Below, piece by piece: positions 1-64,000 of a DNA stretch of 64,000 nt (positions are counted from its first letter, which is position 1; every line of letters starts with the position of its first letter). The position numbers and the translations under genes are program-made. This stretch comes from an uncultured Kordiimonas sp. Its GTDB lineage: Bacteria; Pseudomonadota; Alphaproteobacteria; Sphingomonadales; Kordiimonadaceae. The stretch is taken from NCBI GenBank assembly GCA_947500295.1, contig CANMRM010000002.1, positions 620,001-684,000 on the forward strand, given 5' to 3'. The notes below the pieces were generated by a model that saw nothing but the letters and a program-made list of their open reading frames with translations, was not told the origin of the DNA and searched no databases.

Positions 1-633
1 GTGCTTGTGATGCGCCACGGCGACAGCGGAGCCGTCAAGCTCCTGTCAGAAAAAATGGACTGTGCAGTTATCAACGCCGGCGATGGCCGGTCGGAACATC
101 CAACACAGGCTCTGCTGGACGCACTCACCATTCGGCGCCGCAAAGGCAGCATTCATGGCCAGACAATTGTCATTTCAGGCGACGTCGCCCACAGCCGGGT
201 TGCAAGGTCCAACATTTATTTACTGAATGCCATGGGAGCCCGCGTGCGGGTTGTCGCGCCCCCAACACTTTTGCCTGCAGACGTCGACAGACTGGGTGTG
301 GAAGTTTTTCATCATATGGAAAAAGGCCTTGAAGGGGCGGATGTTGTGATGATGTTGCGCCTGCAAAGCGAGCGCATGCAAGGAGCATTTCTGCCTTCCC
401 TGCGGGAATACTTCCATTTCTGGGGCCTGACCCGGGAAAAACTGCGTGCAGCTAAAGAAGACGTTCTGGTTATGCATCCTGGCCCCATGAACCGGGGTGT
501 CGAGATCGCATCAGATGTTGCTGACGACCTGGATCGGTCGGCGATTGAGGAGCAGGTGGAAATGGGGGTAGCGGTGCGCATGGCCTGTATTGATGTGCTG
601 ACCCGCAACTTGCGAAAGGAAGCAGCATCATGA
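1..633 (+). CDS. pyrB: Aspartate carbamoyltransferase catalytic subunit, 3' part
   Basis: This enzyme condenses carbamoyl phosphate with aspartate, the first committed step of pyrimidine synthesis, in the cytoplasm. The reading frame is open at base 1, so roughly the first third of the usual ~310-residue protein, including the carbamoyl-phosphate motif STRTR, lies outside the window. What remains shows the HPTQALLDA motif at about fragment residues 33-41 and the MHPGPMNRG motif at about 158-166, both diagnostic of ATCase. The GTG at base 1 is not taken as the true start. The stop overlaps the start of the pyrC-like gene by four bases (ATGA), so the two are translationally coupled. Confidence 0.96.
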
Positions 634-1871
634 AAACTGCTTTCACCAATGCCCGGCTCATCGACCCCGCAACCGACTATGACGGACCTGGCACCATCAT
701 CGTTGATGGCAACATCATTGAAGCCAGCGGCCCTGATGTAGCGACAGATCAAGCAAAGACCGTCGTTGACTGCGGAGGACGCGTTCTTTGTCCCGGCTTT
801 ATAGACATGCGAGCGCATGCGGTTGACCCACAATCGGCGCTGGCGGGCGGGATAACGACAATCATCCTGCAGCCTGACCAGACTTCCATCATTGATACCG
901 ACGCCGTCGTCGAACGTATTCGTCACCGCTCGGTAGACAGTCAGGTTGTCAGTGTATACCCCATGGGAGCTGCAACGCAGGGCATGCGGGGAGAGCAAAT
1001 CGCGGAAATCGGCCAGATGCAACAATCAGGCGCAGTGGCATTCACTGATTGCAACAGGGCTGTTGCCAATGCACAGGTTATGCGACGCCTGCTTGAATAC
1101 GCCAATCATTTTGATGCCCTTGTTGTCCAATTTGCTGAAAACCCCGAACTTGCTGCAGGCGGCGTAGCCCATGAAGGAGAAACCGCGACGCGTCTTGGAC
1201 TTTCAGGCATTCCTGTGGCCGCAGAAGTTATCCAGATCGAACAGGATATTCGGCTTGCCGAGTTAACAGGCGCACGATTGCACTTTGCACTGATTTCCTC
1301 GCGCGAGGGTGTAGATGTCATTCGGCGGGCCAAGGCAAAAGGCATCAAGGTTTCCTGCTCAACCGCACCACATTACCTGCACCTGAACGATAATGCGCTT
1401 GAAGGATATCGCACGTTTGCGAAAGTGCGTCCGCCCTTTCGCTCGGACGATGATCGCGTTGCCCTGATTGAAGGCCTGGCAGACGGCACAATTGATACAT
1501 TGGTCAGCGATCACTCGCCCAAAAGCCAGGACGTCAAACGACTACCGTTTGCCCAGGCGGCAGACGGTATTGTCGGATTTGAAACCCTGCTTGCTCTCTC
1601 CTTGGCGCCCGTCCACAGTGGCAAGCTGAGCTTGATGACACTTCTGAAGACCCTGACCAGTAACCCGGCAACCCTGCTTGGGTTGCCTACTGGAAATCTG
1701 GCGCCAGGGTCTTTTGCTGACTTTGTGGTTTTCGATCCGAACAAACCGTCACGGATTTCTGAGAAAAACATGATTTCTGCGGCAAAAAACACACCTTTTG
1801 ACACCTTGCCGGTTCAGGGTGAAGTCTGGAAAACCATCGCTGACGGCGTCACAGTGTTTGAACGGGATTGA
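630..1871 (+). CDS. pyrC: Dihydroorotase-like protein, probably catalytically inactive (PyrC' type)
   Basis: This 413-residue amidohydrolase-fold protein belongs to the dihydroorotase family and is coupled to pyrB by an ATGA overlap. Active dihydroorotases carry a metal-binding HxH close to a conserved D near residue 60. Here the segment reads [11 protein letters not shown] (about residues 57-67), with Arg and Ala where the first His and its partner should be. Later family landmarks remain: STAPHYLHL and a degenerate SDHSPKS at about residue 293. In Pseudomonas the equivalent PyrC' lacks activity and serves as a scaffold for the ATCase holoenzyme, and I infer the same here. A catalytic dihydroorotase would then be encoded elsewhere. 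Confidence 0.88.
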
Positions 1872-1875
1872 ACAA

Positions 1876-2484
1876 ATGGATGAGGCCATTCTGGCAGGAA
1901 CGGTTTTTTTTCTGAGTTATATGCTCGGCGCGGTACCGTTTGGCCTTGTGATCACCCGGCTTGCCGGCCTTGGCGACATCCGGGACATAGGGTCCGGCAA
2001 TATCGGGGCAACCAATGTCCTTCGGACCGGCCGCAAGGACCTGGCCTTGCTTACTCTGCTGCTTGATGCAGGAAAAGGTGCCATTGCCGTACTTGTTACC
2101 GGATATGCTTTTGGCCTCACGGACCTCGCAGCTGCCGCAGGCCTTGCCGCCTTTATCGGTCACTGTTTCCCCGTTTACCTGAAGTTCCAGGGGGGTAAAG
2201 GCGTCGCAACTTTTTTTGGGACCCTGTTTGCAGTTTCCCCCCTTGTGGGATTGGGCGCCGGGCTGACCTGGCTGGCAGTTGCTGCGCTCTTTAGAATGTC
2301 ATCCCTCGCCGGGCTGTTTTCCGCCGCTGCCGCGCCAGCGATCAGCTACTTCCTTTCAGGGGGCCCCGACTGGATATTCATCGCCGGCATGACATTGATG
2401 ATCTTCCTGCGTCACCATGAAAATATTGGACGCATCCTTGATGGTACCGAATCTCGCATCGGCAAAAAAAACAAGACTGAATAA
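1876..2484 (+). CDS. plsY: Glycerol-3-phosphate acyltransferase PlsY
   Basis: PlsY transfers an acyl group from acyl-phosphate to glycerol-3-phosphate, the first step of phospholipid synthesis, in the inner membrane. The 202-residue protein has about five hydrophobic segments, the SGNIGATN motif near residue 40 and a second glycine-rich GGKGVAT motif near residue 110, both typical of the family. I chose the ATG at 1876, five bases after the pyrC-like stop. An upstream in-frame ATG at 1798 would lie inside the preceding gene and adds unconserved sequence. The stop codon overlaps the dprA start by one base (TAATG). Confidence 0.95.
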   Translation: MDEAILAGTVFFLSYMLGAVPFGLVITRLAGLGDIRDIGSGNIGATNVLRTGRKDLALLTLLLDAGKGAIAVLVTGYAFGLTDLAAAAGLAAFIGHCFPVYLKFQGGKGVATFFGTLFAVSPLVGLGAGLTWLAVAALFRMSSLAGLFSAAAAPAISYFLSGGPDWIFIAGMTLMIFLRHHENIGRILDGTESRIGKKNKTE

Positions 2485-3581
2485 TGACCCCCACCGATCA
2501 GCAGATTGTCGATCACATCAGACTTGCCAGAAGCCGTTCAATTGGCCCTGTAACCTTCCATAAGCTCATTGAAAAACATGAAACTGCGCCATTGGCGATT
2601 GATGCGCTGCTGGATGGGCCAAACGCGCATAAGGTCTGTTCGCTCGCAAACGCCGAACAGGAACTTGAAGCCGCGCATGCCGCCGGGTTGCAAATTGTCC
2701 TGTCTGGCACTACCGCCTATCCTCATAGACTGGCAGCACTTTCTGATGCGCCGCCTCTGTTGTACTGGCGAGGCAACTCGACGCTGTTTGAAGGGAAACT
2801 GTGCGCCATTGTCGGCGCGAGAAACGCCAGCGGCGCGGGCCGCAAGATAACAAGCGCACTGGCTTCCGACATGGGTAAGGAGGGCATTGTTATTGTTTCA
2901 GGCATGGCGCGCGGCATCGACACGGCAGCGCATTTATCTGCGATGCACACAGGAACTATCGCCTGCCTCGCGGGGGGCCTGGATGTCATATATCCGGAAG
3001 AAAACAGGGACGTATACTTCCAACTGGTCGAAAATGGCCTGCTGGTAAGCGAAATGCCACCGGGCATGAAACCACTCGCGCGTCATTTCCCGCGCCGCAA
3101 CAGAATTATCTCCGGTTTGTCTGACGGCGTGCTTATCGTTGAAGCTGCCGCTCGATCGGGCTCCCTGATCACGGCGAGATTTGCCGCCGATCAAGGGCGT
3201 GAATTATTTGCCGTGCCCGGCTCGCCGCTCGACCCCCGCTCCGCGGGTGCCAATCAACTGATCAAGGATGGCGCTATTCTGGTTCGCAGCGCAGAGGACA
3301 TTTTTGCAGAGTTTCCAGAAACTCCCCGACAAGTGCTCGCGACGACGCCACTTGAGGCAACTGCCGCTGGAATGCCGGAAGCTCGCTCCAGACACCCAAA
3401 ACCAGCCAAAGTAACACAAAGCGGACTATTGTCGCTGCTAAGCCCCAGCCCGTTACATGTGGATGAAATTGTCGCCCTTTCAGGGCAGGATGCACACGGC
3501 ATACTTGCCGAGTTGCAGATGCTTGAGCTCGAAGGAAAAGTGGCGCGTCACGTCGGCGCCCGCTACAGCAGAATTGATTGA
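2484..3581 (+). CDS. dprA: DNA-processing protein DprA (Smf)
   Basis: DprA binds incoming single-stranded DNA and loads RecA during natural transformation. It is widely kept even in bacteria not known to be competent. The 365-residue protein has an N-terminal helical region, the Rossmann-like DprA core with GARNASGAGR near residue 110 and SGMARGIDTAAH near 139, and a C-terminal winged-helix-like region from about residue 310. Its start overlaps the plsY stop. The order plsY-dprA-topA is common in alphaproteobacteria, which supports the call. Confidence 0.95.
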   Translation: MTPTDQQIVDHIRLARSRSIGPVTFHKLIEKHETAPLAIDALLDGPNAHKVCSLANAEQELEAAHAAGLQIVLSGTTAYPHRLAALSDAPPLLYWRGNSTLFEGKLCAIVGARNASGAGRKITSALASDMGKEGIVIVSGMARGIDTAAHLSAMHTGTIACLAGGLDVIYPEENRDVYFQLVENGLLVSEMPPGMKPLARHFPRRNRIISGLSDGVLIVEAAARSGSLITARFAADQGRELFAVPGSPLDPRSAGANQLIKDGAILVRSAEDIFAEFPETPRQVLATTPLEATAAGMPEARSRHPKPAKVTQSGLLSLLSPSPLHVDEIVALSGQDAHGILAELQMLELEGKVARHVGARYSRID

Positions 3582-3694
3582 AAAATGCACAATCCCATTG
3601 CAATAGCTGCCGGTAGCCTCTAGGTGAGGACAATATTGGAAGCCATTATTAGCCGCTTATTCTTGCGGTGTGCCTCGCGGAGACACATAGGTTT

Positions 3695-6223
3695 ATGAAC
3701 GTCGTTATCGTGGAGTCGCCAGCCAAGGCGAAGACAATCAACAAGTATCTTGGCAAAGATTACAAAGTCTTAGCCAGTTTTGGCCATGTTCGGGACTTGC
3801 CCGCAAAAGACGGGTCTGTCTTGCCGGACAATGATTTCGAAATGGCATGGTCGGTAGACCGCGACTCAAGCAAAAGGCTCACTGAAATCGCCAAAGCGGT
3901 GAAAGAGTCGGACCGTCTATATCTCGCAACAGACCCCGACCGGGAAGGCGAGGCAATCAGTTGGCACGTTCTTGAGGTGCTGAAAAAGAAGAAGGTCCTC
4001 AAGGACGTTGACGTGAAACGCGTCGTCTTCAACGAGATCACCAAGTCCGCTATTCTGAAAGCAATGGCGGAACCCAGGGATCTGGACGACGAACTGGTCG
4101 AAGCCTATCTGGCACGACGCGCCCTTGACTATCTGGTTGGGTTCACTCTGTCGCCGGTTCTTTGGCGAAAGCTGCCCGGCGCCCGATCTGCAGGCCGGGT
4201 ACAATCGGTCGCCCTGCGACTGGTATGCGACCGGGAAGCTGAAATCGAAGCCTTTGTACCGCAGGAATACTGGTCTGTCGAAGCGGCGCTCGGTGCCCAA
4301 ACAGGCAAGTCTTTTAATGCACGCCTTTTTGCGCTGAATGGCAGCAAACTCGCCAAGCATGACATTAAGAACGAAGAACAGGCACAAGCTGCGGTTGAGC
4401 GGGTGCGCAATGAGCCTATCAGTGTGGCGTCAGTTGAACGAAAGCCAGCCAAAAGACACCCTCAACCACCCTTCACCACATCCACTCTTCAGCAGGAAGC
4501 GGCCCGCAAACTGGGCTTTGCGGCAAACCGCACCATGCGGGTGGCGCAGGCCCTGTATGAAGGCAAGTCGCTGGAAGGTGAAGTCACTGGTCTGATCACT
4601 TATATGCGTACGGACGGCGTTGGCATCGCCCAAGAGGCCTTGAACGCAACCCGGCAAATGATTACGGATCGATACGGCGAACGTTTTCTGCCCGCATCGC
4701 CGCGTATCTACAAGACTAAAGCCAAAAATGCTCAGGAAGCGCACGAAGCCATTCGTCCTACCGACCCCATGCGCCGGCCCGCTGATGTGGCACATGCGCT
4801 GGATGCCGATGAGCTCAAACTCTACGAATTGATCTGGCGCCGGACTGTTGCGAGCCAGATGGAAAGCGCGCAACTCGAGCGCACGACAATTACCCTGTTT
4901 AACGCCGACAAGTCCGCCGAACTCAGAGCAACTGGCACCATCGTCCAGTTTGATGGTTTCCTGTCAGTGTACCAGGAAGGCAAAGACGACGAAGACGATG
5001 AAGCCGAAAAGCTTCTGCCAAACGTCACTGAAGGCGAAAGTGTTTCCCTGAATGAGGTGAAACCCAAACAGCACTTCACCGAACCGGCACCGCGCTTCAC
5101 GGAGGCCAGCCTCGTAAAACGCATGGAAGAACTTGGCATCGGTCGCCCGTCCACATACGCCTCTATTCTGACTGTGTTGCGCGACCGCAATTACGTTCAG
5201 ATGGACCGCAACCGTTTCGTACCTGAAGATAAGGGCCGTCTTGTTACGGCATTCCTGGAGAAGTTTTTCGAGCGCTATGTGGAGTTCGACTTCACGGCCA
5301 ATCTCGAAACCCGTCTTGATCATGTCTCAGCCGGCAAAGAAGACTGGAAAAAGCTGCTTCGCGAATTCTGGACCGAGTTCAAACCTAAAACAGAAGAGAT
5401 TCTGGGTGTGCGCAATGCAGTTGTGATCGATGCACTGGACGAATTCCTTGAACCGATGATGTTTGAGCGCGCAGAGGACGGGAACGACCCCCGGAAATGC
5501 CCCAACTGCGAAGACGGACGTCTTGGCTTGAAAACCAGCAGATACGGTGCGTTCGTCGGATGTTCAAACTATCCTGACTGCGCCTACACTCGGCCATTCG
5601 GCCAAAAGGCCGATAATGAGAACGAGGAAGATGCAGCACCCGGCGCTCTGGGTGTAGACCCGGAAACCGGCGAGGAAATCGCCATCAAGTCGGGCCGATT
5701 TGGTATGTACATCCAGCTTGGGGAAGCCAAAAAGGGTGAAAAACCCAAGCGTGCAACCATTCCAAAGGATATGGATGTTGCCAATGTTGACCTGGAAAAG
5801 GCCATACAATTGCTCTCCCTGCCCCGTGAAGTTGGCAAGCACCCTGAAACTGGCAAACCTATCACGGCGGCGATCGGACGTTATGGCCCTTATGTCGCGC
5901 ATGACGGTGTGTACGGCAAGCTCGCGTCTTCCGACGAAGTCTTTTCCGTTGGCCTGAACCGCGCGGTGGCAGCGATTGCCGATGCTGCCGCCAAAAAAGG
6001 TGGCGCCAAAACCGTTCTCAAGGAACTCGGCGAACATCCGGACGACGGAGCTTCCGTGCGGGTTCTGGATGGACGCTATGGACCCTATGTGAACCACAAC
6101 AGGGTCAATGCGACGCTGCCTAAAGGAACCGAGCCAGAGTCTGTGACCATGGAACAAGCCCTTGAATGGCTTGCGGCTAAGGCGTCCAAGAAAAAGACCA
6201 CGCGGCGTAAAAAGGCTTCCTGA
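3695..6223 (+). CDS. topA: DNA topoisomerase I
   Basis: This type IA topoisomerase relaxes negative supercoils. The 842-residue protein opens with VVIVESPAKAKTI (Toprim), has the acidic TDPDREGE motif near residue 80, and the active-site tyrosine in LITYMRTDG near residue 303. One C4 zinc-ribbon is seen (CPNC near 602, then CSNYPDC near 630), followed by RYGPYV-type repeats and a Lys/Arg-rich tail. The ATG at 3695 begins the conserved N-terminus. An in-frame GTG at 3668 would add nine unconserved residues. The 113-base gap after dprA suggests its own promoter. Confidence 0.97.
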   Translation: MNVVIVESPAKAKTINKYLGKDYKVLASFGHVRDLPAKDGSVLPDNDFEMAWSVDRDSSKRLTEIAKAVKESDRLYLATDPDREGEAISWHVLEVLKKKKVLKDVDVKRVVFNEITKSAILKAMAEPRDLDDELVEAYLARRALDYLVGFTLSPVLWRKLPGARSAGRVQSVALRLVCDREAEIEAFVPQEYWSVEAALGAQTGKSFNARLFALNGSKLAKHDIKNEEQAQAAVERVRNEPISVASVERKPAKRHPQPPFTTSTLQQEAARKLGFAANRTMRVAQALYEGKSLEGEVTGLITYMRTDGVGIAQEALNATRQMITDRYGERFLPASPRIYKTKAKNAQEAHEAIRPTDPMRRPADVAHALDADELKLYELIWRRTVASQMESAQLERTTITLFNADKSAELRATGTIVQFDGFLSVYQEGKDDEDDEAEKLLPNVTEGESVSLNEVKPKQHFTEPAPRFTEASLVKRMEELGIGRPSTYASILTVLRDRNYVQMDRNRFVPEDKGRLVTAFLEKFFERYVEFDFTANLETRLDHVSAGKEDWKKLLREFWTEFKPKTEEILGVRNAVVIDALDEFLEPMMFERAEDGNDPRKCPNCEDGRLGLKTSRYGAFVGCSNYPDCAYTRPFGQKADNENEEDAAPGALGVDPETGEEIAIKSGRFGMYIQLGEAKKGEKPKRATIPKDMDVANVDLEKAIQLLSLPREVGKHPETGKPITAAIGRYGPYVAHDGVYGKLASSDEVFSVGLNRAVAAIADAAAKKGGAKTVLKELGEHPDDGASVRVLDGRYGPYVNHNRVNATLPKGTEPESVTMEQALEWLAAKASKKKTTRRKKAS

Positions 6224-6248
6224 GGCCTAGAAAATTACACAGATTGGA

Positions 6249-8540
6249 TTGGCCTTGCCAAACCCCAAACAAACCGACAGGTTTCCGACAAGCGACGACA
6301 TTTTAACGTTCTTACGTGAAGGTAATGGCAAGATTACCAAGCGCGAGCTGGCACGCGCATTCCAGATCAAAGGACCCGATAAGGTCCTTCTTAAAAAACT
6401 ACTCAGAGAGATGTTGAATGACGGCCTGATCGCGCAGGATGCTGGTCGGGCACTTCGACCTGCAGACCGTTTGCCGGGTGTCCAAGTGGTTGAATTTTCC
6501 GGGCTGGATAAACATGGTGACGCTCTCCTGAGACCGGTCAAATGGGATAGAAGCGAGCCTGCACCCACAATCTATCTGAGCGATGACAAACGAAAGAAGC
6601 ACCCTGCCCTGGGCCCTGGTGATCGTGCCCTGGTGCGCCTGATTCCGATTAAGGACGATCCGCCGACATACCGTGCCCAGATATTGAAGTTGTTGAAGGC
6701 TTCACCTCGCAGCATACTCGGCGTGTTTCACGGCGGTGAAAATGGCGGCCGCATCCATCCAATCGACAAGAAAAACAGAGACGAGTATTGGGTTGACCGC
6801 GACGATGTGCGTGGTGCCGTTGACGGCGAGCTGGTGACGGCGGAACCCGTTCTTCGACGTCGCCGCGATATGGGCCCCAAGCGCGCAAGGGTACGAGAGC
6901 GCCTCGGCGATGTCAGTGACGCTCGCTCCATCAGTATGATAGCAATCCATGCTCATGATATTCCGAACGAATTTCCTGAAAATGTGTTGCAGGAGGCGGA
7001 TAACGCCAAGCCGGTCACGCTGGATAAACGGGAGGATTTGCGCCAAATTCCGCTTATCACCATCGACCCCGTCGACGCGCGCGATCACGACGACGCCATA
7101 TGGGCCGAACCTGATACCGACCCCAAAAACCCGGACGGCTGGCACACGCTAGTCGCCATCGCAGACGTGGCTCACTATGTGCGGCCTGAAAGCGCGCTTG
7201 ACCGGGAAGCCACCAAGCGCGGTAACAGCTGTTACTTTCCCGACCGGGTGGTGCCCATGCTACCGGAAGCCTTGTCAGCCGGACTGTGCAGCCTGAAGCC
7301 CGGCGAGGACCGAGCTTGCATGGCTGTTCATATGTGGTTCGACAAAAACGGTAATAAACTGCGCCACAAATTTGTGCGAGGCCTGATGAATAGCCACGCA
7401 AACATCACTTATGCACGTGTTCAGGCAGCACTCGACGGAGCACCTGACGCTGAGGCCGAACCGTTACTTAAGCCAGTTCTGGAACCCTTGCACAATGCTT
7501 TCAAAGCACTGATGACAGCCCGGGCCAAAAGAGAACCCCTGGACCTCGATCTACCTGAGCGTAAAATCGAACTCGATGACCAAGGCCATGTCCGCGGCAT
7601 TAGTTTACGGGAACGGTTCGACGCACACAGAATCGTTGAGGAGTTCATGATTGCGGCTAACGTTGCAGCAGCGGAAGAGCTCGAAAAAAAACGAACTGCC
7701 GCCATGTACCGGGTGCACGAAGAACCGCCGATGGACAAACTCGAGAGCCTGCGGGAGTTTCTGGCGTCACTGGATTTGAAACTAACAAAAGGCGCTGTGA
7801 TGATGCCTCGCTTGTTCAACGGAATATTGAACAAAGTGCAGGACACCGCTCACGAGCACCTGGTAAACCAGGTTGTCCTCCGGTCTCAGACGCAAGCCTA
7901 TTATTCGCCTGACAACCGAGGGCATTTTGGGCTGGCACTACCCAAATATGCTCACTTTACCTCTCCCATTCGTCGTTATTCAGATTTGCTTGTTCATCGA
8001 GGCCTGATCAGGGCACTTGGCCTGGGTGATGACGGCCTCACCGATGCAGAGATTGAAGAGATGGAAGGGATTGGTGAGCAAATTTCAGCAACCGAACGCC
8101 GGGCGATGGCAGCCGAGAGGGATTCCACTGACCGCTATATGGCCTCTTATCTTGCTGATCATGTGGGCGATGAATTTATAGGTCGAATCACCGGCGTTAC
8201 GCGGTTCGGATTGTTTGTTGAACTGGAGCCGTCCGGGGGTGACGGCTTGATCCCAATCTCGGAAATTGGCAACGACTATTATTTTCATGATGAAGCCCTC
8301 CATGCGCTCGTCGGCGAAAAAACCGGCCAAACCTTCAAACTTGGTGACAAGGTCGATGTCCGCCTGACGGAGGCAAACCGCTTTACGGGCGGACTGAAGC
8401 TGGAACTCACCGGCTCCGACAATGACCCGCAAATGAAAAACCTCAAATTCATGCGAAAACGCGGCCGACGATCAAACACGCGTAGCAACAAACGCGCCGC
8501 TACAGGCACAAAAACCGTTTCGCATAAAAAACGGCGATAA
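6249..8540 (+). CDS. rnr: Ribonuclease R
   Basis: RNase R is a processive 3'-5' exoribonuclease that degrades structured RNA. The 763-residue protein has an N-terminal winged-helix region (about 10-65), cold-shock-like OB domains, the RNB catalytic domain with the metal-binding DARDHDDAI motif near residue 275, an S1 domain (about 640-725) and a basic tail. The frame begins with TTG at 6249, 25 bases after topA. A second TTG at 6255 is possible, no ATG is suitably placed, and no strong ribosome-binding site is visible. The exact start is therefore uncertain. Confidence 0.95.
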   Translation: MALPNPKQTDRFPTSDDILTFLREGNGKITKRELARAFQIKGPDKVLLKKLLREMLNDGLIAQDAGRALRPADRLPGVQVVEFSGLDKHGDALLRPVKWDRSEPAPTIYLSDDKRKKHPALGPGDRALVRLIPIKDDPPTYRAQILKLLKASPRSILGVFHGGENGGRIHPIDKKNRDEYWVDRDDVRGAVDGELVTAEPVLRRRRDMGPKRARVRERLGDVSDARSISMIAIHAHDIPNEFPENVLQEADNAKPVTLDKREDLRQIPLITIDPVDARDHDDAIWAEPDTDPKNPDGWHTLVAIADVAHYVRPESALDREATKRGNSCYFPDRVVPMLPEALSAGLCSLKPGEDRACMAVHMWFDKNGNKLRHKFVRGLMNSHANITYARVQAALDGAPDAEAEPLLKPVLEPLHNAFKALMTARAKREPLDLDLPERKIELDDQGHVRGISLRERFDAHRIVEEFMIAANVAAAEELEKKRTAAMYRVHEEPPMDKLESLREFLASLDLKLTKGAVMMPRLFNGILNKVQDTAHEHLVNQVVLRSQTQAYYSPDNRGHFGLALPKYAHFTSPIRRYSDLLVHRGLIRALGLGDDGLTDAEIEEMEGIGEQISATERRAMAAERDSTDRYMASYLADHVGDEFIGRITGVTRFGLFVELEPSGGDGLIPISEIGNDYYFHDEALHALVGEKTGQTFKLGDKVDVRLTEANRFTGGLKLELTGSDNDPQMKNLKFMRKRGRRSNTRSNKRAATGTKTVSHKKRR

Positions 8541-8572
8541 ACACAGCTCTGCCCGCAGCGGATATAGCAGCG

Positions 8573-8586
8573 GTTTGCCGGCAAAC
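8573..8586. repeat. 14-bp perfect palindrome GTTTGCCGGCAAAC
   Basis: A perfect inverted repeat lies between rnr and the receiver gene. Related TTTGCC/GGCAAA inverted repeats occur at 14548-14561 and 24369-24383, also between genes. It has no T-run, so it is a weak candidate for a simple terminator. It may be an operator or a small dispersed palindrome. Confidence 0.5.
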
Positions 8587-8601
8587 ATTCAAAACAATTT
8601 A

Positions 8602-8630
8602 TAAGTTAGTAATACTATTAATGGTATAAT
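8602..8630 (+). promoter_or_regulatory. Candidate promoter of the receiver-domain gene
   Basis: A perfect TATAAT lies at 8625-8630, about 35 bases upstream of the ATG at 8665, in an AT-rich stretch. The -35 region is poor. An 11-base inverted repeat TAGTA-A-TACTA sits just upstream and could bind a regulator. Confidence 0.4.
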
Positions 8631-8664
8631 TCTCGAATCAGCTCTTTGATTTTGGGGATCGAGA

Positions 8665-9075
8665 ATGGAAACACATGCCGCAAATTTCGCAGGCCGAAAG
8701 GTTCTGGTTGTTGACGATCAGGAGCTCTTTCAGGAAATGCTTGAAAAGTTGCTTTTAAAACTTGGTTTCGATGAAGTGGACAAAGCTCCCGACGGGTCGC
8801 AGGCATTGAAAGCACTTGACACAAAACGCTATGACCTCATCCTGTGCGATATCATGATGAGTGGCCTGGACGGTATCGATTTTGTCAGAACACTACGACA
8901 GTCGGCCAACCTTCGTTTCGACGTCGGAAAATCTTTAACTCCCGTCCTTTTTATGAGCGGCAGCACTGACTTGGCCCATGTGAGGGCGGCTAAAGAAGTA
9001 GGTGCACAAGGTTATCTGGTGAAGCCGATCAACCCTGCGACCGTGCGGAAGCGGATTTCCAAACTGTTCAATTGA
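8665..9075 (+). CDS. Single-domain response regulator (CheY/DivK-like)
   Basis: This 136-residue protein is one receiver domain with no output domain. The acidic pair DD is at residues 17-18, the phosphoacceptor Asp at about 62 (ILCDIM), the switch residue Ser in FMSGS, and the Lys in YLVKPI near 120, so phosphorylation is expected. A GGGG-type ribosome-binding site lies eight bases before the ATG. It converges with an Hpt/pseudo-receiver gene 27 bases downstream, a plausible phosphorelay partner. Homologous stand-alone receivers act in chemotaxis, stress or cell-cycle relays, and the sequence does not decide which. Confidence 0.85.
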   Translation: METHAANFAGRKVLVVDDQELFQEMLEKLLLKLGFDEVDKAPDGSQALKALDTKRYDLILCDIMMSGLDGIDFVRTLRQSANLRFDVGKSLTPVLFMSGSTDLAHVRAAKEVGAQGYLVKPINPATVRKRISKLFN

Positions 9076-9102
9076 GGGTATCGCAGGTTTGCTCTGGCAG
9101 GC

Positions 9103-9858
9103 CTAGAGGATACCCAGTTTTACAAAGACGTCCGCAACGTCATCGGCAAAGTTGGCGCCCTTCCTCAGGACCGGCACACTCTCGGGCAGGTCTTTCAGTG
9201 AACCGCTTTCAGTCGCCAGTAGCGCCACAGGGAGTTTACGGGTTGCTGGCATTGCTTTCAGGGCGCATGCGAGGTCAATGCCGGAAAGCTCGGGCATGAC
9301 ACGTGAGATAATGACGGCATCGGGCTTCATGACGGGAATTAGTTGAAAAGCGTCCATGGTTGTCGCGACATTCACCATCCGGTAACCGCACTCCAGCAAT
9401 TCCCTCGTGACAATCTTGGTCGCTGTACCAGGCGCCATTACCAGCATTACTTCTATGTCAGCCACCGTAATGTCAGAGACGTCAAAACCTGCCTTGTTCG
9501 GCAGCTTGCGCATCAAAGAAGAGACATCCACTTCTTTACCGTGAACAAACCCGTCCAGGCATTCGGCCATTCGGTCCGCATAGAATTGAATGTCCTTGCA
9601 GATCTCGGGGTTGAGTTCTTTCACATTGAAGAAATAGTCCTCAAAGCGATGGCACATGGCCTTGAGCGCTTTCATCTCAAATGATGCTGCAACACTCTTC
9701 AGGGAATGGGCCTCAAGGCGCACAGCTGCCAACGCATCTGCTGCGTTTATATAGCCATTGCTGTAATCCTGAACAGCTTCATGGAGATTTCGCAAACGGT
9801 CTTCGACGGAGTCGATGGCTTCCGTTTTGAGTTCTTCCATTATGTCCTGTTGCATCAT
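9103..9858 (-). CDS. Hpt domain protein with degenerate receiver domain
   Basis: The 251-residue product combines an N-terminal histidine-phosphotransfer domain (H51 in EAHSLKS) with a C-terminal receiver-like fold (about 134-251). In the receiver part the acidic pair is replaced by MAP (141-143) and the phosphoacceptor position in AVIISRVMPE is Ser185, so it should not accept phosphate. I infer a phosphotransfer protein whose pseudo-receiver is a docking surface. I chose the ATG at 9858 because AGGAG lies 11 bases upstream. A GTG at 9912 has no ribosome-binding site, and the ATG at 9855 is also possible. It is convergent with the lone receiver gene. Confidence 0.75.
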   Translation of the reverse strand: MMQQDIMEELKTEAIDSVEDRLRNLHEAVQDYSNGYINAADALAAVRLEAHSLKSVAASFEMKALKAMCHRFEDYFFNVKELNPEICKDIQFYADRMAECLDGFVHGKEVDVSSLMRKLPNKAGFDVSDITVADIEVMLVMAPGTATKIVTRELLECGYRMVNVATTMDAFQLIPVMKPDAVIISRVMPELSGIDLACALKAMPATRKLPVALLATESGSLKDLPESVPVLRKGANFADDVADVFVKLGIL

Positions 9859-9988
9859 GACGCTCAAAACTCCTGATACTGGTATTAAGGTGCTGAAACC
9901 GTCATGCCACACAAATGGTTACGCGTTTGTTAGCAAAAGTGAAAATCAGGCAAAAAAAGGAAAAACCATGCATTTTTCCAGACTCCCC

Positions 9989-10016
9989 TTGACTTCACCG
10001 GATTGATGGGTATTTT
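9989..10016 (+). promoter_or_regulatory. Candidate promoter of rpmG
   Basis: A TTGACT -35 at 9989-9994 and a TATTTT -10 at 10011-10016 are separated by 16 bases, in a gene-free stretch about 60 bases before rpmG. Confidence 0.45.
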
Positions 10017-10075
10017 GCGCGCTCAACGTGGCTGCACAGCGCAGTCAGGATAACTGTTTTCTTGGAGTTAAAAAG

Positions 10076-10243
10076 ATGGCAAAGCCGTCCAGCATCAAGA
10101 TCAAGCTGGTGAGCACAGCGGATACCGGCTACTACTACGTGACCAAAAAGAATCCGCGGACTTTGACCGAGAAGATGGTCAAGCGCAAGTACGACCCGGT
10201 TGTCCGCAAGCACGTAGAGTTTAAGGAAGCCAAGATTAAGTAA
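10076..10243 (+). CDS. rpmG: 50S ribosomal protein L33
   Basis: This 55-residue basic protein matches the alphaproteobacterial L33 form, with [19 protein letters not shown] and the C-terminal [18 protein letters not shown]. It lacks the CxxC pairs of zinc-binding L33. The ATG at 10076 follows a TTGGAG ribosome-binding site by about eight bases. It is a single gene flanked by a candidate promoter and a clear terminator. Confidence 0.97.
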
Positions 10244-10267
10244 TCTAGGTCACCGATTGATCACGAA

Positions 10268-10302
10268 AAACGCCGCGCCTCACAGGCTGCGGCGTTTTTT
10301 TT
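10268..10302. terminator. Rho-independent terminator between rpmG and pleD
   Basis: A GC-rich hairpin with outer arms AAACGCCGC and GCGGCGTTT plus an inner GCCT/AGGC is followed by a run of eight T. It ends rpmG. The A-run on the other side could also serve pleD on the opposite strand. Confidence 0.9.
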
Positions 10303-10313
10303 ATGAACGATGT

Positions 10314-11684
10314 TTATGCAGCAACAACCACTCTGTTGCGCCCGGCGGCTTTTGCTTCATAAAGCGCCTTGTCCGCTTCTTCCAACAGCTGTGCTGGCGT
10401 CTGTCCTTCTTTGCTGGTTGCAACACCGATCGACACCGTGATGGCAATGTCTCCGTCCGGCGAAGAGAAATCAAACGGCTTGTTGGCAATTTCCTCCCGC
10501 AAGCGATTCCCGATCATCAAAGCCCAGTCAGCTGGCGTTTCCGGCATCATTACCACAAACTCCTCACCGCCGTAGCGGGCGGCCAGATCAACGCCCCGGA
10601 TATTGCGACCCACACGGCTTGCAAACTCCTTCAGGACCTTGTCACCAACAGCGTGACCATATGTGTCGTTCACATTCTTGAAATGATCAATATCCATCAT
10701 CAGGATCGAAAGGTCTTTGCCCTGCTTCTGGGCAGCTTCCATCCGCGTATCCATATGACTGGTCAAATAATGACGATTGTATAGCCCGGTCACGGCATCC
10801 GTCGTGGCGAGCTGCATCGACAGGTGGAAGTTTTCCCAAAGCTTATCAGCGAATCGTTTGCGCTTCAGCTGGGTTTTGACACGGGCCAGAAACTCGAGCT
10901 TATCAACCGGGCGCACAACATAGTCATTCACACCCATTTCGAGCGCTCTGACCAACAACTTGGTGTTGCCGTCATCCACCATAACCAGAATCGGAACATG
11001 TCGGGTTTCTTCAAATGACCGAAGCTTCGAGCATACCCGCAGGCCATCGGTATCCCGCATTGTCAGCGACACTATGATCAGGTCATAGTTTTTCTCTCTG
11101 GCCCGGTCTGCCGCATCTTCACCACCTGGCACAAAAGAAAGCTCACCAACACCGTCCAGCGCTTTGGCAATGCGCTCAACGACTCTCTCCTGCTCGTCTA
11201 CAATCAATATGGCTCCGTCGGTGGGAGCGGTGTTGTCATAGGCGATAACCTCTTCGTCATCCCACCCCAGTGACGACCCGGTTGTTTTCCGGTTTCTCAA
11301 CTCGTCCATCATCACCTTCAGGCGAACGAGCGAACGCACCCTGGCAAAAAGGGCCAGGTCCTGCACCGGTTTGGTCAGGAAATCATCTGCGCCAGCCTCA
11401 AGGCCGGTTACCCGGTCAGACGGCTGATCCAGCGCCGTCACCATGACAACAGGAATATGCGCTGTTGCAGCATCCGCTTTTATGCGGCGGCAAACCTCAA
11501 ACCCGTCCATGCCGGGCATCATCACGTCCAGCAACACAATGTCAGGGTGTTCTCTGGCAATAACTTCCAGCGCCTCAGGGCCGCTGAAAGCGGTGAGTAC
11601 GTCGAAGTATTCACTGGTTAGTTTGGCCTCAAGAAGTTTGACGTTTGGGGGAACATCATCCACGACCAGCACGCGCGCTGTCAT
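10314..11684 (-). CDS. pleD: Diguanylate cyclase response regulator PleD
   Basis: PleD makes cyclic di-GMP on phosphorylation and drives polar development in Caulobacter-type cells. The 456-residue protein has a functional first receiver (DD at 9-10, Asp near 53 in VLLDVMMPGMDG), a degenerate second receiver (ILIVDEQ, with Ser in IIVSLTM where Asp is expected) used for dimerisation, and a GGDEF domain with GGEEF near 372. The inhibitory c-di-GMP site RxxD (RGVD) lies five residues before GGEEF. It starts six bases after divK, so both should share one transcript. Confidence 0.95.
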   Translation of the reverse strand: MTARVLVVDDVPPNVKLLEAKLTSEYFDVLTAFSGPEALEVIAREHPDIVLLDVMMPGMDGFEVCRRIKADAATAHIPVVMVTALDQPSDRVTGLEAGADDFLTKPVQDLALFARVRSLVRLKVMMDELRNRKTTGSSLGWDDEEVIAYDNTAPTDGAILIVDEQERVVERIAKALDGVGELSFVPGGEDAADRAREKNYDLIIVSLTMRDTDGLRVCSKLRSFEETRHVPILVMVDDGNTKLLVRALEMGVNDYVVRPVDKLEFLARVKTQLKRKRFADKLWENFHLSMQLATTDAVTGLYNRHYLTSHMDTRMEAAQKQGKDLSILMMDIDHFKNVNDTYGHAVGDKVLKEFASRVGRNIRGVDLAARYGGEEFVVMMPETPADWALMIGNRLREEIANKPFDFSSPDGDIAITVSIGVATSKEGQTPAQLLEEADKALYEAKAAGRNRVVVAA

Positions 11685-11690
11685 TAAAGG

Positions 11691-12056
11691 CTATCCCGCA
11701 AATTGTTTCACAGTGTCCAAAAAATGCCTAACGGAAATGGGCTTCGCGATATAGGCTTCACAACCACCTTCGCGAATTTTTTCCTCATCACCCTTCATCG
11801 CAAATGCGGTGACAGCAATAACCGGTATTTTCTGCAGGTCTTCGTCTTCCTTGAGCCACTTTGTGACCTCAAGTCCCGATACTTCCGGCAATTGTATATC
11901 CATCAAAATCAGATCGGGTTCATGCACACGCGCCAAATCAAGCGCAGCCATACCATCCCGTGTTTGGATGGTCTCATAATTGTGCGCTTCCAACAGATCA
12001 CAGAACAGTTTCATATTCAGTTCGTTGTCTTCGACAATCAGAATCTTTTTACTCAT
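11691..12056 (-). CDS. divK: Cell-cycle single-domain response regulator DivK
   Basis: DivK is a 121-residue receiver that signals through DivL/CckA to control CtrA and the cell cycle in alphaproteobacteria. The acidic residues ED at 9-10, the phosphoacceptor Asp at 53 ([13 protein letters not shown]), the Thr in VTAFAM and the Lys in IAKPI are present. Location immediately before pleD matches the classic divK-pleD operon. It is divergent from the DUF3572 gene with 211 bases between. No obvious CtrA box (TTAA-N7-TTAA) was found there by eye. Confidence 0.95.
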
Positions 12057-12267
12057 GTGGCCCCACAGTTCCTAGTCACTCAGACAATTCACCCGACCGA
12101 GCGCCGATAATAGGCGTGCTTTGCTCGAAAACACAAGCCTCGACAAAGACTAAATCAAAATTTCCCTAACAAACTGTTGAGACGCGATGCTTTAGGATAG
12201 AAGATACCTGGAGACTAAGGAATCCGGTGCACGGCTACCTGATCATCAGGAACAACGACGACTAACA

Positions 12268-12543
12268 ATGCAGAATGAAACCAGTGACATCGTCGCCCTC
12301 AGGGCGTTTGCTTTCATCATGGAAAACGATGACTTGCGCGAGAGATTTCTTGCGCTTACCGGGCTGGACGTCGAAAACCTGAAAACCACTCTGTCCACAC
12401 CCGCAACATTGGCCAGTATTCTAGAGTTTCTGATCGGACACGAGCCTGATCTTGTGGAGGCGGCTAATGCTCAAAAACTTAACCCGGAACAACTTGTAGC
12501 TGCGTGGCGCGATCTTGGCGGTGGCGTTGGCCAGGAGTGGTAA
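12268..12543 (+). CDS. DUF3572 family protein
   Basis: This 91-residue, mostly helical cytoplasmic protein resembles the DUF3572 family, found in alphaproteobacteria and often beside divK. Function is unknown. The conserved middle reads ALRAFAFIMENDDLRERFLALTG and the rest is Leu/Glu-rich. The next gene starts two bases after the stop, so they are probably cotranscribed. Confidence 0.75.
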   Translation: MQNETSDIVALRAFAFIMENDDLRERFLALTGLDVENLKTTLSTPATLASILEFLIGHEPDLVEAANAQKLNPEQLVAAWRDLGGGVGQEW

Positions 12544-12545
12544 AC

Positions 12546-13190
12546 ATGACAAACCTCGCCGAAATCATTGAAAAAATCAGCCCGGATGCGCCGCTTTTGA
12601 TCGTCGACGCGGACGAGGTGTTGCTGCGATTTGTAGAGCACCTCGAGGCCTTTTTTGTGAGCAAAGGCTATGAACTTCGACTTACCAGCTTTCAGTTGAG
12701 CGGTAATATCTTTCCCATTGAAGGCGATGAACCAGCCTCTCAGGACGCGGTTAAACGACTAATCTCCAGTTTTTTTGAAGAATGCGTCGACACCGTGCCA
12801 GCCGTGCCTGGCGCCGCAGATGCTTTGAAATCGCTTACCGATGAGTATCAGGTTGCGATCCTTACCAACGTGCCACATCAGTTCAGGAAGCGCCGGGAAA
12901 CTGCGCTCCGGGACCTTGGCTTCAATTTCCCAGTCATTTCGAATGCGGGCGAAAAGGGCCCTGCAATGCAACAGCTTAATAGAGCCACAGGCCATCAAAG
13001 CGTGTTTGTCGATGATCTGCCGCCGCAACTGGCTTCTGTTGCCGAACACGCGCCTGACGTACACCGTGTGCATTTTGTCGCTGACGAGCGCCTTGCCGCC
13101 CTTATTGGCAAAGCGGACCATGCCCATGTTCGGATCGACAAATGGCACGACCTTGAAACCCATCTCAGAAGCCTGCTGCTTCGGGACTAG
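12546..13190 (+). CDS. HAD-superfamily hydrolase-like protein
   Basis: The 214-residue protein shows the HAD motifs in order: DADEV for motif I (about residues 20-24), ILTNVP for motif II (about 105-110), a Lys in GEKGPA (motif III) and VFVDDLPP for motif IV (about 157-164). It would be a phosphatase of unknown substrate. The first motif carries DxDEV, compatible with activity. I chose the ATG at 12546, two bases after the DUF3572 stop. An earlier in-frame ATG at 12504 lies inside that gene. dinB starts directly at the stop. Confidence 0.75.
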   Translation: MTNLAEIIEKISPDAPLLIVDADEVLLRFVEHLEAFFVSKGYELRLTSFQLSGNIFPIEGDEPASQDAVKRLISSFFEECVDTVPAVPGAADALKSLTDEYQVAILTNVPHQFRKRRETALRDLGFNFPVISNAGEKGPAMQQLNRATGHQSVFVDDLPPQLASVAEHAPDVHRVHFVADERLAALIGKADHAHVRIDKWHDLETHLRSLLLRD

Positions 13191-14546
13191 GTGATGACCA
13201 CTGAGGAACAATCGACTGACGATACCCAAGGGCACTTGCCGACGCCCGCCATATGCCGGGCCTGCAAGCATCAGTTTGAGGATAGCGGCTCGTCTTCGCC
13301 GGCTTGCCCGGCATGCGGCCGCACCCGAATTGTCGCTCACCCGGAACTTTTCGCACTAACCATCGCCCATATCGATTGCGACGCATTTTATGCGTCGGTG
13401 GAAAAAAGGGACAATCCGGAGCTGGCCAGCAAACCAGTGATTATTGGTGGAGAACACAGAGGTGTTGTTTCTACCGCCTGCTATATCGCACGCATGAATG
13501 GTGTTCGATCTGCCATGCCCATGTTCAAGGCCAAAAAACTCTGTCCTGATGCAGTTATTATCCGCCCAAGAATGAAGCTCTATCAACAGGTAGGCCGTCA
13601 AATTAAGGACAAATTCAAGCAGCTCACCCCAATAGTACAGCCGCTTTCGATCGACGAGGCATTCCTTGACCTGAGCGGCACGGACAGGCTGCATGGCAAA
13701 CCACCAGCCGCCCTGCTTGTTCAATTAATGTCAGAGATTGAGAAAGAGATTGGCGTTACGGTGTCGGTCGGGCTGGCCCCTAACAAGTTTCTGGCCAAAT
13801 TAGCATCGGACATGGATAAACCCCGTGGTTTCACCGTCATTGGAGACGCAGACAAACTCCATATCCTCTCGAAACTGCCAATAACCCGAATATACGGTAT
13901 TGGTGCCAAGTCAGCGAAACGACTGAAGAAAGATGGCCTTACTGCCATTGGTCAGTTGCAAACCATGGATGAAGCCGTCCTGATCCGGCGTTATGGTGAA
14001 ATAGGCCAACGACTCTATCGGCTATCGCGTGGTATCGATACCAGGCAGGTTCATTCACTTTCGGCAGTGAAAAGCGTCTCAAGTGAGCGAACGCTCGCCA
14101 AAGACCTGGCGGACTATGCGGCCCTTGAGGACAAACTCTGGTCCCTGTCAGAGTCGGTCGCTGACGACCTGAAGCGAAAGAAACTTGCCGGTCAGACAAT
14201 TACGCTAAAATTGAAAACCAGTATGCACCGGATAGTCACCAGATCACGGACACTCGATAGCCCGACACAGTTGGCAGGAAACCTGTTCGAGGTCGGCCAA
14301 GACCTGCTGAAACCAATGGTGGATGGCACGCCTTACAGATTAATCGGTATTGGCGTAAGCCATTTCCGGCCTTTGGCCGAAGCTGACCAACCTGACCTTA
14401 TAGAGCCAAAACGCACCAAACAGGCAAATGCGGAACGCGCGATGGACAGCCTTCGCGGGAGGTTTGGTGGTTCCGCAATCAAAAAGGGACGCTCCCTGTC
14501 CAAAAAGCCGGGCTCGTCTTCAATTGGGAAAAAAATACCCGAATAA
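13191..14546 (+). CDS. dinB: DNA polymerase IV with N-terminal zinc-binding extension
   Basis: This is a Y-family translesion polymerase. The 451-residue protein has the polymerase core beginning HIDCDAFYASVEKRD (about residue 61), the catalytic SIDEAFLDLSG near 155, and helix-hairpin-helix and little-finger regions beyond. It differs from the E. coli enzyme by about 55 extra N-terminal residues with CRAC (22-25) and CPAC (39-42), which look like a zinc ribbon. Similar extensions occur in other alphaproteobacterial DinB. The start is GTG at 13191 or ATG at 13194, immediately after the HAD gene. It probably belongs to the same transcript. Confidence 0.93.
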   Translation: MMTTEEQSTDDTQGHLPTPAICRACKHQFEDSGSSSPACPACGRTRIVAHPELFALTIAHIDCDAFYASVEKRDNPELASKPVIIGGEHRGVVSTACYIARMNGVRSAMPMFKAKKLCPDAVIIRPRMKLYQQVGRQIKDKFKQLTPIVQPLSIDEAFLDLSGTDRLHGKPPAALLVQLMSEIEKEIGVTVSVGLAPNKFLAKLASDMDKPRGFTVIGDADKLHILSKLPITRIYGIGAKSAKRLKKDGLTAIGQLQTMDEAVLIRRYGEIGQRLYRLSRGIDTRQVHSLSAVKSVSSERTLAKDLADYAALEDKLWSLSESVADDLKRKKLAGQTITLKLKTSMHRIVTRSRTLDSPTQLAGNLFEVGQDLLKPMVDGTPYRLIGIGVSHFRPLAEADQPDLIEPKRTKQANAERAMDSLRGRFGGSAIKKGRSLSKKPGSSSIGKKIPE

Positions 14547-14547
14547 A

Positions 14548-14561
14548 TTGCCGCCCGGCAA
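14548..14561. repeat. Inverted repeat TTGCCG-CC-CGGCAA after dinB
   Basis: A short GC-rich inverted repeat starts two bases after the dinB stop and resembles the palindromes at 8573 and 24369. No T-run follows, so the role is unclear. Confidence 0.4.
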
Positions 14562-14658
14562 ATCTTACCGCCACCAACAACTTGAAAGGCCCTGCAATGC
14601 GGGACTCCGTGCGTGGCACGCCTGTTGCTTATCTTTAGCAAACAAACCGGAGGCTGAG

Positions 14659-15360
14659 ATGATCGAACAAGCAGCGAACGTAAAAAACAATCGGGCGGAA
14701 ATTAACCCTTATGTCAGCAATCTCGCAAGCAAACTCATGCGAACTGCCGCTGACGCCGAGCTGAAGTTTGACAGCACGGGATGGCAACTGATCACCGAAG
14801 TATTGAGCTACGCCGCCGCTGCAGAGCAACGCATGTCCGAGCAGCAGGAACGTATTTCTTTTCTCGAGCAACTTTCAGTTACCGACGAACTGACCGGTAT
14901 TCCGAACAGGCGCGGCCTGCGCTTGGCCCTGGGCCAAATTCTGGCTGCATCCGCCCGCCATCGGGAAACGGGTGCACTTGGCTTCATCGACCTGGATTCT
15001 TTTAAAGAAATCAACGACATTCATGGGCACATGGCTGGAGATGCAGTACTTCGCTTTGTGGCAAAAAAACTAAAAGCTCTTGTCCGCCCAACAGATACGG
15101 TTGCGCGCATAGCCGGGGACGAGTTTGCGGTCGTGCTGACACGCTGCGACGCAAAACAGGGCCACAAGCGCATCGCGCGCCTTCAGGAACAAATTAACGG
15201 CAGTGTGGTAAAATACGCAGGTGCGGAGATTGAAGTGAACTGTTCGGTTGGCAGCACCGCGTTTGATGGCAAAAGCGATCCAGCCGACGTTTTTGAGTGT
15301 GCTGACAAGTCAATGTATCGAAACAAGCAGTCCCGTCACAAAGGGCAGTCGGCGGCATAG
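14659..15360 (+). CDS. GGDEF domain protein (probable diguanylate cyclase)
   Basis: The 233-residue soluble protein has about 75 N-terminal helical residues, likely a dimerising coil, and then a GGDEF domain. The signature is AGDEF near residue 152, a variant active in some characterised enzymes. An inhibitory RxxD (RPTD) lies exactly five residues before it, which suggests product-feedback control. FIDLDSFKEIND carries the metal-binding Asp. The ATG at 14659 is preceded by CGGAGG. It is followed by a strong terminator, so it ends the dinB-side transcription unit. Confidence 0.87.
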   Translation: MIEQAANVKNNRAEINPYVSNLASKLMRTAADAELKFDSTGWQLITEVLSYAAAAEQRMSEQQERISFLEQLSVTDELTGIPNRRGLRLALGQILAASARHRETGALGFIDLDSFKEINDIHGHMAGDAVLRFVAKKLKALVRPTDTVARIAGDEFAVVLTRCDAKQGHKRIARLQEQINGSVVKYAGAEIEVNCSVGSTAFDGKSDPADVFECADKSMYRNKQSRHKGQSAA

Positions 15361-15391
15361 ATGCCACGACTTGGCAGCTTGGACACACATG

Positions 15392-15415
15392 AAAGAGGCC
15401 CCTGGCCTCTTTTTT
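15392..15415 (+). terminator. Rho-independent terminator after the GGDEF gene
   Basis: A perfect nine-base stem AAAGAGGCC/GGCCTCTTT with a CCT loop is followed by a T-run. Confidence 0.9.
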
Positions 15416-15479
15416 GTTGCTAGAGAAGGCTTTTTAGCGTTTGATTTCACGAGATTAGGGCAACAAACTAGGGACAATA

Positions 15480-15941
15480 ATGAGTATCGAAGATCGTTTA
15501 TCCGAACTTGGTATCAAGCTTCCGGAACCTGCCGCGCCAGTGGCAAACTATGTTCCCTTTGTTCAAACGGGCAATATCATCAGCATTTCGGGGCAAATTC
15601 CGCTTCAGGGCGGCAAGGTTGCCTATCATGGGATAGTTGGCGATACGGTCAGCTTGGACGAGGCATGCGCGGCTGCCCGCTTGTGCGCTATAAACCTGAT
15701 CGCCCAAATGAATGCGGCCTGCGACGGTAACCTGAACCGGGTGCAGCGCGTGGTTAAACTTGGTGGATTCGTCAATGGCGTCAACGGATTTGGCGACCAG
15801 CCAAAGGTTATAAATGCCGCCAGCGACCTGATGGTGGATGTATTTGGTGACAAAGGACGGCATAGTCGGTCCGCCGTTGGTGTCAACGGGCTTCCGCTGG
15901 GTGTGCCGGTAGAGATTGATGCACTGGTGGAGATTTCCTGA
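15480..15941 (+). CDS. RidA/YjgF family protein
   Basis: The 153-residue protein belongs to the RidA superfamily of small trimeric enamine/imine deaminases. The C-terminal RSAVGVNGLPLGVPVEIDA holds the family Arg and the Gly-Leu-Pro/VEIDA signature. It is longer than RidA itself (~128 residues) and resembles the subfamily that begins SIEDRLSELGI. True RidA activity is likely but not certain. The glycerophosphodiesterase gene follows three bases after the stop, suggesting cotranscription. Confidence 0.88.
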   Translation: MSIEDRLSELGIKLPEPAAPVANYVPFVQTGNIISISGQIPLQGGKVAYHGIVGDTVSLDEACAAARLCAINLIAQMNAACDGNLNRVQRVVKLGGFVNGVNGFGDQPKVINAASDLMVDVFGDKGRHSRSAVGVNGLPLGVPVEIDALVEIS

Positions 15942-15944
15942 ACC

Positions 15945-16706
15945 ATGGGCCAAATCGACAAAGATACAGGCCCAAGGGATTTTCCCTGGCTAACCGAATA
16001 TGATATTGCCCATCGGGGTTTACACTCTCTAGGATCAGCACAGGAAGAAAACACATTATCCGCGGTACAATCCGCTGTGGAAGCAGGATATGCTGTTGAA
16101 GTTGACGTTCGAGCAACCGCAGACGGCATCATTATTGTTTTTCACGACGAAACGCTTGACCGTATGACGAACGGCAGCGGTCCGGTTCGCAAACTCGGCT
16201 TTGCCCAGATGCAAAAATATCTGGTTGGCAATTCGGGCGCTCCCGCACCAAGCTTGCCTGACATACTTGAAGCGGTCGACGAGCGACGCCCGGTGTTTGT
16301 TGAAATAAAGTCCTCCAAGGATACCGACATTCAAATGGTCTGCGCAGGCGTACGCCACTGTTTTGAAGGCTATGGCGGCCCGGTGGCGGTCATGAGTTTT
16401 GATCCTCGAATAGTTACATGGTTCAAGCGATATATGCCCAAGTACGCAAGAGGTTTGGTTATTGGCAGGGAGTTTCTGCTGAGTTGGCGCAATCGGACAG
16501 CTCTCAGTTTCTGGCTAAAGCGCACAAAACCGGATTTTGTGGCCTGCGATATCAACCTCATGCCGAACGCATTTTGCTCGCGCTGGCGCAAATCAAAAAA
16601 ACCATTGCTGACCTGGACCGTAAAAGACAAGGCCCATGAAGAGGTCGGGCGGAAACACGCCGACGCGCTTATTTTTGAGCGCCCTGCTGTTGCAGGCAAC
16701 GCCTAG
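15945..16706 (+). CDS. Glycerophosphodiester phosphodiesterase family protein
   Basis: GDPD enzymes cleave glycerophosphodiesters to glycerol-3-phosphate and an alcohol. The 253-residue protein has AHRG (H23, R24), EENT near 35, EVDVR near 52 and the catalytic VFHDETLDR near 66, all family hallmarks on a TIM barrel. There is no signal peptide, so action on cytoplasmic lipid-head diesters is likely. It lies three bases after the RidA-like gene, a pairing seen in other alphaproteobacteria. Confidence 0.9.
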   Translation: MGQIDKDTGPRDFPWLTEYDIAHRGLHSLGSAQEENTLSAVQSAVEAGYAVEVDVRATADGIIIVFHDETLDRMTNGSGPVRKLGFAQMQKYLVGNSGAPAPSLPDILEAVDERRPVFVEIKSSKDTDIQMVCAGVRHCFEGYGGPVAVMSFDPRIVTWFKRYMPKYARGLVIGREFLLSWRNRTALSFWLKRTKPDFVACDINLMPNAFCSRWRKSKKPLLTWTVKDKAHEEVGRKHADALIFERPAVAGNA

Positions 16707-16736
16707 TCCTCAGCCCTATCATCCGGAGCCGCACGC

Positions 16737-17903
16737 GTGCCCCATGAGCCGCTGACAATCTCATTTTTGCAATCCCTTGACGAGGTTGATGCCGACGCCT
16801 GGGATGCTTGTGCAGGCGGCGAAAACCCGTTTGTCTGCCATGCTTTTCTGTCCGCGCTCGAAACGTCAGGCAGTGTTGGGGGGCAGACCGGCTGGTTGCC
16901 GTACCATATGGTAATCAAACGGGGCGATGCCGACGCCCCCCCTGTCGCCTGCATGCCCCTTTATGCCAAAAACCACTCTTACGGCGAATATGTATTCGAT
17001 CATGGCTGGGCGGATGCCTTCGAGCGCGCCGGTGGCCGCTACTATCCAAAACTTCAATCCAGCATACCTTTCACCCCCGCTGCGGGTCCCAGACTGTTGG
17101 TTCATCAAGGAGTACTGGCGTCCGAAGTGCCTTTACTGAAAGCCGCTTTACTGGACGGTCTGGAGAAAATTACCGACAAACTTGGCGCATCCTCAGCGCA
17201 TATCACGTTTTTACCTGATGATGAGGCTCAGGCAGCCCGGGAACATGGTTTTTTGATCCGTCACGATCAACAGTTCCATTGGAAAAACAGAAGATACGGG
17301 TCTTTCGATGGTTTTCTGGACGCTTTGTCCTCACGAAAACGCAAGCAAATTCGGAAAGAACGCCGCACCGTTGCGGAAACCGACATTAATATTCGCACCC
17401 TGACAGGGCAGGACTTGGAAGAGCATCATTGGGATGATTTTTTCCATTTCTACATGGATACAGGGGCCAGAAAATGGGGCCAGCCCTATCTCACCCGGGA
17501 ATTTTTTAGCGAAGTCGGATCGTCCATGAGAGACAGAATTGTGTTGATCATGTGTGAGCGCGAAGGCCGCAATATTGCGGGAGCGCTGAATTTCCGCGGC
17601 GCCACTACCCTATATGGACGCCAGTGGGGCTGTATTGAAGACCACGCCTGCCTTCACTTCGAAGCCTGTTACTATCAAGCCATCGACTATGCAATCGCAC
17701 AGGGTCTGCAAACAGTTGAGGCTGGTGCACAGGGGCCTCACAAACTCGCTCGTGGTTATGAACCCGTACAGACCAACAGCGCGCACTATATTGCCAATCC
17801 ATCGTTTCGGGATGCTGTGGAACGTTTTCTGGAGCAAGAGCGTGCAGGAGTGACTGCGGAGATCAACTATCTCTCTGAACGGACACCTTTCAAAAAACGA
17901 TGA
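16737..17903 (+). CDS. DUF482 / peptidogalycan-type GNAT-fold protein
   Basis: The 388-residue protein resembles DUF482 proteins, a FemAB/GNAT-like fold predicted to act in cell-envelope modification; substrate unknown. Recognisable features are the N-terminal NPFVCHAFLSALETSG, the central FTPAAGPRLL, and SRKRKQIRKERR near 200. The start is GTG at 16737 with GGAG nine bases before it. It probably follows the GDPD gene in one operon (30-base gap). Its stop abuts that of the convergent acetyltransferase. Confidence 0.8.
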   Translation: MPHEPLTISFLQSLDEVDADAWDACAGGENPFVCHAFLSALETSGSVGGQTGWLPYHMVIKRGDADAPPVACMPLYAKNHSYGEYVFDHGWADAFERAGGRYYPKLQSSIPFTPAAGPRLLVHQGVLASEVPLLKAALLDGLEKITDKLGASSAHITFLPDDEAQAAREHGFLIRHDQQFHWKNRRYGSFDGFLDALSSRKRKQIRKERRTVAETDINIRTLTGQDLEEHHWDDFFHFYMDTGARKWGQPYLTREFFSEVGSSMRDRIVLIMCEREGRNIAGALNFRGATTLYGRQWGCIEDHACLHFEACYYQAIDYAIAQGLQTVEAGAQGPHKLARGYEPVQTNSAHYIANPSFRDAVERFLEQERAGVTAEINYLSERTPFKKR

Positions 17904-18449
17904 TCACATGCCAATAGCGTCAGTCGACTTCAGGCTATAGAATACATGGCGCTTTAGGTCTGATCCGTCAGAAACAGCAGGGTGATCAAAGTCCCGCGTC
18001 GCGTCGCGTTTCATTCCAATTTTTTCCATGACACGCCGGGAGGGCATATTGGATTTGGCTGTAAAGGATACCATTTCCTCCAGCTGTAGGCGCGAAAACG
18101 CATAGACGAGGCAGGCACGGGCCGCTTCTGGTGCCAGCCCCTGTCCCCAATAGGCCTTATCTAAACGCCAACCAATCTCGACGGCTGGCGCGAAAGGCAT
18201 ATCTGACGGTACGTGTTGCATGCCGACAAAGCCAACAAACGCTTCGTTTGACCTTAACTCAGCGGCCCAAAACCCAAATCCATATTCACTGATATGGTGC
18301 TTAAGGCGGCCAATGGTGTCATCGCTTTCCTGACGCGTTCTGGTTTTTTCAAAATACCGCATCACGTCCTGATCCGCATTCATTCGAGCGAAAGGCTCGC
18401 TGTCAGACGGCAACCAGTGTCGCAAACGCAAACGGTCAGTTTGCAACAT
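17904..18449 (-). CDS. GNAT family N-acetyltransferase (RimJ-like)
   Basis: The 181-residue protein opens MLQTDRLRLRHWLPSD, typical of acetyltransferase_3 proteins such as RimJ/RimL. It continues with WRLDKAYWGQGLAPEAARA, where GQGLA is the acetyl-CoA binding turn, and ends with the NMPSRRVMEKIGM motif. Substrate cannot be read from the sequence. It is convergent with the DUF482 gene and lies 12 bases downstream of clpA on the same strand. Confidence 0.87.
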   Translation of the reverse strand: MLQTDRLRLRHWLPSDSEPFARMNADQDVMRYFEKTRTRQESDDTIGRLKHHISEYGFGFWAAELRSNEAFVGFVGMQHVPSDMPFAPAVEIGWRLDKAYWGQGLAPEAARACLVYAFSRLQLEEMVSFTAKSNMPSRRVMEKIGMKRDATRDFDHPAVSDGSDLKRHVFYSLKSTDAIGM

Positions 18450-18461
18450 CGCTTTTCCTCA

Positions 18462-20849
18462 TTATTTGACCGGAACTTTCTTTTTGCGGGGCTTGCCTTT
18501 TTTGCCACCGGCAGGTGGAACCTTAGCCGAGCTATTCTTTCCCGGCTTTTTTGGGGGCGCCTTCGGGGCATGAGGTGTAATCTCAAACACCATCTCACCG
18601 TCTTTCAGCTTGACGATAACCTCGCCGCCCTTGGCAAGTTTGCCAAATAGCAGTTCGTCGGCCAGTGGTTTTTTGATGTTTTCCTGAATAACCCGCTCCA
18701 GAGGTCGTGCGCCATAGTGGCGATCATAGCCCTTTTCAGCGAGCCAAGCCTTGGCGTCTTCCTCAAGCGAAATTTCAACCCCGCGATCTGCCAACTGGAG
18801 TTCAAGCTGCAGAACAAACTTTTCCACAACTTTCGCCACCACTTCAGGCGGCAGGAAGTTAAAGTTTATTGTTGAATCAAGGCGATTGCGGAACTCCGGG
18901 CTGAACATCTGCTTGATGGCTTCATCACTGGCACCGTCGTTGGTTTCGCGGCCAAAACCAATCGCAGCCTTGGATAGATCCTTCGCTCCCGCATTGGTAG
19001 TCATGATCAATATCACGTTGCGGAAGTCGATCTTTTTGCCGTTATGGTCTGTAAGCGTACCGTTATCCATGACCTGCAAAAGCACATTGAACAGGTCAGG
19101 GTGCGCTTTCTCAATCTCATCCAGCAAAAGCACGCAATGCGGATGCTGATCAACTGCATCGGTCAGCAATCCTCCCTGGTCAAAGCCGACGTAGCCCGGA
19201 GGGGCCCCGATGAGGCGAGAAATCGAATGACGCTCCATATATTCGGACATATCAAAGCGGTGCAGTTCCACACCCAGCAGATGTGAAAGCTGGCGGGCCA
19301 CTTCGGTTTTACCGACACCGGTCGGGCCAGCGAACAGATAAGATCCAATGGGTTTGTTCGGTTGCCTGAGCCCTGCACGGGACAGCTTGATCGAAGCCGT
19401 CAACGCCTCAATCGCCAAATTCTGCCCAAACACAACGCGTTTTAGGTCTTCCTCAAGCGTCAACATCACACGGCTCTCGTCCCGCGTGACTGTTTTTGGC
19501 GGAATGCGGGCAATCTTGGCGACCACCGCTTCCACATCCTTGACGCTGATGGTCTTCTTGCGCCTGGACGCGGGCAAGAGCATCTGAGCAGCCCCGGTTT
19601 CGTCGATCACATCGATTGCCTTGTCTGGCAACTTACGATCCGAAATATAGCGATCCGACAGTTCAACGGCCGTCTTGATGGCATCGAGCGTATAACGCAC
19701 GTTGTGATGCTCTTCGAAGTAAGGCTTCAATCCTTTGAGAATCTTGACGGTGTCTGCAACTGTGGGTTCGTTAATATCAATTTTCTGGAACCTGCGCAGC
19801 AATGCGCGATCTTTTTCAAAATGGCTCCGGAACTCCTTGTAGGTCGTGGACCCCATGCACCGGATCGTACCTGATGCCAGTGCAGGTTTCAGCAGATTTG
19901 ACGCGTCCATCGCACCGCCAGACGTCGCCCCTGCTCCGATAACCGTATGAATTTCATCGATAAACAGAACCGCACCCTCGATGGCTTCCAGTTCTGTCAC
20001 AACAGCTTTCAACCGCTCCTCGAAGTCGCCCCTGTAGCGGGTTCCAGCCAGCAAGGCCCCCATATCCAGCGAATAAATAGTCGATTCGAGCAACACGTCC
20101 GGCACGTCGCTCTCGGTTATGCGACGCGCCAGGCCTTCAGCAATTGCTGTTTTCCCGACGCCTGGGTCGCCGACAAGCAAAGGATTGTTTTTGGAACGCC
20201 TGCACAAGATCTGGATCGCGCGTTCGAGCTCGCTAGCACGACCGATCAAGGGGTCAATTTTCCCGGCTTTGGCCTTTTCATTCAAATTGACACAGTAGTT
20301 ATCAAGCGCGCTGTTTTTCGCCTTTTCCCCCGGTGCATTTTCCGCACCGTCAGAGTCCTCCTGCTCTTCCTCTGCGCCGCGGACTGTTCTGCTTTCACCC
20401 AACTCCGGTACTTTGGCAATACCATGCGAAATGTAGCTGACAGCATCCAGCCGGGTCATATCCTGACTTTGCAGAAAATAGACCGCATGGCTTTCCCGCT
20501 CGGAGAACAGGGCGACAAGCAGGTTGGCACCCGTCATTTCTTCGCGCCCGGAAGACTGGACATGAAGCAAGGCGCGCTGCACCACCCTCTGAAAACCAGC
20601 CGTGGGCGTCGCTTCCACACCTTCAGACTGCACCGCGAGACCTTCCATTTCCGTGTCCAGATACTCGGTCACGTCACCGCGCAGAACGTCAACATCTACA
20701 TCACATGCTTTCAGGACGGCGATGGCATCCGGGTCGTCAAGCAGCGACAGCAGCAGATGCTCAAGTGTTGCATATTCATGGCTGCGATTGTTGGCTTCAC
20801 CGAGGGCACGGTGCAGGGTCTCTTCAAGATGGGGAGAAAAACTTGGCAA
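18462..20849 (-). CDS. clpA: ATP-dependent Clp protease ATP-binding subunit ClpA
   Basis: ClpA is the AAA+ unfoldase partner of ClpP and takes N-end-rule substrates through ClpS. The 795-residue protein has the ClpN repeats (about 1-150), an acidic linker, the first AAA module with GDPGVGKTA near 225, the second with GPTGVGKTE near 508, and the D2-small domain. The final ~35 residues are rich in Lys and Pro, a tail absent from E. coli ClpA. It lies 92 bases after clpS, the usual operon order. Confidence 0.97.
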   Translation of the reverse strand: MPSFSPHLEETLHRALGEANNRSHEYATLEHLLLSLLDDPDAIAVLKACDVDVDVLRGDVTEYLDTEMEGLAVQSEGVEATPTAGFQRVVQRALLHVQSSGREEMTGANLLVALFSERESHAVYFLQSQDMTRLDAVSYISHGIAKVPELGESRTVRGAEEEQEDSDGAENAPGEKAKNSALDNYCVNLNEKAKAGKIDPLIGRASELERAIQILCRRSKNNPLLVGDPGVGKTAIAEGLARRITESDVPDVLLESTIYSLDMGALLAGTRYRGDFEERLKAVVTELEAIEGAVLFIDEIHTVIGAGATSGGAMDASNLLKPALASGTIRCMGSTTYKEFRSHFEKDRALLRRFQKIDINEPTVADTVKILKGLKPYFEEHHNVRYTLDAIKTAVELSDRYISDRKLPDKAIDVIDETGAAQMLLPASRRKKTISVKDVEAVVAKIARIPPKTVTRDESRVMLTLEEDLKRVVFGQNLAIEALTASIKLSRAGLRQPNKPIGSYLFAGPTGVGKTEVARQLSHLLGVELHRFDMSEYMERHSISRLIGAPPGYVGFDQGGLLTDAVDQHPHCVLLLDEIEKAHPDLFNVLLQVMDNGTLTDHNGKKIDFRNVILIMTTNAGAKDLSKAAIGFGRETNDGASDEAIKQMFSPEFRNRLDSTINFNFLPPEVVAKVVEKFVLQLELQLADRGVEISLEEDAKAWLAEKGYDRHYGARPLERVIQENIKKPLADELLFGKLAKGGEVIVKLKDGEMVFEITPHAPKAPPKKPGKNSSAKVPPAGGKKGKPRKKKVPVK

Positions 20850-20941
20850 CTATAACGTCCTTTTCACTGTCGTGGGCCTTGGCCCCTCGCTACTGGTATT
20901 GTGCCACGAGCGTGGCAAAAGAGCAAAACCAGACCCTGGGG

Positions 20942-21271
20942 CTAGTCTTTTTCAAGCGTGCATTGGAGCGGATGCTCATGCTGTTTCGCAAAAGACAGAA
21001 CCTGATTGACCTTGGTTTCCGCGACTTCGTAGGTGAACACGCCGCACACGCCGACACCTTTTTGGTGCACATGCAGCATTACCTCGGTTGCCTGCTCCAT
21101 CGTCATGCGGAAAAATCGCTGAAGAATATGCACGACAAATTCCATCGGTGTAAAATCGTCGTTCAACAACAACACTTTATACATCGACGGCTTTTTGGTT
21201 TTGGTGTCGGGCTTGGTCAGAATTCCGGTACCGGTTCCACCGCCCTGGTCGTCTTCGTCTTTATCGGACAT
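20942..21271 (-). CDS. clpS: ATP-dependent Clp protease adaptor ClpS
   Basis: ClpS delivers N-degron substrates to ClpA. The 109-residue protein has a flexible Gly/Asp-rich N-terminal part and then the conserved core [19 protein letters not shown], with the substrate-pocket Asp and Met, and [23 protein letters not shown] sits before the ATG. It stands directly upstream of clpA on the same strand. Confidence 0.97.
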
Positions 21272-21415
21272 AACTTCTCCGAAACGCGTTACTCGAACAA
21301 TGTAATGTGTATCTTGCCAACTAAAAGGGTAAAAATCATCATAACCCGGATAAACGTATCACAAAACTGGCATCCCCTACGACGGAACAATGATATCAGG
21401 CACCTGAGTTCACAT

Positions 21416-22795
21416 TTACAGATCGGCGGGTGCATCAACACCAGATTGCGCCAAAGCATCCACCAATGCGCCTTTCAGACGTTGAAGACCCTCATCTGTG
21501 GAAGACTCGCACCGCGCGACCAGAACTGCCTGTGTATTTGAAGCCCTCAGCAGCCACCATCCATCATCGGTCAAAACCCGGACACCGTCGATCGTAGACA
21601 TGTTCGCACCTTCAGCCAGCAATCTGGCCTTCACCTCGTTCACGACTTCGAATTTTCGCACTTCATCGCAATCAAAGCGCAGCTCAGGTGTATTCACCGC
21701 CGCGGGCAAGCCACTTTTCAGTGCGTGCAAGTCTCCGCCCTGTACCGTTATCGCGTTCAAAAATCGGATTCCTGCATAAACCGCGTCATCATGGCCGTAA
21801 AACTTGTGTTTGTAGAAAATATGGCCAGACATTTCCCCGGCGAGCGGGGCGCCCAAGTCAACCATCTTTTCCTTGATCAGTGAATGACCGGTTTTCCACA
21901 TTACAGGATTGCCCCCCAGTTCTTCTATCCGGTCGAACAATACCTGGCTGGCCTTCACGTCTGCTATGATAGAGGCTCCTGGCAGGGTTTTCAGCAGATC
22001 CCCCGCCATTATCGCGAGCATCTGGTCTCCCCAAACCACACGCCCTTCCCGGTCGATGGCCCCAATCCGGTCACCATCTCCGTCGAAAGACAAACCAATG
22101 TCTGCGCCGTGTTCTGCAACGGCTTCTTTCAGCTGCTCAAGGTTGGCTTCAACGGTCGGATCCGCGTGATGATTTGGGAAAGTGCCATCAATTTCACCGT
22201 TGATGACGATATGTTCACCCGGCAGCCGCTTCACGAGTGTTGTGATGACATCCCCGGCAGCTCCGTTGGCAGGATCCCAGACGACCTTGAACTGGCCAAA
22301 ATCCACATCTCGCATCAGTCTTTCAAGATAGCGGTCAAAGATGTCTATCTCAGTAAGTGTACCCTTCCCGACTTCATAGTCAGCGGCACGCGCCAGCGCG
22401 CCAAGCGCCTGGATGGCTTCACCGAAACACGGCTTTTTGCCAAGCATGATCTTGAAACCGTTATAGTCTGGAGGGTTGTGAGACCCTGTGATCATAACGC
22501 CGCCATCCGCGTCCAGCTCAAACACGGAATAATAGAGCGTCGGGGTCGGGCCAAGGCCAATCATGTCTACATCGACACCAGTACTGAGCAACCCTTCAGT
22601 GAGCGCATCACAAAGGCCCGGAGATGACAATCGTCCGTCATAGCCAACGCAGACCCGAGAGCCGCCCGACCTGAGTACTGTGGTGCCAATCGCTCGCCCC
22701 AGAGCGGCAGCGTCAGCTTCAGCGATGGTGTCGCCAACAATGCCTCGAACGTCATATTCACGCAAAACAGTCTGATGAAAATTATGTGCGGTCAT
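21416..22795 (-). CDS. Phosphomannomutase/phosphoglucomutase
   Basis: This alpha-D-phosphohexomutase interconverts hexose 1- and 6-phosphates for sugar nucleotide and envelope polysaccharide synthesis. The 459-residue protein has the phosphoserine loop TGSHNP near residue 100, the metal loop DGDGDR near 238, and the sugar-specificity loop GEMSGH. N-terminal REYDVRG is typical of the AlgC/ManB branch. Whether mannose or glucose is preferred cannot be read here. It is the last gene of a minus-strand row after the J-protein, with a 199-base gap that shows nothing else. Confidence 0.93.
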
Positions 22796-22994
22796 CTAAA
22801 AAATCCATGCCCTAATTCGCCCTGAAAGATAGGCATTACCGTGTCAGCGCACGAACAGCAGGTCAAGACGCAATCACCATTGCCAATGATGATCCGGCCA
22901 AAGCAAATTCTTGGAGAACTGCCGCAAAACCCGTCGTTCGGATATGGTGAATTTAGGTGTAGTGCCTGGTTTGAGAGTCTGCACGACCCGCAAG

Positions 22995-23468
22995 TTAATC
23001 CAGCAGTGTGCGGCGTGCGGCATTCAATTTTGCTGCCATCCAGTCCGAGCCCCCTTTGTCAGGGTGCACTTGCGCCATCAACCTGCGATAAGCTTCGCTG
23101 ATTTCCTTTTCGCTGGCCCCCTCTTCCAGGCCCAGCACCTCAAGCGCCTCCTGGCGGCTCAGGTTTTCATGGTGTCCGCCGCCTCGTCCCTGGGCGGACC
23201 CTGCCCCAAAACGCCCAAGATTAATGCCTGACAACAGGCGGCTCGCCAACATTGGACCAAACATTCTGAACACCGCAAACAAAGCAGGCACGGCGGCCAG
23301 TAAGGCTTTGCCTGTTGCCAAAAGAATGAATGCCAGCGCAGCACAGACCGCCACAATCATCCACATCAAGCTGTTTTTTGCGGATTTGACCTGCGCATTG
23401 GCCCACCAATTCAGCAACATAAGCAGCAAGCCGGCAAGCAAAAGACCAATGAGGAAGTATCCTATCAT
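22995..23468 (-). CDS. Membrane-anchored J-domain protein (Pam18/Tim14-like layout)
   Basis: The 157-residue protein has two to three hydrophobic segments (about 2-22, 32-53 and 55-75), a short Gly/His-rich linker, and a C-terminal J domain with the catalytic HPD in VHPDKGGSDW near 135. J proteins stimulate DnaK-type chaperones. An N-terminal anchor with a terminal J domain and HPDKGGS resembles mitochondrial Pam18/Tim14 more than DnaJ or CbpA. The start directly follows the mipZ stop with no gap, so the genes are translationally coupled. Confidence 0.85.
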   Translation of the reverse strand: MIGYFLIGLLLAGLLLMLLNWWANAQVKSAKNSLMWMIVAVCAALAFILLATGKALLAAVPALFAVFRMFGPMLASRLLSGINLGRFGAGSAQGRGGGHHENLSRQEALEVLGLEEGASEKEISEAYRRLMAQVHPDKGGSDWMAAKLNAARRTLLD

Positions 23469-24332
23469 CTAAGTTACCTGTGCACGACGAAACGGCAAGT
23501 CAAGTGCATTCACAAGGGCCCTGAGCTCCTGACGCGCTGCTACGTGAGACATTGACATGCCCTGCCCATCGAGCCCTGCTTCCGACTTGAGATCGATGAG
23601 CGTCAGGCCCCGCAAAAATAGCTCGCGGTATATCACGCGCTCACCAAGCCCGGAAACATATCGTACACCAATCCGCTTGCTGAGTTCGGATAAGACCGCC
23701 TCAACACGCTCCTTGTTTTTTGCATGTAACGACCCGACCCGGTTGCGCAGCACAACCCAGTCAATCGAGCCTCCATCAGCGAGAGACCTGCGCTGCCGGG
23801 CTTTCCAGACCATTTCTGCATAAAGACTGGGGCCCTGCACTGCATAAGTATCGGCGTCGATCCTTGCCAGAAGGTCCAAATCAACAAAACTGTCGTTGAC
23901 AGGTGTGACCAGCGTATCAGCGGCAGTATGTGCGAGCCTGGAAAGGTAGGTGTCACTGCCCGGGCAATCCACAACAACCACATCCACACGTCCGGCCAGA
24001 GTAAGATAGGCTTGTTCAAAGCGCTCTTTTTCATCGGCTTCTGCGGCGTCAGCCGATCTCAGTTCAGACCGGGGAACAACAAGCTCAGTCGGCATGGGAA
24101 GCGCCAAGCCATTAGCTTCACAGTATTTCCTTCGATTTTCGACATATCGGGTCAGGCTTTTTTGCCGGGCATCCAGATCGATGGTACCCACTTTGTATCC
24201 TTCAGCAAGCAACGACACGACAATATGCATTGCCGTGGTCGATTTGCCCGAACCACCCTTCTCGTTGCCGAGAACGATAAGATACGGTCGCTGCGATACC
24301 CTGTTTGCAGAACCAATTTCGCTGTCTGGCAC
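23469..24332 (-). CDS. mipZ: Division-plane positioning ATPase MipZ
   Basis: MipZ forms a polar gradient with ParB and inhibits FtsZ away from midcell in alphaproteobacteria lacking MinCD. The 287-residue ParA/MinD-like ATPase has the deviant Walker A NEKGGSGKST at 23-32, and TIDLDARQKSLTRYVENR, which is characteristic of MipZ rather than ParA. VVVDCPGSDTYLSRLAH provides the Walker B region. The annotated ATG is 230 bases from the divergent glucosaminidase gene. Confidence 0.94.
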   Translation of the reverse strand: MPDSEIGSANRVSQRPYLIVLGNEKGGSGKSTTAMHIVVSLLAEGYKVGTIDLDARQKSLTRYVENRRKYCEANGLALPMPTELVVPRSELRSADAAEADEKERFEQAYLTLAGRVDVVVVDCPGSDTYLSRLAHTAADTLVTPVNDSFVDLDLLARIDADTYAVQGPSLYAEMVWKARQRRSLADGGSIDWVVLRNRVGSLHAKNKERVEAVLSELSKRIGVRYVSGLGERVIYRELFLRGLTLIDLKSEAGLDGQGMSMSHVAARQELRALVNALDLPFRRAQVT

Positions 24333-24368
24333 GCTTTACTCCATTAATCCAAACTGCCGATCGCTAGA

Positions 24369-24383
24369 GTTTGCCCGGCAAAC
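24369..24383. repeat. Palindrome GTTTGCC-C-GGCAAAC upstream of mipZ
   Basis: A seven-base-arm inverted repeat lies 37 bases upstream of the mipZ start, followed by a further CCGGCGGGTTTGC copy of one arm. It resembles the palindrome at 8573-8586. An operator role is possible. Confidence 0.5.
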
Positions 24384-24562
24384 CGGCGGGTTTGCAAGGG
24401 TCAATCTACAATCGCGCGCTTACTCCATTGCACTTGTAAACAATAGTCAGATATATTGGTGATCAGGTCCGACTAAACGCCACGGACGTGTGACCGAAAA
24501 TCGGGCATGAGACAAGCCCAAAAGTAGGACAACGAGCGAGCATCAGGGAAGAGACTGAACGC

Positions 24563-25507
24563 GTGCGTGACCAAATCCGCAAATATACTGGGTTTCTTTT
24601 ACTGCTTGCGTTGCTGGCGGTGGTGCCTATTGGCATTGCCCGGCACATGCTGAGCGAATCTCGCGACGACGCGTTTGTAGAGGACAAGCCCAACTACCTC
24701 TCCCACCAATATCCCCCTTCCGGGGAGACAGAAATGACGCCGCGCCTCTCCAGACTGCTGGAAGAGGACATGAAAAGCGTTGATGCCGTGCCACGCACAT
24801 TTCTTGCGCGCCTGCCTGAAACGCTGCCCGACATCACCGACGCAAAAAAACGCAAGCAACAATTTGTTTCCGCGATGCTGCCCATCATCCTGCGGGCCAA
24901 TGAGCTGATTATTGCCGACCGCGGCCGGCTATTGGCCATCAGGGAACGAATTGAACGCGAAGGCTCCGCAGGTAAGCGCCAGCGCCGATGGCTGGAAGAT
25001 ATCGCGCGCACTCACCGCGTAAAATTGTCTTCGCCGGCAACGCCAGATCAGATCGAGCGACTTCTCTTTCGGGTTGATGTCATTCCGCCTTCCCTTGCCC
25101 TTGCCCAAGCGGCAATGGAATCGGGTTGGGGCACCAGCTATTTCGCGCAGGAAGGCAATGCTCTGTTTGGCGAATGGACCTGGAACGAAGAAGAAGGCAT
25201 TCTCCCCCGTTCGCGTGATGAAGGAAAAAACCACAGAATCAAAAGCTTCGAGTACCTGCTCGATAGTGTCCGCAGCTATATGATCAACCTCAACCGACAC
25301 AGGAGTTACCGGGAACTGAGAGACCGGCGCGCGGAGCTGCGGGAACATAGCTTGCCTGTCAGCGGACCGGCCCTCGCACCTTCATTGATAGATTATTCAG
25401 AGCGCGGTGCTGATTACGTCGGGGATATTTTGTCGATCATCGATTACAATGACCTTGATGGCCTGGACAGCGCAAGCTTGATGAATGACGTTCAGGAGAG
25501 CAGATAG
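24563..25507 (+). CDS. Bax-like glucosaminidase domain protein
   Basis: The 314-residue protein has an N-terminal hydrophobic segment (about 9-27), a charged linker, and a C-terminal domain of the mannosyl-glycoprotein endo-beta-N-acetylglucosaminidase family with the catalytic Glu in AMESGWGTSYF near 186 and GNALFGEW after it. Homologues such as E. coli Bax and FlgJ cleave peptidoglycan glycan strands. The membrane anchor would place it in the periplasm. The start at 24563 is GTG (gcgtgcgtgac), the best available. panC follows within two bases, so the two are cotranscribed. Confidence 0.87.
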   Translation: MRDQIRKYTGFLLLLALLAVVPIGIARHMLSESRDDAFVEDKPNYLSHQYPPSGETEMTPRLSRLLEEDMKSVDAVPRTFLARLPETLPDITDAKKRKQQFVSAMLPIILRANELIIADRGRLLAIRERIEREGSAGKRQRRWLEDIARTHRVKLSSPATPDQIERLLFRVDVIPPSLALAQAAMESGWGTSYFAQEGNALFGEWTWNEEEGILPRSRDEGKNHRIKSFEYLLDSVRSYMINLNRHRSYRELRDRRAELREHSLPVSGPALAPSLIDYSERGADYVGDILSIIDYNDLDGLDSASLMNDVQESR

Positions 25508-25508
25508 C

Positions 25509-26366
25509 GTGAGCCAACATCTCGAGGTTGTCCGAACTGTTGCCGAGTTGCGCGACCGGGTAGCTAATGCCCGATCCAGTGGCCTGCGCATTGGACTTGT
25601 CCCGACCATGGGAGCGCTGCATCACGGTCATCTGTCGCTGGTGGACGCAATTTCCGATAAGGCTGACCTGATCGTCGTTTCAATATTTGTAAACCCAACC
25701 CAGTTCGGTGAAGGCGAGGATTTTGAAGCCTATCCACGTGACGAAAATTCTGATTTGGCAAAACTCTCAGCCACGGCGGCGTCATTGGTTTATGCGCCGA
25801 GCGTGGAAGAAATGTATCCAGCGGGGGATTCTACGACCATCCGTGTAAGCGGGATATCAGAACGTTTCGAAGGCATGCATCGCCCGGGTCATTTTGACGG
25901 CGTTGCCACCGTGGTAAGCAAACTATTGCTTCATAGCGCACCCGATGTCGCTGTGTTTGGGGAAAAGGACTATCAACAACTTGCGGTCATCCGGCAATTT
26001 GTGAAGGACCTTGCCATTCCATCATCCATTATCGGGGCACCCATTGTGCGCGAGGCGGATGGCCTTGCCGCATCGTCCCGAAACGTATATCTGAGCGAGC
26101 CCGCCCGTGAGATAGCCGGAAACCTGAACGTCATTCTTACCGCCCTTGTCCAGGAGGCAAAAAGCGGCATGGAATTGCGGGCGTGCGAGGAGCAAGCCGT
26201 AAAAGCTCTGCTGGCTGCGGGGTTTGACGATGTTGATTATGTCAGCATTGTCGACGCCCAATCGCTGGACACGCTATCCAGTCTTGATCGCCCTGCGCGC
26301 GTGCTTGCTGTCGCAAGGCTCGAGAAAGTTCGACTCCTGGACAATATGGCGATCGAAGCGCCTTAG
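25509..26366 (+). CDS. panC: Pantothenate synthetase
   Basis: PanC joins pantoate and beta-alanine using ATP, the last step of vitamin B5 synthesis. The 285-residue protein has PTMGALHHGHLSLV near 30 (nucleotide-binding HxGH), FVNPTQF, FGEKDYQQL and SSRNVYLS. I chose GTG at 25509, one base after the preceding stop, because AGGAG lies about ten bases upstream. An earlier in-frame ATG at 25485 lies inside the glucosaminidase gene. The stop codon is embedded in a perfect hairpin. Confidence 0.97.
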   Translation: MSQHLEVVRTVAELRDRVANARSSGLRIGLVPTMGALHHGHLSLVDAISDKADLIVVSIFVNPTQFGEGEDFEAYPRDENSDLAKLSATAASLVYAPSVEEMYPAGDSTTIRVSGISERFEGMHRPGHFDGVATVVSKLLLHSAPDVAVFGEKDYQQLAVIRQFVKDLAIPSSIIGAPIVREADGLAASSRNVYLSEPAREIAGNLNVILTALVQEAKSGMELRACEEQAVKALLAAGFDDVDYVSIVDAQSLDTLSSLDRPARVLAVARLEKVRLLDNMAIEAP

Positions 26367-26378
26367 GACGCTTCGATC
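26351..26378. terminator. Hairpin overlapping the panC stop codon
   Basis: Perfect 10-base arms GATCGAAGCG and CGCTTCGATC flank an eight-base loop that contains the panC stop. It separates convergent panC and the M28 peptidase gene. There is no T-run on either side, so termination efficiency is uncertain. Confidence 0.55.
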
Positions 26379-26385
26379 TAACGAC

Positions 26386-27996
26386 TTACTCTGCAACAAT
26401 CGTTGGTGCGCCTGTCGGCAACGCTTTGCGTGGAAGATTCTCCTCCCTCATAGCGGTATGATACAGAAAGCTTGCCATGATGACCGCGGCCTGTTTCAGA
26501 TCGCTTTCATATGTGTGACCATAAGTGTCTATCTGGCTGTGGTGCAGTTGAGTACCATAATCGAGAGGGTCCTGGATAAATTGGAAACCGGGCAAGCCCA
26601 CATCATCAAACACCTCATGGTCGGTGCCGCCCGTTGTATTCAACGTCACGGTTTTTGCCCCAAGGTCATTGAATGGCTCAAGCCAAGCTTTGAAAATTGG
26701 CACCACAGCCGCGTTCCTCTCGGCGTAAACACCCCGGATTTTCCCAGAGCCGTTATCCAGGTTGAAATAGGCTGAAAAGCGTTCAAATTCTGGCTTCAAT
26801 GTCATCGGGAACTGGTTGTAGAACCGCTCGTAGCTGCTCATATATTTGAGCTTGTCATCCGTATTTTCCGGCCGGCTGACAAGGTGATCCAGAACATATT
26901 GCTGGGAGCCATAGTACCCCTGCTCTTCACCACCCCAAAGGCCTACCCGGATCGTCCTGCGCGGCTCAACTCCGATGGATTTCAGGATACGAACCGCTTC
27001 CATGACCACAGCAACACCTGCAGCATTGTCGGCAGCGCCGTCACCCACAAACCAACTGTCGAGGTGAGCACCTGCCATCACGACCCCGGGGCGGCGACCG
27101 CGCCCGGGAATGTCCGCCAGGGTTGAATAGCTTTGTGTATCTTCGGTATAGAAGGTTGCATCCACATCAATGCTCAGACTGACCGTCTCTCCTTCATCCA
27201 TCAAACGAACCGCCCGCGCATAATGCTCATAAGACAGCCCAATGCCCGGAATTTTGGCCGCCAAACCTTCCTTGTATTGGTATGATGTGGCTTCAATCAG
27301 CATTGCCTTGCGCGGCGAGCGCCGTACCATTGCAACAGCGCCTTCTTCGGCAAGAAACTGCTCCAGCTCATAAAAGAAGCTTTTGTAGCGCACCCAGCCG
27401 TCAAAACCACGCTGGTCGGGGTCGCCTTCCGGGACGTCGAATGTCTCGGTTTTTGCAAGGCTTTCATCGTCACGCCGGACAAAAACATTGTCTGCAGGGG
27501 GCTTTTGGTCAGGCACACGGCTGACAAATACGATCTTGCCGTCCAGCTTGCCTTTCCATTTGTTAAAATCGCTTTTGGACCGCATCGGGGCGTGGATGAC
27601 CTCACCCTCAACCACGCCCTCGGTACCCGGATGCCAGGAAAGAGGCAACGCATAGAGCTGAGTACGTCGTGGTGTCGTCATGAAGACCTCTATCCGGTCT
27701 CCTGTCCACCCATGGCCGAACTCGAAACCTTCCAGCCGCGCATTTTCCAGGCCCCATTCTGTCAGCTTGTCTCTTGTCCAGTTGTTGGCTTCCAACATAG
27801 CAGGAGTGCCCGTAAGGCGAGGTCCAATGTTATCCGTCAAATGCCGCAAGACGTCCATTACCTGTGAACGGTTAAAGCCCTCTTCGCGAATTTGATTCAC
27901 AACATCGAGGTTCACCGGCTCCTGCGCGCCCGGCGCTGTCAGCGGCACTGACGCCATGACACCCACAAGGGCAAGTGACCTAAGAATGCTTTTCAT
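26386..27996 (-). CDS. Secreted M28 family zinc peptidase
   Basis: The 536-residue protein has a signal peptide (MKSILRSLALVGVMASVPLT...) with likely cleavage near residue 24, an inserted PA-like domain in the middle, and the M28 catalytic core. Zinc ligands are visible in AGAHLDSWFVGDGAADNAAG (His and Asp), GGEEQGYYGS (catalytic Glu pair) and, C-terminally, HHSQIDTYGH. The family comprises aminopeptidases and carboxypeptidases acting outside the cytoplasm, here probably the periplasm. It is convergent with panC. The upstream 37 bases to the next gene leave little promoter space. Confidence 0.93.
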   Translation of the reverse strand: MKSILRSLALVGVMASVPLTAPGAQEPVNLDVVNQIREEGFNRSQVMDVLRHLTDNIGPRLTGTPAMLEANNWTRDKLTEWGLENARLEGFEFGHGWTGDRIEVFMTTPRRTQLYALPLSWHPGTEGVVEGEVIHAPMRSKSDFNKWKGKLDGKIVFVSRVPDQKPPADNVFVRRDDESLAKTETFDVPEGDPDQRGFDGWVRYKSFFYELEQFLAEEGAVAMVRRSPRKAMLIEATSYQYKEGLAAKIPGIGLSYEHYARAVRLMDEGETVSLSIDVDATFYTEDTQSYSTLADIPGRGRRPGVVMAGAHLDSWFVGDGAADNAAGVAVVMEAVRILKSIGVEPRRTIRVGLWGGEEQGYYGSQQYVLDHLVSRPENTDDKLKYMSSYERFYNQFPMTLKPEFERFSAYFNLDNGSGKIRGVYAERNAAVVPIFKAWLEPFNDLGAKTVTLNTTGGTDHEVFDDVGLPGFQFIQDPLDYGTQLHHSQIDTYGHTYESDLKQAAVIMASFLYHTAMREENLPRKALPTGAPTIVAE

Positions 27997-28033
27997 CGCT
28001 GTCTCCTTCCTTTTTTATCTGTTTATCTGGTCG

Positions 28034-28837
28034 TTATTCCAGACCATCCACATACCAGTCATATTCGAAAAACTGCTTCAAGGGCTCCACCCCGGCAAGC
28101 ACAAACCGTGTATCACATGACCAATCGTCAAATCGTTTTAACAGTGGCCAAAGGTCCTTGCTCCACGGCAGATCCAGTTTTTGGTTCACGCGAATTATAT
28201 AGTCTGGAAATCTCACAAGATCTCCAAAGCCCCGGCTCTCCTCCAGCACCACTTTCGACAGACGCCCCAGGAAACAAACCCTTTCGATCAGCCGCTTTCC
28301 ATAGGTTGACGGCATGTCTTCAAGTTCTGCCTGAATGCGGTCGCCGATTTGCTCAAGTGTGGACTGGCTGAGCTCTAGGTGCCGTTCAACATTTTCGATG
28401 TCATCCCCCACCTCGGCATTCGCCTCGGAAAGCGCGCGCCGCCGAACATCCGACGGCAACTCACTGAAACCACCCGCCATCCAGAAGGCAATGCGGTTGC
28501 GCAGGCGTTCAATCGAGCCGCCTTTGATGATAAAATCGTCTCCGCCAGCCTTCAGGCCACCACGCACAATATCAATGTCATTGTAGCCGGTTAAAAAAAC
28601 CACGGGCATCGACTTCAGGCCGGCCCGTTCCAAATTTGCGACGAAATCAAAACCGCCATCTCCAGGCATTTGAACATCTGAGATGACCATGGCAGGGCGA
28701 TAGGCGCGGACGTAACCGATTCCTTCTTCGGCGTTTTCTGCAATAATCGTCTCAAAGCCAAAATGTTTTACCGCCGCTGCGTGCACTTGCAGCACAACAG
28801 GTTCATCATCCACCAGCAGTATTGGCCCCTTGCGCAT
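28034..28837 (-). CDS. Response regulator with uncharacterised C-terminal domain
   Basis: The 267-residue protein has an N-terminal receiver (DDE at 10-12, phosphoacceptor Asp near 54 in VISDVQMP, Thr in FLTGY, Lys in FIIKGGS). The C-terminal ~140 residues are helical and match no output domain I recognise: no helix-turn-helix, GGDEF, EAL or HD-GYP motif. That part holds a Trp- and Asp-rich end (LPWSKDLWPLLKRFDDW). It is nine bases upstream of nothing obvious on its strand; the M28 gene follows after 37 bases and mgtE precedes by eight bases, so it may be transcribed with mgtE. Confidence 0.75.
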   Translation of the reverse strand: MRKGPILLVDDEPVVLQVHAAAVKHFGFETIIAENAEEGIGYVRAYRPAMVISDVQMPGDGGFDFVANLERAGLKSMPVVFLTGYNDIDIVRGGLKAGGDDFIIKGGSIERLRNRIAFWMAGGFSELPSDVRRRALSEANAEVGDDIENVERHLELSQSTLEQIGDRIQAELEDMPSTYGKRLIERVCFLGRLSKVVLEESRGFGDLVRFPDYIIRVNQKLDLPWSKDLWPLLKRFDDWSCDTRFVLAGVEPLKQFFEYDWYVDGLE

Positions 28838-28845
28838 GCGTTCGC

Positions 28846-30312
28846 CTACAAAAGAACTAGAGCAGCTAGTCCGAGAAAAGCAAAAAAGCCCACAACATCC
28901 GTTATGGTTGTTACAAACACACTCGATGCAATCGCCGGATCGATATCAAGCTTGTGAAGAACCATGGGCACGGCCATTCCGGAGAAGCCGGCCACAAATA
29001 TGTTTACGATCATCGCGGCGCCAAAGATCAGTGCCAGCACAGGAAGGTCGAACCAGAAGTAGGCAACAGCCGCCGACACAATCGCGAGGGCCAGCCCGTT
29101 CAAACTCGCAGCCGTAAGCTCTCTCATCGTTACTCGAAATGCGTTGGTTGAACTCAATTCCTTGGTTGCTATTGCCCGGACGGCAACGGTCATGGTCTGG
29201 GTGCCCGCATTGCCGCCCATAGACGCCACAATGGGCATCAAAACAGCCAGAGCCACCATTTGTTCAATCGTCGCGTCAAAATAACCGATAACAGTGGACG
29301 CCAAGATCGCCGTGCCTAGGTTGATAACGAGCCAGGCAAAGCGACTGCGCGTGATTTCCAGGAAGTTTTCGTTGAGACCGGATTCTTCACCCACACCGGC
29401 AAGAGCGAGAATATCTTCTTCAGCTTCTTCCTCAATCACGTCAACCACGTCATCGACGGTGATAACACCAACCAAGCGGCCGTCACCATCAACAACCCCG
29501 GATGAAATCAAGTGATACTTGGTGAATTGATAGGCCGCTTCTTCTTGGTCAGCGTTCGCATCTATGAGATACGGATCACTGTCCATTATCTCGGCGATCG
29601 CCATATTACGCTGCGTACGCATGAGTCGGGAGATCGGTAGAGTCCCCACCGGATGGTGCGCCGGATCAACGATGAAGATGTCATAAAAGTCAGCCGGGAT
29701 GGAATCGTTGTCGGATCGAAGGAAGTCTATCGTTTGGCCCACCGTCCAGAATTCAGGTAATGCCACAAGATCACGCTGCATCAAACGCCCAGCGGAATCC
29801 TCAGGGTAACTCAGGTTTTCCTCAATTGCAGCCCGGTCATCGCTGGCCAGCGCCCGCATAACCTCTTCACGGTCCGCGTCTTCGAGCTCTTCGATAACAT
29901 AAACGGCGTCATCGGTTTCAAGCTCGGTGACGGCGTCAGCAATTTGCTCATTCGGCAAATGCTCATAGAGCTCTTCCTGTGCTTCCCCTTCCACTTCGGT
30001 CAAAACATCAGGGTCGATCTTGTCTCCCAGAAGCTCAATCAGCTTAACCCGCTTGGGAGACGGCAGAACTTCAAGAATGTCTGCTACATCCGCGGCATGC
30101 AGTTCCTCGAACATGGACAAAACTTGTCCACGGTCTTCGGTTTTCAGAGCATCCTGCAGGTCATCAATAAACGGCCGACTGAGATGGACGTCTGTTTGCG
30201 GCACCTCTGATTGTGCCTCACCTGTCATCCCAACCAGAACCTCATCGCCCTCGACGCCCTGTTCTTGCTCGCCATGTTGATTGGATTCGGTCAACCGCTC
30301 CCCCTGCCCCAA
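28846..30312 (-). CDS. mgtE: Magnesium transporter MgtE
   Basis: MgtE is a Mg2+-gated magnesium channel of the inner membrane. The 488-residue protein has the MgtE N domain (helical, acidic, about 50-150), two CBS domains (about 160-285) and five membrane segments from about 315. The pore signature SMGGNAGTQT lies near 385. The longest frame begins with TTG at 30312 without a ribosome-binding site. An ATG at 30228 would remove 28 unconserved residues, so the true start may be later. It lies 114 bases after dgoK on the same strand. Confidence 0.93.
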   Translation of the reverse strand: MGQGERLTESNQHGEQEQGVEGDEVLVGMTGEAQSEVPQTDVHLSRPFIDDLQDALKTEDRGQVLSMFEELHAADVADILEVLPSPKRVKLIELLGDKIDPDVLTEVEGEAQEELYEHLPNEQIADAVTELETDDAVYVIEELEDADREEVMRALASDDRAAIEENLSYPEDSAGRLMQRDLVALPEFWTVGQTIDFLRSDNDSIPADFYDIFIVDPAHHPVGTLPISRLMRTQRNMAIAEIMDSDPYLIDANADQEEAAYQFTKYHLISSGVVDGDGRLVGVITVDDVVDVIEEEAEEDILALAGVGEESGLNENFLEITRSRFAWLVINLGTAILASTVIGYFDATIEQMVALAVLMPIVASMGGNAGTQTMTVAVRAIATKELSSTNAFRVTMRELTAASLNGLALAIVSAAVAYFWFDLPVLALIFGAAMIVNIFVAGFSGMAVPMVLHKLDIDPAIASSVFVTTITDVVGFFAFLGLAALVLL

Positions 30313-30426
30313 GGTGTTAAGTGGGTGCCTAACGCTATCCTGTTGATAAAAGAAAGTCGCCCGTTATGCCAGCCCGCAGGCGCATCTTGCGTGTATTTGT
30401 TAAAAATCCCAGACATAGGGATGGCG

Positions 30427-31329
30427 TTAAACACCCTTCAGCAGGCATATACCCGTTAAAAAGGCGTGATTTCCACCCACAGAAAGTGACTGAACCCCTT
30501 CCATTGCCAGCGCGCGGGAATACTTGTGGATCAGGGCTTCACTGCCCACAAGCACAATGTCTTCAATAGCGTTCATTGCCTTGCAAACGGCTAGAATTTC
30601 CCGACCGATGAGCATGCCTGAGAGGTAGGAAGCGCGTGAGCGGCAAGCCAAATCACCAAGCAACGCGTCTGCTCTAATGGAAAAAAGTGCGTTCAAAAGC
30701 CCGGCTTCCGAGCGGCTGGCTTCCACGCCGAGAAGAAAGCTCGCCTCATCAAAGTCGCTGTCCTCAACCAACCTGCCGATGGCACTGCTGTTACGAATAA
30801 GGGCAAACATCTCGCCCGTCATGAAAGTCGTGAGTGACACTATTTTCCCGTTTTTGAATTCACACCATTTGCTGTGCGTACCCGGCAGACAAACCAGAGC
30901 GTTTTCGAGGTTGAGCGTGTCCATTGCCCCAAATATCTGGACCTCTTCACCACGCATCACGTCATTACAGCCAAACATGTTGTTACCGCAAACGCCGGGC
31001 ATAACCTGAATATCGAGGTTTAGATTATTTTCGATAGGTATCGATTGGTGATTCAAGTCCTTAAGAGAAACGGGGCACGGCAGATACGGCGTCTCTCGCC
31101 ATCCGTTCCGGCTTCCAATCGTTCCGCTCATCACCACCGGTAAAGAGCCGTGCTCTTCAAGCCAGTTGCCACAATTATTCATCAGAACGTCAACGAACCG
31201 ACCTTCCGGAACCTGCATCACACCTTCCTCCGTGCTGGTTTGAGCCAACACTGCCCCGGTTTCATCCACCAGAAAGGCTCGAAATGTACTGGAACCCCAG
31301 TCGATCGCAATGGCCGAGGCGTTAGCCAT
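30427..31329 (-). CDS. dgoK: 2-dehydro-3-deoxygalactonokinase
   Basis: DgoK phosphorylates 2-keto-3-deoxygalactonate in the De Ley-Doudoroff pathway. The 300-residue protein opens with IAIDWGSSTFRAFLVD, the phosphate-binding start of this kinase family. It also has VVMSGTIGSRNGWRE, CLPGTHSKWCEF and TFMTGEMFALI, all characteristic. The start overlaps the stop of the SDR gene by one base (TAATG), so the two are coupled. The paired aldolase gene lies 10 kb away at 41402 within the same locus. Confidence 0.95.
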   Translation of the reverse strand: MANASAIAIDWGSSTFRAFLVDETGAVLAQTSTEEGVMQVPEGRFVDVLMNNCGNWLEEHGSLPVVMSGTIGSRNGWRETPYLPCPVSLKDLNHQSIPIENNLNLDIQVMPGVCGNNMFGCNDVMRGEEVQIFGAMDTLNLENALVCLPGTHSKWCEFKNGKIVSLTTFMTGEMFALIRNSSAIGRLVEDSDFDEASFLLGVEASRSEAGLLNALFSIRADALLGDLACRSRASYLSGMLIGREILAVCKAMNAIEDIVLVGSEALIHKYSRALAMEGVQSLSVGGNHAFLTGICLLKGV

Positions 31330-32090
31330 TAAACGCGCCCGCCATCCACAATCAGTGACTGACCCGTGATCATCCCGGACGCATCCGAGGCCAGAAACAG
31401 GGCTGAATTTGCAACATCTTCTTCAGCAACAGTCCGTTTCAGAGACTGTTGCGCCAAACACTCTTCAATGGCTTCCTCGCTGGCCCACAAGTCACGTTGC
31501 CGATCGGTCAAGACCCACCCGGGCACAAGAACGTTGGCTCTGATATTGTGGGGGCCAAGCTCTCGGGCAAGCGCTTTTGTCAGACCAACTATGCCCGCTT
31601 TGGATGTGACATAAGACGCATAGCCGGCAAGTCCGAGAATGGCGGAATTTGACCCCAGATTGATAATGCTGCCGCCGCCTTTTTTCATGTCGTCCAGGCA
31701 CGCCTGCACTGTAAAAAAATGGGGTCGAAGGTTTGTTGCAAGCGCATTATCCCAATCCTCGGCACTATAGTCTTCCACATCATGCCGGTCGTCCCGCGCG
31801 GCATTGTTGATGAGAACCTCAATTGGTCCAAAACGGCTTCTGGCCTCATTCACGGCCTGCTTCAAGGCCTCCACGTCACGCACATCACATTGAATAAACA
31901 ATGGCCTGGCACCGGTTTGCCGTTCGACCGAGTTGCAAACCTCCTTCGCGGGATCAGCAGACAAGGACACAAACGCCACCCTGGCACCCTGCGTTGCAAA
32001 GGCAGACACAAATGTTGCGCCGATACCGGATCCACCCCCGGTGATAAATACGGTCTTGCCTGACAAATCTTCGTAAACTGGATACGTCAT
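31329..32090 (-). CDS. SDR family galactose 1-dehydrogenase (probable)
   Basis: This 253-residue short-chain dehydrogenase has TGGGSGIG at 17-24 (NAD(P) binding), NNAARDDRH near 95, Ser in LGSNSA, and the catalytic YASYVTSKAG. The segment NNAARDDRHDVEDY is close to that of known bacterial D-galactose 1-dehydrogenases, and the neighbouring dgoK and lactonase support that. It would oxidise D-galactose to galactonolactone. L-arabinose or D-fucose could also be accepted. The gene is divergent from the lactonase gene across an intergenic region with the shared operator motif. Confidence 0.85.
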   Translation of the reverse strand: MTYPVYEDLSGKTVFITGGGSGIGATFVSAFATQGARVAFVSLSADPAKEVCNSVERQTGARPLFIQCDVRDVEALKQAVNEARSRFGPIEVLINNAARDDRHDVEDYSAEDWDNALATNLRPHFFTVQACLDDMKKGGGSIINLGSNSAILGLAGYASYVTSKAGIVGLTKALARELGPHNIRANVLVPGWVLTDRQRDLWASEEAIEECLAQQSLKRTVAEEDVANSALFLASDASGMITGQSLIVDGGRV

Positions 32091-32188
32091 CTGTCATATT
32101 CTCCAAGGTATCGGTACTATGCCGCATGGCTTGAAATCCGGATCAAACGGGCTCCAAAACCAGCGCGTATTGTAGGTTTTGTATTTTA

Positions 32189-32205
32189 ATCATATATATC
32201 ATAAT
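32189..32205 (+). promoter_or_regulatory. Putative operator, site 1 (galactoside locus)
   Basis: ATCATATATATCATAAT contains the 14-mer TCATATAWATVATA shared with sites at 36198 and 41332. It lies between the divergent SDR and lactonase genes, about 100 and 70 bases from their starts. I infer a binding site for the FadR-type regulator encoded at 33216. Confidence 0.55.
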
Positions 32206-32272
32206 AATTAATCAGGTAAACGGGATTATCTCCGATAGGTGAGCCATATTTTACTCTGCGGAAACCTGTCCC

Positions 32273-33211
32273 ATGGGCACCGAGCCGAGAACAAAAATGA
32301 CCCCAAAAGCTAAACTTACTGAAGAAATCGCAGTCTCGAATTTGCTCGGAGAAGGCATTCAGTGGCGACATGAAGACCAGTCCCTTTGGTGGACTGATAT
32401 TTTGGCTCAAAAACTCTATCGTTATGATTTGGACGGAGCGAATGTTCGCACATGGGACATGCCCGAACCACTCGGGTCCTTTGCATTCACCAGTGACCCT
32501 GATGTGATCGTGGCGGCGTTTGCAAGCGGGTTTGCCATGTTTGGCCTGAGGACCTGTTCGACATCATGGATTTCGAGGCCTACTTTTTTACCCGGAGAGG
32601 GCCGTTTCAATGATGGCAGAGCGGACCGGCAGGGGCGATTTTGGTCAGGAACCATGATGGCAGACCCGGAAGGAATTGACCCCGCTGTCGGTCGTCTGTT
32701 CCGCCTTGATCTCGATGGACAAGTCAGCGTCCATGAAACAAACATAAATATTTCCAATGGTTTATGCTGGAGCCCTGACAGCTCAAACCTCTATTTTGCC
32801 GATTCATTAAAGGGCGAAATATATCGCTATGCCTTCGACGCAAAATCTGGAAATTGCAGGCAACGTACCGTATTTGCAGAAGCACCAACCGGCGGATCAC
32901 CCGACGGTGCAGCCGTAGACGCATACGGAAATCTTTGGAGTGCCCAGTGGGGCCTGGGCGAAATTCATGTATATACAAAAGAGGGTGAACTGACCGGCGC
33001 CATCACGGTTCCCGCCAGCCAGCCGACCTGTGTCGCTTTCGGAGGAGACAACATGGACATGCTGTTCGTTTCTTCGGCCAAAGATGGACTCTCTGACATC
33101 GAATTGGCCAAACAACCTTCTGCTGGCAACGTGTTTGTGTATAAGACCAACACAAAAGGCATGCCCGAAAACAGATTCATGGGTTCGATGGCCGTTTTGC
33201 AAGAGGAATGA
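32273..33211 (+). CDS. SMP-30/gluconolactonase family lactonase (galactonolactonase role)
   Basis: The 312-residue six-bladed beta-propeller belongs to the SMP-30/regucalcin family of metal-dependent sugar lactonases. Conserved pieces are LLGEGIQW (metal Glu), RFNDGRADRQGRFWSGTM, INISNGLCWSPD and GGSPDGAAVDAYGNLW (metal Asp). In this locus it should open D-galactono-lactone to galactonate. The start may be ATG 32273 or ATG 32297. The second gives the more typical short N-terminus, and neither has a strong ribosome-binding site. It is followed four bases later by the regulator gene. Confidence 0.87.
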   Translation: MGTEPRTKMTPKAKLTEEIAVSNLLGEGIQWRHEDQSLWWTDILAQKLYRYDLDGANVRTWDMPEPLGSFAFTSDPDVIVAAFASGFAMFGLRTCSTSWISRPTFLPGEGRFNDGRADRQGRFWSGTMMADPEGIDPAVGRLFRLDLDGQVSVHETNINISNGLCWSPDSSNLYFADSLKGEIYRYAFDAKSGNCRQRTVFAEAPTGGSPDGAAVDAYGNLWSAQWGLGEIHVYTKEGELTGAITVPASQPTCVAFGGDNMDMLFVSSAKDGLSDIELAKQPSAGNVFVYKTNTKGMPENRFMGSMAVLQEE

Positions 33212-33215
33212 AAAG

Positions 33216-33929
33216 ATGGTTGTAGCCTCACAAAGCTTAACCCACCAGATTGTTAATGAACTGGGGCTCTCCATTGTCCAGGGAAAGTATGATGGCAACA
33301 ATCCCTTCCCCATTGAAGCTGATCTTTGTGAGCAATTTGGCGTAAGCCGCAGCGTCCTGCGGGAAGCCGTGAAAATGCTGACGTCAAAAGGGCTGTTGCG
33401 AGCGCGGCCGCGACAGGGAACATGGGTGCAACCTGAGCATTCCTGGAATCTGCTGGACCCGGATGTGCTGCGCTGGTTACTGGACCGCAAGTTTTCCATC
33501 GACTTGTTGTGCGATTTTACCGAGATACGCATGGCAATTGAACCGCAGGCCGCAGCCTTTGCTGCCGTAAGGGCTTCAGAGGAAGAAAAAAAGTCGATAG
33601 CGGATGCGCTTGACAGGATGCGCGCAGCCGAGCGCGGCGACGATGACGCATTGCAATCGGATATCGCCTTTCACGTGGCTGTTCTTGAAGCAGGAGGCAA
33701 CAGGTTTTTCAGCCAGTTGAAAGATCTGGTTGAAACCGCTCTTCGGATCAGCATTCGGCTGACCAACCAGTACAAAGGGGTTGCCCTGGCAAGTGTAGAC
33801 GACCACCGCGCCGTCTATGATGCGATCGCAGCCGGCGATGCAGATCAGGCAAAAGCGCATTCAACTGCCTTGATTGAGGAAGCGTACGAGCTTATCCGGC
33901 ACGCCAAACACAAGGGCAGCAATGACTAA
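33216..33929 (+). CDS. FadR/GntR family transcriptional regulator
   Basis: The 237-residue protein has an N-terminal GntR winged helix (about 10-75, with EADLCEQFGVSRSVLREAVKML) and a C-terminal all-helical FCD ligand domain with the metal-type residues Asp, His and His spaced as in DgoR/UxuR-like proteins. I infer control of the galactoside locus, with galactonate or its keto-deoxy product as effector. ATG 33216 follows AGAGGA by nine bases and the lactonase stop by four. Its stop overlaps that of convergent GH36 by four bases. The three matching motifs at 32189, 36198 and 41332 are its likely targets. Confidence 0.9.
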   Translation: MVVASQSLTHQIVNELGLSIVQGKYDGNNPFPIEADLCEQFGVSRSVLREAVKMLTSKGLLRARPRQGTWVQPEHSWNLLDPDVLRWLLDRKFSIDLLCDFTEIRMAIEPQAAAFAAVRASEEEKKSIADALDRMRAAERGDDDALQSDIAFHVAVLEAGGNRFFSQLKDLVETALRISIRLTNQYKGVALASVDDHRAVYDAIAAGDADQAKAHSTALIEEAYELIRHAKHKGSND

Positions 33930-36061
33930 CCTGAACGCCCAGCTTCAAGTTGAAAGATCAAGGCTGCTTCGGGCCACATGGGGGGCAATTGCAGACCTGC
34001 ATTCATCAGCAGTTCTCCGCTGAACGACCGGCCTTTTAGGTGATCCAGTTTGTCGAGCTGGATGCCTTTGTTGGTGAGCGGCCAAATTACATCCAGTCCA
34101 TATTGCATCTTTGGGTCCAGACCTGCCAATCGCAGCACCTCTGGTGACGTGTCCCTGCGGGTGCTGGTCTGAGTGTAGGAAAACAGCGCTTCAGACTTAT
34201 CCGCTGCCACAATCCCGAATGCCGCCGCATGAACAGCGCCGTCAAGGCGAACCAAATTCCCGTCATGGATAAGAGACCGGTGCTTTTTGTGGAGAGCTAT
34301 AGCCTGTCTCAAGACCTTCTCCTCTTCGGCGGTTAACTCTTCGAGGTCCATTTCCATGCCCATGTGGCCGAAAAAGGCAGTGGCTGTCCGCAGTTCCATT
34401 GACAGGGTGCGGCCTGTAATATGGCAGACACGCGGCCCAACATGCGCACCCATCACATCGCTCGGCAGAAAAACTGATGCACCACGCTGGATCTCCAGCC
34501 GGTCAAGAGCATCATTGCTGTCGGACGTCCAGATACGGTCGGCATGAGCCAGGACGCCGTAGTCTGCGCGCGCGCCGCCCGAAGAACAGCTTTCTATTTC
34601 CACGCCAGGATGCCGCAGACGCAGTTTACCCAGAAGTTCATACAGGGCCCTCGTCTGGTCATGAATGGATGCACGCCCCTTGCTGCCCGGATGGTTTATA
34701 TCCCTGTTCATGTCCCATTTCAGGTAACGAATATTCAACTCAGCAAGCAGGCTGTCGAGCCGTTCAAACAGATACTCGCGGACCTCATCTCTCGTCAGGT
34801 CGAGAACGAGTTGGTTGCGGTAGGGAATTTGTGTTGTCCCGTCAGCGGCCAGAACCCAATCCGGGTGACTGCGATACAGGTCGCTGTCCGGATTGACCAT
34901 TTCAGGCTCCACCCACAAACCGAATTCCATTCCAAGTTTGTTGACGTGCGAGACAAGCGGCGCCAAACCAGCAGGATAAACCTCCGTGTCGACAAACCAG
35001 TCTCCGAGCCCGGCGGCGTCGCCGCGCCGCTTCGAAAACCAGCCGTCGTCCAGAATGAAACGCTCGGCCCCCAGGCTCGCCGCCTTATCTGCCAGAATTT
35101 TCAGCCGCTCAGGATTGTGGTCAAAGTAAACCGCTTCCCACGTGTTGTAGTGCACCGGGCGTGGCTTTTCGCGAACGCTTTCGCGCAAAAGCCGGTTTCG
35201 GACATACGAATGAAAATTTTGAGACAATCCGGAAAAGCCGCTGTTGGAAAACGTTCCATATACCCACGGCGTTTCATAATATTGCCCCTCCTCCATCCGG
35301 CATTCGCCGGGTAACAATCGTTCGCTCAGCTGAACAAGCGTGCGACCGTCGCTCAGGCGCTCGGAAACAAGCTGGTGGTTGCCACTCCACCCCAGATGAA
35401 ACCCAAAAACAGCGCCCGCTTGCTCGCTGGCGTCTTTTGCGTGCAACAAAATACCGGGGAAACTTGCATGAGAGGTTCGGCCTCGCAGGTTTTCACGAAC
35501 ATAGGCACCGGTCCCAAGGTCTTGGCGGCTGGCCTGGAATTCCATGGCCCATTTTCCATCGAAACTGGTGACCTGCTGAACATAATCCGGAAGCTGAATG
35601 GTTGCTGCGCAGCATTTGTTTACATAAAGCGGCGACTGACCGTTGTTTTCAAGCGAATGACAAAGCCTTACCATGTCGGTTTCAGCGCACCATTCTATAT
35701 ACAGCGTCATTGCAATCTGATGCGTTTGGTCTGCACCTCGCAAGACAGCACCCGTTGCTGACTGTGATACAACTTCAAACTTTGTTGGATTGGCGTCCCA
35801 TGCATGGCCACTGCGATGAACTTCCAGCCCCGGTGTTCCGACGAAGCCCGAAGCCAGGGTCGGACATGTGGAAATGGGGACTTCTATTGAAGCGGTTCCC
35901 TGGGCAGGTGTGCGTAGCAACACATCGCTTAACAGGCAGGCGTCTGCTTGTTCCAGCCTGGCGCCCCAGTAAAGAACAGTCGGCACACCCCCACCAACAC
36001 CAAAGACCAGGCTCGAGTTTCGACCGGTAAACTGAATAGTAGACCTGTCATCAGGACCCAT
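33926..36061 (-). CDS. GH36 alpha-galactosidase
   Basis: This 711-residue enzyme hydrolyses terminal alpha-galactosides such as melibiose, raffinose or floridoside. The catalytic nucleophile is the Asp in RYLKWDMNRD and the acid/base is the Asp in WTSDSNDALDR. The N-terminal beta-sandwich, the TIM barrel with RFILDDGWF and the C-terminal domain are all present, full length for GH36. There is no signal peptide, so it acts on imported sugar. I chose ATG 36061, with GGAG about eight bases upstream, over a TTG at 36097. It is divergent from GH42 across operator site 2. Confidence 0.94.
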   Translation of the reverse strand: MGPDDRSTIQFTGRNSSLVFGVGGGVPTVLYWGARLEQADACLLSDVLLRTPAQGTASIEVPISTCPTLASGFVGTPGLEVHRSGHAWDANPTKFEVVSQSATGAVLRGADQTHQIAMTLYIEWCAETDMVRLCHSLENNGQSPLYVNKCCAATIQLPDYVQQVTSFDGKWAMEFQASRQDLGTGAYVRENLRGRTSHASFPGILLHAKDASEQAGAVFGFHLGWSGNHQLVSERLSDGRTLVQLSERLLPGECRMEEGQYYETPWVYGTFSNSGFSGLSQNFHSYVRNRLLRESVREKPRPVHYNTWEAVYFDHNPERLKILADKAASLGAERFILDDGWFSKRRGDAAGLGDWFVDTEVYPAGLAPLVSHVNKLGMEFGLWVEPEMVNPDSDLYRSHPDWVLAADGTTQIPYRNQLVLDLTRDEVREYLFERLDSLLAELNIRYLKWDMNRDINHPGSKGRASIHDQTRALYELLGKLRLRHPGVEIESCSSGGARADYGVLAHADRIWTSDSNDALDRLEIQRGASVFLPSDVMGAHVGPRVCHITGRTLSMELRTATAFFGHMGMEMDLEELTAEEEKVLRQAIALHKKHRSLIHDGNLVRLDGAVHAAAFGIVAADKSEALFSYTQTSTRRDTSPEVLRLAGLDPKMQYGLDVIWPLTNKGIQLDKLDHLKGRSFSGELLMNAGLQLPPMWPEAALIFQLEAGRSG

Positions 36062-36197
36062 CGAAAATCTCCGTTCCTCATACCCGGCTTCAGGCAATGC
36101 CTCAATACAGCATCCGATTTCTTTTGTCTGATCCCAATCTGACGACTAGGGTCAAGCAAGGCAAGCCACCATAAAATCTTGCTAGCCAATCGCTATA

Positions 36198-36214
36198 GTC
36201 ATATAAATAATATT
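36198..36214 (+). promoter_or_regulatory. Putative operator, site 2 (galactoside locus)
   Basis: GTCATATAAATAATATT carries the shared 14-mer TCATATAWATVATA. It sits in the divergent GH36/GH42 intergenic region, about 40 bases before the GH42 start. Confidence 0.55.
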
Positions 36215-36254
36215 ATATATGCGATGGAAGTCTACTCCGCTCAAAAGGAAAGTC

Positions 36255-38222
36255 ATGCTAGGCGTTTGTTATTATCCGGAACACTGGCCTGAAGACCTTT
36301 GGCATCAAGACGCCCGGGAAATGAAAGCACTAGGGCTGGAGTTCGTCCGGATTGGAGAATTCGCCTGGTCAAGGATAGAACCAAGCCGGAACAATTTCCG
36401 TTTGGAGTGGCTGGACCGCGCAATAGAAACACTGGCAGCAGCTGGTTTGAAAATTGTGTTCGGCACCCCGACCGCGACGCCGCCGAAATGGTTGATAGAT
36501 GAAAACCCCGATATCCTGCCCATGTCACCCGATGGAAAAACCATCCGCGGATTTGGTTCGAGGCGTCACTATGATTTCTCCAGCGGAACTTATTTGCATG
36601 AGGCCGAGCGAATAACCGAAATTCTGGCCCGGCGATATGGAGAGCATGATGCTATTGTGGGATGGCAGACAGACAACGAGCTATGTTGCCATGACACCGC
36701 GATAAGTGGCTCGCCTGCTGCCCTGGCAGAATTCAGAAAGTGGTGCCAACAGACGTATGGTTCCGTCAACGTGCTTAACGAGGCATGGGGCAATGTTTTC
36801 TGGTCGATGGAGTACGCGTCCTTTGACGCAATAGAGCTTCCTTTTGGGGCTGTCACCGAAACCAACCCTGCTCACCAACTTGCTTATCGCCGCTTTGCTT
36901 CAGACCAGGTCCTGTATTTTCACCGCCAGATGGCGAAAATCATTCGCCAACACGCACCCGGCAAATGGGTCACGCACAACTTCATCCCGAAAGAAGACTT
37001 GTATGTCGACGCTTACGGGCTGGGTGAAGATCTCGACATTGCGTCCTATGACAATTACCCGCTGGGCCGCTCGGACATTGCCTTCGCCGATGAACCAGCC
37101 AGCCTGATGCAACGCTACATGCGGACAGGCCACCCAGACTTCGCAAGCTTCTATCATGACACAACCCGCAGTTTTGCCGGTGGGGCCTATTGGGTGATGG
37201 AACAGCAGCCGGGCCCTGTCAACTGGGCTCCGCACAACCCCCGTCCCGCACCTGGTATGGTGCGTTTCTGGTCACTCGAAGCGTTTGCACACGGCGCGGA
37301 ATGCGTCAGCTATTTCAGATGGCGGCAAGTCCCCTACGCGCAGGAGCAAATGCATGCGGGCCTCAAGCGATCCGACAACAGCAAGGCAACAGCGTGGGCT
37401 GAGGTGGAACAAGTGCACCGGGAGATTGAAACACTTGCCTTGCAAGACCAGCACAAACAGAAAGCGGACATTGCCATAGTGACCGACGTAGAGGCGTTAT
37501 GGGTTTCAGACATCGAACGACAGGGTGCAGGCTATGATTTCAAGAAAGTTGAATTCGAGTATTACTCGGCCCTCAGGCAGCTGGGGCTATCCGTCGATTT
37601 CATCAGCAAAAATATGTCGCTGGATCATTATAAAATCATAGTGGTGCCGTGCCTGCCAATTGTTGACACATCTTTTGTAGAACGGTGTAAGGAGGCTGGG
37701 GCAACGCTGGTATTCGGACCCCGATCAGGGGCCAAAACAGCGGAGTTCTCCATCCCTGGGAACCTTGCCCCTGGTGCCCTCCAAAGTCTTGTTAATGTTA
37801 AGATTTCATCCGTCGAAACACTGAGGCCCGATTGCAGGGTTCCCTTGAATTGGGATGGCAAGACTTACGAAGCTCATTCCTGGTGCGAAGAATTACAGGT
37901 CGGTGATGGCGCAGAGGTTATCGCAACATACGATGACGGCACACCTGCCGCAGCAAAACAAGGCAACGTTTATTATCTGGCGACGTTGAGCTGCGCAGAG
38001 TTTCTGCGCGACTTTCTGGAGCATATCTGTACGCAAGCCGGGCTTGCTGCCAGCAGGCTGCCGCCAGATATGCGGTTATGTCAGCGTGGCAACCTGACGT
38101 TTGCTTTCAATTATGCCGACACACCACAATCGGTTCCCGGTATTGGACAGGAAACATTCATTCTAGGGGGGCCTGTGGTCGGCCCGCGGGATATTGCCGT
38201 CTGGCGATCGGACTGCAACTAA
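36255..38222 (+). CDS. GH42 beta-galactosidase
   Basis: The 655-residue enzyme belongs to the GH42 beta-galactosidases. It opens with MLGVCYYPEHWPED, typical of the family. The acid/base Glu is in GWQTDNELCC near 145 and the nucleophile Glu is in YWVMEQQPGPVNW near 315. A trimerisation domain and a C-terminal beta domain follow. There is no signal peptide, implying an intracellular role on transported galactosides. I chose ATG 36255 (AAGGAA six bases upstream); an ATG at 36219 would add 12 residues. The symporter gene follows 30 bases downstream. Confidence 0.95.
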   Translation: MLGVCYYPEHWPEDLWHQDAREMKALGLEFVRIGEFAWSRIEPSRNNFRLEWLDRAIETLAAAGLKIVFGTPTATPPKWLIDENPDILPMSPDGKTIRGFGSRRHYDFSSGTYLHEAERITEILARRYGEHDAIVGWQTDNELCCHDTAISGSPAALAEFRKWCQQTYGSVNVLNEAWGNVFWSMEYASFDAIELPFGAVTETNPAHQLAYRRFASDQVLYFHRQMAKIIRQHAPGKWVTHNFIPKEDLYVDAYGLGEDLDIASYDNYPLGRSDIAFADEPASLMQRYMRTGHPDFASFYHDTTRSFAGGAYWVMEQQPGPVNWAPHNPRPAPGMVRFWSLEAFAHGAECVSYFRWRQVPYAQEQMHAGLKRSDNSKATAWAEVEQVHREIETLALQDQHKQKADIAIVTDVEALWVSDIERQGAGYDFKKVEFEYYSALRQLGLSVDFISKNMSLDHYKIIVVPCLPIVDTSFVERCKEAGATLVFGPRSGAKTAEFSIPGNLAPGALQSLVNVKISSVETLRPDCRVPLNWDGKTYEAHSWCEELQVGDGAEVIATYDDGTPAAAKQGNVYYLATLSCAEFLRDFLEHICTQAGLAASRLPPDMRLCQRGNLTFAFNYADTPQSVPGIGQETFILGGPVVGPRDIAVWRSDCN

Positions 38223-38252
38223 GCCTCGAATAACCGCGCAGGGGAGAGAAAA

Positions 38253-39701
38253 ATGGAATTGCAAACTATTCAGGTGGTTGTGTTCGTCGCTTTTACCGCG
38301 ATTATCGCCTTTGCCACGTACCTGAAATGCAGGGGAACCAGAACAGATTCTGACTCTAACAAAGAGTATTTTCTGGCAGGCGGCGGCCTTTCCTGGATAT
38401 TTGTTGCAGGCTCAATTACGCTTACAAATCTGAGCACCGACCAGCTCGTCGGTATGAATGGCAATCAAATGGCGTTGCTGGCCTGGTGGGAGTTCGCTGC
38501 CGTCGCGGGCCTCATTATTCTCGCAAAAGTGTTCCTGCCAGTCTACTACCGCAACAACTGCACCACGACGACCGAGCTGCTCGAAAAGCGATACAATGAC
38601 CACCATATCAGAGCCACCGTTTCGGTCATGTTCCTGCTCGGTAACATCTTCATCTTTTTGCCAGCGATGCTCTATGGCGGGTCCCTATTCATGCAATCCA
38701 TGTTTGGTGTCGACATCCCCATTATCATCCTTGCTGCCCTTTTTGCTTTTGTCGGTGCTTGCTATGCAATTTTTGGAGGCCTCCGGGCAGTCGCGGTTTC
38801 GGACACCTACAGCGGCATTCTCCTGCTGGGTCTTGGCATGCTGGTGGTTTTTCTGGCTCTTCAAGCCATCAATTTCGACTTTTCCGGCATTCCGGCGGAA
38901 CGGCTGACACTGATCGGTTCAAACGAAAGCCCCATACCGTGGCATACCTTGCTGACCGGCATGATTTTCATCCAGGTTTTCTACTGGAGTACAAACCAGA
39001 CCATTACCCAGCGCGCCATGGCGTCTCCGACGCTAAAGGAAGCGCAAAAAGGTGTGTTTGCTGCGGCGGGCATACGGCTTTTGATCGTGCCGCCGATGAT
39101 TGTGCTGCCCGGTATCGTATCCTACAAACTCTATGGTGACATCGGCGACGCCGCTTACGGCAGGATCGTGAGCGATGTGTTGCCTGTCTGGCTCTCGGGC
39201 GCTTTTGCAGCAGCAATCGCAGCAGCAGTGCTCACCAGTTTCAATAGCATACTGAATTCGTCGACCGCGCTCTATGTGATGGATATTCATGAAAAGTATT
39301 TCAACGACCATCCCGACGTTAAAAAACTCAGTGGATGGGTAACGGCTGTTTTTGTGCTCCTGGCACTTGCGCTGGTGCCGCTCTACCAACAGGCAGAAAG
39401 CATTATCAACCTCGTCCAGCAGCTCTATGGGCTGCTCAGTATGCCCATCCTTTCAACTTTCCTCGTGGGACTATTGTTCAAGGAGGTGGATCCACGTGCG
39501 ATGATCGCAGCGGTGATTTCCGGTACGGTACTCTATGGCGTCTTTTCGTTCGTATGGTCACCCTTCCATTACATCCATCTGATGTTCATCACCCTCATTT
39601 TCTGCGTTGTCCTGGCTCTGGTCGTCAACACGCTCATCTTTAGCAGGCGAGCGCAGTATATTGGCCTGACACCTCAGGTGCCGGAACCTGCCGCTGAGTA
39701 G
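38253..39701 (+). CDS. Sodium:solute symporter (SSS family), probable galactoside/galactose importer
   Basis: The 482-residue protein has about 12-13 membrane segments and the SSS-family regions GGGLSWIFVAGSITLTNLSTDQLVGMNG and FYWSTNQTITQRAM, close to sugar-transporting members such as SglT/vSGLT. Ligand identity is inferred from its place directly after GH42. Na+ coupling fits a saline habitat. It has its own GGGGAG ribosome-binding site and is probably cotranscribed with GH42. The 51 bases that follow contain a weak GTATTG/CAATAC inverted repeat before the convergent glpD gene. Confidence 0.9.
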   Translation: MELQTIQVVVFVAFTAIIAFATYLKCRGTRTDSDSNKEYFLAGGGLSWIFVAGSITLTNLSTDQLVGMNGNQMALLAWWEFAAVAGLIILAKVFLPVYYRNNCTTTTELLEKRYNDHHIRATVSVMFLLGNIFIFLPAMLYGGSLFMQSMFGVDIPIIILAALFAFVGACYAIFGGLRAVAVSDTYSGILLLGLGMLVVFLALQAINFDFSGIPAERLTLIGSNESPIPWHTLLTGMIFIQVFYWSTNQTITQRAMASPTLKEAQKGVFAAAGIRLLIVPPMIVLPGIVSYKLYGDIGDAAYGRIVSDVLPVWLSGAFAAAIAAAVLTSFNSILNSSTALYVMDIHEKYFNDHPDVKKLSGWVTAVFVLLALALVPLYQQAESIINLVQQLYGLLSMPILSTFLVGLLFKEVDPRAMIAAVISGTVLYGVFSFVWSPFHYIHLMFITLIFCVVLALVVNTLIFSRRAQYIGLTPQVPEPAAE

Positions 39702-39752
39702 GTTTATTTGAGGCACAAGCTGTATTGAGCGCTGCAATACTGCAGGTTTTCT

Positions 39753-41258
39753 CTAGGCACCCATCCAGGTGGCAAGGGCTGACCGTTCGGCATCCGACAT
39801 ATGCAGACCACGCTTGGTCCGGCGCCACAGCACGTCTTCGGCCGTGTGCGCCCATTCGACTTCCTTGAGATAGTCGACCTCTCTCTCATAAAGGCCGGCG
39901 CCGAAGTCCCGCCCCATATCAGTGAGAGACGCAGCGCTACCGATCATGTCCTTGATCCGCGTACCGTAGGCACAGGCATACCTCTCCGCCAGGGCTTCCG
40001 GCAGCCAGGGATATGTTTCTTGGGTGGTGTCAATAAAGCCCGACAAAGCATGCTCCGGGCTTTCCCGGCCGGGCAGGTCACCCCCTGGTAGCGGAGAGCC
40101 GTCTGTCCAGGGCCCGCAGTCGTAGGTCGTATAGGGCTCGAGTTTTTCCAGCACTTCTTCAGCAAGGCGACGATAGGTTGTTACCTTGCCGCCATAGATG
40201 CTGAGAAGCGGTGCAGCACCGCCAGGAGCGTCGAGCGCAAGCACATAGTCTCGTGTTGCCTTGGATGCACTTTCCGCGCCGTCGTCATACAGTGGACGTA
40301 CACCTGAATAGTGCCAAATGACCTTTTCGGGCAGGATTGTGGTCTTGAAATACTCGGATGTTGCAGCACATAGATACTCGATTTCCTGTTCGTCTGCCGC
40401 AGCCGTATAAGGGTCACCCTCAAAAGGCGTATCCGTTGTCCCAATGAGTGTAAAATCCCCTTCATAGGGGATAGAAAATATCACCCGGCCATCCGTGTTC
40501 TGGAATGTATAGGCGCGGTCGTGATCGTATAGCTTCGGCACCACAATATGGCTGCCTTTTACAAGCCGAACCGACCCTTCGTTCTTTTGCCCCGCATTGC
40601 AGCTGTTAAGGGTTTTATCGACCCAGGGTCCACCTGCGTTCACAAGCATTTTTGCTTCAACCGTTTCCACCGTTCCCGTGTCGGTTTTAACCGAGACCTG
40701 CCACCTGTCTCCGTTTCTCTCCGCGCCGATGAAGGTGTGGCGGGTCAGTATCTCTGCGCCCAACTCTTTAGCACCCAGAGCATTGGCAACAACAAGTCGT
40801 GCGTCATCCACCCAGCAATCGGAATATTCGAAACCGGTGGTCAGCGCATCAGAAAGCGGTCCACCAGCTGAATGCTTACGCAGGTTCAGACGCTTTGTCG
40901 GTGGCAAAAGCTTGCGGCCACCTATGTGATCATAAAGGAACAGGCCAAGGCGAAGAATGAATGCCGGTCGCAGCCCTTTGTGGTGCGGCAGAACAAATCG
41001 CAGCGGCGTAATGAGGTGTGGTGCTACTTTCCAGAGGCGTTCCCTTTCCAGCAGCGACTCGCGAACCAGTCGAAACTCGTAGTTCTCAAGATACCGAAGG
41101 CCTCCATGAATAAGTTTTGAACTGGAAGAAGACGTCGCGCCAGCCAGGTCTCCCTGTTCCACAAGCAATACGCTTAGCCCGCGGCCCGCGGCATCACGCG
41201 CCACTCCCGCGCCGTTAACGCCGCCCCCAACTATGAATAAGTCAACTTTGCCAAGCAT
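39753..41258 (-). CDS. glpD: Aerobic glycerol-3-phosphate dehydrogenase
   Basis: GlpD oxidises sn-glycerol-3-phosphate to dihydroxyacetone phosphate and passes electrons to quinone at the inner membrane. The 501-residue flavoprotein has the FAD motif IVGGGVNGAGVARDA near 10, SSSSSKLIHGGLRYL near 45 (substrate), YGGKVTTYR near 355 and the C-terminal DAO domain, full length for GlpD. It stands inside a galactoside locus and shares a divergent promoter region, including the operator-like motif, with dgoA. No glpK or glpF is in the window. Confidence 0.95.
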   Translation of the reverse strand: MLGKVDLFIVGGGVNGAGVARDAAGRGLSVLLVEQGDLAGATSSSSSKLIHGGLRYLENYEFRLVRESLLERERLWKVAPHLITPLRFVLPHHKGLRPAFILRLGLFLYDHIGGRKLLPPTKRLNLRKHSAGGPLSDALTTGFEYSDCWVDDARLVVANALGAKELGAEILTRHTFIGAERNGDRWQVSVKTDTGTVETVEAKMLVNAGGPWVDKTLNSCNAGQKNEGSVRLVKGSHIVVPKLYDHDRAYTFQNTDGRVIFSIPYEGDFTLIGTTDTPFEGDPYTAAADEQEIEYLCAATSEYFKTTILPEKVIWHYSGVRPLYDDGAESASKATRDYVLALDAPGGAAPLLSIYGGKVTTYRRLAEEVLEKLEPYTTYDCGPWTDGSPLPGGDLPGRESPEHALSGFIDTTQETYPWLPEALAERYACAYGTRIKDMIGSAASLTDMGRDFGAGLYEREVDYLKEVEWAHTAEDVLWRRTKRGLHMSDAERSALATWMGA

Positions 41259-41331
41259 AAGGAAACGCTATCCAATACTCCGTCGTTCACCACCGTGAAT
41301 GATGGCCTCAAAACCACTGTACCCGGTCTCT

Positions 41332-41348
41332 GATATCATTTATATGAT
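41332..41348 (-). promoter_or_regulatory. Putative operator, site 3 (galactoside locus)
   Basis: Read on the minus strand, ATCATATAAATGATATC contains the shared 14-mer TCATATAWATVATA. Here it is also a near-palindrome with arms TATCAT and ATGATA around four bases. It sits between divergent glpD and dgoA. Confidence 0.6.
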
Positions 41349-41401
41349 AATTATGACAGCTTGAATCAATGAGCTTGCCCGCTTGAAAAAAGAGTACACA
41401 G

Positions 41402-42031
41402 ATGATGCTCAACCTTGAGAAAAATGGACGCCTCGTTGCAATTTTGCGAGGGGTTCAGCCTGAGGAAGTCATCGACATAGCAAGTAGCTTGATCGATGCA
41501 GGCATCACCATGATTGAAGTGCCGCTCAATTCTCCGCGCCCCTATCAATCAATTGAAAAACTGGCGAGTAGATTTGGCGAAAATGCGCTTCTGGGGGCCG
41601 GCACCGTCCTAAGTGAAGAGCAAGTGAATTCGGTCTCTGATGCCGGTGGAAAATTCATTGTTTCACCAAACAGCAACCCTGCTGTGATTAGGCGCACAAA
41701 AGAAGCCGGGCTGGTTTCCATGCCCGGTTTTGCGACCGCCACCGAGGCCTTTAGTGCTTTGACGGCGGGAGCAGATGCCCTGAAACTATTTCCGGCCGGC
41801 GCGCAGGGTGCAGCAACACTCAAGGCATTGAAGGCAGTTTTGCCGCCAGAGGCGCCCGTGCTCGCCGTCGGCGGCGTCGACACGGAAAACATGGAAATGT
41901 TCGTCAAAGCCGGCGCTGATGGGTTTGGACTTGGCAGTGACCTCTACAAGCCCGGAGCTACAGCGACAGATGTAGCTGCAACTGCAGCCCGATATATAAA
42001 AGTCGTTAACGCGCTCTACACACCGCAATAG
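41402..42031 (+). CDS. dgoA: 2-dehydro-3-deoxy-6-phosphogalactonate aldolase
   Basis: DgoA splits KDPGal to pyruvate and glyceraldehyde-3-phosphate. The 209-residue class I aldolase has RLVAILRGV, the catalytic Glu in IEVPLNSP, GAGTVLS, and the Schiff-base Lys in ALKLFPA near 128, with VGGVD and GFGLGSDLYKPG at the phosphate-binding end. The last motif and RLVAILRG favour DgoA over Eda (KDPG aldolase), as does the neighbourhood with dgoK. Two tandem ATG codons (41402, 41405) could start it. A terminator follows at 42079. Confidence 0.94.
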   Translation: MMLNLEKNGRLVAILRGVQPEEVIDIASSLIDAGITMIEVPLNSPRPYQSIEKLASRFGENALLGAGTVLSEEQVNSVSDAGGKFIVSPNSNPAVIRRTKEAGLVSMPGFATATEAFSALTAGADALKLFPAGAQGAATLKALKAVLPPEAPVLAVGGVDTENMEMFVKAGADGFGLGSDLYKPGATATDVAATAARYIKVVNALYTPQ

Positions 42032-42078
42032 ACGCCTGGTCATAGCCATCGCTGCGGGTCAATCCAGAAAAGAAAAAA

Positions 42079-42106
42079 GGCAACCGTTTGAAACGATTGC
42101 CATTTT
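42079..42106. terminator. Bidirectional terminator between dgoA and tRNA-Leu
   Basis: A hairpin with outer arms GGCAA/TTGCC and inner CGT/ACG is flanked by TTTT on the dgoA side. On the tRNA strand it is followed by TTTTTTCTTTTC, so it serves the tRNA best and can also end dgoA. Confidence 0.8.
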
Positions 42107-42127
42107 CTAAATCTCTTTAAAAAGATC

Positions 42128-42215
42128 TGGTGCGGTCGAGAAGACTCGAACTTCCACGGGCTCAATGCCCACAGCGACCTCAACGCTGCGCGTCTACCAA
42201 TTCCGCCACGACCGC
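42128..42215 (-). tRNA. tRNA-Leu (GAG anticodon)
   Basis: On the minus strand the acceptor arms GCGGTCG and CGACCGC pair perfectly, with an encoded A-CCA end. The anticodon stem CAGCG/CGCTG encloses loop TTGAGGT (anticodon GAG), a long variable arm GGGC-ATTGA-GCCC marks a class II tRNA, and the T loop is TTCGAGT. The total is 88 bases including CCA. Confidence 0.96.
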
Positions 42216-42227
42216 AGATCGGGCGCT

Positions 42228-42256
42228 TTACTATCAGCTACCGGTGGGGGCTGCAA
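42228..42256 (-). promoter_or_regulatory. Promoter of tRNA-Leu
   Basis: On the minus strand TTGCAG (-35, 42251-42256) and TAGTAA (-10, 42228-42233) are separated by 17 bases and end 12 bases before the mature tRNA 5' end. Confidence 0.7.
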
Positions 42257-42290
42257 GACTAAAAATGGAATTCTTTTGGCGCGGGCGGAC

Positions 42291-42533
42291 CTACACCTGA
42301 AGCTGGCTCATCATACGGGTGATGGAAACACCAATCTTCTCGCCGACGATCATGATTTCCCCACGCGCAACCAGTTCCCCGTTTGCGTAGATCCAGCACT
42401 CATCCTCGTGCTTGGCATCAAGATCGATAACAGCGCCCCTGCCCATTTTCAGGAGTTGGCGCACAGGCATCTGCGTTCTCCCAAGGACGACGGTAATCTC
42501 TACGGTTACTCTGCCTACAGCATCTACATTCAT
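42291..42533 (-). CDS. FliN/SpoA domain protein (flagellar switch-like)
   Basis: This ~80-residue protein is almost entirely a FliN-type SpoA domain: VTVEITVVLGRTQMPVRQLLKMGRGAVIDL, then ANGELVARGEIMIVGEKIGVSIT. FliN is part of the flagellar C-ring and binds CheY-P through FliM. No other flagellar gene is in the window. ATG 42533 gives the usual short N-terminus; ATG 42578, with AAGG five bases upstream, would add 15 unconserved residues. It may be a dedicated FliN or an orphan paralogue. Confidence 0.8.
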   Translation of the reverse strand: MNVDAVGRVTVEITVVLGRTQMPVRQLLKMGRGAVIDLDAKHEDECWIYANGELVARGEIMIVGEKIGVSITRMMSQLQV

Positions 42534-42696
42534 GCGATATTCTCTACACCCGTCATTTAGTGGTGTCCACCATGGCATCACAACCTTATCATTTCGTTAA
42601 CCATAAGGCGGGAATGGCCCTATTTTAGGATTCCGGTCTTGGCGCACGCCGAAAAAGGGAGTAAACCGCCCAAAAAGGGAATGAAAAGCGGCAAAA

Positions 42697-43461
42697 ATGG
42701 TAAATAAGTCAGCAAAAATGTCAGCAGAGGCTCCTCTTGAATGGCGCATCAGTGATCAGTTGATCAGTTACCCGGATGCACTTGAAGAAATGGAAGAACG
42801 CGTGCGTGCAATCCGCGCGGGCGAAGCGCCGGAAATGGTTTGGCTTCTGGAGCACCCGCCTCTGTATACCGCCGGCACAAGTGCAAAACTTGATGACCTT
42901 GTCGATCCGGACCGTTTTCCCGTTTATGATGCCGGGCGCGGCGGCGAATATACCTATCATGGCCCCGGTCAACGGGTTGGCTATTTCCTGCTCGACTTGA
43001 AGAAACGCGGCAGGGATGTCCGACAATTTGTCTTCAGCCTTGAAGATGTGATTATTCGCTCACTGGCTGCTTTCGGCGTGACGGCTGAACGCAGACATGG
43101 CCGGGTTGGCGTCTGGGTGACACGCGAAGACGGCCGCGAAGAAAAAGTCGCGGCGATTGGCGTTCGTGTTCGCCAATGGGTCACCTATCACGGAATTGCC
43201 ATCAATGTGGAGCCGGACCTCAGCCATTTTGAAGGCATCGTACCTTGCGGCATTGCCGAGCACGGCGTCACCAGCTTCGCTGACCTGGGTTTACCGGTAA
43301 CGATGGATGATCTTGATGTTGTGCTCAAGCAGGTGTTTGACGAAGTATTCGGCCTTGAGCCCCGACGTATGCATCTGGAGGTTCAGCCAGCGCCGGATGC
43401 GCCCGGCGCAAAAGACGATGCCCGTCCTATCGAGGAAACACACCCGGTGTTTCAAATCTAG
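42697..43461 (+). CDS. lipB: Octanoyl-[acyl-carrier-protein]:protein octanoyltransferase LipB
   Basis: LipB moves octanoate from acyl-ACP to lipoyl domains, the first step of lipoate assembly. The 254-residue protein has [28 protein letters not shown], the catalytic Lys in [10 protein letters not shown] and the catalytic Cys in IVPCGI near 184. The C-terminal ~30 residues are an extra Pro/Asp-rich tail. The start is ATG 42697; another in-frame ATG at 42718 is possible. Its stop overlaps that of the convergent LytTR gene. Confidence 0.95.
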
Positions 43462-44279
43462 ACGGTAGCTCGCAACTCTTCATCACCAAGCAGCAAGGCA
43501 TCCGGCACATCCTTGCCCCGGGGCAGCTCATGCCCGCCAACAATCACGTTTTCCGCATTGAAGGACTGAAGATGTCGCCTGTTCAGAATATAGGACCTGT
43601 GCAGCCGGAAGAACTGATCAGGTAATGCCGCCAAGGCAGACTTGATCGAGCCGTAAACCACGAGTTTTTTACCGTCCTTCAGAATGTAGGTGACATAGTT
43701 GCCCATGCCCTCAATGTATAGAATGTCATCGGGGGCAATCATGTGGGTGCGCCGGTCTGCACGCACGGCCACCTGTTGCTGGGCAGGCTCGCCAGCATCA
43801 GCTTCAGCCACAGCAACATAATAGTGTTGCAACAGCTTGACGGCAGTGACTGAGATAACAGTCGTATTCACCAGCACCATACTGCGCAACAAACCACTGA
43901 CTGTGACAAGGTCGCCGTCGCCTCCCATGAAAAGCTGCTCATAAAAGAAAAACCCCGACAACCGCTGGATGATAGCTGCCGCCACGATAACGACGGCATA
44001 CCCAAGCAGGAACTTCACCAACCGGCGTTGCAGCAGGTAGGTGGGCATCAGAAAATATATTGTTGCGTAAACCGCCAGCATACGCGGCGGCAATAAAACG
44101 AACTCAAGGAAAAAAGATGCCAGCAATCCATGCTCTGGTGTCGCCCATATCAGGCTAAAAGCCAGATAATAAACCAGCCAGAAAACAACATGCGTGAAGA
44201 TGCGTGAACCGAACAGATAAAAGCTCGCCCGAACCGCCTCCGGCCTCGTATCCATCGCCCTGTCAAATCCGTCGTTCAT
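43458..44279 (-). CDS. Membrane-bound LytTR family transcriptional regulator
   Basis: The 273-residue protein has four predicted membrane segments in its first ~150 residues, then a LytTR DNA-binding domain (about 180-273) with [17 protein letters not shown] and [15 protein letters not shown]. No receiver domain is present, so it should be a one-component, membrane-sensing regulator. I chose ATG 44279. A GTG at 44324 would add 15 residues and place the palindrome at 44285 inside the gene. It is divergent from the secreted PDZ-hydrolase gene 116 bases away, a plausible target. Confidence 0.85.
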
Positions 44280-44284
44280 ATAAA

Positions 44285-44297
44285 AAACGGCCCGTTT
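44285..44297. repeat. 13-bp palindrome AAACGG-C-CCGTTT in the LytTR/PDZ-hydrolase gap
   Basis: A perfect six-base-arm inverted repeat lies six bases upstream of the LytTR gene start chosen here. It could be an operator or a leader hairpin. It is not a LytTR-type direct repeat. Confidence 0.35.
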
Positions 44298-44394
44298 AGT
44301 ATAATGCGACCTGTCGCGGCCCACCTCTGTTCCAGACTATGACACTGCTCTCCTAGCAGAGCCAACAGTTCATACAGCATGGGATAACAATTCG

Positions 44395-45792
44395 ATGAGA
44401 CCAAACATCAAACATGTCGCGACGGCATGCGCTCTCGCCGCCTCTTTAAGCCTTTCATCAGGAGTAAGCTTCGCCACTGGGTCAGAGGACCTGCCCCGTC
44501 GTGCCCAATGGGAAGCACGCTTCACATCTGGTGAGAACGCAGGCATGCAACTCACTGAAATCAATAATAATTCGCCGCTATCAGAGGCGGGTCTACAGGC
44601 CGGCGACATCCTCGTGAAAGTGGACGGAAATCCTATCCATTCTGCAGCCCATTGGGATGACCTGACCGATTCACTCACCGCTGATCGCGCATACAGCCTG
44701 ACTGTTCGACGCGGCCATCAAGCCCTTGTGTTCGAGGCCACATTTAATGCGGTGCCATATGAAAACTATGCTGGGATCACTACCAGTTATGACCATATCA
44801 TCAATGATTATGGTCTGCGCCAGCGCGTTATCATCACCCGCCCGGACGGTAACAGCGAGAGCAGCGACGAGCGTCTACCCGCTATTTTTGTTTTGCAGGG
44901 TCTCAGCTGTTCCAGCATCGAATACTGGCCGGGCAGAACGTCCGGCTTTGTGCGCTCGCTGCAGCGCCTCGTCACCAACTCGGGCATGGTGGTCATGCGC
45001 ACGGAAAAACCGGGCCTCGGGGACAGTGAAGGAAATTGCTCACAAACAGATTTCATGACTGAATTGAATGGATACGAAACAGCCCTGAAAAAACTGCAGG
45101 ACCTGCCATTCGTCGATCCGGACCGCATTCTTGTGCTTGGCAGCAGCATGGGCAGCGCACTTGCCCCCTATTTTGCCAACAAGTTCAGTCTCAACGCAGT
45201 CATTTCAGACGGCACCTATTACCGGACCTGGTTTGAACATATGCTGGAAATCGAGCGGCGCATCAAAGCCTATCAAGGCAATGACGAGAGCACAGTCAAC
45301 AGGCTGATGAATGAAGCCTATATCCCGCTTTACTACGGCATGCTGATTCAGAAGAAGAGCTATGCAGAAGTCGTCGATGAATACCCGCTGCTTGCCGCCC
45401 ACAACTATCACGAGGACGCGCACATGTACGGGAGGCCTGTGGAGTTTTATCACCAGCTTCAGGATTTTGATGTTGCCGGCAACTGGCAGCGGCTTTCGGT
45501 GCCCGTGCGTATCCGCTGGGGCAGCTCGGACTGGATCATGTCTGAGGCCGACAACCACATGATCATGGAAGCCCTCAGGAAGGCCGGCAACAGTAACGCT
45601 GAACTCTACATCCACCCTGGTCTGGATCATTTCGATTCGATACAGCCTTCGATGGAGGCCTCTTTCAACGGTGAACCGGCTCAATGGGACGACAGGATTT
45701 CCGACCTGATGGTTGAATGGGCTATCGAACTGAATAGTCAAAAGAATTCGCGAACTGGTCGCTATGCCACGCCTTCACCGGCACAGCGCTAA
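44395..45792 (+). CDS. Secreted PDZ domain-alpha/beta hydrolase fusion
   Basis: The 465-residue protein has a signal peptide (about 1-27, ending VSFA-TG), a PDZ domain (about 45-115, with EAGLQAGDILVKVDG), and an alpha/beta hydrolase domain (about 130-450). The nucleophile elbow is LGSSMGS near 249, and HPGLDHFDS near 410 holds the catalytic His. Substrate may be a peptide or ester; a dipeptidyl-peptidase-like or esterase role is possible. The PDZ in front of a serine hydrolase fold is unusual. It is divergent from the LytTR regulator and ends before the hairpin at 45821. Confidence 0.83.
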   Translation: MRPNIKHVATACALAASLSLSSGVSFATGSEDLPRRAQWEARFTSGENAGMQLTEINNNSPLSEAGLQAGDILVKVDGNPIHSAAHWDDLTDSLTADRAYSLTVRRGHQALVFEATFNAVPYENYAGITTSYDHIINDYGLRQRVIITRPDGNSESSDERLPAIFVLQGLSCSSIEYWPGRTSGFVRSLQRLVTNSGMVVMRTEKPGLGDSEGNCSQTDFMTELNGYETALKKLQDLPFVDPDRILVLGSSMGSALAPYFANKFSLNAVISDGTYYRTWFEHMLEIERRIKAYQGNDESTVNRLMNEAYIPLYYGMLIQKKSYAEVVDEYPLLAAHNYHEDAHMYGRPVEFYHQLQDFDVAGNWQRLSVPVRIRWGSSDWIMSEADNHMIMEALRKAGNSNAELYIHPGLDHFDSIQPSMEASFNGEPAQWDDRISDLMVEWAIELNSQKNSRTGRYATPSPAQR

Positions 45793-45820
45793 TCTGGCTT
45801 AACGTCCAATTCGTGTCGCC

Positions 45821-45854
45821 GGACAAATCATTGTGCTTGCACAATGATTTGTCC
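45821..45854. repeat. 34-nt perfect hairpin at the 3' end of the cupredoxin gene
   Basis: Arms GGACAAATCATTGTG and CACAATGATTTGTCC pair over 15 bases around loop CTTG. The hairpin covers the cupredoxin stop and last codons and lies between convergent genes. There is no T-run on either strand, so it may act as an RNA 3'-end stabiliser or as a terminator lacking the U-tract. Confidence 0.75.
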
Positions 45855-46220
45855 GCGCATCGATGGATGATACCTGCAAAAGTAGGACTGTGCTCCCGGT
45901 GTAGAGAACGTCACCGAAGTGATCTGGTCTTTATTGAGACGCCCTGTATCCCAAACTTTATTGTCCTCAGTCGCAGTATGAGGCGCGATATCCAGATTGA
46001 TCCACTCAACACTGTCCCCCTGCCGGATAGTCAGGTCTGCGGGCACAAACCGGAATTTTTCGATTTTAACTTGATGCACAACCGGCTGCCGCTCAGAGGC
46101 AACAGTCACATGCGTTGACGCTATCCAACCCGCTGCGACGCAAAGGACAAGCGTCAGGAAACGGGCGAAGTTAAGGGGTACCCCGCCCTTTCCATCAAAG
46201 TGCCGTTTCAGCTGCGACAC
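45828..46220 (-). CDS. Cupredoxin (type 1 copper) protein
   Basis: The 130-residue protein has an N-terminal hydrophobic signal (about 17-40) and a plastocyanin/azurin-like domain. Copper ligands are all visible: His in IAPHTATED near 81, and Cys, His and Met in YFCRYHPSMRG near 113-120. It should be a periplasmic electron carrier or copper-binding protein. The start is GTG at 46220, overlapping the DUF4142 stop by 13 bases. No good ribosome-binding site is seen, so the start is uncertain. Confidence 0.87.
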   Translation of the reverse strand: MSQLKRHFDGKGGVPLNFARFLTLVLCVAAGWIASTHVTVASERQPVVHQVKIEKFRFVPADLTIRQGDSVEWINLDIAPHTATEDNKVWDTGRLNKDQITSVTFSTPGAQSYFCRYHPSMRGQIIVQAQ

Positions 46221-46741
46221 TGGAGGTTTTGAACCATGCTCTCCGCATGGCCTTCGTGGATTTTGAACGTAGCCAACGCGTCAACCAAAAGATCCTTCAA
46301 CGGAGGCACCGTGACGCTGGGAATAAAGTTCTTCTCCACCGTCTGATTAACCACCTGATGATAGCCAAGCTCGTTGGTCGCGTAGGCACAGTCAAATCGT
46401 TTTCCGCTCAGGCTCATCAGTTCCGCGCGTTTGGCAGCAGCACCTTCAACCAGTGTTTGGCTCAAACCGTTATCCTGTGGTGTCACTTTCAAGCGTGTAA
46501 TCAGGGCAACAGCTTGCTCGTTCACAGCTTCATGGTCCCTGATCATTGTCTGAGCAAAGGCTCGCACCTCCGCATTTTCTGAAATCGCCAACGCCAGGTG
46601 AGCATAGCGAATATCAATATTGCCTGCGGTGTAGGCTGTGTGGGCAATCTCAAGATCATTCATCTTGTCTTGTGCCGACGAAGGAAGGGCCGTGATGGCA
46701 CCCGCCAACACCGCTACAGCGAGAAAAGTTTTGGTTTTCAT
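46208..46741 (-). CDS. DUF4142 domain protein, secreted
   Basis: This 177-residue protein has a signal peptide (MKTKTFLAVAVLAGAITALPSSAQ) and a four-helix DUF4142 ferritin-like domain with AHTAYTAGNIDIRYAHLAL and MIRDHEAVNEQAVAL. DUF4142 proteins are periplasmic or outer-membrane, of unknown function, often with stress genes. CAGGAG lies six bases before ATG 46741, which decides the start over an upstream frame. It overlaps the cupredoxin gene, so the pair is cotranscribed. The 221 bases upstream show no clear gene. Confidence 0.85.
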   Translation of the reverse strand: MKTKTFLAVAVLAGAITALPSSAQDKMNDLEIAHTAYTAGNIDIRYAHLALAISENAEVRAFAQTMIRDHEAVNEQAVALITRLKVTPQDNGLSQTLVEGAAAKRAELMSLSGKRFDCAYATNELGYHQVVNQTVEKNFIPSVTVPPLKDLLVDALATFKIHEGHAESMVQNLQCRS

Positions 46742-46962
46742 AATAGGCTCCTGAACCGAATGTCGAATGTGTGACAGGAAACTATGAAGCGCGTCGGAAG
46801 CGATCAACCGAAGGCACCGACATCCGGACGGCAGGCTAAACTTTCCGGACGATTGAATAAAAAAACGATGTATTTGTGCTGAATTGCGCGCCTCGTCGTT
46901 CATGACAGCACGTCTCGTTTTTCATAGAAACGAATCGCACATCCTGATGACGCCCGCTGGCG

Positions 46963-47271
46963 CTAGACGGTAGGCTTGACCTCAAAACGCTGGGGCGCGA
47001 TGCCCTGAGCTGGTTCTGTTTCAATGCGATCGACACGCGCGGTTTCCGGGCCTCGCATGCAAAGAGCCAGCATGCGGTCAACCACATGGGGTGCGCCGCA
47101 AAGAAGCGCCTCTACTGTGCCGTCTTCACGGTTGCGAACCCAGCCATAGATGCCGAGCGGCTGTGCCTTGGACTGAAGCCAGCCGCGGTACCACACGCCT
47201 TGCACCTTGCCATAGATGCGTGCCCGCACGGCTTTAATTTCCGGGTTATCAGTATCCGAGATGTCGCTCAC
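46963..47271 (-). CDS. acyP: Acylphosphatase
   Basis: Acylphosphatase hydrolyses carboxyl-phosphate mixed anhydrides. The 102-residue protein has the anion-binding GKVQGVWYRGW with catalytic Arg, and GWVRNREDGTVEALLCG with catalytic Asn, both family-defining. The start overlaps the argE stop by four bases, so it is the last gene of the large minus-strand operon. Confidence 0.93.
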   Translation of the reverse strand: MSDISDTDNPEIKAVRARIYGKVQGVWYRGWLQSKAQPLGIYGWVRNREDGTVEALLCGAPHVVDRMLALCMRGPETARVDRIETEPAQGIAPQRFEVKPTV

Positions 47272-48440
47272 TCAGCCATAGCCTCCATCACCCGAACCAT
47301 AAAGCGGGAACAAGCCTGAAGTTCACTGATCGCAATATATTCGTCCGGTTTGTGCGCCTGAGCAATATCCCCGGGGCCGCATACCACGGTCGGGAAATCC
47401 AGACCCTGAAAATGCCCTGCTTCGGTTCCAAATGCAACCACTGTGGATGCATTTCGCTGGGCCAGGTTCATGGCAAAGCTCTCGCCGTCAGAACCGGGCT
47501 CTGCTTTCAGGGGAGGTAAATAGGCCCAAACTTCGTTGCTGATATCGCATTCAGGGAACCGGGCCCGCATCCCGGGCAAGACAATGCTGTCGATGTGATC
47601 AAGGTACTTTTGGATTTTCGCTGGGCCGTCTTCTTCCGGCAAAAAACGAAACTCCCAGTCAAACTCACACCGATTGGAGATGATATTGAAAGCACTACCA
47701 CCGGATATCGGCCCGATGTTGAAAGTGGTGTGGGGCGGTGCAAAAGCATCGTCAAAAGGACCACTTTCCCTCGCATCAGCCGCCATCCCATCGATGTAGC
47801 GAATAAGCTCTGCTGCTACCACCACCGCGTTGACCCCATCATCGGGGCGACTTGAGTGCGCTTCCCGACCGATGATACGGGTCTTGGCGACATATTGCCC
47901 CTTGTGAGCGGTTGCCACCTGCATGCTGGTGGGCTCACCGATGACCACAAGCCTAGGCAGCGCTATATGCCCAGATAGAAACGGCAACATTTCCTGCACG
48001 CCCGTGCAGCCCACTTCCTCGTCGAAAGAAAAGGCAAGATGGATGGGTGTCTGCAAGTTAGCAGCAACAAATGCGGGCACGTGCGCGAGCGCAACAGCCA
48101 GGAAACCCTTCATGTCTGCAGTGCCTCGACCAAAAAGCCTGCCGTTTTCCTCGCTCAGCTCAAACGCAGGCTTTGACCAGTCCTGTCCCTCAATCGGCAC
48201 CACGTCGGTATGGCCCGACAGCACAACACCACCCGGCACATTGGGTCCGATCGTTGCGACCATATTTGCTTTTGGTTGGTCCTTGGCCTTCAAAACATGG
48301 GCGTGCACACCAAACCCTGCCAGATAAGCGCATACATACTCTATCAGCGCCATATTGGAATTGCAGCTGACTGTATCGAAAGCAATCAGGTCAGCAAGGA
48401 TACGCCGAATATCGTCCGTGGAAGGCTGCGGCAGGGTCAT
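47268..48440 (-). CDS. argE: Acetylornithine deacetylase / M20 family
   Basis: ArgE removes acetyl from N-acetylornithine in arginine synthesis. The 390-residue M20 metallopeptidase has SGHTDVVP (metal His and Asp), DMKGFLAV, FDEEVGCTG (catalytic Glu), GEPTSM and C-terminal GDIAQAHKPDEYI. Length and TSMQVATAHKGQ fit ArgE rather than DapE, though substrate cannot be proved. Four-base overlaps join it to the biotin carboxylase gene upstream and acyP downstream. Confidence 0.9.
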   Translation of the reverse strand: MTLPQPSTDDIRRILADLIAFDTVSCNSNMALIEYVCAYLAGFGVHAHVLKAKDQPKANMVATIGPNVPGGVVLSGHTDVVPIEGQDWSKPAFELSEENGRLFGRGTADMKGFLAVALAHVPAFVAANLQTPIHLAFSFDEEVGCTGVQEMLPFLSGHIALPRLVVIGEPTSMQVATAHKGQYVAKTRIIGREAHSSRPDDGVNAVVVAAELIRYIDGMAADARESGPFDDAFAPPHTTFNIGPISGGSAFNIISNRCEFDWEFRFLPEEDGPAKIQKYLDHIDSIVLPGMRARFPECDISNEVWAYLPPLKAEPGSDGESFAMNLAQRNASTVVAFGTEAGHFQGLDFPTVVCGPGDIAQAHKPDEYIAISELQACSRFMVRVMEAMAE

Positions 48441-50422
48441 TCAAATTCCAGGATCACGGCATCAACGGCCAGGCTATCCCCGGCATCAGCGGCAACTTTC
48501 TTGACCACACCGTCTTTTTCGGCCCGAAGGATATTTTCCATTTTCATGGCTTCCACCACCGCGAGCGCCTGACCCGCTTTTACTTCGTCGCCTTCACTGA
48601 CAGCTATCGAAACAACCAAACCCGGCATGGGGCAAAGCAGGAATTTCGAAGTGTCAGGTGCCTCTTTCTCGGGCATCAGTGAAAGCAGCTCAGCCGCCCT
48701 GCTCGACATGACACGCACTTGCTTGGACACACCATCAGTTGTCAGGGTCCAGCCGAGGTTGTTCCTGTCAACCTCAATAGCCATCTCACGTCCGCCGATT
48801 TCTGCAGTCATAACAGGTGAGCCCGGCACCCAGTTGCTTTTGATCTCAACGAGCGTGTCTGCAAAAGCAACTTCCGCGTGGTCCTTCAGCGGCACGATCG
48901 TTGTCATGATTGTTTCGTCATCAATGCCTATCGACCATTTGCGGTCCTGAGGGCCGACAGGTGTGCTGATCTGGCCTTCAACCTGTGTGGCGCGCGATTG
49001 CTCGACTGCATTGATAAAGGTGGCCGCCGCTATGAGGGCGTTCCGCACATCACCTGACAGTACCCCGCCAGAAAAACCGTCGGGATACTCTTCCGCGATG
49101 AAACCGGTCGTCATATCCCCCGACTGGAAGCGCGGATGCGCCATAAGCGCCGACAGGAACGGAATATTGTGCGCAATGCCGCGAATATAAAACTCATCCA
49201 GAGCCCGGCGCTGGGCCGCGATGGCGTCGTCACGGGTCTTACCGTAAGTTACCAGCTTAGCAATCATCGGGTCGTAGAACATTGAAATTTCAGCACCTTC
49301 ATAGACGCCTGTATCAACGCGCACCGTTTCAGACTCAGCGGGCGGCATATACCGGGTTAGTCGACCGATGGAGGGCAGGAAACCGCGGATGGGGTCTTCC
49401 GCATATACCCGGTTTTCCACTGCCCAACCGGTGAGCTTCACGTCGTCTTGGGTGAGTGAGAGTTTTTCGCCGTTGGCGACCCGCAACATTTGCTCAACAA
49501 GGTCAACACCCGTGATGTACTCGGTAACCGGGTGCTCCACCTGCAGCCGGGTGTTCATCTCGAGGAAATAGAAATTTTTGTGCTTGTCGACGATAAATTC
49601 GACAGTGCCGGCGCTGCAATAATCCACTGCCTTTGACAGCGCGACCGCCTGGTCGCCCATGGCTTTGCGCGTTTTTTCGTCAAGGAAAGGGCTCGGGGCT
49701 TCCTCAACCACCTTTTGGTGACGCCGCTGGATAGAACATTCGCGCTCGCCCAGATAAATGACGTTGCCATGTTTGTCGCCAAGTACCTGAATTTCAATGT
49801 GACGGGGCTCCTCGACGAACTTTTCAATGAATACCCGGTCATCCGCAAAGCTGGATTTCGCTTCGTTTTGCGCCGAAACGAAGCCTTCCCGTGCTTCTTC
49901 GTCATTGTAGGCGATGCGCATGCCCTTGCCGCCGCCGCCTGCCGAGGCCTTCAGCATCACTGGATAGCCAATCTCTGCCGAGATTTTGGCCGCCTCTTCG
50001 GCGTCTGCGATAATGCCCATATGGCCTGGCACAGTCGAGACACCAGCTTCGGCCGCAAGTTTCTTCGAGGTAATCTTGTCCCCCATGGCGTCAATTGCCC
50101 TTGGGTCCGGTCCGATGAAGGCCAGGCCAGCCTTCTGAACCGCTTCAACAAAGCTCGCGCGCTCGGAGAGAAAACCATACCCGGGGTGGATGGCTTCAGC
50201 GCCTGTCTGCTTGCAGGCCTCAAGGATTTTGTCAGCGAGCAAATAGCTCTCTGCTGCAGCCGGCGGGCCAATATGCACAGCCTCGTCCGCCATCTCGACA
50301 TGCAATGCATCAGCGTCAGCGTCTGAGTAAACGGCAACCGTTTTGATGCCCATCTTACGTGCTGTTTTGATGACGCGACAGGCAATTTCACCGCGGTTGG
50401 CTATCAGGATTTTGTTGAACAC
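48437..50422 (-). CDS. pccA: Propionyl-CoA carboxylase alpha subunit (biotin carboxylase and BCCP)
   Basis: The 661-residue subunit carboxylates biotin and carries it on its own lysine. It has the biotin carboxylase domains (KILIANRGEIACRVIKTA at the start, ATP-grasp GGGGKGMRI near 165, RDCSIQRRHQK-type ECSIQRRHQK near 235), a BT linker and a C-terminal biotinyl domain with EAMKMEN near 625. Pairing with a PccB-type beta subunit in the same operon points to propionyl-CoA, though 3-methylcrotonyl-CoA cannot be wholly excluded. Three small membrane genes lie between it and pccB. Confidence 0.9.
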   Translation of the reverse strand: MFNKILIANRGEIACRVIKTARKMGIKTVAVYSDADADALHVEMADEAVHIGPPAAAESYLLADKILEACKQTGAEAIHPGYGFLSERASFVEAVQKAGLAFIGPDPRAIDAMGDKITSKKLAAEAGVSTVPGHMGIIADAEEAAKISAEIGYPVMLKASAGGGGKGMRIAYNDEEAREGFVSAQNEAKSSFADDRVFIEKFVEEPRHIEIQVLGDKHGNVIYLGERECSIQRRHQKVVEEAPSPFLDEKTRKAMGDQAVALSKAVDYCSAGTVEFIVDKHKNFYFLEMNTRLQVEHPVTEYITGVDLVEQMLRVANGEKLSLTQDDVKLTGWAVENRVYAEDPIRGFLPSIGRLTRYMPPAESETVRVDTGVYEGAEISMFYDPMIAKLVTYGKTRDDAIAAQRRALDEFYIRGIAHNIPFLSALMAHPRFQSGDMTTGFIAEEYPDGFSGGVLSGDVRNALIAAATFINAVEQSRATQVEGQISTPVGPQDRKWSIGIDDETIMTTIVPLKDHAEVAFADTLVEIKSNWVPGSPVMTAEIGGREMAIEVDRNNLGWTLTTDGVSKQVRVMSSRAAELLSLMPEKEAPDTSKFLLCPMPGLVVSIAVSEGDEVKAGQALAVVEAMKMENILRAEKDGVVKKVAADAGDSLAVDAVILEFE

Positions 50423-50434
50423 GAGCCGTTGCTC

Positions 50435-50662
50435 CTACTTCTTTTTACTTCGCTTGCTGGCTAAAAACCAAAGTGCGGCCACCCCGCCAGCACCAATGAT
50501 GAAAAATACAGATCCGCCAATGACGGAAAAAAACGATGCGCCAAGGCCAAAACCAAAGGCCGTGCCGAGCATAAAGCCAAATACACCGACCGAACGCACT
50601 TCGGCGCGTTTGGCAGCACCTGCGATACGGGCTTCCAGGTCTTTTGGCAGCGGGCGGGCCAT
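50435..50662 (-). CDS. Small two-helix membrane protein
   Basis: This 75-residue protein has a charged N-terminus and two hydrophobic segments (about 25-45 and 47-66), ending KRSKKK. I do not recognise the family. It overlaps the TMEM175-like gene by one base and ends 13 bases before pccA. Translational coupling suggests a link to its neighbours. Function unknown. Confidence 0.7.
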   Translation of the reverse strand: MARPLPKDLEARIAGAAKRAEVRSVGVFGFMLGTAFGFGLGASFFSVIGGSVFFIIGAGGVAALWFLASKRSKKK

Positions 50663-51396
50663 CAGGTTTCTGCCTCCGCGCGCCGGGCTGACTCCATACT
50701 GGGGCGCACACTACGGCCATAAATCGCCGTCGCCGGCCAAATGAAGAAATTGGACATGCCGGCAATCATGGGGGCCCATTTTGTCGGCAACCACACAAGC
50801 GGAATGGTCAGGAGCGGCACCGCCGCCACAATCATATACATGATGAGATGCACGCGGGTGATCAGCACTTCGTAAGGCGACAGCTTCAACTCTTCCCGCG
50901 CGTCCAGCGCTAGTTTGTAAAGCCAGGAAAAGCAGAGAAACACACCAGCAAAGCCCACCGCATAGATCGTATGCAGCACCGGATAATTCAGGCCGGTTCT
51001 GTCCAGTTGGTCGGGCATGTCAAGACCGAACCAGCGTTCAAGAAAAATGGTATCTATGACAATTGTCGCGAAAAACTTCAGGGGGAAAACAAACAACAAT
51101 ACCAGAAACATCAAAATGCCGTTTGCCCAAATAACATTACCGGTATTCAGGCCATACTGACGGAAAAACCGGTAGTGCCAGTACCATATGAACATCATCA
51201 GCAAAAACGTGACGCCAAACGCCGGGAAGCTCATCATCAGCTTGATCAGCTGATCATAGGAGGTCGGCGGTTCAAGCGAGACGATCAGAAGCGTGATGGC
51301 GAAGCCGAACATAGCGTCGGTGAGGCCTTCCATGCGCGTGACCTCGAGCCCACGCACGCGGATGCCGGTCATCTCCTCCCCTTCGTGCCTGAGCAT
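50662..51396 (-). CDS. TMEM175-like (DUF1211) potassium-channel-type membrane protein
   Basis: The 244-residue protein begins with RMEGLTDAMFGFAITLLIVSLEPP, the first-helix signature of TMEM175/DUF1211 proteins (consensus FSD around the channel gate, LTD here). About six hydrophobic helices follow. Bacterial TMEM175 are K+ channels, and the changed first-helix motif makes conduction uncertain. I chose ATG 51396 because the longer frame runs into the preceding gene. The gene is between the two carboxylase subunit genes in the same operon. Confidence 0.82.
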   Translation of the reverse strand: MLRHEGEEMTGIRVRGLEVTRMEGLTDAMFGFAITLLIVSLEPPTSYDQLIKLMMSFPAFGVTFLLMMFIWYWHYRFFRQYGLNTGNVIWANGILMFLVLLFVFPLKFFATIVIDTIFLERWFGLDMPDQLDRTGLNYPVLHTIYAVGFAGVFLCFSWLYKLALDAREELKLSPYEVLITRVHLIMYMIVAAVPLLTIPLVWLPTKWAPMIAGMSNFFIWPATAIYGRSVRPSMESARRAEAET

Positions 51397-51418
51397 ATGC
51401 CTGCGCACCTGCTTCCCC

Positions 51419-51637
51419 CTATTCGTCGTCTTTGGTGTCTTCAGACGACAGCCTGCGCATGGGGTGCACGACAAAGGCATAGCCGACAGCAAATAAAACC
51501 ACACCCAGCATGATTTCAGCCAGCATGGGCGCAGCCTCAGCGCCAAGGTCGATTGCCTTGTCGGCAAACAGCACAACCGCGACGGCGATAAACAGGAGGC
51601 CGATGGTTCGCTGGTGTTTTCGGATGAACGCGCGCAT
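51419..51637 (-). CDS. Small two-helix membrane protein
   Basis: The 72-residue protein has two hydrophobic segments (about 13-27 and 36-54) and an acidic C-terminus (SSEDTKDDE). The start is ATG 51637, ten bases after the pccB stop. I do not recognise the family. It lies in the pccB to pccA interval with the TMEM175-like gene 22 bases on. Confidence 0.7.
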   Translation of the reverse strand: MRAFIRKHQRTIGLLFIAVAVVLFADKAIDLGAEAAPMLAEIMLGVVLFAVGYAFVVHPMRRLSSEDTKDDE

Positions 51638-51647
51638 ATGATTAGCC

Positions 51648-53180
51648 TTAAAGCGGGATGTTATCGTGCTTCTTCCACGGATTCTCGAGATCCTTGTTGG
51701 CAAGTTTCCTCAAGCCCTTGATAACGCGCGCGCGCGTGTTGTGCGGCATAATCACGTCATCAATAAAGCCGCGCTGCGCGGCAACAAAAGGATTGGCAAA
51801 CAAGTCTTCATAGTCCTTGGTGCGCGCAGCGATTTTTTCAGGATCGTCCTTTTCCTTGCGATACAGGATCTCAACCGCGCCCTTGGCACCCATCACCGCA
51901 ATCTCGGCGGTTGGCCAGGCGTAGTTCAGGTCGCCACGCAGGTGCTTTGACGCCATCACGTCATAGGCGCCGCCATAGGCCTTGCGGGTGATAATAGTGA
52001 TTTTCGGCACGGTTGCTTCGCCGTATGCAAACAGAAGTTTGGCACCATGCTTGATTATGCCGCCATACTCCTGCGCTGTTCCGGGCAGGAAGCCGGGTAC
52101 ATCCACAAGGGTGATGATCGGAATATTGAAACAGTCGCAGAACCGCACAAACCGTGCTGCTTTCTTGCTGCTGTCAATATCAAGACACCCGGCAAGCACC
52201 ATCGGCTGGTTCGCAACAATGCCGACTGTTTCACCGTCCATGCGTGCCATGCCGATGATGATGTTGCCAGCGTGCCTGGGCTGCAGTTCGAAAAAGTCCC
52301 CCTCGTCAACAATTTTGTTGATCACCTCGTGCATATCGTAGGGTTTGTTGGGGTTTGACGGAATAACGGTGTCGAGCGAATTTTCAACCCGGTCCGCTTT
52401 GTCAAACGTGGGTCTGGCAGGTGGCTTCTCGCGGTTGTTGAGCGGCAAGAAGTCGAAAAAGCGCCGCATCTGCGCCAGAGCTTCCACATCGTTCGCGAAA
52501 GACTTGTCCGCGACACCAGACTTGGTGGTATGGGTGCTCGCGCCGCCAAGTTCTTCCTGCGTCACCACTTCATTGGTGACCGTTTTCACCACATCCGGGC
52601 CAGTGACAAACATATAGCTGCTGTCCTCCACCATAAAGATGAAGTCTGTCATGGCCGGGCTATAGACGGCACCACCAGCGCATGGTCCCATAATCATCGA
52701 AATCTGCGGCACCACGCCGGACGCCAGCACATTCTTCTGGAAGACATCTGCGTACCCGCCAAGAGCTGCCACACCTTCCTGGATGCGGGCACCACCACTG
52801 TCGTTCAGCCCAACAACCGGCGCGCCCACTTTCATGGCCATATCCATGACTTTCAGGATTTTCTGGGCATGTGTTGCAGACAATGATCCACCAAAAACCG
52901 TGAAATCCTGGCTGTAAACATAAACAAGTCGGCCATTGATGGTGCCTGAGCCTGTGACAACACCGTCGCCGGCAAATTTTTGATCCGCCATGCCAAAATC
53001 GGCACAGCGATGTTCGACAAACATGTCGTACTCTTCAAAACTACCGTCATCCAGGAGCAGCTCTATACGTTCCCGTGCCGTCAGTTTGCCGCGCGCGTGC
53101 TGCGCTTCGATACGCTTTTGGCCGCCGCCAAGCCGCGCCTGCTCCCGCTTTTCTTCGAGTTTCTCAAGAATTTGCTTCAT
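51648..53180 (-). CDS. pccB: Propionyl-CoA carboxylase beta subunit
   Basis: The 510-residue carboxyltransferase subunit shows the crotonase-like acyl-CoA-binding regions [38 protein letters not shown] and [15 protein letters not shown], typical of PccB. PccB moves carboxyl from biotin to propionyl-CoA, giving methylmalonyl-CoA. ATG 53180 matches the standard N-terminus ([15 protein letters not shown]); a TTG at 53198 is rejected. It heads the pccB-membrane trio-pccA segment. Confidence 0.95.
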
Positions 53181-53270
53181 GTATGTGTCCCAACCCAACT
53201 AAGACCGGCAGAAGGCACCGGTTTCGTGCCTGCCCCTTCTTATCTGCTGTTTCGCAGCTTTTCCAGTATT

Positions 53271-53966
53271 TTAGGCGCGGGCGAAATGCCATAAGTCAAG
53301 GCTCGTGGTCATCTCCAACTTCAGCCGATTGCGCTTTTCTTCGACTTCTATGTCCAGGCCCCAAAGGCTTTCCTGATGTGTTTCGTCCAGCAAACTTGCG
53401 GCCCAGCAGGTTTCGAAGTCCTTGAAACCACGAATGAGCGCAAGCGCCAGCACGATGGAGCCAAAGCCGGACACAAAGGCATGAAACGCCGATAGGGAAA
53501 AACTATCAAAAGACGCCACTTCGCCGGACAACAATTTTATGGCTTCATCAGACTGCGTCAGCGGCACAATCCCGCTTGTCACAGCAAGCTCAACCCCCAT
53601 CTCGTCCTTGAGCCAATCAAGATAGGGTTGCCAGGTTTTGGCTTGCGCAACTTCAAGCTCGTCCTGATCAACCGCCCGGTAGCACAGCAAGTCCGTATGG
53701 GCAAAACCAACAAGCTCGTCCAACACCTCCGTCATGCGCGGGGCAACCCGGTCAATTGCTGTGTTCACCAACCTTGTCATTGGCATAGTCGAGGGGTCAA
53801 CGTCATCGCCTTGTGCGCGCCACTCAGCGGCCACAGCCTCAGCGAGTGCTTCCGTCGGCACGATTAGGGGAGCCTTTGCAGGCGTCTTGATCGAGCGACC
53901 ATCCAGTGTGACCGAATATCCGTCTTGCCTGGCGGCGACTGCGACCGTCTCGTAGAATTTCTTCAC
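53271..53966 (-). CDS. ATP12 family F1-ATPase assembly chaperone
   Basis: ATP12 binds the alpha subunit of F1-ATPase during assembly. The 231-residue protein has the family landmarks GYSVTLDGRSIKTPAKAPL, RLVNTAIDRV, ELVGFAHTDLLCYRA and WGLDIEVEEKRNRL. It is a known alphaproteobacterial/mitochondrial protein. The position between rluC-HAD and pccB is typical of the group. A 90-base gap separates it from pccB. Confidence 0.93.
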   Translation of the reverse strand: MKKFYETVAVAARQDGYSVTLDGRSIKTPAKAPLIVPTEALAEAVAAEWRAQGDDVDPSTMPMTRLVNTAIDRVAPRMTEVLDELVGFAHTDLLCYRAVDQDELEVAQAKTWQPYLDWLKDEMGVELAVTSGIVPLTQSDEAIKLLSGEVASFDSFSLSAFHAFVSGFGSIVLALALIRGFKDFETCWAASLLDETHQESLWGLDIEVEEKRNRLKLEMTTSLDLWHFARA

Positions 53967-53980
53967 TTTGGACCTGTCCG

Positions 53981-54430
53981 CTATTCAGATTTATCTTGTT
54001 CGTTATCTTGCGTCGATTGCTGCTGCATCTCACGGGTAACAGCAGCCAGCTTTTTCCGGGAGTGGCGCGCCTGCTTCCTTCGGCTGCTGAGCTGTTTCGT
54101 TTCCACACCAGACTCGGCCTTGTAGCCGGCTGAATACTGAACATCAGATTTCGCCGTCATTTTGGGCTGGGCCTTCAGCCGGTGATACCCAAGCAAGCGA
54201 TTGCCAATCCGGGGCACGCGGTAACACAGCATCAGAAATATCGACGCCAGCACCAGCGAAATCAGCAGAAATGCAAAGGTAATACCGGTGTCTTCCGCCC
54301 CGCTGCCCACCATGTCTTCTTCAAAAATATAGGCAACGACAGCCAGAACCGCAGCAATTGCAGACGCAATCAGAAAACCTATGCGCGGCTTTTCCATCAA
54401 TTCTTCAACGGTTTGATCTGGTTCAGTCAT
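53981..54430 (-). CDS. Membrane protein of unknown function
   Basis: The 149-residue protein has two membrane segments (about 16-37 and 47-70) and a basic, Gln/Arg/Lys-rich C-terminal tail predicted to be cytoplasmic. It overlaps the upstream HAD phosphatase gene by eight bases and is 14 bases before ATP12, so it is part of that operon. No family recognised; a link to F1Fo assembly is only contextual. Confidence 0.7.
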   Translation of the reverse strand: MTEPDQTVEELMEKPRIGFLIASAIAAVLAVVAYIFEEDMVGSGAEDTGITFAFLLISLVLASIFLMLCYRVPRIGNRLLGYHRLKAQPKMTAKSDVQYSAGYKAESGVETKQLSSRRKQARHSRKKLAAVTREMQQQSTQDNEQDKSE

Positions 54431-55106
54431 TCATGGTTCCCATTTGCCTGACAATGGGTAGCAACTCGGTGTAAGCTTTGAGAAGGTGCTGTGCACCTCC
54501 CTGCCTGAGCTCACTCTCACTATGATACCCCCACGTAACCCCAACAGCCTTTGCGTTGGCGGAGCGGGCCATCATCATATCATAACTGGTGTCACCAACC
54601 ATAATCGTTGTGCTGGCATCAGCACCTGCTTCTGCCATCGCCGTATGGATCATAGAAGGGTGTGGCTTTGACGGATGGCCATCTGCCGTCTGCAATGTAA
54701 CAAACAAACCATCAAGTCCGTGTTCTGCGATCACACGCGCCAGACCACGATCAGAGTTACCGGTAGCAACCCCCAGCAAGTACCCCGCCTCACCGAGCGC
54801 TTGCAGAACTTCAAGAGTGCCGGGATAAAGAGGATCCGGTTTTGCCGCCTCCTCAACGCGCAAGCGATAAAACTCGCGTTTGTAGATATTCGCCATTTCC
54901 TCATGCAGTTGGGCCTCGTCATCCGGACGTAGCATGGCCATGGCTTCAACAAGACTTAGCCCGACAATCGAGCGCACACGAGCATCTTCTTCAAGAGGCA
55001 TATTCAACTTGCTGTATGTGGCATGCATGGCATCGATGATCATATGCTGGCTGTCAACGAGCGTGCCATCACAGTCAAATATCACCAGACGATTAAAATC
55101 GGCCAT
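54423..55106 (-). CDS. HAD-superfamily hydrolase (phosphoglycolate-phosphatase-like)
   Basis: The 227-residue protein has FDCDGTLVDS at 9-18 (motif I), GVATGNSDRG near 116 (motif II), Lys in HPSKPHPSM near 146 (motif III) and VGDTSYDMMMARSA near 170 (motif IV). Cap and core resemble Gph/PGP-like enzymes. Substrate may be phosphoglycolate or pyrophosphate. It follows rluC closely, as in many alphaproteobacteria. Confidence 0.9.
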   Translation of the reverse strand: MADFNRLVIFDCDGTLVDSQHMIIDAMHATYSKLNMPLEEDARVRSIVGLSLVEAMAMLRPDDEAQLHEEMANIYKREFYRLRVEEAAKPDPLYPGTLEVLQALGEAGYLLGVATGNSDRGLARVIAEHGLDGLFVTLQTADGHPSKPHPSMIHTAMAEAGADASTTIMVGDTSYDMMMARSANAKAVGVTWGYHSESELRQGGAQHLLKAYTELLPIVRQMGTMND

Positions 55107-55114
55107 ACTCGCCC

Positions 55115-56089
55115 CTACTCAAAATCTGGATCTTCATAATCACCAACGGTGAAACCCAGAAAATCAAAACTTGCCGTCATATGGTCCGGCAGAGGCGCGG
55201 TCACGGTGACCCGACCACCGTCCGGATGCGGGAAACTGATAAAACGGCTATGCAGATGCAGTTTGCGCGATATCGCCCCCGTTAAAAATGCCGCCTGCCC
55301 GCCGTATTTCCCGTCGCCAACAATTGGATGGCCCATTTCAGAGCAATGCAACCGCAATTGATGCGTCCGTCCCGTGTGGGGTTTGAGCGCCAGCCAACAT
55401 GCCATCTGACCCGCACTTTCAACCACACTATAATCCGTAACCGAAAGCTTGCCATCCGCTGACACCACCATGCGTTCGTGACCCTTGGCAGCCACCTTGT
55501 CCATTCGGACACTGATGCGGCCGTCCCGCTCTTTCGGTGTCCCTGCCACCAGCGCCCAGTAGCGCTTGTCTGTTTCCCGGCTTTGGAACGCTTTGGCCAG
55601 CGCCGCGGCCGCCTTTGGTGTACGTCCCAGCAGCAAAGCCCCGGAGGTATCTTTATCCAGCCGGTGCACCAGCCGCGGGCGATGATCAGATTTGCCTTTC
55701 AACGCATCCAGGAGGCCATCTACGTGACGTGTTTGGCCAGTGCCGCCCTGCGTGGGCAGCCCGGCAGGTTTGTTCAGCGCAATGATCGCGTCATCCTCGT
55801 AAACAACCCAGCTGCGCACTTCTTTTATGTCGGCATCGCTCAGACGAATGCGGGACAGTTTCGGTGCGGTGGATTTTGCATCATGGTTGAGAGGCGGCAC
55901 CCGCACAATCTGGCCAGCAGCAACGCGCTCTTTGCCTTTTACCCGCTTGCCGTCCAGGCGCACTTCACCCTTGCGCATGATTTTCTGAAGCTGCCCAAAA
56001 GCCAGGCCCGGGAAATATCGCTTGAACCAGCGATCGATGCGCACACCTTCGTCATCCGGCTTCACTTCAATATTCTGAACGCCGCTCAT
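55115..56089 (-). CDS. rluC: RluA-family 23S rRNA pseudouridine synthase
   Basis: The 324-residue protein has an N-terminal S4 RNA-binding domain (about 10-75: IDRWFKRYFPGLAFGQLQKI) and the RluA catalytic domain with the nucleophile Asp in HRLDKDTSGALLLGR near 143. RluC modifies positions in 23S rRNA; RluD-type specificity cannot be excluded. The start at ATG 56089 overlaps the crcB stop in ATGA, so the genes are coupled. Confidence 0.92.
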   Translation of the reverse strand: MSGVQNIEVKPDDEGVRIDRWFKRYFPGLAFGQLQKIMRKGEVRLDGKRVKGKERVAAGQIVRVPPLNHDAKSTAPKLSRIRLSDADIKEVRSWVVYEDDAIIALNKPAGLPTQGGTGQTRHVDGLLDALKGKSDHRPRLVHRLDKDTSGALLLGRTPKAAAALAKAFQSRETDKRYWALVAGTPKERDGRISVRMDKVAAKGHERMVVSADGKLSVTDYSVVESAGQMACWLALKPHTGRTHQLRLHCSEMGHPIVGDGKYGGQAAFLTGAISRKLHLHSRFISFPHPDGGRVTVTAPLPDHMTASFDFLGFTVGDYEDPDFE

Positions 56090-56463
56090 GTCACCACTCT
56101 CCCAAGCCACATGCCTGCAAGCAATGCCAGCACACCCACGACAAGTGAACCACCAGCATAGAGAGCGGCTCCCTGAAGGTTTCCCCGTTCGACCAGAAGC
56201 ACAGTTTCAAGCGAATATGTCGAGAAAGTTGTGAAACTGCCAAGAAAGCCAACTGTCAGGAACGCACGCAAAGTGGGCGTCGCTTCAAACTTGTGCGCCA
56301 GCATAATGATAAGCAGCCCCATGATAAAGCTTCCGATTATGTTGACGGCAAAGGTCCCGAAAGGAAACTCGCTGCCCGCCGCACGCATGACAGCCGCCGA
56401 GACATAATGACGGGATAAAGCACCAATTGCCCCACCAAGAGCTATCGCAATGACTGTCTGCAC
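56086..56463 (-). CDS. crcB: Fluoride ion channel CrcB/Fluc
   Basis: The 125-residue membrane protein has four helices with GGAIGALSRHY, NIIGSFIMGLL, and GFLGSFTTFSTYSLE containing the Na+/F- track residues. It exports fluoride. It lies 11 bases downstream of the DUF429 gene, leaving no space for a fluoride riboswitch. Confidence 0.95.
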   Translation of the reverse strand: MQTVIAIALGGAIGALSRHYVSAAVMRAAGSEFPFGTFAVNIIGSFIMGLLIIMLAHKFEATPTLRAFLTVGFLGSFTTFSTYSLETVLLVERGNLQGAALYAGGSLVVGVLALLAGMWLGRVVT

Positions 56464-56474
56464 AAGAGGCTCCC

Positions 56475-57389
56475 CTAGACCACGCCGAAGATCCAGCCTT
56501 CGGTGCGGCGCACCATAGTCGAAAGCCCTTCAGGATGCCAGTATTCAGAGCTGTCAGCAATATATCGCAGACCCGCCGACGTCATGATGGCATCCGTCAC
56601 ATCATCGACGGTACTGCCTGACGGCAATTCATCTTCATAGCGCGCTGATCTGAGGCCAGCGAGTATCCGGTTCAGGGCGTGAACATCCCTAACCTTGCCT
56701 TTGCCCCCACCAAGCTTTGAAAATATTGCGGCGTATATTTCAACGAGCACAACAGACTGCTGGTCAATATCGTCAAAAGGCCAGATGGCAATTTCAGGCC
56801 TGCTGCGCAGTCGATGGAGCATATTCATGGTGGAAAGCGCCGATTTGCCGACCTGGCTGGCGCCGATCAAATTAAACACGCTTTCACAAGGCCCATATTT
56901 GTCCCGAATGCATATTTGCTCTGCCTCTCGCAGCAGCGGCTTGAAATAGTCATTGTCGACAATGGTATCGAAAGCGCCGCGCGCAGGGTCATAGCGCTGA
57001 TACCTATAGTGTTTTGAATGGCATTCAACAAATGGCCCGCCGAACAGGTCCTCTGCTGCCTCACATCCAGTTGCTATTTCCTGCCAGAGCTCTGATGCGC
57101 ACTTTGCGGCACTGTCGCCTCGCAGATACCCGGTGCCGGCGTCAAACGGATATCCAAAAGCGGCATCAATTCCGATAAGGGCTTGGGCATCAGGTGGCAA
57201 TTCCATTCCACCTGCGATCCAGTCGGAGCATTCAACCCGGCTCCAGTTTTTTGCCCCGCTTGGCGGCGCTACCAACTCCGGCGCACTGCTGCCTACTGTA
57301 CATAACGCGACTTTCAGTCCGGCGTGCCGCTTGCCCTTGGCACCCGTCCAATCAATGCCAACAAAGTGAGTGAATTGTTTTTGGTTCAC
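56475..57389 (-). CDS. DUF429-like RNase-H-fold protein
   Basis: The 304-residue protein has two acidic signatures, FVGIDWTGAKG near 10 and IGIDAAFGYPFD near 67, matching the DUF429 pattern, a predicted RNase-H-like nuclease fold. Other parts, such as LIGASQVGKSAL, are less clear. Start is GTG 57389 after GAGAGG. It heads the minus-strand run and is divergent from the nucleotidase gene. Substrate and role unknown. Confidence 0.65.
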   Translation of the reverse strand: MNQKQFTHFVGIDWTGAKGKRHAGLKVALCTVGSSAPELVAPPSGAKNWSRVECSDWIAGGMELPPDAQALIGIDAAFGYPFDAGTGYLRGDSAAKCASELWQEIATGCEAAEDLFGGPFVECHSKHYRYQRYDPARGAFDTIVDNDYFKPLLREAEQICIRDKYGPCESVFNLIGASQVGKSALSTMNMLHRLRSRPEIAIWPFDDIDQQSVVLVEIYAAIFSKLGGGKGKVRDVHALNRILAGLRSARYEDELPSGSTVDDVTDAIMTSAGLRYIADSSEYWHPEGLSTMVRRTEGWIFGVV

Positions 57390-57472
57390 ATTGCCTCTCA
57401 AGGTTTAATTATTCCCCATTTTGGCGAACAATGATACGTTTCGGCGGGATGGCAGGGGAAAGGGATTTATCC

Positions 57473-59380
57473 ATGAATAGCAACTCTTCACCGGGCAGTG
57501 AACCAAATCATCGCACTGCAAAATTGGTAACATATATCTCTTCAGTTGCGGTGTTGTTGGTCGGGCTATTTATCGGTGTCAATCTTGAATACTTTCAAGA
57601 GGTTTTCCGCGCACTACTGCCGGCTTCCAAAACTCATGAACAGTCTGGCAGGGCTGTCGTCCTCGCAATGAACGATATCTATCGCATTAACGGCATAAAG
57701 CGCGGCGCAGAGGGGGGAATCCCGCGTATCCGAACAGTGCGCAAAGAACTGGAAGCCCAAGGCCATGATGTTCTTGTCGTTCATGCGGGCGACGCACTTT
57801 CTCCTTCCCTGCTTGGCAACACCTACAAAGGGGCACAAATGGTGGATGTGCTGAATCATCTGGACGGTTCACAAACATTCGATCATCGCCTTTTTATTAC
57901 TTTCGGAAATCACGAGTTTGACGATTCAAAATGTGAAAAACCCTACGAGCTTTTGGCCCGTATTCAGCAATCTCAATTTTACTGGCTCGCCGGTAATCTG
58001 AATTTTGGTGCCTGCGACAAACCCCTGGGTCCCGGATTTACAAGCGCGGAGAGCGCCACAAATATAGTTGAAGCTAAAATCGTGACCCTGGGCGGAATCA
58101 AATTCGGTGTTTTCGGCGTCACGCTCAGCGAAAGTCGTTATGCTGATTTGATCGATGGCAGGCCTGCGCCCGCTGGAAAAAAAGAAACCGATGCTCAAAA
58201 AGACAAGCGAGAACGGGGCAATTATGTCGCCGCAGCGAAAAGACTGACGCAAAAGTTAAGACAACAGGGTGCGGACTATGTCATTGGCGTCACTCATCTT
58301 GCTGTTCCTGACGATCTTGCCATTCTTAACCAGCTTGGCGACGAGGGGCCGGATCTCATTCTTGGTGGCCATGACCATGAGGAGATGCATCACCAGTCCG
58401 ACAATGGGCGCCACGTTTTCAAGCAAACCGCTGACGCTGTTGATATTGGCGTCCATACCTTTGAACGGATAGATGGTCGCATCGTTCATACACCGGGTCG
58501 GCAGGAACTAAGAAATATGTCCCCTGAGGGTGACAGGGGAATCCAGCAAAAAGTGAACTGGTGGCTGGGCGTGCACGAAGCGGGGTTTTGTTCAGATAAG
58601 GGTCTCGATATGGGATGCCTTAAGGACCCCATGGGCACGGCGCAAATCGATTGGTTGCTGGAAGAAACCAAAAACCGCAAACAGGAAACAGCTATTGGCA
58701 ACTGGTTCGCAGACCAAATGGTACAAGCGGCACCTGAAAGTCTGGGCGATTGCGGAACCGACAGCGAAACAGTTGCTATGTTGGGGTCAGGTAGCCTGCG
58801 CCTAAACTACGATGTTAGCGCAGGATATAAAATCGAACGTCGCGAGGTAGAAGAATTATTCCCTTTTCCGATGAAGCTTGTGGCTATCTGCGCAACTGGC
58901 GCTGTTCTGCAATCCAGTCTGGAAAACGGCTTGGGTGACCCTGGCGAAGGCAAATGGCCACATATTGCAGGCATGAGGGTTACCTACAGCCGCGCTGATG
59001 GCCCGGGCCAGCCGGTTGAAAACATGCAAATCATGTCATTGAAGACCGAAATGCCAATTGAAGCAGAAACGACAGTAATTGTGGTGACCAACAGCTACAT
59101 CGGGTCACGCGGCGATGGCTACATAAACTGGCCGGTATGCAGCGACATTGATATCAGCGACCGAGACAAGTGCGAGAAACACCTGCTTGCTGGTAACGAT
59201 GAAAACGCAGAACCGCTGAAAAATGGCGAAGAAACTCTTGATCTAAAGGATTGGACGCTGGAGACCTTTGCCGCAAAAAGCAGCGGCGCGGTTGGACCTG
59301 CAACGCCTTTTGCCAACACCGAATGCCGACTGGTGAACGACAAAGCCTCGGAGGTTCCAGAGTGCCAAATAGCACCTTAG
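57473..59380 (+). CDS. Membrane-anchored 5'-nucleotidase/metallophosphatase-like protein
   Basis: The 635-residue protein has an N-terminal membrane anchor (about 17-38), a metallophosphatase domain with MNDIYRING near 69, HAGDALSPS near 105, FGNHEFD near 145 and GGHDHEE near 295, and a C-terminal 5'-nucleotidase substrate domain. In motif I the usual metal-binding His (NDxH) is Tyr (NDIY), as in a known subfamily. It would act on nucleotides outside the cytoplasm. ATG 57473 has an AAGGG ribosome-binding site; ATG 57431 and 57449 are less well placed. It is convergent with rarA and inserted within the degQ-rarA-crcB context. Confidence 0.85.
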   Translation: MNSNSSPGSEPNHRTAKLVTYISSVAVLLVGLFIGVNLEYFQEVFRALLPASKTHEQSGRAVVLAMNDIYRINGIKRGAEGGIPRIRTVRKELEAQGHDVLVVHAGDALSPSLLGNTYKGAQMVDVLNHLDGSQTFDHRLFITFGNHEFDDSKCEKPYELLARIQQSQFYWLAGNLNFGACDKPLGPGFTSAESATNIVEAKIVTLGGIKFGVFGVTLSESRYADLIDGRPAPAGKKETDAQKDKRERGNYVAAAKRLTQKLRQQGADYVIGVTHLAVPDDLAILNQLGDEGPDLILGGHDHEEMHHQSDNGRHVFKQTADAVDIGVHTFERIDGRIVHTPGRQELRNMSPEGDRGIQQKVNWWLGVHEAGFCSDKGLDMGCLKDPMGTAQIDWLLEETKNRKQETAIGNWFADQMVQAAPESLGDCGTDSETVAMLGSGSLRLNYDVSAGYKIERREVEELFPFPMKLVAICATGAVLQSSLENGLGDPGEGKWPHIAGMRVTYSRADGPGQPVENMQIMSLKTEMPIEAETTVIVVTNSYIGSRGDGYINWPVCSDIDISDRDKCEKHLLAGNDENAEPLKNGEETLDLKDWTLETFAAKSSGAVGPATPFANTECRLVNDKASEVPECQIAP

Positions 59381-59421
59381 GCCAAAGTGCGCCTGTATCT
59401 GACGTGCGATTTAGCAGCTGA

Positions 59422-60741
59422 TTAGTCGGGCTCACTATCAGCGGCATGCTTGTCGCGGATACGGTTAAAATACTCCAGACGCTTCTGCACTTCGCGTTCG
59501 AAACCACGTTCGACCGGCTCATAGAAATGCTGGCGAGCCATGTCATCGGGGAAATAATTCTGCCCTGATACACCAGAATCGGTGTCATGGTCGTAAGCGT
59601 AGCCCTTGCCGTAACCGATATCTTTCATCAGCTTTGTCGGCGCATTGAGGATATGGGCTGGCGGCATCAGGCTGCCGGTCGATTTGGCAGCGCGTTTTGC
59701 CGCCTTGTCGGCCCTGTATGCCGCGTTGGATTTAGGAGCCGTCGCCAGATACAATACTGCCTGCGCGATTTGCAGTTCGCCTTCAGGGCTGCCGAGAAAC
59801 TCATACGTATCCTTGGCGGCAAGTGCCTGATGAATGGCTTCGGGGTCGGCGAGGCCGATATCCTCACTGGCAAAACGCACCAACCGCCGAATGACATAGA
59901 GAGGGTCCTCGCCTGCGGTCAGCATACGAGCCGTCCAGTAGAGCGCTGCATCAGGGTCAGAACCCCGCAGCGACTTATGCAAGGCAGAAATCAGGTTATA
60001 GTGACCGTCCCGGTCCTTGTCATAGGTTGGAGCCCGCTTCTGCAGCAGTTTGGTCAGCAAGGCTGCATCGATTTCTTCGTCGCCCGCCGTTTCGAACAGG
60101 CTTTCGATACAATTCAGCAGAAAACGGCCGTCGCCGTCCGCCATGGCCTTCAGGTTGGCACGCGCTTCACCTGTTAACAATAACCGGCGGCCAACATCCG
60201 CTTCAGCCCGCGTAATCAGTTCATCAAGGGCAGCATCGCCGTGCCGGTTGAGCACCATAACCTGCATCCGCGACAGGAGAGCTCCGTTGATTTCGAAAGA
60301 TGGATTTTCTGTTGTGGCCCCCACGAGCGTCACGGTGCCGTCTTCTACGTAAGGCAGGAACCCATCCTGTTGCGAGCGGTTGAAGCGATGGATCTCATCA
60401 ACAAACAACAGCGTGCCACGACCGTCCATCCGCCTCATTTTGGCAGCCTCAAACACCTTTTTAAGATCGGCAACACCCGAAAAAATCGCTGAAATCTGCT
60501 CAAACGCCAATTCGGCGTGGTTCGCAAGCAACCGTGCGATCGTGGTTTTACCCGTACCCGGTGGCCCCCAAAGGATGAGACTGGAGAGCTTGCCGCTTGC
60601 GATCATACGGCCCAGAGGGCCATCAGGGCCCAACAGGTGATCCTGCCCGACCACGGCATCAATTGTCGCCGGGCGCAGCCTGTCCGCCAGCGGGCGAAGG
60701 CTGCGCTGGTCATTGGCCGCCGATGCGAACAGGTCGCTCAT
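59422..60741 (-). CDS. rarA: Replication-associated recombination protein RarA (MgsA)
   Basis: RarA is a AAA+ ATPase acting at stalled replication forks. The 439-residue protein has RPATIDAVVGQDHL, Walker A GPPGTGKTT near 60, FVDEIHRFNRSQQD (Walker B), GATTENPSFEIN (sensor) and the C-terminal tetramerisation domain with ENYFPDDM-type QNYFPDDMARQHFYEP. It ends four bases upstream of the DegP-type gene start in the same operon. Confidence 0.95.
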   Translation of the reverse strand: MSDLFASAANDQRSLRPLADRLRPATIDAVVGQDHLLGPDGPLGRMIASGKLSSLILWGPPGTGKTTIARLLANHAELAFEQISAIFSGVADLKKVFEAAKMRRMDGRGTLLFVDEIHRFNRSQQDGFLPYVEDGTVTLVGATTENPSFEINGALLSRMQVMVLNRHGDAALDELITRAEADVGRRLLLTGEARANLKAMADGDGRFLLNCIESLFETAGDEEIDAALLTKLLQKRAPTYDKDRDGHYNLISALHKSLRGSDPDAALYWTARMLTAGEDPLYVIRRLVRFASEDIGLADPEAIHQALAAKDTYEFLGSPEGELQIAQAVLYLATAPKSNAAYRADKAAKRAAKSTGSLMPPAHILNAPTKLMKDIGYGKGYAYDHDTDSGVSGQNYFPDDMARQHFYEPVERGFEREVQKRLEYFNRIRDKHAADSEPD

Positions 60742-60744
60742 GGG

Positions 60745-62187
60745 CTAGCGGATGACGTTGCAACGGAACGAACGGTTGGGCACCACAATACACTCCTGCA
60801 CCCGGCCACGCCGCTGGATCTGGTAAACAAAGCGCTCCGCCTCTTCATCAATGGCGTCGTCGAGGTCAGCGACATAATCGATGGATATACCGTTGATCGC
60901 AAGAACCACGTCGCCGGGAATGAGGAATTGATAGCGCGCGGACGGCGAGCGGCGCTCCACCTCCAGGACAATCACACCTTTGCGGAAGGTATTGATCTGC
61001 AATTCCTCGTTAAACCTGGGAGACATATTGCCAACGGTTACTCCCTGAAACGGGTGACGACCATCAAGCTTGGACAGATTGCGTGGCGGGTCTTCAGGTG
61101 GCAGCGCCAGTGCAACGTTGCGCTCCTGGATAAAGCCTTCTGTCAGGACTGCCAGGGGCACCTCATCACCTTCCTGCATGGTGGCAATCCGGAAATTGAG
61201 CCCGGGCTCATCAATGACTTCCTTGCCGTCGATTGCCATGATCACGTCGCCGGGGCTGATGTCTGCAGCGGCGGCGGGTCCACCGACATAGACTTCATCA
61301 ACCAGCACACCGCCCGCCCGGTCAAGGCCCAGGCCGGCTGCCAGGTCACTGGTGACCGACTGGCCACGTACGCCGAGCCACGGCCGCACAAGCTCACCTT
61401 CGTTGAGGGCAGCACGCAATACCGATTTCACCATATTGGCGGGCACGGCAAAGCCAATGCCGTTTGAAGCGCCAGTGCGGCTATAGATGGCGGTGTTGAT
61501 GCCAAGGAGCTCTCCATCAATGCCTATCAGGGCTCCGCCCGAATTGCCGGGGTTCACCGCAGCGTCCGTTTGAATGAAAAACCCGAAATCAGAGATACCC
61601 TGCTGCGTGCGAGCTGTGGCAGAGACAATGCCGCCTGTGACTGTCTGGCCGATACCGAAGGGGTTGCCGATTGCGAGCACAATGTCGCCCACCAGCACCT
61701 CGTCGCTGTCAGCCAGGCTGAGAACCGGTAACGGCTCATCGCCTGAGTCGATTTGCAGGATAGCAAGATCGGTTCTCGGGTCGGCAAGCACGATTTCTGC
61801 GTCAAATTCCCGCCGGTCAGCCAACACCACGGTTACTTCGTCCGCGCCCTCTATCACATGATGGTTGGTCACGATGATGCCATCGGGCCGCACGATCACG
61901 CCAGACCCCAGCGAACCGCGCACGCGCTCTTCAGGCATACCGAAGCTGAACTGGTCTCCGAAGAAGCGCTTGAAAAGCGGGTCATCAAACATCGCAGACC
62001 GGCGCGAGCGCACAACCTTTCGCGTGTATATGTTGACAACTGCGGGGGCGCTGTCGGCGACGAGCGGCGCGTATGAAAGTTTCACTTCTGTGGCAGACTG
62101 CGGCACCACACGCTGCTGCGCGTAGGCTGATGAAATACCCGTTGAAGAGCATACTGCCAATATCGCCAAAATTTGTAGCACCTTCAT
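60745..62187 (-). CDS. DegP/DegQ-type periplasmic serine protease
   Basis: The 480-residue Do-family protease has a signal peptide (about 1-24, cleavage after SAYAQ), a trypsin-like domain with His in TNHHVIEG near 107, Asp in DLAILQI near 140 and Ser in GNSGGAL near 212, and two PDZ domains (about 265-365 and 390-475). It degrades or chaperones misfolded periplasmic proteins. ATG 62187 follows GGAG by about eight bases; a TTG two codons earlier is less likely. rarA follows within four bases. Confidence 0.95.
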   Translation of the reverse strand: MKVLQILAILAVCSSTGISSAYAQQRVVPQSATEVKLSYAPLVADSAPAVVNIYTRKVVRSRRSAMFDDPLFKRFFGDQFSFGMPEERVRGSLGSGVIVRPDGIIVTNHHVIEGADEVTVVLADRREFDAEIVLADPRTDLAILQIDSGDEPLPVLSLADSDEVLVGDIVLAIGNPFGIGQTVTGGIVSATARTQQGISDFGFFIQTDAAVNPGNSGGALIGIDGELLGINTAIYSRTGASNGIGFAVPANMVKSVLRAALNEGELVRPWLGVRGQSVTSDLAAGLGLDRAGGVLVDEVYVGGPAAAADISPGDVIMAIDGKEVIDEPGLNFRIATMQEGDEVPLAVLTEGFIQERNVALALPPEDPPRNLSKLDGRHPFQGVTVGNMSPRFNEELQINTFRKGVIVLEVERRSPSARYQFLIPGDVVLAINGISIDYVADLDDAIDEEAERFVYQIQRRGRVQECIVVPNRSFRCNVIR

Positions 62188-62221
62188 GTGCAACCACTCC
62201 TTTAAAAACTCTGCACCCTAT

Positions 62222-62248
62222 ATGGCCAAGCCCAGCAGCATTCGCAAG
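62222..62248 (-). promoter_or_regulatory. Candidate heat-shock (RpoH-type) promoter of the DegP-type gene
   Basis: On the minus strand CTTGCG and GGCCATAT are separated by 15 bases about 35 bases before the ATG, resembling the sigma-32 pattern CTTGAA-N13-17-CCCCAT. Two mismatches in each element make this tentative. Confidence 0.3.
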
Positions 62249-62294
62249 ACACCACACGATTAGTCGCGACAAAAATGCGGCAATTTGATGGAAT

Positions 62295-63032
62295 TCAGGG
62301 GTTGGCGGCCGTTTGGGTTACGTCCAGACGTTCCCGGTTGGCGCTACGCAGCAACTCCAGCGTCTCCTTGTCTGTTCCAACATGGCATGCGACACCCAGT
62401 TCAGCGGCCTTCCAGTTGAACGCCAGCTCGGGTTGTGGCAGCCCTGCCTCTTTGGAGGCCTGCACAACACTTGTCCGCCCGGACAGCCACATATCGACCC
62501 GCCCTCCATACAAGAGCTTTGCCGCGGCAACATCGTCAACAGCTCTGGCCACAGGCTGGCCCAGCTCTTTTTCAAGAATGTCTGTTGCCGTGCTGTCCAT
62601 TTTACCGACCAGTGAATACCGCCGAAGATCCGCGAAATCGGAAATGCTGATTGCACTGTCCGGGCGTTTGAATATCGCCCAGCCGCCACTCAAAATAGGG
62701 CTGACCCATTCAAACTGTGCCTCGCGTTCCGGTGTTTTGTTGGCTGGAAAAATACAAACGTTTTTTTCTGATCTGGCCCGCCTGTATGCCCGGTTCCAGG
62801 GCAGCATCGAGAGCGAATAAGAAATACCAGCTGAATTCATCAGCCCCTCAACAACGTCGACAGCCAGCCCGGAAATTTGCCCGGTTGCCTCGTCCCGATA
62901 CGCGGCGGGGGGGTTTTGTTCAGTGAGCAGAATTAGCGACTTTTGGTTACCGTCCGCCTTTGCCGGAGCAGCCAGCAAAAAAGCAAATACGGCGAATATG
63001 GACCCATGTGCGTGCATAGAGATTCGTACCAC
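62295..63032 (-). CDS. Family 3-like extracellular solute-binding protein
   Basis: The 245-residue protein has a signal peptide (cleavage near PAKA-DG) and the bilobed SBP_bac_3 fold: LTEQNPPAAYRDEATGQISGLAVDVV, MLPWNRAYRRARSEKNVCIFP, then a hinge and C-terminal lobe. Such proteins bind amino acids or act as sensory inputs. No transporter gene is adjacent, so it may be orphan or serve in sensing. The frame begins with GTG 63032; ATG 63017 is a credible alternative start. Confidence 0.82.
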   Translation of the reverse strand: MVRISMHAHGSIFAVFAFLLAAPAKADGNQKSLILLTEQNPPAAYRDEATGQISGLAVDVVEGLMNSAGISYSLSMLPWNRAYRRARSEKNVCIFPANKTPEREAQFEWVSPILSGGWAIFKRPDSAISISDFADLRRYSLVGKMDSTATDILEKELGQPVARAVDDVAAAKLLYGGRVDMWLSGRTSVVQASKEAGLPQPELAFNWKAAELGVACHVGTDKETLELLRSANRERLDVTQTAANP

Positions 63033-63095
63033 GCCTGTTTTTACGGAACAAGAAGCGTCAAGTTGATCCTATGCAACTGAAAGACCCAGCCCCAT

Positions 63096-63641
63096 TCAAG
63101 GGGTGGAAGACGGACTGAACTTAAGTCCCAACTGCTGCAAAAGCACCAGCATGGCGTCCAGATCGAGCACGTTATCTGTATTTACAAGCTCGGCAAATTC
63201 CAGCCTGTCCAGCAATACAGGTTCTGCAATCATGTTGGCCTCTTCTTCAGGCACTGCCACTTTCTTGCAGTTCTTCGCAATGAAGATGTGTTTTTTCGCG
63301 GTGGTATATGCCATCGGATAGCATGTGGTGACATACTCCACGTCGCCCATGTATCCGGTCTCTTCCAGCAACTCCTTGCGAGCTGTTTCCGGGGGGGTGT
63401 CCCCTTCTTCCACCATGCCGCCGGGTAAATCGCACAGGAAACGACGCGGCCCGGGCCTGAACTGGCGCACCATGATGATATCACCCTCTTCTGTAACCGC
63501 ACCAACCACAGCAAACTCAGGTTCTTCCTTTATGAAGTAACAATACTCCTCATCCTCATGGACAAAAGTATGTTCTGCTACCGTCAGATATGGATCTGCA
63601 TAGAGGCTCTTGCGTTTTTTCCGAACAGGGGTGGATGTCAT
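63096..63641 (-). CDS. NUDIX hydrolase
   Basis: The 181-residue protein has the NUDIX box GMVEEGDTPPETARKELLEETGY near 80-102 with Asp for the first Glu and Lys for Arg. The preceding QFRPGPRRFLCDLPGG fits ADP-sugar pyrophosphatase relatives. ATG 63641 follows AAGG by about eight bases; an earlier in-frame ATG at 63752 adds unconserved sequence. The 208 bases beyond it to the divergent gene hold its promoter. Confidence 0.88.
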   Translation of the reverse strand: MTSTPVRKKRKSLYADPYLTVAEHTFVHEDEEYCYFIKEEPEFAVVGAVTEEGDIIMVRQFRPGPRRFLCDLPGGMVEEGDTPPETARKELLEETGYMGDVEYVTTCYPMAYTTAKKHIFIAKNCKKVAVPEEEANMIAEPVLLDRLEFAELVNTDNVLDLDAMLVLLQQLGLKFSPSSTP

Positions 63642-63849
63642 TGGGCGCCTTCTAACCTGAAACTCATCAGTGACGACAATGGTCCACACGAACAAAAACG
63701 GCAATCGCAAATAGTTTGTACATTGCCTTTGCCAGCTCCGAGAGGTCATCACTTGATTGCTTCCGCCTCATCAGCCCAACGTCCAGCCGCAAATCCATTG
63801 ATGGCGGCGCGGCAGTTGACGTTACTTTCTTCCTGAAGGGGACACTATT

Positions 63850-64000
63850 GTGAAAACGTTGCATCTTTGTTTGGCCTTGCTGATGACCGCCATCATGGCA
63901 GGGATTATACCTGCTCATGGCCAAAATCCGACACTGGAAGCGTTTCAGTTTTCAGGGTTGACTGCAGAGGACTTCTCACCGGGAACCCGGCAATATTTGG
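63850..64000 (+). CDS. Secreted protein, N-terminal part (cut by window end)
   Basis: A frame of 50 codons runs to the window end. It begins with GTG preceded by GAAGGGG and codes for a signal peptide (MKTLHLCLALLMTAIMAG...) with likely cleavage near AHG-QN. The mature part begins NPTLEAFQFSGLTAEDFSPG. Family not recognised from so little sequence. Confidence 0.65.
   Translation, partial: MKTLHLCLALLMTAIMAGIIPAHGQNPTLEAFQFSGLTAEDFSPGTRQYL

Follow-up and report, generated by a model that had tools for sequence, protein, structure and literature searches.

Why does a gene for glycerol-3-phosphate dehydrogenase stand within a gene cluster for the use of galactosides? The question is raised by a 64,000-nucleotide stretch of DNA from an uncultured Kordiimonas sp. 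(the window, which here means the whole of that stretch). The original prediction was that alpha- and beta-galactosidases acting on galactosyl-glycerols would free both galactose and glycerol, and that glpD is present for the glycerol half. The genes of the cluster are arranged in the order DgoK, SDR, SMP-30 lactonase, GntR/FCD regulator, GH36, GH42, SSS symporter, GlpD and DgoA, and three copies of a putative operator lie between them (window coordinates):

30427-31329, minus strand: DgoK, 2-keto-3-deoxygalactonate kinase (PF05035, 298 bits)
31329-32090, minus strand: SDR dehydrogenase, from its context a probable D-galactose 1-dehydrogenase (PF13561)
32190-32203, plus strand: operator copy 1 (TCATATATATCATA), SDR/SMP-30 intergenic region, perfect motif match
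32273-33211, plus strand: SMP-30 family lactonase, probable galactonolactonase (PF08450, 252 bits)
33210-33929, plus strand: GntR/FCD regulator, DgoR-like by context (PF00392 and PF07729); frame taken from 33210, start approximate
33926-36097, minus strand: GH36 alpha-galactosidase (PF02065, 425 bits)
36199-36212, plus strand: operator copy 2 (TCATATAAATAATA), GH36/GH42 intergenic region, perfect motif match
36219-38222, plus strand: GH42 beta-galactosidase (PF02449, 446 bits)
38253-39701, plus strand: SSS sodium symporter (TIGR00813, 216 bits, cut-off 184)
39753-41258, minus strand: GlpD, aerobic glycerol-3-phosphate dehydrogenase, 501 aa (NF008899 and 2qcu)
41334-41349, no strand assigned: operator copy 3, palindrome TATCATTTATATGATA, glpD/dgoA gap, perfect motif match
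41402-42031, plus strand: DgoA, KDPGal aldolase (NF006600, 279 bits, cut-off 207)

The earlier identification of GlpD, and of its divergent gap with dgoA as the seat of a putative operator, was confirmed by profile searches and by the palindrome, respectively. NF008899 scores the GlpD reading frame at 733 bits against a curated NCBIfam cut-off of 360, covering residues 4-499, and the best solved relative, the aerobic glycerol-3-phosphate dehydrogenase 2qcu, matches residues 5-499 (E 4e-148), which amounts to a full-length match. No other GlpD was found in the 4.27-Mb genome, and this one presumably must also serve ordinary glycerol metabolism. Two other matches in the genome were short and weak and were not taken as GlpD. 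The only FGGY-type match of the genome (C6:136154) is the glycerol kinase GlpK (TIGR01311, 686 bits, cut-off 590); it lies on a contig other than that of the galactoside cluster, as expected from the original remark that glpK is absent here, and GlpK is thus not a linked gene in this genome.

Several of the remaining parts would belong to a De Ley-Doudoroff route. A KDGal kinase and a KDPGal aldolase are both present (PF05035, NF006600), and the catalytic domains of GH36 and GH42 each score over the Pfam cut-off; the nearest solved relative of the GH36 is AgaB (4fnq). The best NCBIfam match of the SDR is a D-xylose 1-dehydrogenase, at 272 bits below the cut-off of 400. A search of the window and of three other stretches of this genome gave no galactonate dehydratase of the IlvD type; the type was found in relatives (L163, L217), and in one of them, G017, an IlvD/Edd-type gene after dgoA (L163:10423-12204) is a candidate galactonate dehydratase. 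The GH42 reading frame opens at 36219, only 7 bases past operator copy 2. More probably, translation begins at the in-frame ATG at 36255: a ribosome-site-like AAAAGGAAA precedes this codon, and the L166 homologue starts at the same point. No signal peptide was seen by eye on GH36 or GH42, so cleavage would be cytoplasmic. Among solved structures, the symporter is nearest to the sodium/glucose cotransporter 2xq2 (E 4e-48), which we take to be the Vibrio vSGLT. At the positions that we assume to contact sugar in vSGLT (N64, Q69, E88, S91, Y263, N260, K294 and Q428), N64, Q69, E88, Y263 and Q428 are the same, S91 and N260 differ, and K294 falls at a gap.

The glpD and dgoA genes diverge from a 143-bp gap holding the perfect palindrome TATCATTTATATGATA, a pattern (TATCAT-N4-ATGATA) without a second perfect copy in the genome. 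The motif TCATATANATNATA has exactly three perfect matches in 4.27 Mb, one in each divergent intergenic region of the cluster, and did not occur in 100 shuffles of the window; since it was derived from its own three sites, this rarity is partly circular, and the independent test comes from conservation in relatives. Of 58 relatives (59 genomes with the present one included), eight carry the divergent dgoA/glpD pair. In seven of them the locus further comprises, in whole or in part, the set of SSS, GH42, GH36, GntR, SMP-30 and SDR, within the limits of the contigs, and the eighth genome (G022) has short contigs. The glpD/dgoA site is kept in all eight relatives, perfectly in seven and with one mismatch in G014. 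The 16-base palindrome is thus present in 9/9 genomes, identical in eight and one base off in G014, with variable flanks. The GH36/GH42 site is perfect in five relatives and has one mismatch in G040, and the SDR/SMP-30 site is perfect in the five relatives whose stretch extends to that gap. Each of the three sites retains its own small variant across the relatives. Three loci with De Ley-Doudoroff genes, lacking GH36 and GH42 (L168, L169, L172), show only two-mismatch versions, in the SDR/IlvD gap. A scan of 39650-41450 for promoters gave no sigma-70-like site.

At the level of sequence, then, glpD is part of the galactoside regulon: a regulator of GntR/FCD DgoR type lies in the cluster, and one putative operator is found at all of its divergent promoter regions. 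The operator probably belongs to this regulator, and we infer that the GntR protein binds it. The original prediction also suggested looking for glpK and glpF under the same operator; no match with at most one mismatch was found upstream of glpK or near the sole MIP (aquaporin/GlpF-type) gene (C1:979808). One-mismatch matches do occur elsewhere in the genome; the one at C6:137891 sits about 1 kb beyond glpK and not ahead of it. As glpK lacks the operator, it would be expressed by some other route. The cluster of G040, a genome listed with 6% contamination, includes a gene for a TonB-dependent receptor (L164:5650-8644) with a one-mismatch operator just upstream of its start; the receptor is a candidate outer-membrane entry route.

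The linkage of glycerol genes to GH36 was then compared across genomes. In five dgoA loci without GH36 or GH42 (L168, L169, L170, L172, L173) no GlpD was found, and Kordiimonas laminariae (G016) gave no GH36 match. In a class-wide sample, GH36 was found at E 1e-60 or better in 18 of 385 genomes, this one included, and GlpD lay in the examined locus in 2 of the 17 GH36 loci of other genomes (L187, L200). An order-wide sample yielded GH36 at E 1e-100 or better in 125 of 396 genomes, which form two score groups, a high one of 60 whose GH36 is closely related to the present one and a low one of 65 with a more distant GH36; the cut between them was set after the scores had been seen, when GlpD positions were known for part of the genomes and loci only. 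A distance of at most 10 kb between GlpD and GH36 was seen in 36 of 60 high-score genomes (34 of 58 without the present genome and G014, both of which are counted), vs none of 20 low-score genomes, taken as every third in score order from 65. Fisher's test gives p 6e-7 for this difference, a statistic that ignores shared descent. G014 was placed in the high-score group by identity, though its GH36 pieces score only ~432 bits each. In 25 of 28 cases under 1 kb, GlpD and GH36 are on the same strand and separated by 15-76 bp.

In the other 24 high-score genomes, the 10 kb on either side of GH36 hold no GlpD. By distances read by eye, GlpK lies ~1.7 kb from GH36 in five of these and at 10-11 kb in three, and the other 16 have neither. 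In L225 and four related genomes, GlpK replaces GlpD beside GH36. Both GlpD and GlpK are linked in four loci (L200, L217, L059, L076), the last two of which came from a GlpD-seeded search and stand outside the 36/60 count, being included in the trees and the locus table. Nearly all of the 60 high-score genomes could make use of free glycerol, since a GlpK was found in 59 of them. Besides the linked copy, three genomes (G014, G054, G605) carry a second, unlinked GlpD. Five loci (L171, L185, L186, L228, L229) combine SSS, GH36 and GH42 but have neither GlpD nor GlpK; the galactosidase set therefore does not require linked glycerol genes. A glycoside hydrolase is thus co-located with a glycerol gene by the linkage counts, and would be co-regulated with it by the shared operator.

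Both trees built from these proteins were quick ones with one kind of support value. In the GlpD tree (56 of 57 rows; L051 was dropped), the linked state needs five changes, all forced by well-supported branches, and the linked GlpDs do not form one clade. Kordiimonas-type linked GlpDs cluster with ordinary Kordiimonas GlpDs, the linked GlpD of G054 groups with an unlinked one of its genus, and that of G027 with the unlinked GlpD of G020. Ten rows first labelled as unlinked from short stretches showed no GH36 in stretches of ~19 kb. The GH36 tree (66 of 67 rows; G719 was dropped because no GH36 frame was recognised, and G014 was excluded since its GH36 is broken) needs nine changes of the linkage label, seven of them forced, in two distant parts of the tree. 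These patterns point to local GlpDs having been recruited to GH36 loci more than once, and the link between glpD and galactosides seems to have arisen independently in other bacterial lineages. Some of the changes may be losses. The G014 cluster (L161:2511-10514) has both galactosidase genes in fragments, with stops in GH36 and one stop in the DgoA match; its GlpD and SSS frames are open, and its second GlpD lies elsewhere in the genome. The broken genes reflect either decay or assembly error.

The loci differ in how galactose would be used. De Ley-Doudoroff genes occur in the GlpD-linked loci of Kordiimonas and in L166, L200 and L217, and the Leloir genes GalT-GalK in the GlpD-linked loci L187, L063/L066, L210-L216 and L220. 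In L187, an SSS gene faces GH36-GlpD-GalT-GalK. L200 comprises ABC, GH36, SDR, DgoK, DgoA, SMP-30, GH42, GlpD and GlpK. L217 (G450) has SSS-GlpK-aldolase-esterase on one strand and GH36-GlpD-GH42-IlvD-SDR-DgoK-GntR on the other, and so holds every proposed pathway step except a lactonase, none being seen in the examined stretch. In the Aliiroseovarius loci L059 and L076, GlpD-GlpK and a UgpC-type ATPase lie opposite a group made up of ABC-importer genes, GH36 and IlvD; L059 also has SDR and DgoK, and GH42 is absent from the examined stretches of both. A GlpR-like DeoR regulator adjoins GH36 in L221 (7267-8064, 327 bits), L222 (7740-8543, 319 bits) and L219 (9350-10141, 316 bits), each scoring just below the curated cut-off of 331, and L222 has no GlpD nearby. 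In some GH36-GlpD-GalT-GalK loci, an AraC-type regulator and a TonB-dependent receptor are found between GH36 and SSS (L212:11404-15490, L214:3024-6988).

If galactose and glycerol were released together, glycerol genes would be expected beside alpha-galactosidases whatever the galactose pathway, transporter or regulator. Of single causes that would account for all of these linkage patterns, the simplest is glycerol as a second product. The galactose-plus-glycerol interpretation of the original prediction is thereby supported by comparison of genomes (36/60 vs 0/20). We put the probability that the cluster is a regulon for the use of galactosyl-glycerols at roughly three in four. A small galactosyl-glycerol would be imported by the SSS symporter, after which GH36 would remove alpha-linked and GH42 beta-linked galactose in the cytoplasm. 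Galactose would pass through the dehydrogenase, the lactonase, a dehydratase encoded outside the window, DgoK and DgoA to pyruvate and glyceraldehyde-3-phosphate, and glycerol would be phosphorylated by the unlinked GlpK, after which GlpD would oxidise the product to DHAP. Acting at the one operator, the GntR/FCD regulator probably keeps all three divergent promoters repressed until an acid of the galactose pathway, such as galactonate, appears. With a sensor of a galactose acid in control of glpD, GlpD would be induced by the galactose half of the substrate.

A clue to the substrate may lie beside glpK. The neighbour of SapC-glpK on the opposite strand encodes a predicted exported alpha/beta hydrolase (the block with SapC and glpK is L178:6032-9859; G000:C6), with a signal peptide by eye, Pfam PETase and PAF-AH matches, and weak matches to known structures of PET hydrolases, PAF acetylhydrolases, cutinases and an esterase. 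Ten aligned members share without variation a GYSMG serine motif together with a histidine and nearby aspartates, residues that would form a hydrolase triad. No copy of the esterase is present in the window. Homologues lie within the galactosidase loci of G054, G231, G326, G674, G752 and G450. In the locus table (47 of 48 loci; L162 was dropped), the esterase accompanies 6 of 13 loci with SSS, GH36 and GH42, none of 22 without GH42, and none of 12 with ABC and GH42. The seven SSS+GH42 loci without it are six of the Kordiimonas type and L171, and L185, L186, L228 and L229 carry the esterase yet no GlpD or GlpK. It stands beside SapC-GlpK in six of six Kordiimonas genomes (this one, G003, G013, G018, G014 and G017), and the SapC-glpK-hydrolase block is the same in five Kordiimonas relatives bearing the galactoside cluster. 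In G005 and G010, which have no galactosidase cluster, GlpK adjoins GlpD and no esterase is found there; the GlpK genes of G040 (on a 7.9-kb contig), G022 and G054 have no such neighbour either. The Kordiimonas pattern of esterase and glpK may partly reflect shared descent, and the esterase could instead remove acetyl groups from sugars.

DGDG consists of alpha-Gal-beta-Gal-glycerol with two fatty acids, and the company of an esterase with an alpha- and a beta-galactosidase fits a diet of galactolipids. The likeliest substrates of the version with GH36 and GH42, named tentatively and at slightly under even odds, are the di- and monogalactosyl-glycerol head groups of algal DGDG and MGDG. Galactolipids are among the main components of chloroplast membranes (PMC8333865). 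It is conceivable, and we advance it with more reserve, that marine Alphaproteobacteria have repeatedly assembled a system for scavenging galactolipids from an exported esterase, SSS, GH36 with GH42, GlpK/GlpD and a GntR operator on glpD. An esterase of the PAF-acetylhydrolase/cutinase kind would strip the fatty acids from algal MGDG and DGDG, SSS would take in the remaining mono- or digalactosyl-glycerol, and GH36 and GH42 would cut the galactoses in turn. GlpK and GlpD would burn the glycerol, with glpD under the GntR operator that senses a galactose acid, and the GH36-only loci would be the floridoside form of the same plan.

The strongest alternative is a form of the preferred explanation, keeping galactose and glycerol as products and changing the glycoside. 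Floridoside is a main storage carbohydrate of red algae (PMC8703398), and the substrate here might be alpha-galactosyl-glycerol (floridoside or isofloridoside), with GH42 serving other beta-galactosides. Among the GlpD-linked loci of the locus table that are not of the Kordiimonas type, 14 of 17 show GH36 without GH42 in the examined stretch. According to PMC8509150, the reverse reaction of GH36 enzymes can yield isofloridoside from galactose plus glycerol, so glycerol suits this family as a partner. Set against this, GH36 and GH42 have a common divergent promoter region and operator in the present lineage, and the esterase family accompanies GH42-bearing SSS loci and glpK. The esterase pattern thus favours galactolipid head groups here and floridoside for the GH36-only loci; as an account of the present cluster, we regard floridoside as possible, though less likely than not.

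Two further readings dispense with free glycerol. The glycoside might yield glycerol-3-phosphate directly, for example as galactosyl-glycerol-phosphate from a phosphoglycolipid, in which case GlpD would suffice without GlpK. This would suit the unlinked GlpK of the present cluster and of the Leloir clusters, but GlpK accompanies GlpD in four loci and replaces it in L225 and the four related genomes, and the symporter is nearest to a transporter of neutral sugars; we consider it unlikely. Alternatively, a glycerol-3-phosphate cycle of GpsA and GlpD might reoxidise the NAD(P)H of the galactose dehydrogenase, with no glycerol in the substrate. An SDR dehydrogenase probably begins the pathway, and the Kordiimonas-type cluster has GlpD without GlpK, both in favour of such an electron shuttle. 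However, the linkage of GlpD extends to GalT-GalK clusters, in which no gene for a galactose dehydrogenase was seen, L200, L217, L225, L059 and L076 have a linked GlpK, and the dgoA loci that have neither GH36 nor GH42 have no GlpD either, which makes the shuttle quite unlikely. That a housekeeping glpD lies here by an accident of gene order, outside the metabolism of the sugar, is very improbable. In its favour, this is the sole GlpD and five SSS+GH36+GH42 loci have none, but the shared operator leaves a footprint in nine genomes, the linkage occurs in several lineages, and the linked genomes G014, G054 and G605 keep another GlpD elsewhere.

The use of galactosyl-glycerols, our preferred reading, can be set beside several known systems. 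With the De Ley-Doudoroff (dgo) regulon and its GntR-type repressor, the cluster shares SDR, lactonase, DgoK, DgoA and a GntR/FCD regulator; it differs by the addition of galactosidases, a symporter and glpD, and in that the dehydratase is not in the window. GH36 alpha-galactosidase operons of the Rhizobium melA/agp type have an ABC transporter. Such operons likewise combine GH36, an importer and galactose genes, and ABC versions are common in the class sample. The importer here is instead of the SSS type and glpD has the operator in common with the other genes; GlpD occurs in just 1 of 12 ABC+GH42 loci. Should the reading be correct, candidate users could be picked out by a simple genome marker, an operon that joins GH36 to GlpD or GlpK.

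Co-location of a glycosyl-glycerol hydrolase with genes that take up the freed glycerol has a parallel in the cyanobacterial degradation of glucosylglycerol, where gghA lies with glpK and, in a figure of some strains, with glpD as well (PMC6753628). That system handles glucose and recycles the cell's own osmolyte, whereas galactose from foreign food would be used here, and the account in PMC6753628 includes no SSS transporter or De Ley-Doudoroff genes. In the titles and abstract openings of the matches listed in our literature search, no bacterial gene set for the use of galactosyl-glycerols was described. A further precedent is the proposal of Egel (cited in PMC8333865) on the E. coli lac operon, a galactosidase operon whose supposed natural substrates would be galactosylglycerols derived from galactolipids. 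The present cluster differs from lac in having glpD under the common operator and in containing an alpha-galactosidase. To our knowledge, there is no glycerol gene in the lac operon. Our comparison suggests that such gene sets eat algal compounds of galactose and glycerol, and if this is true, Egel's link between galactosidases and galactolipids would become directly testable in bacteria whose regulon includes the glycerol half.
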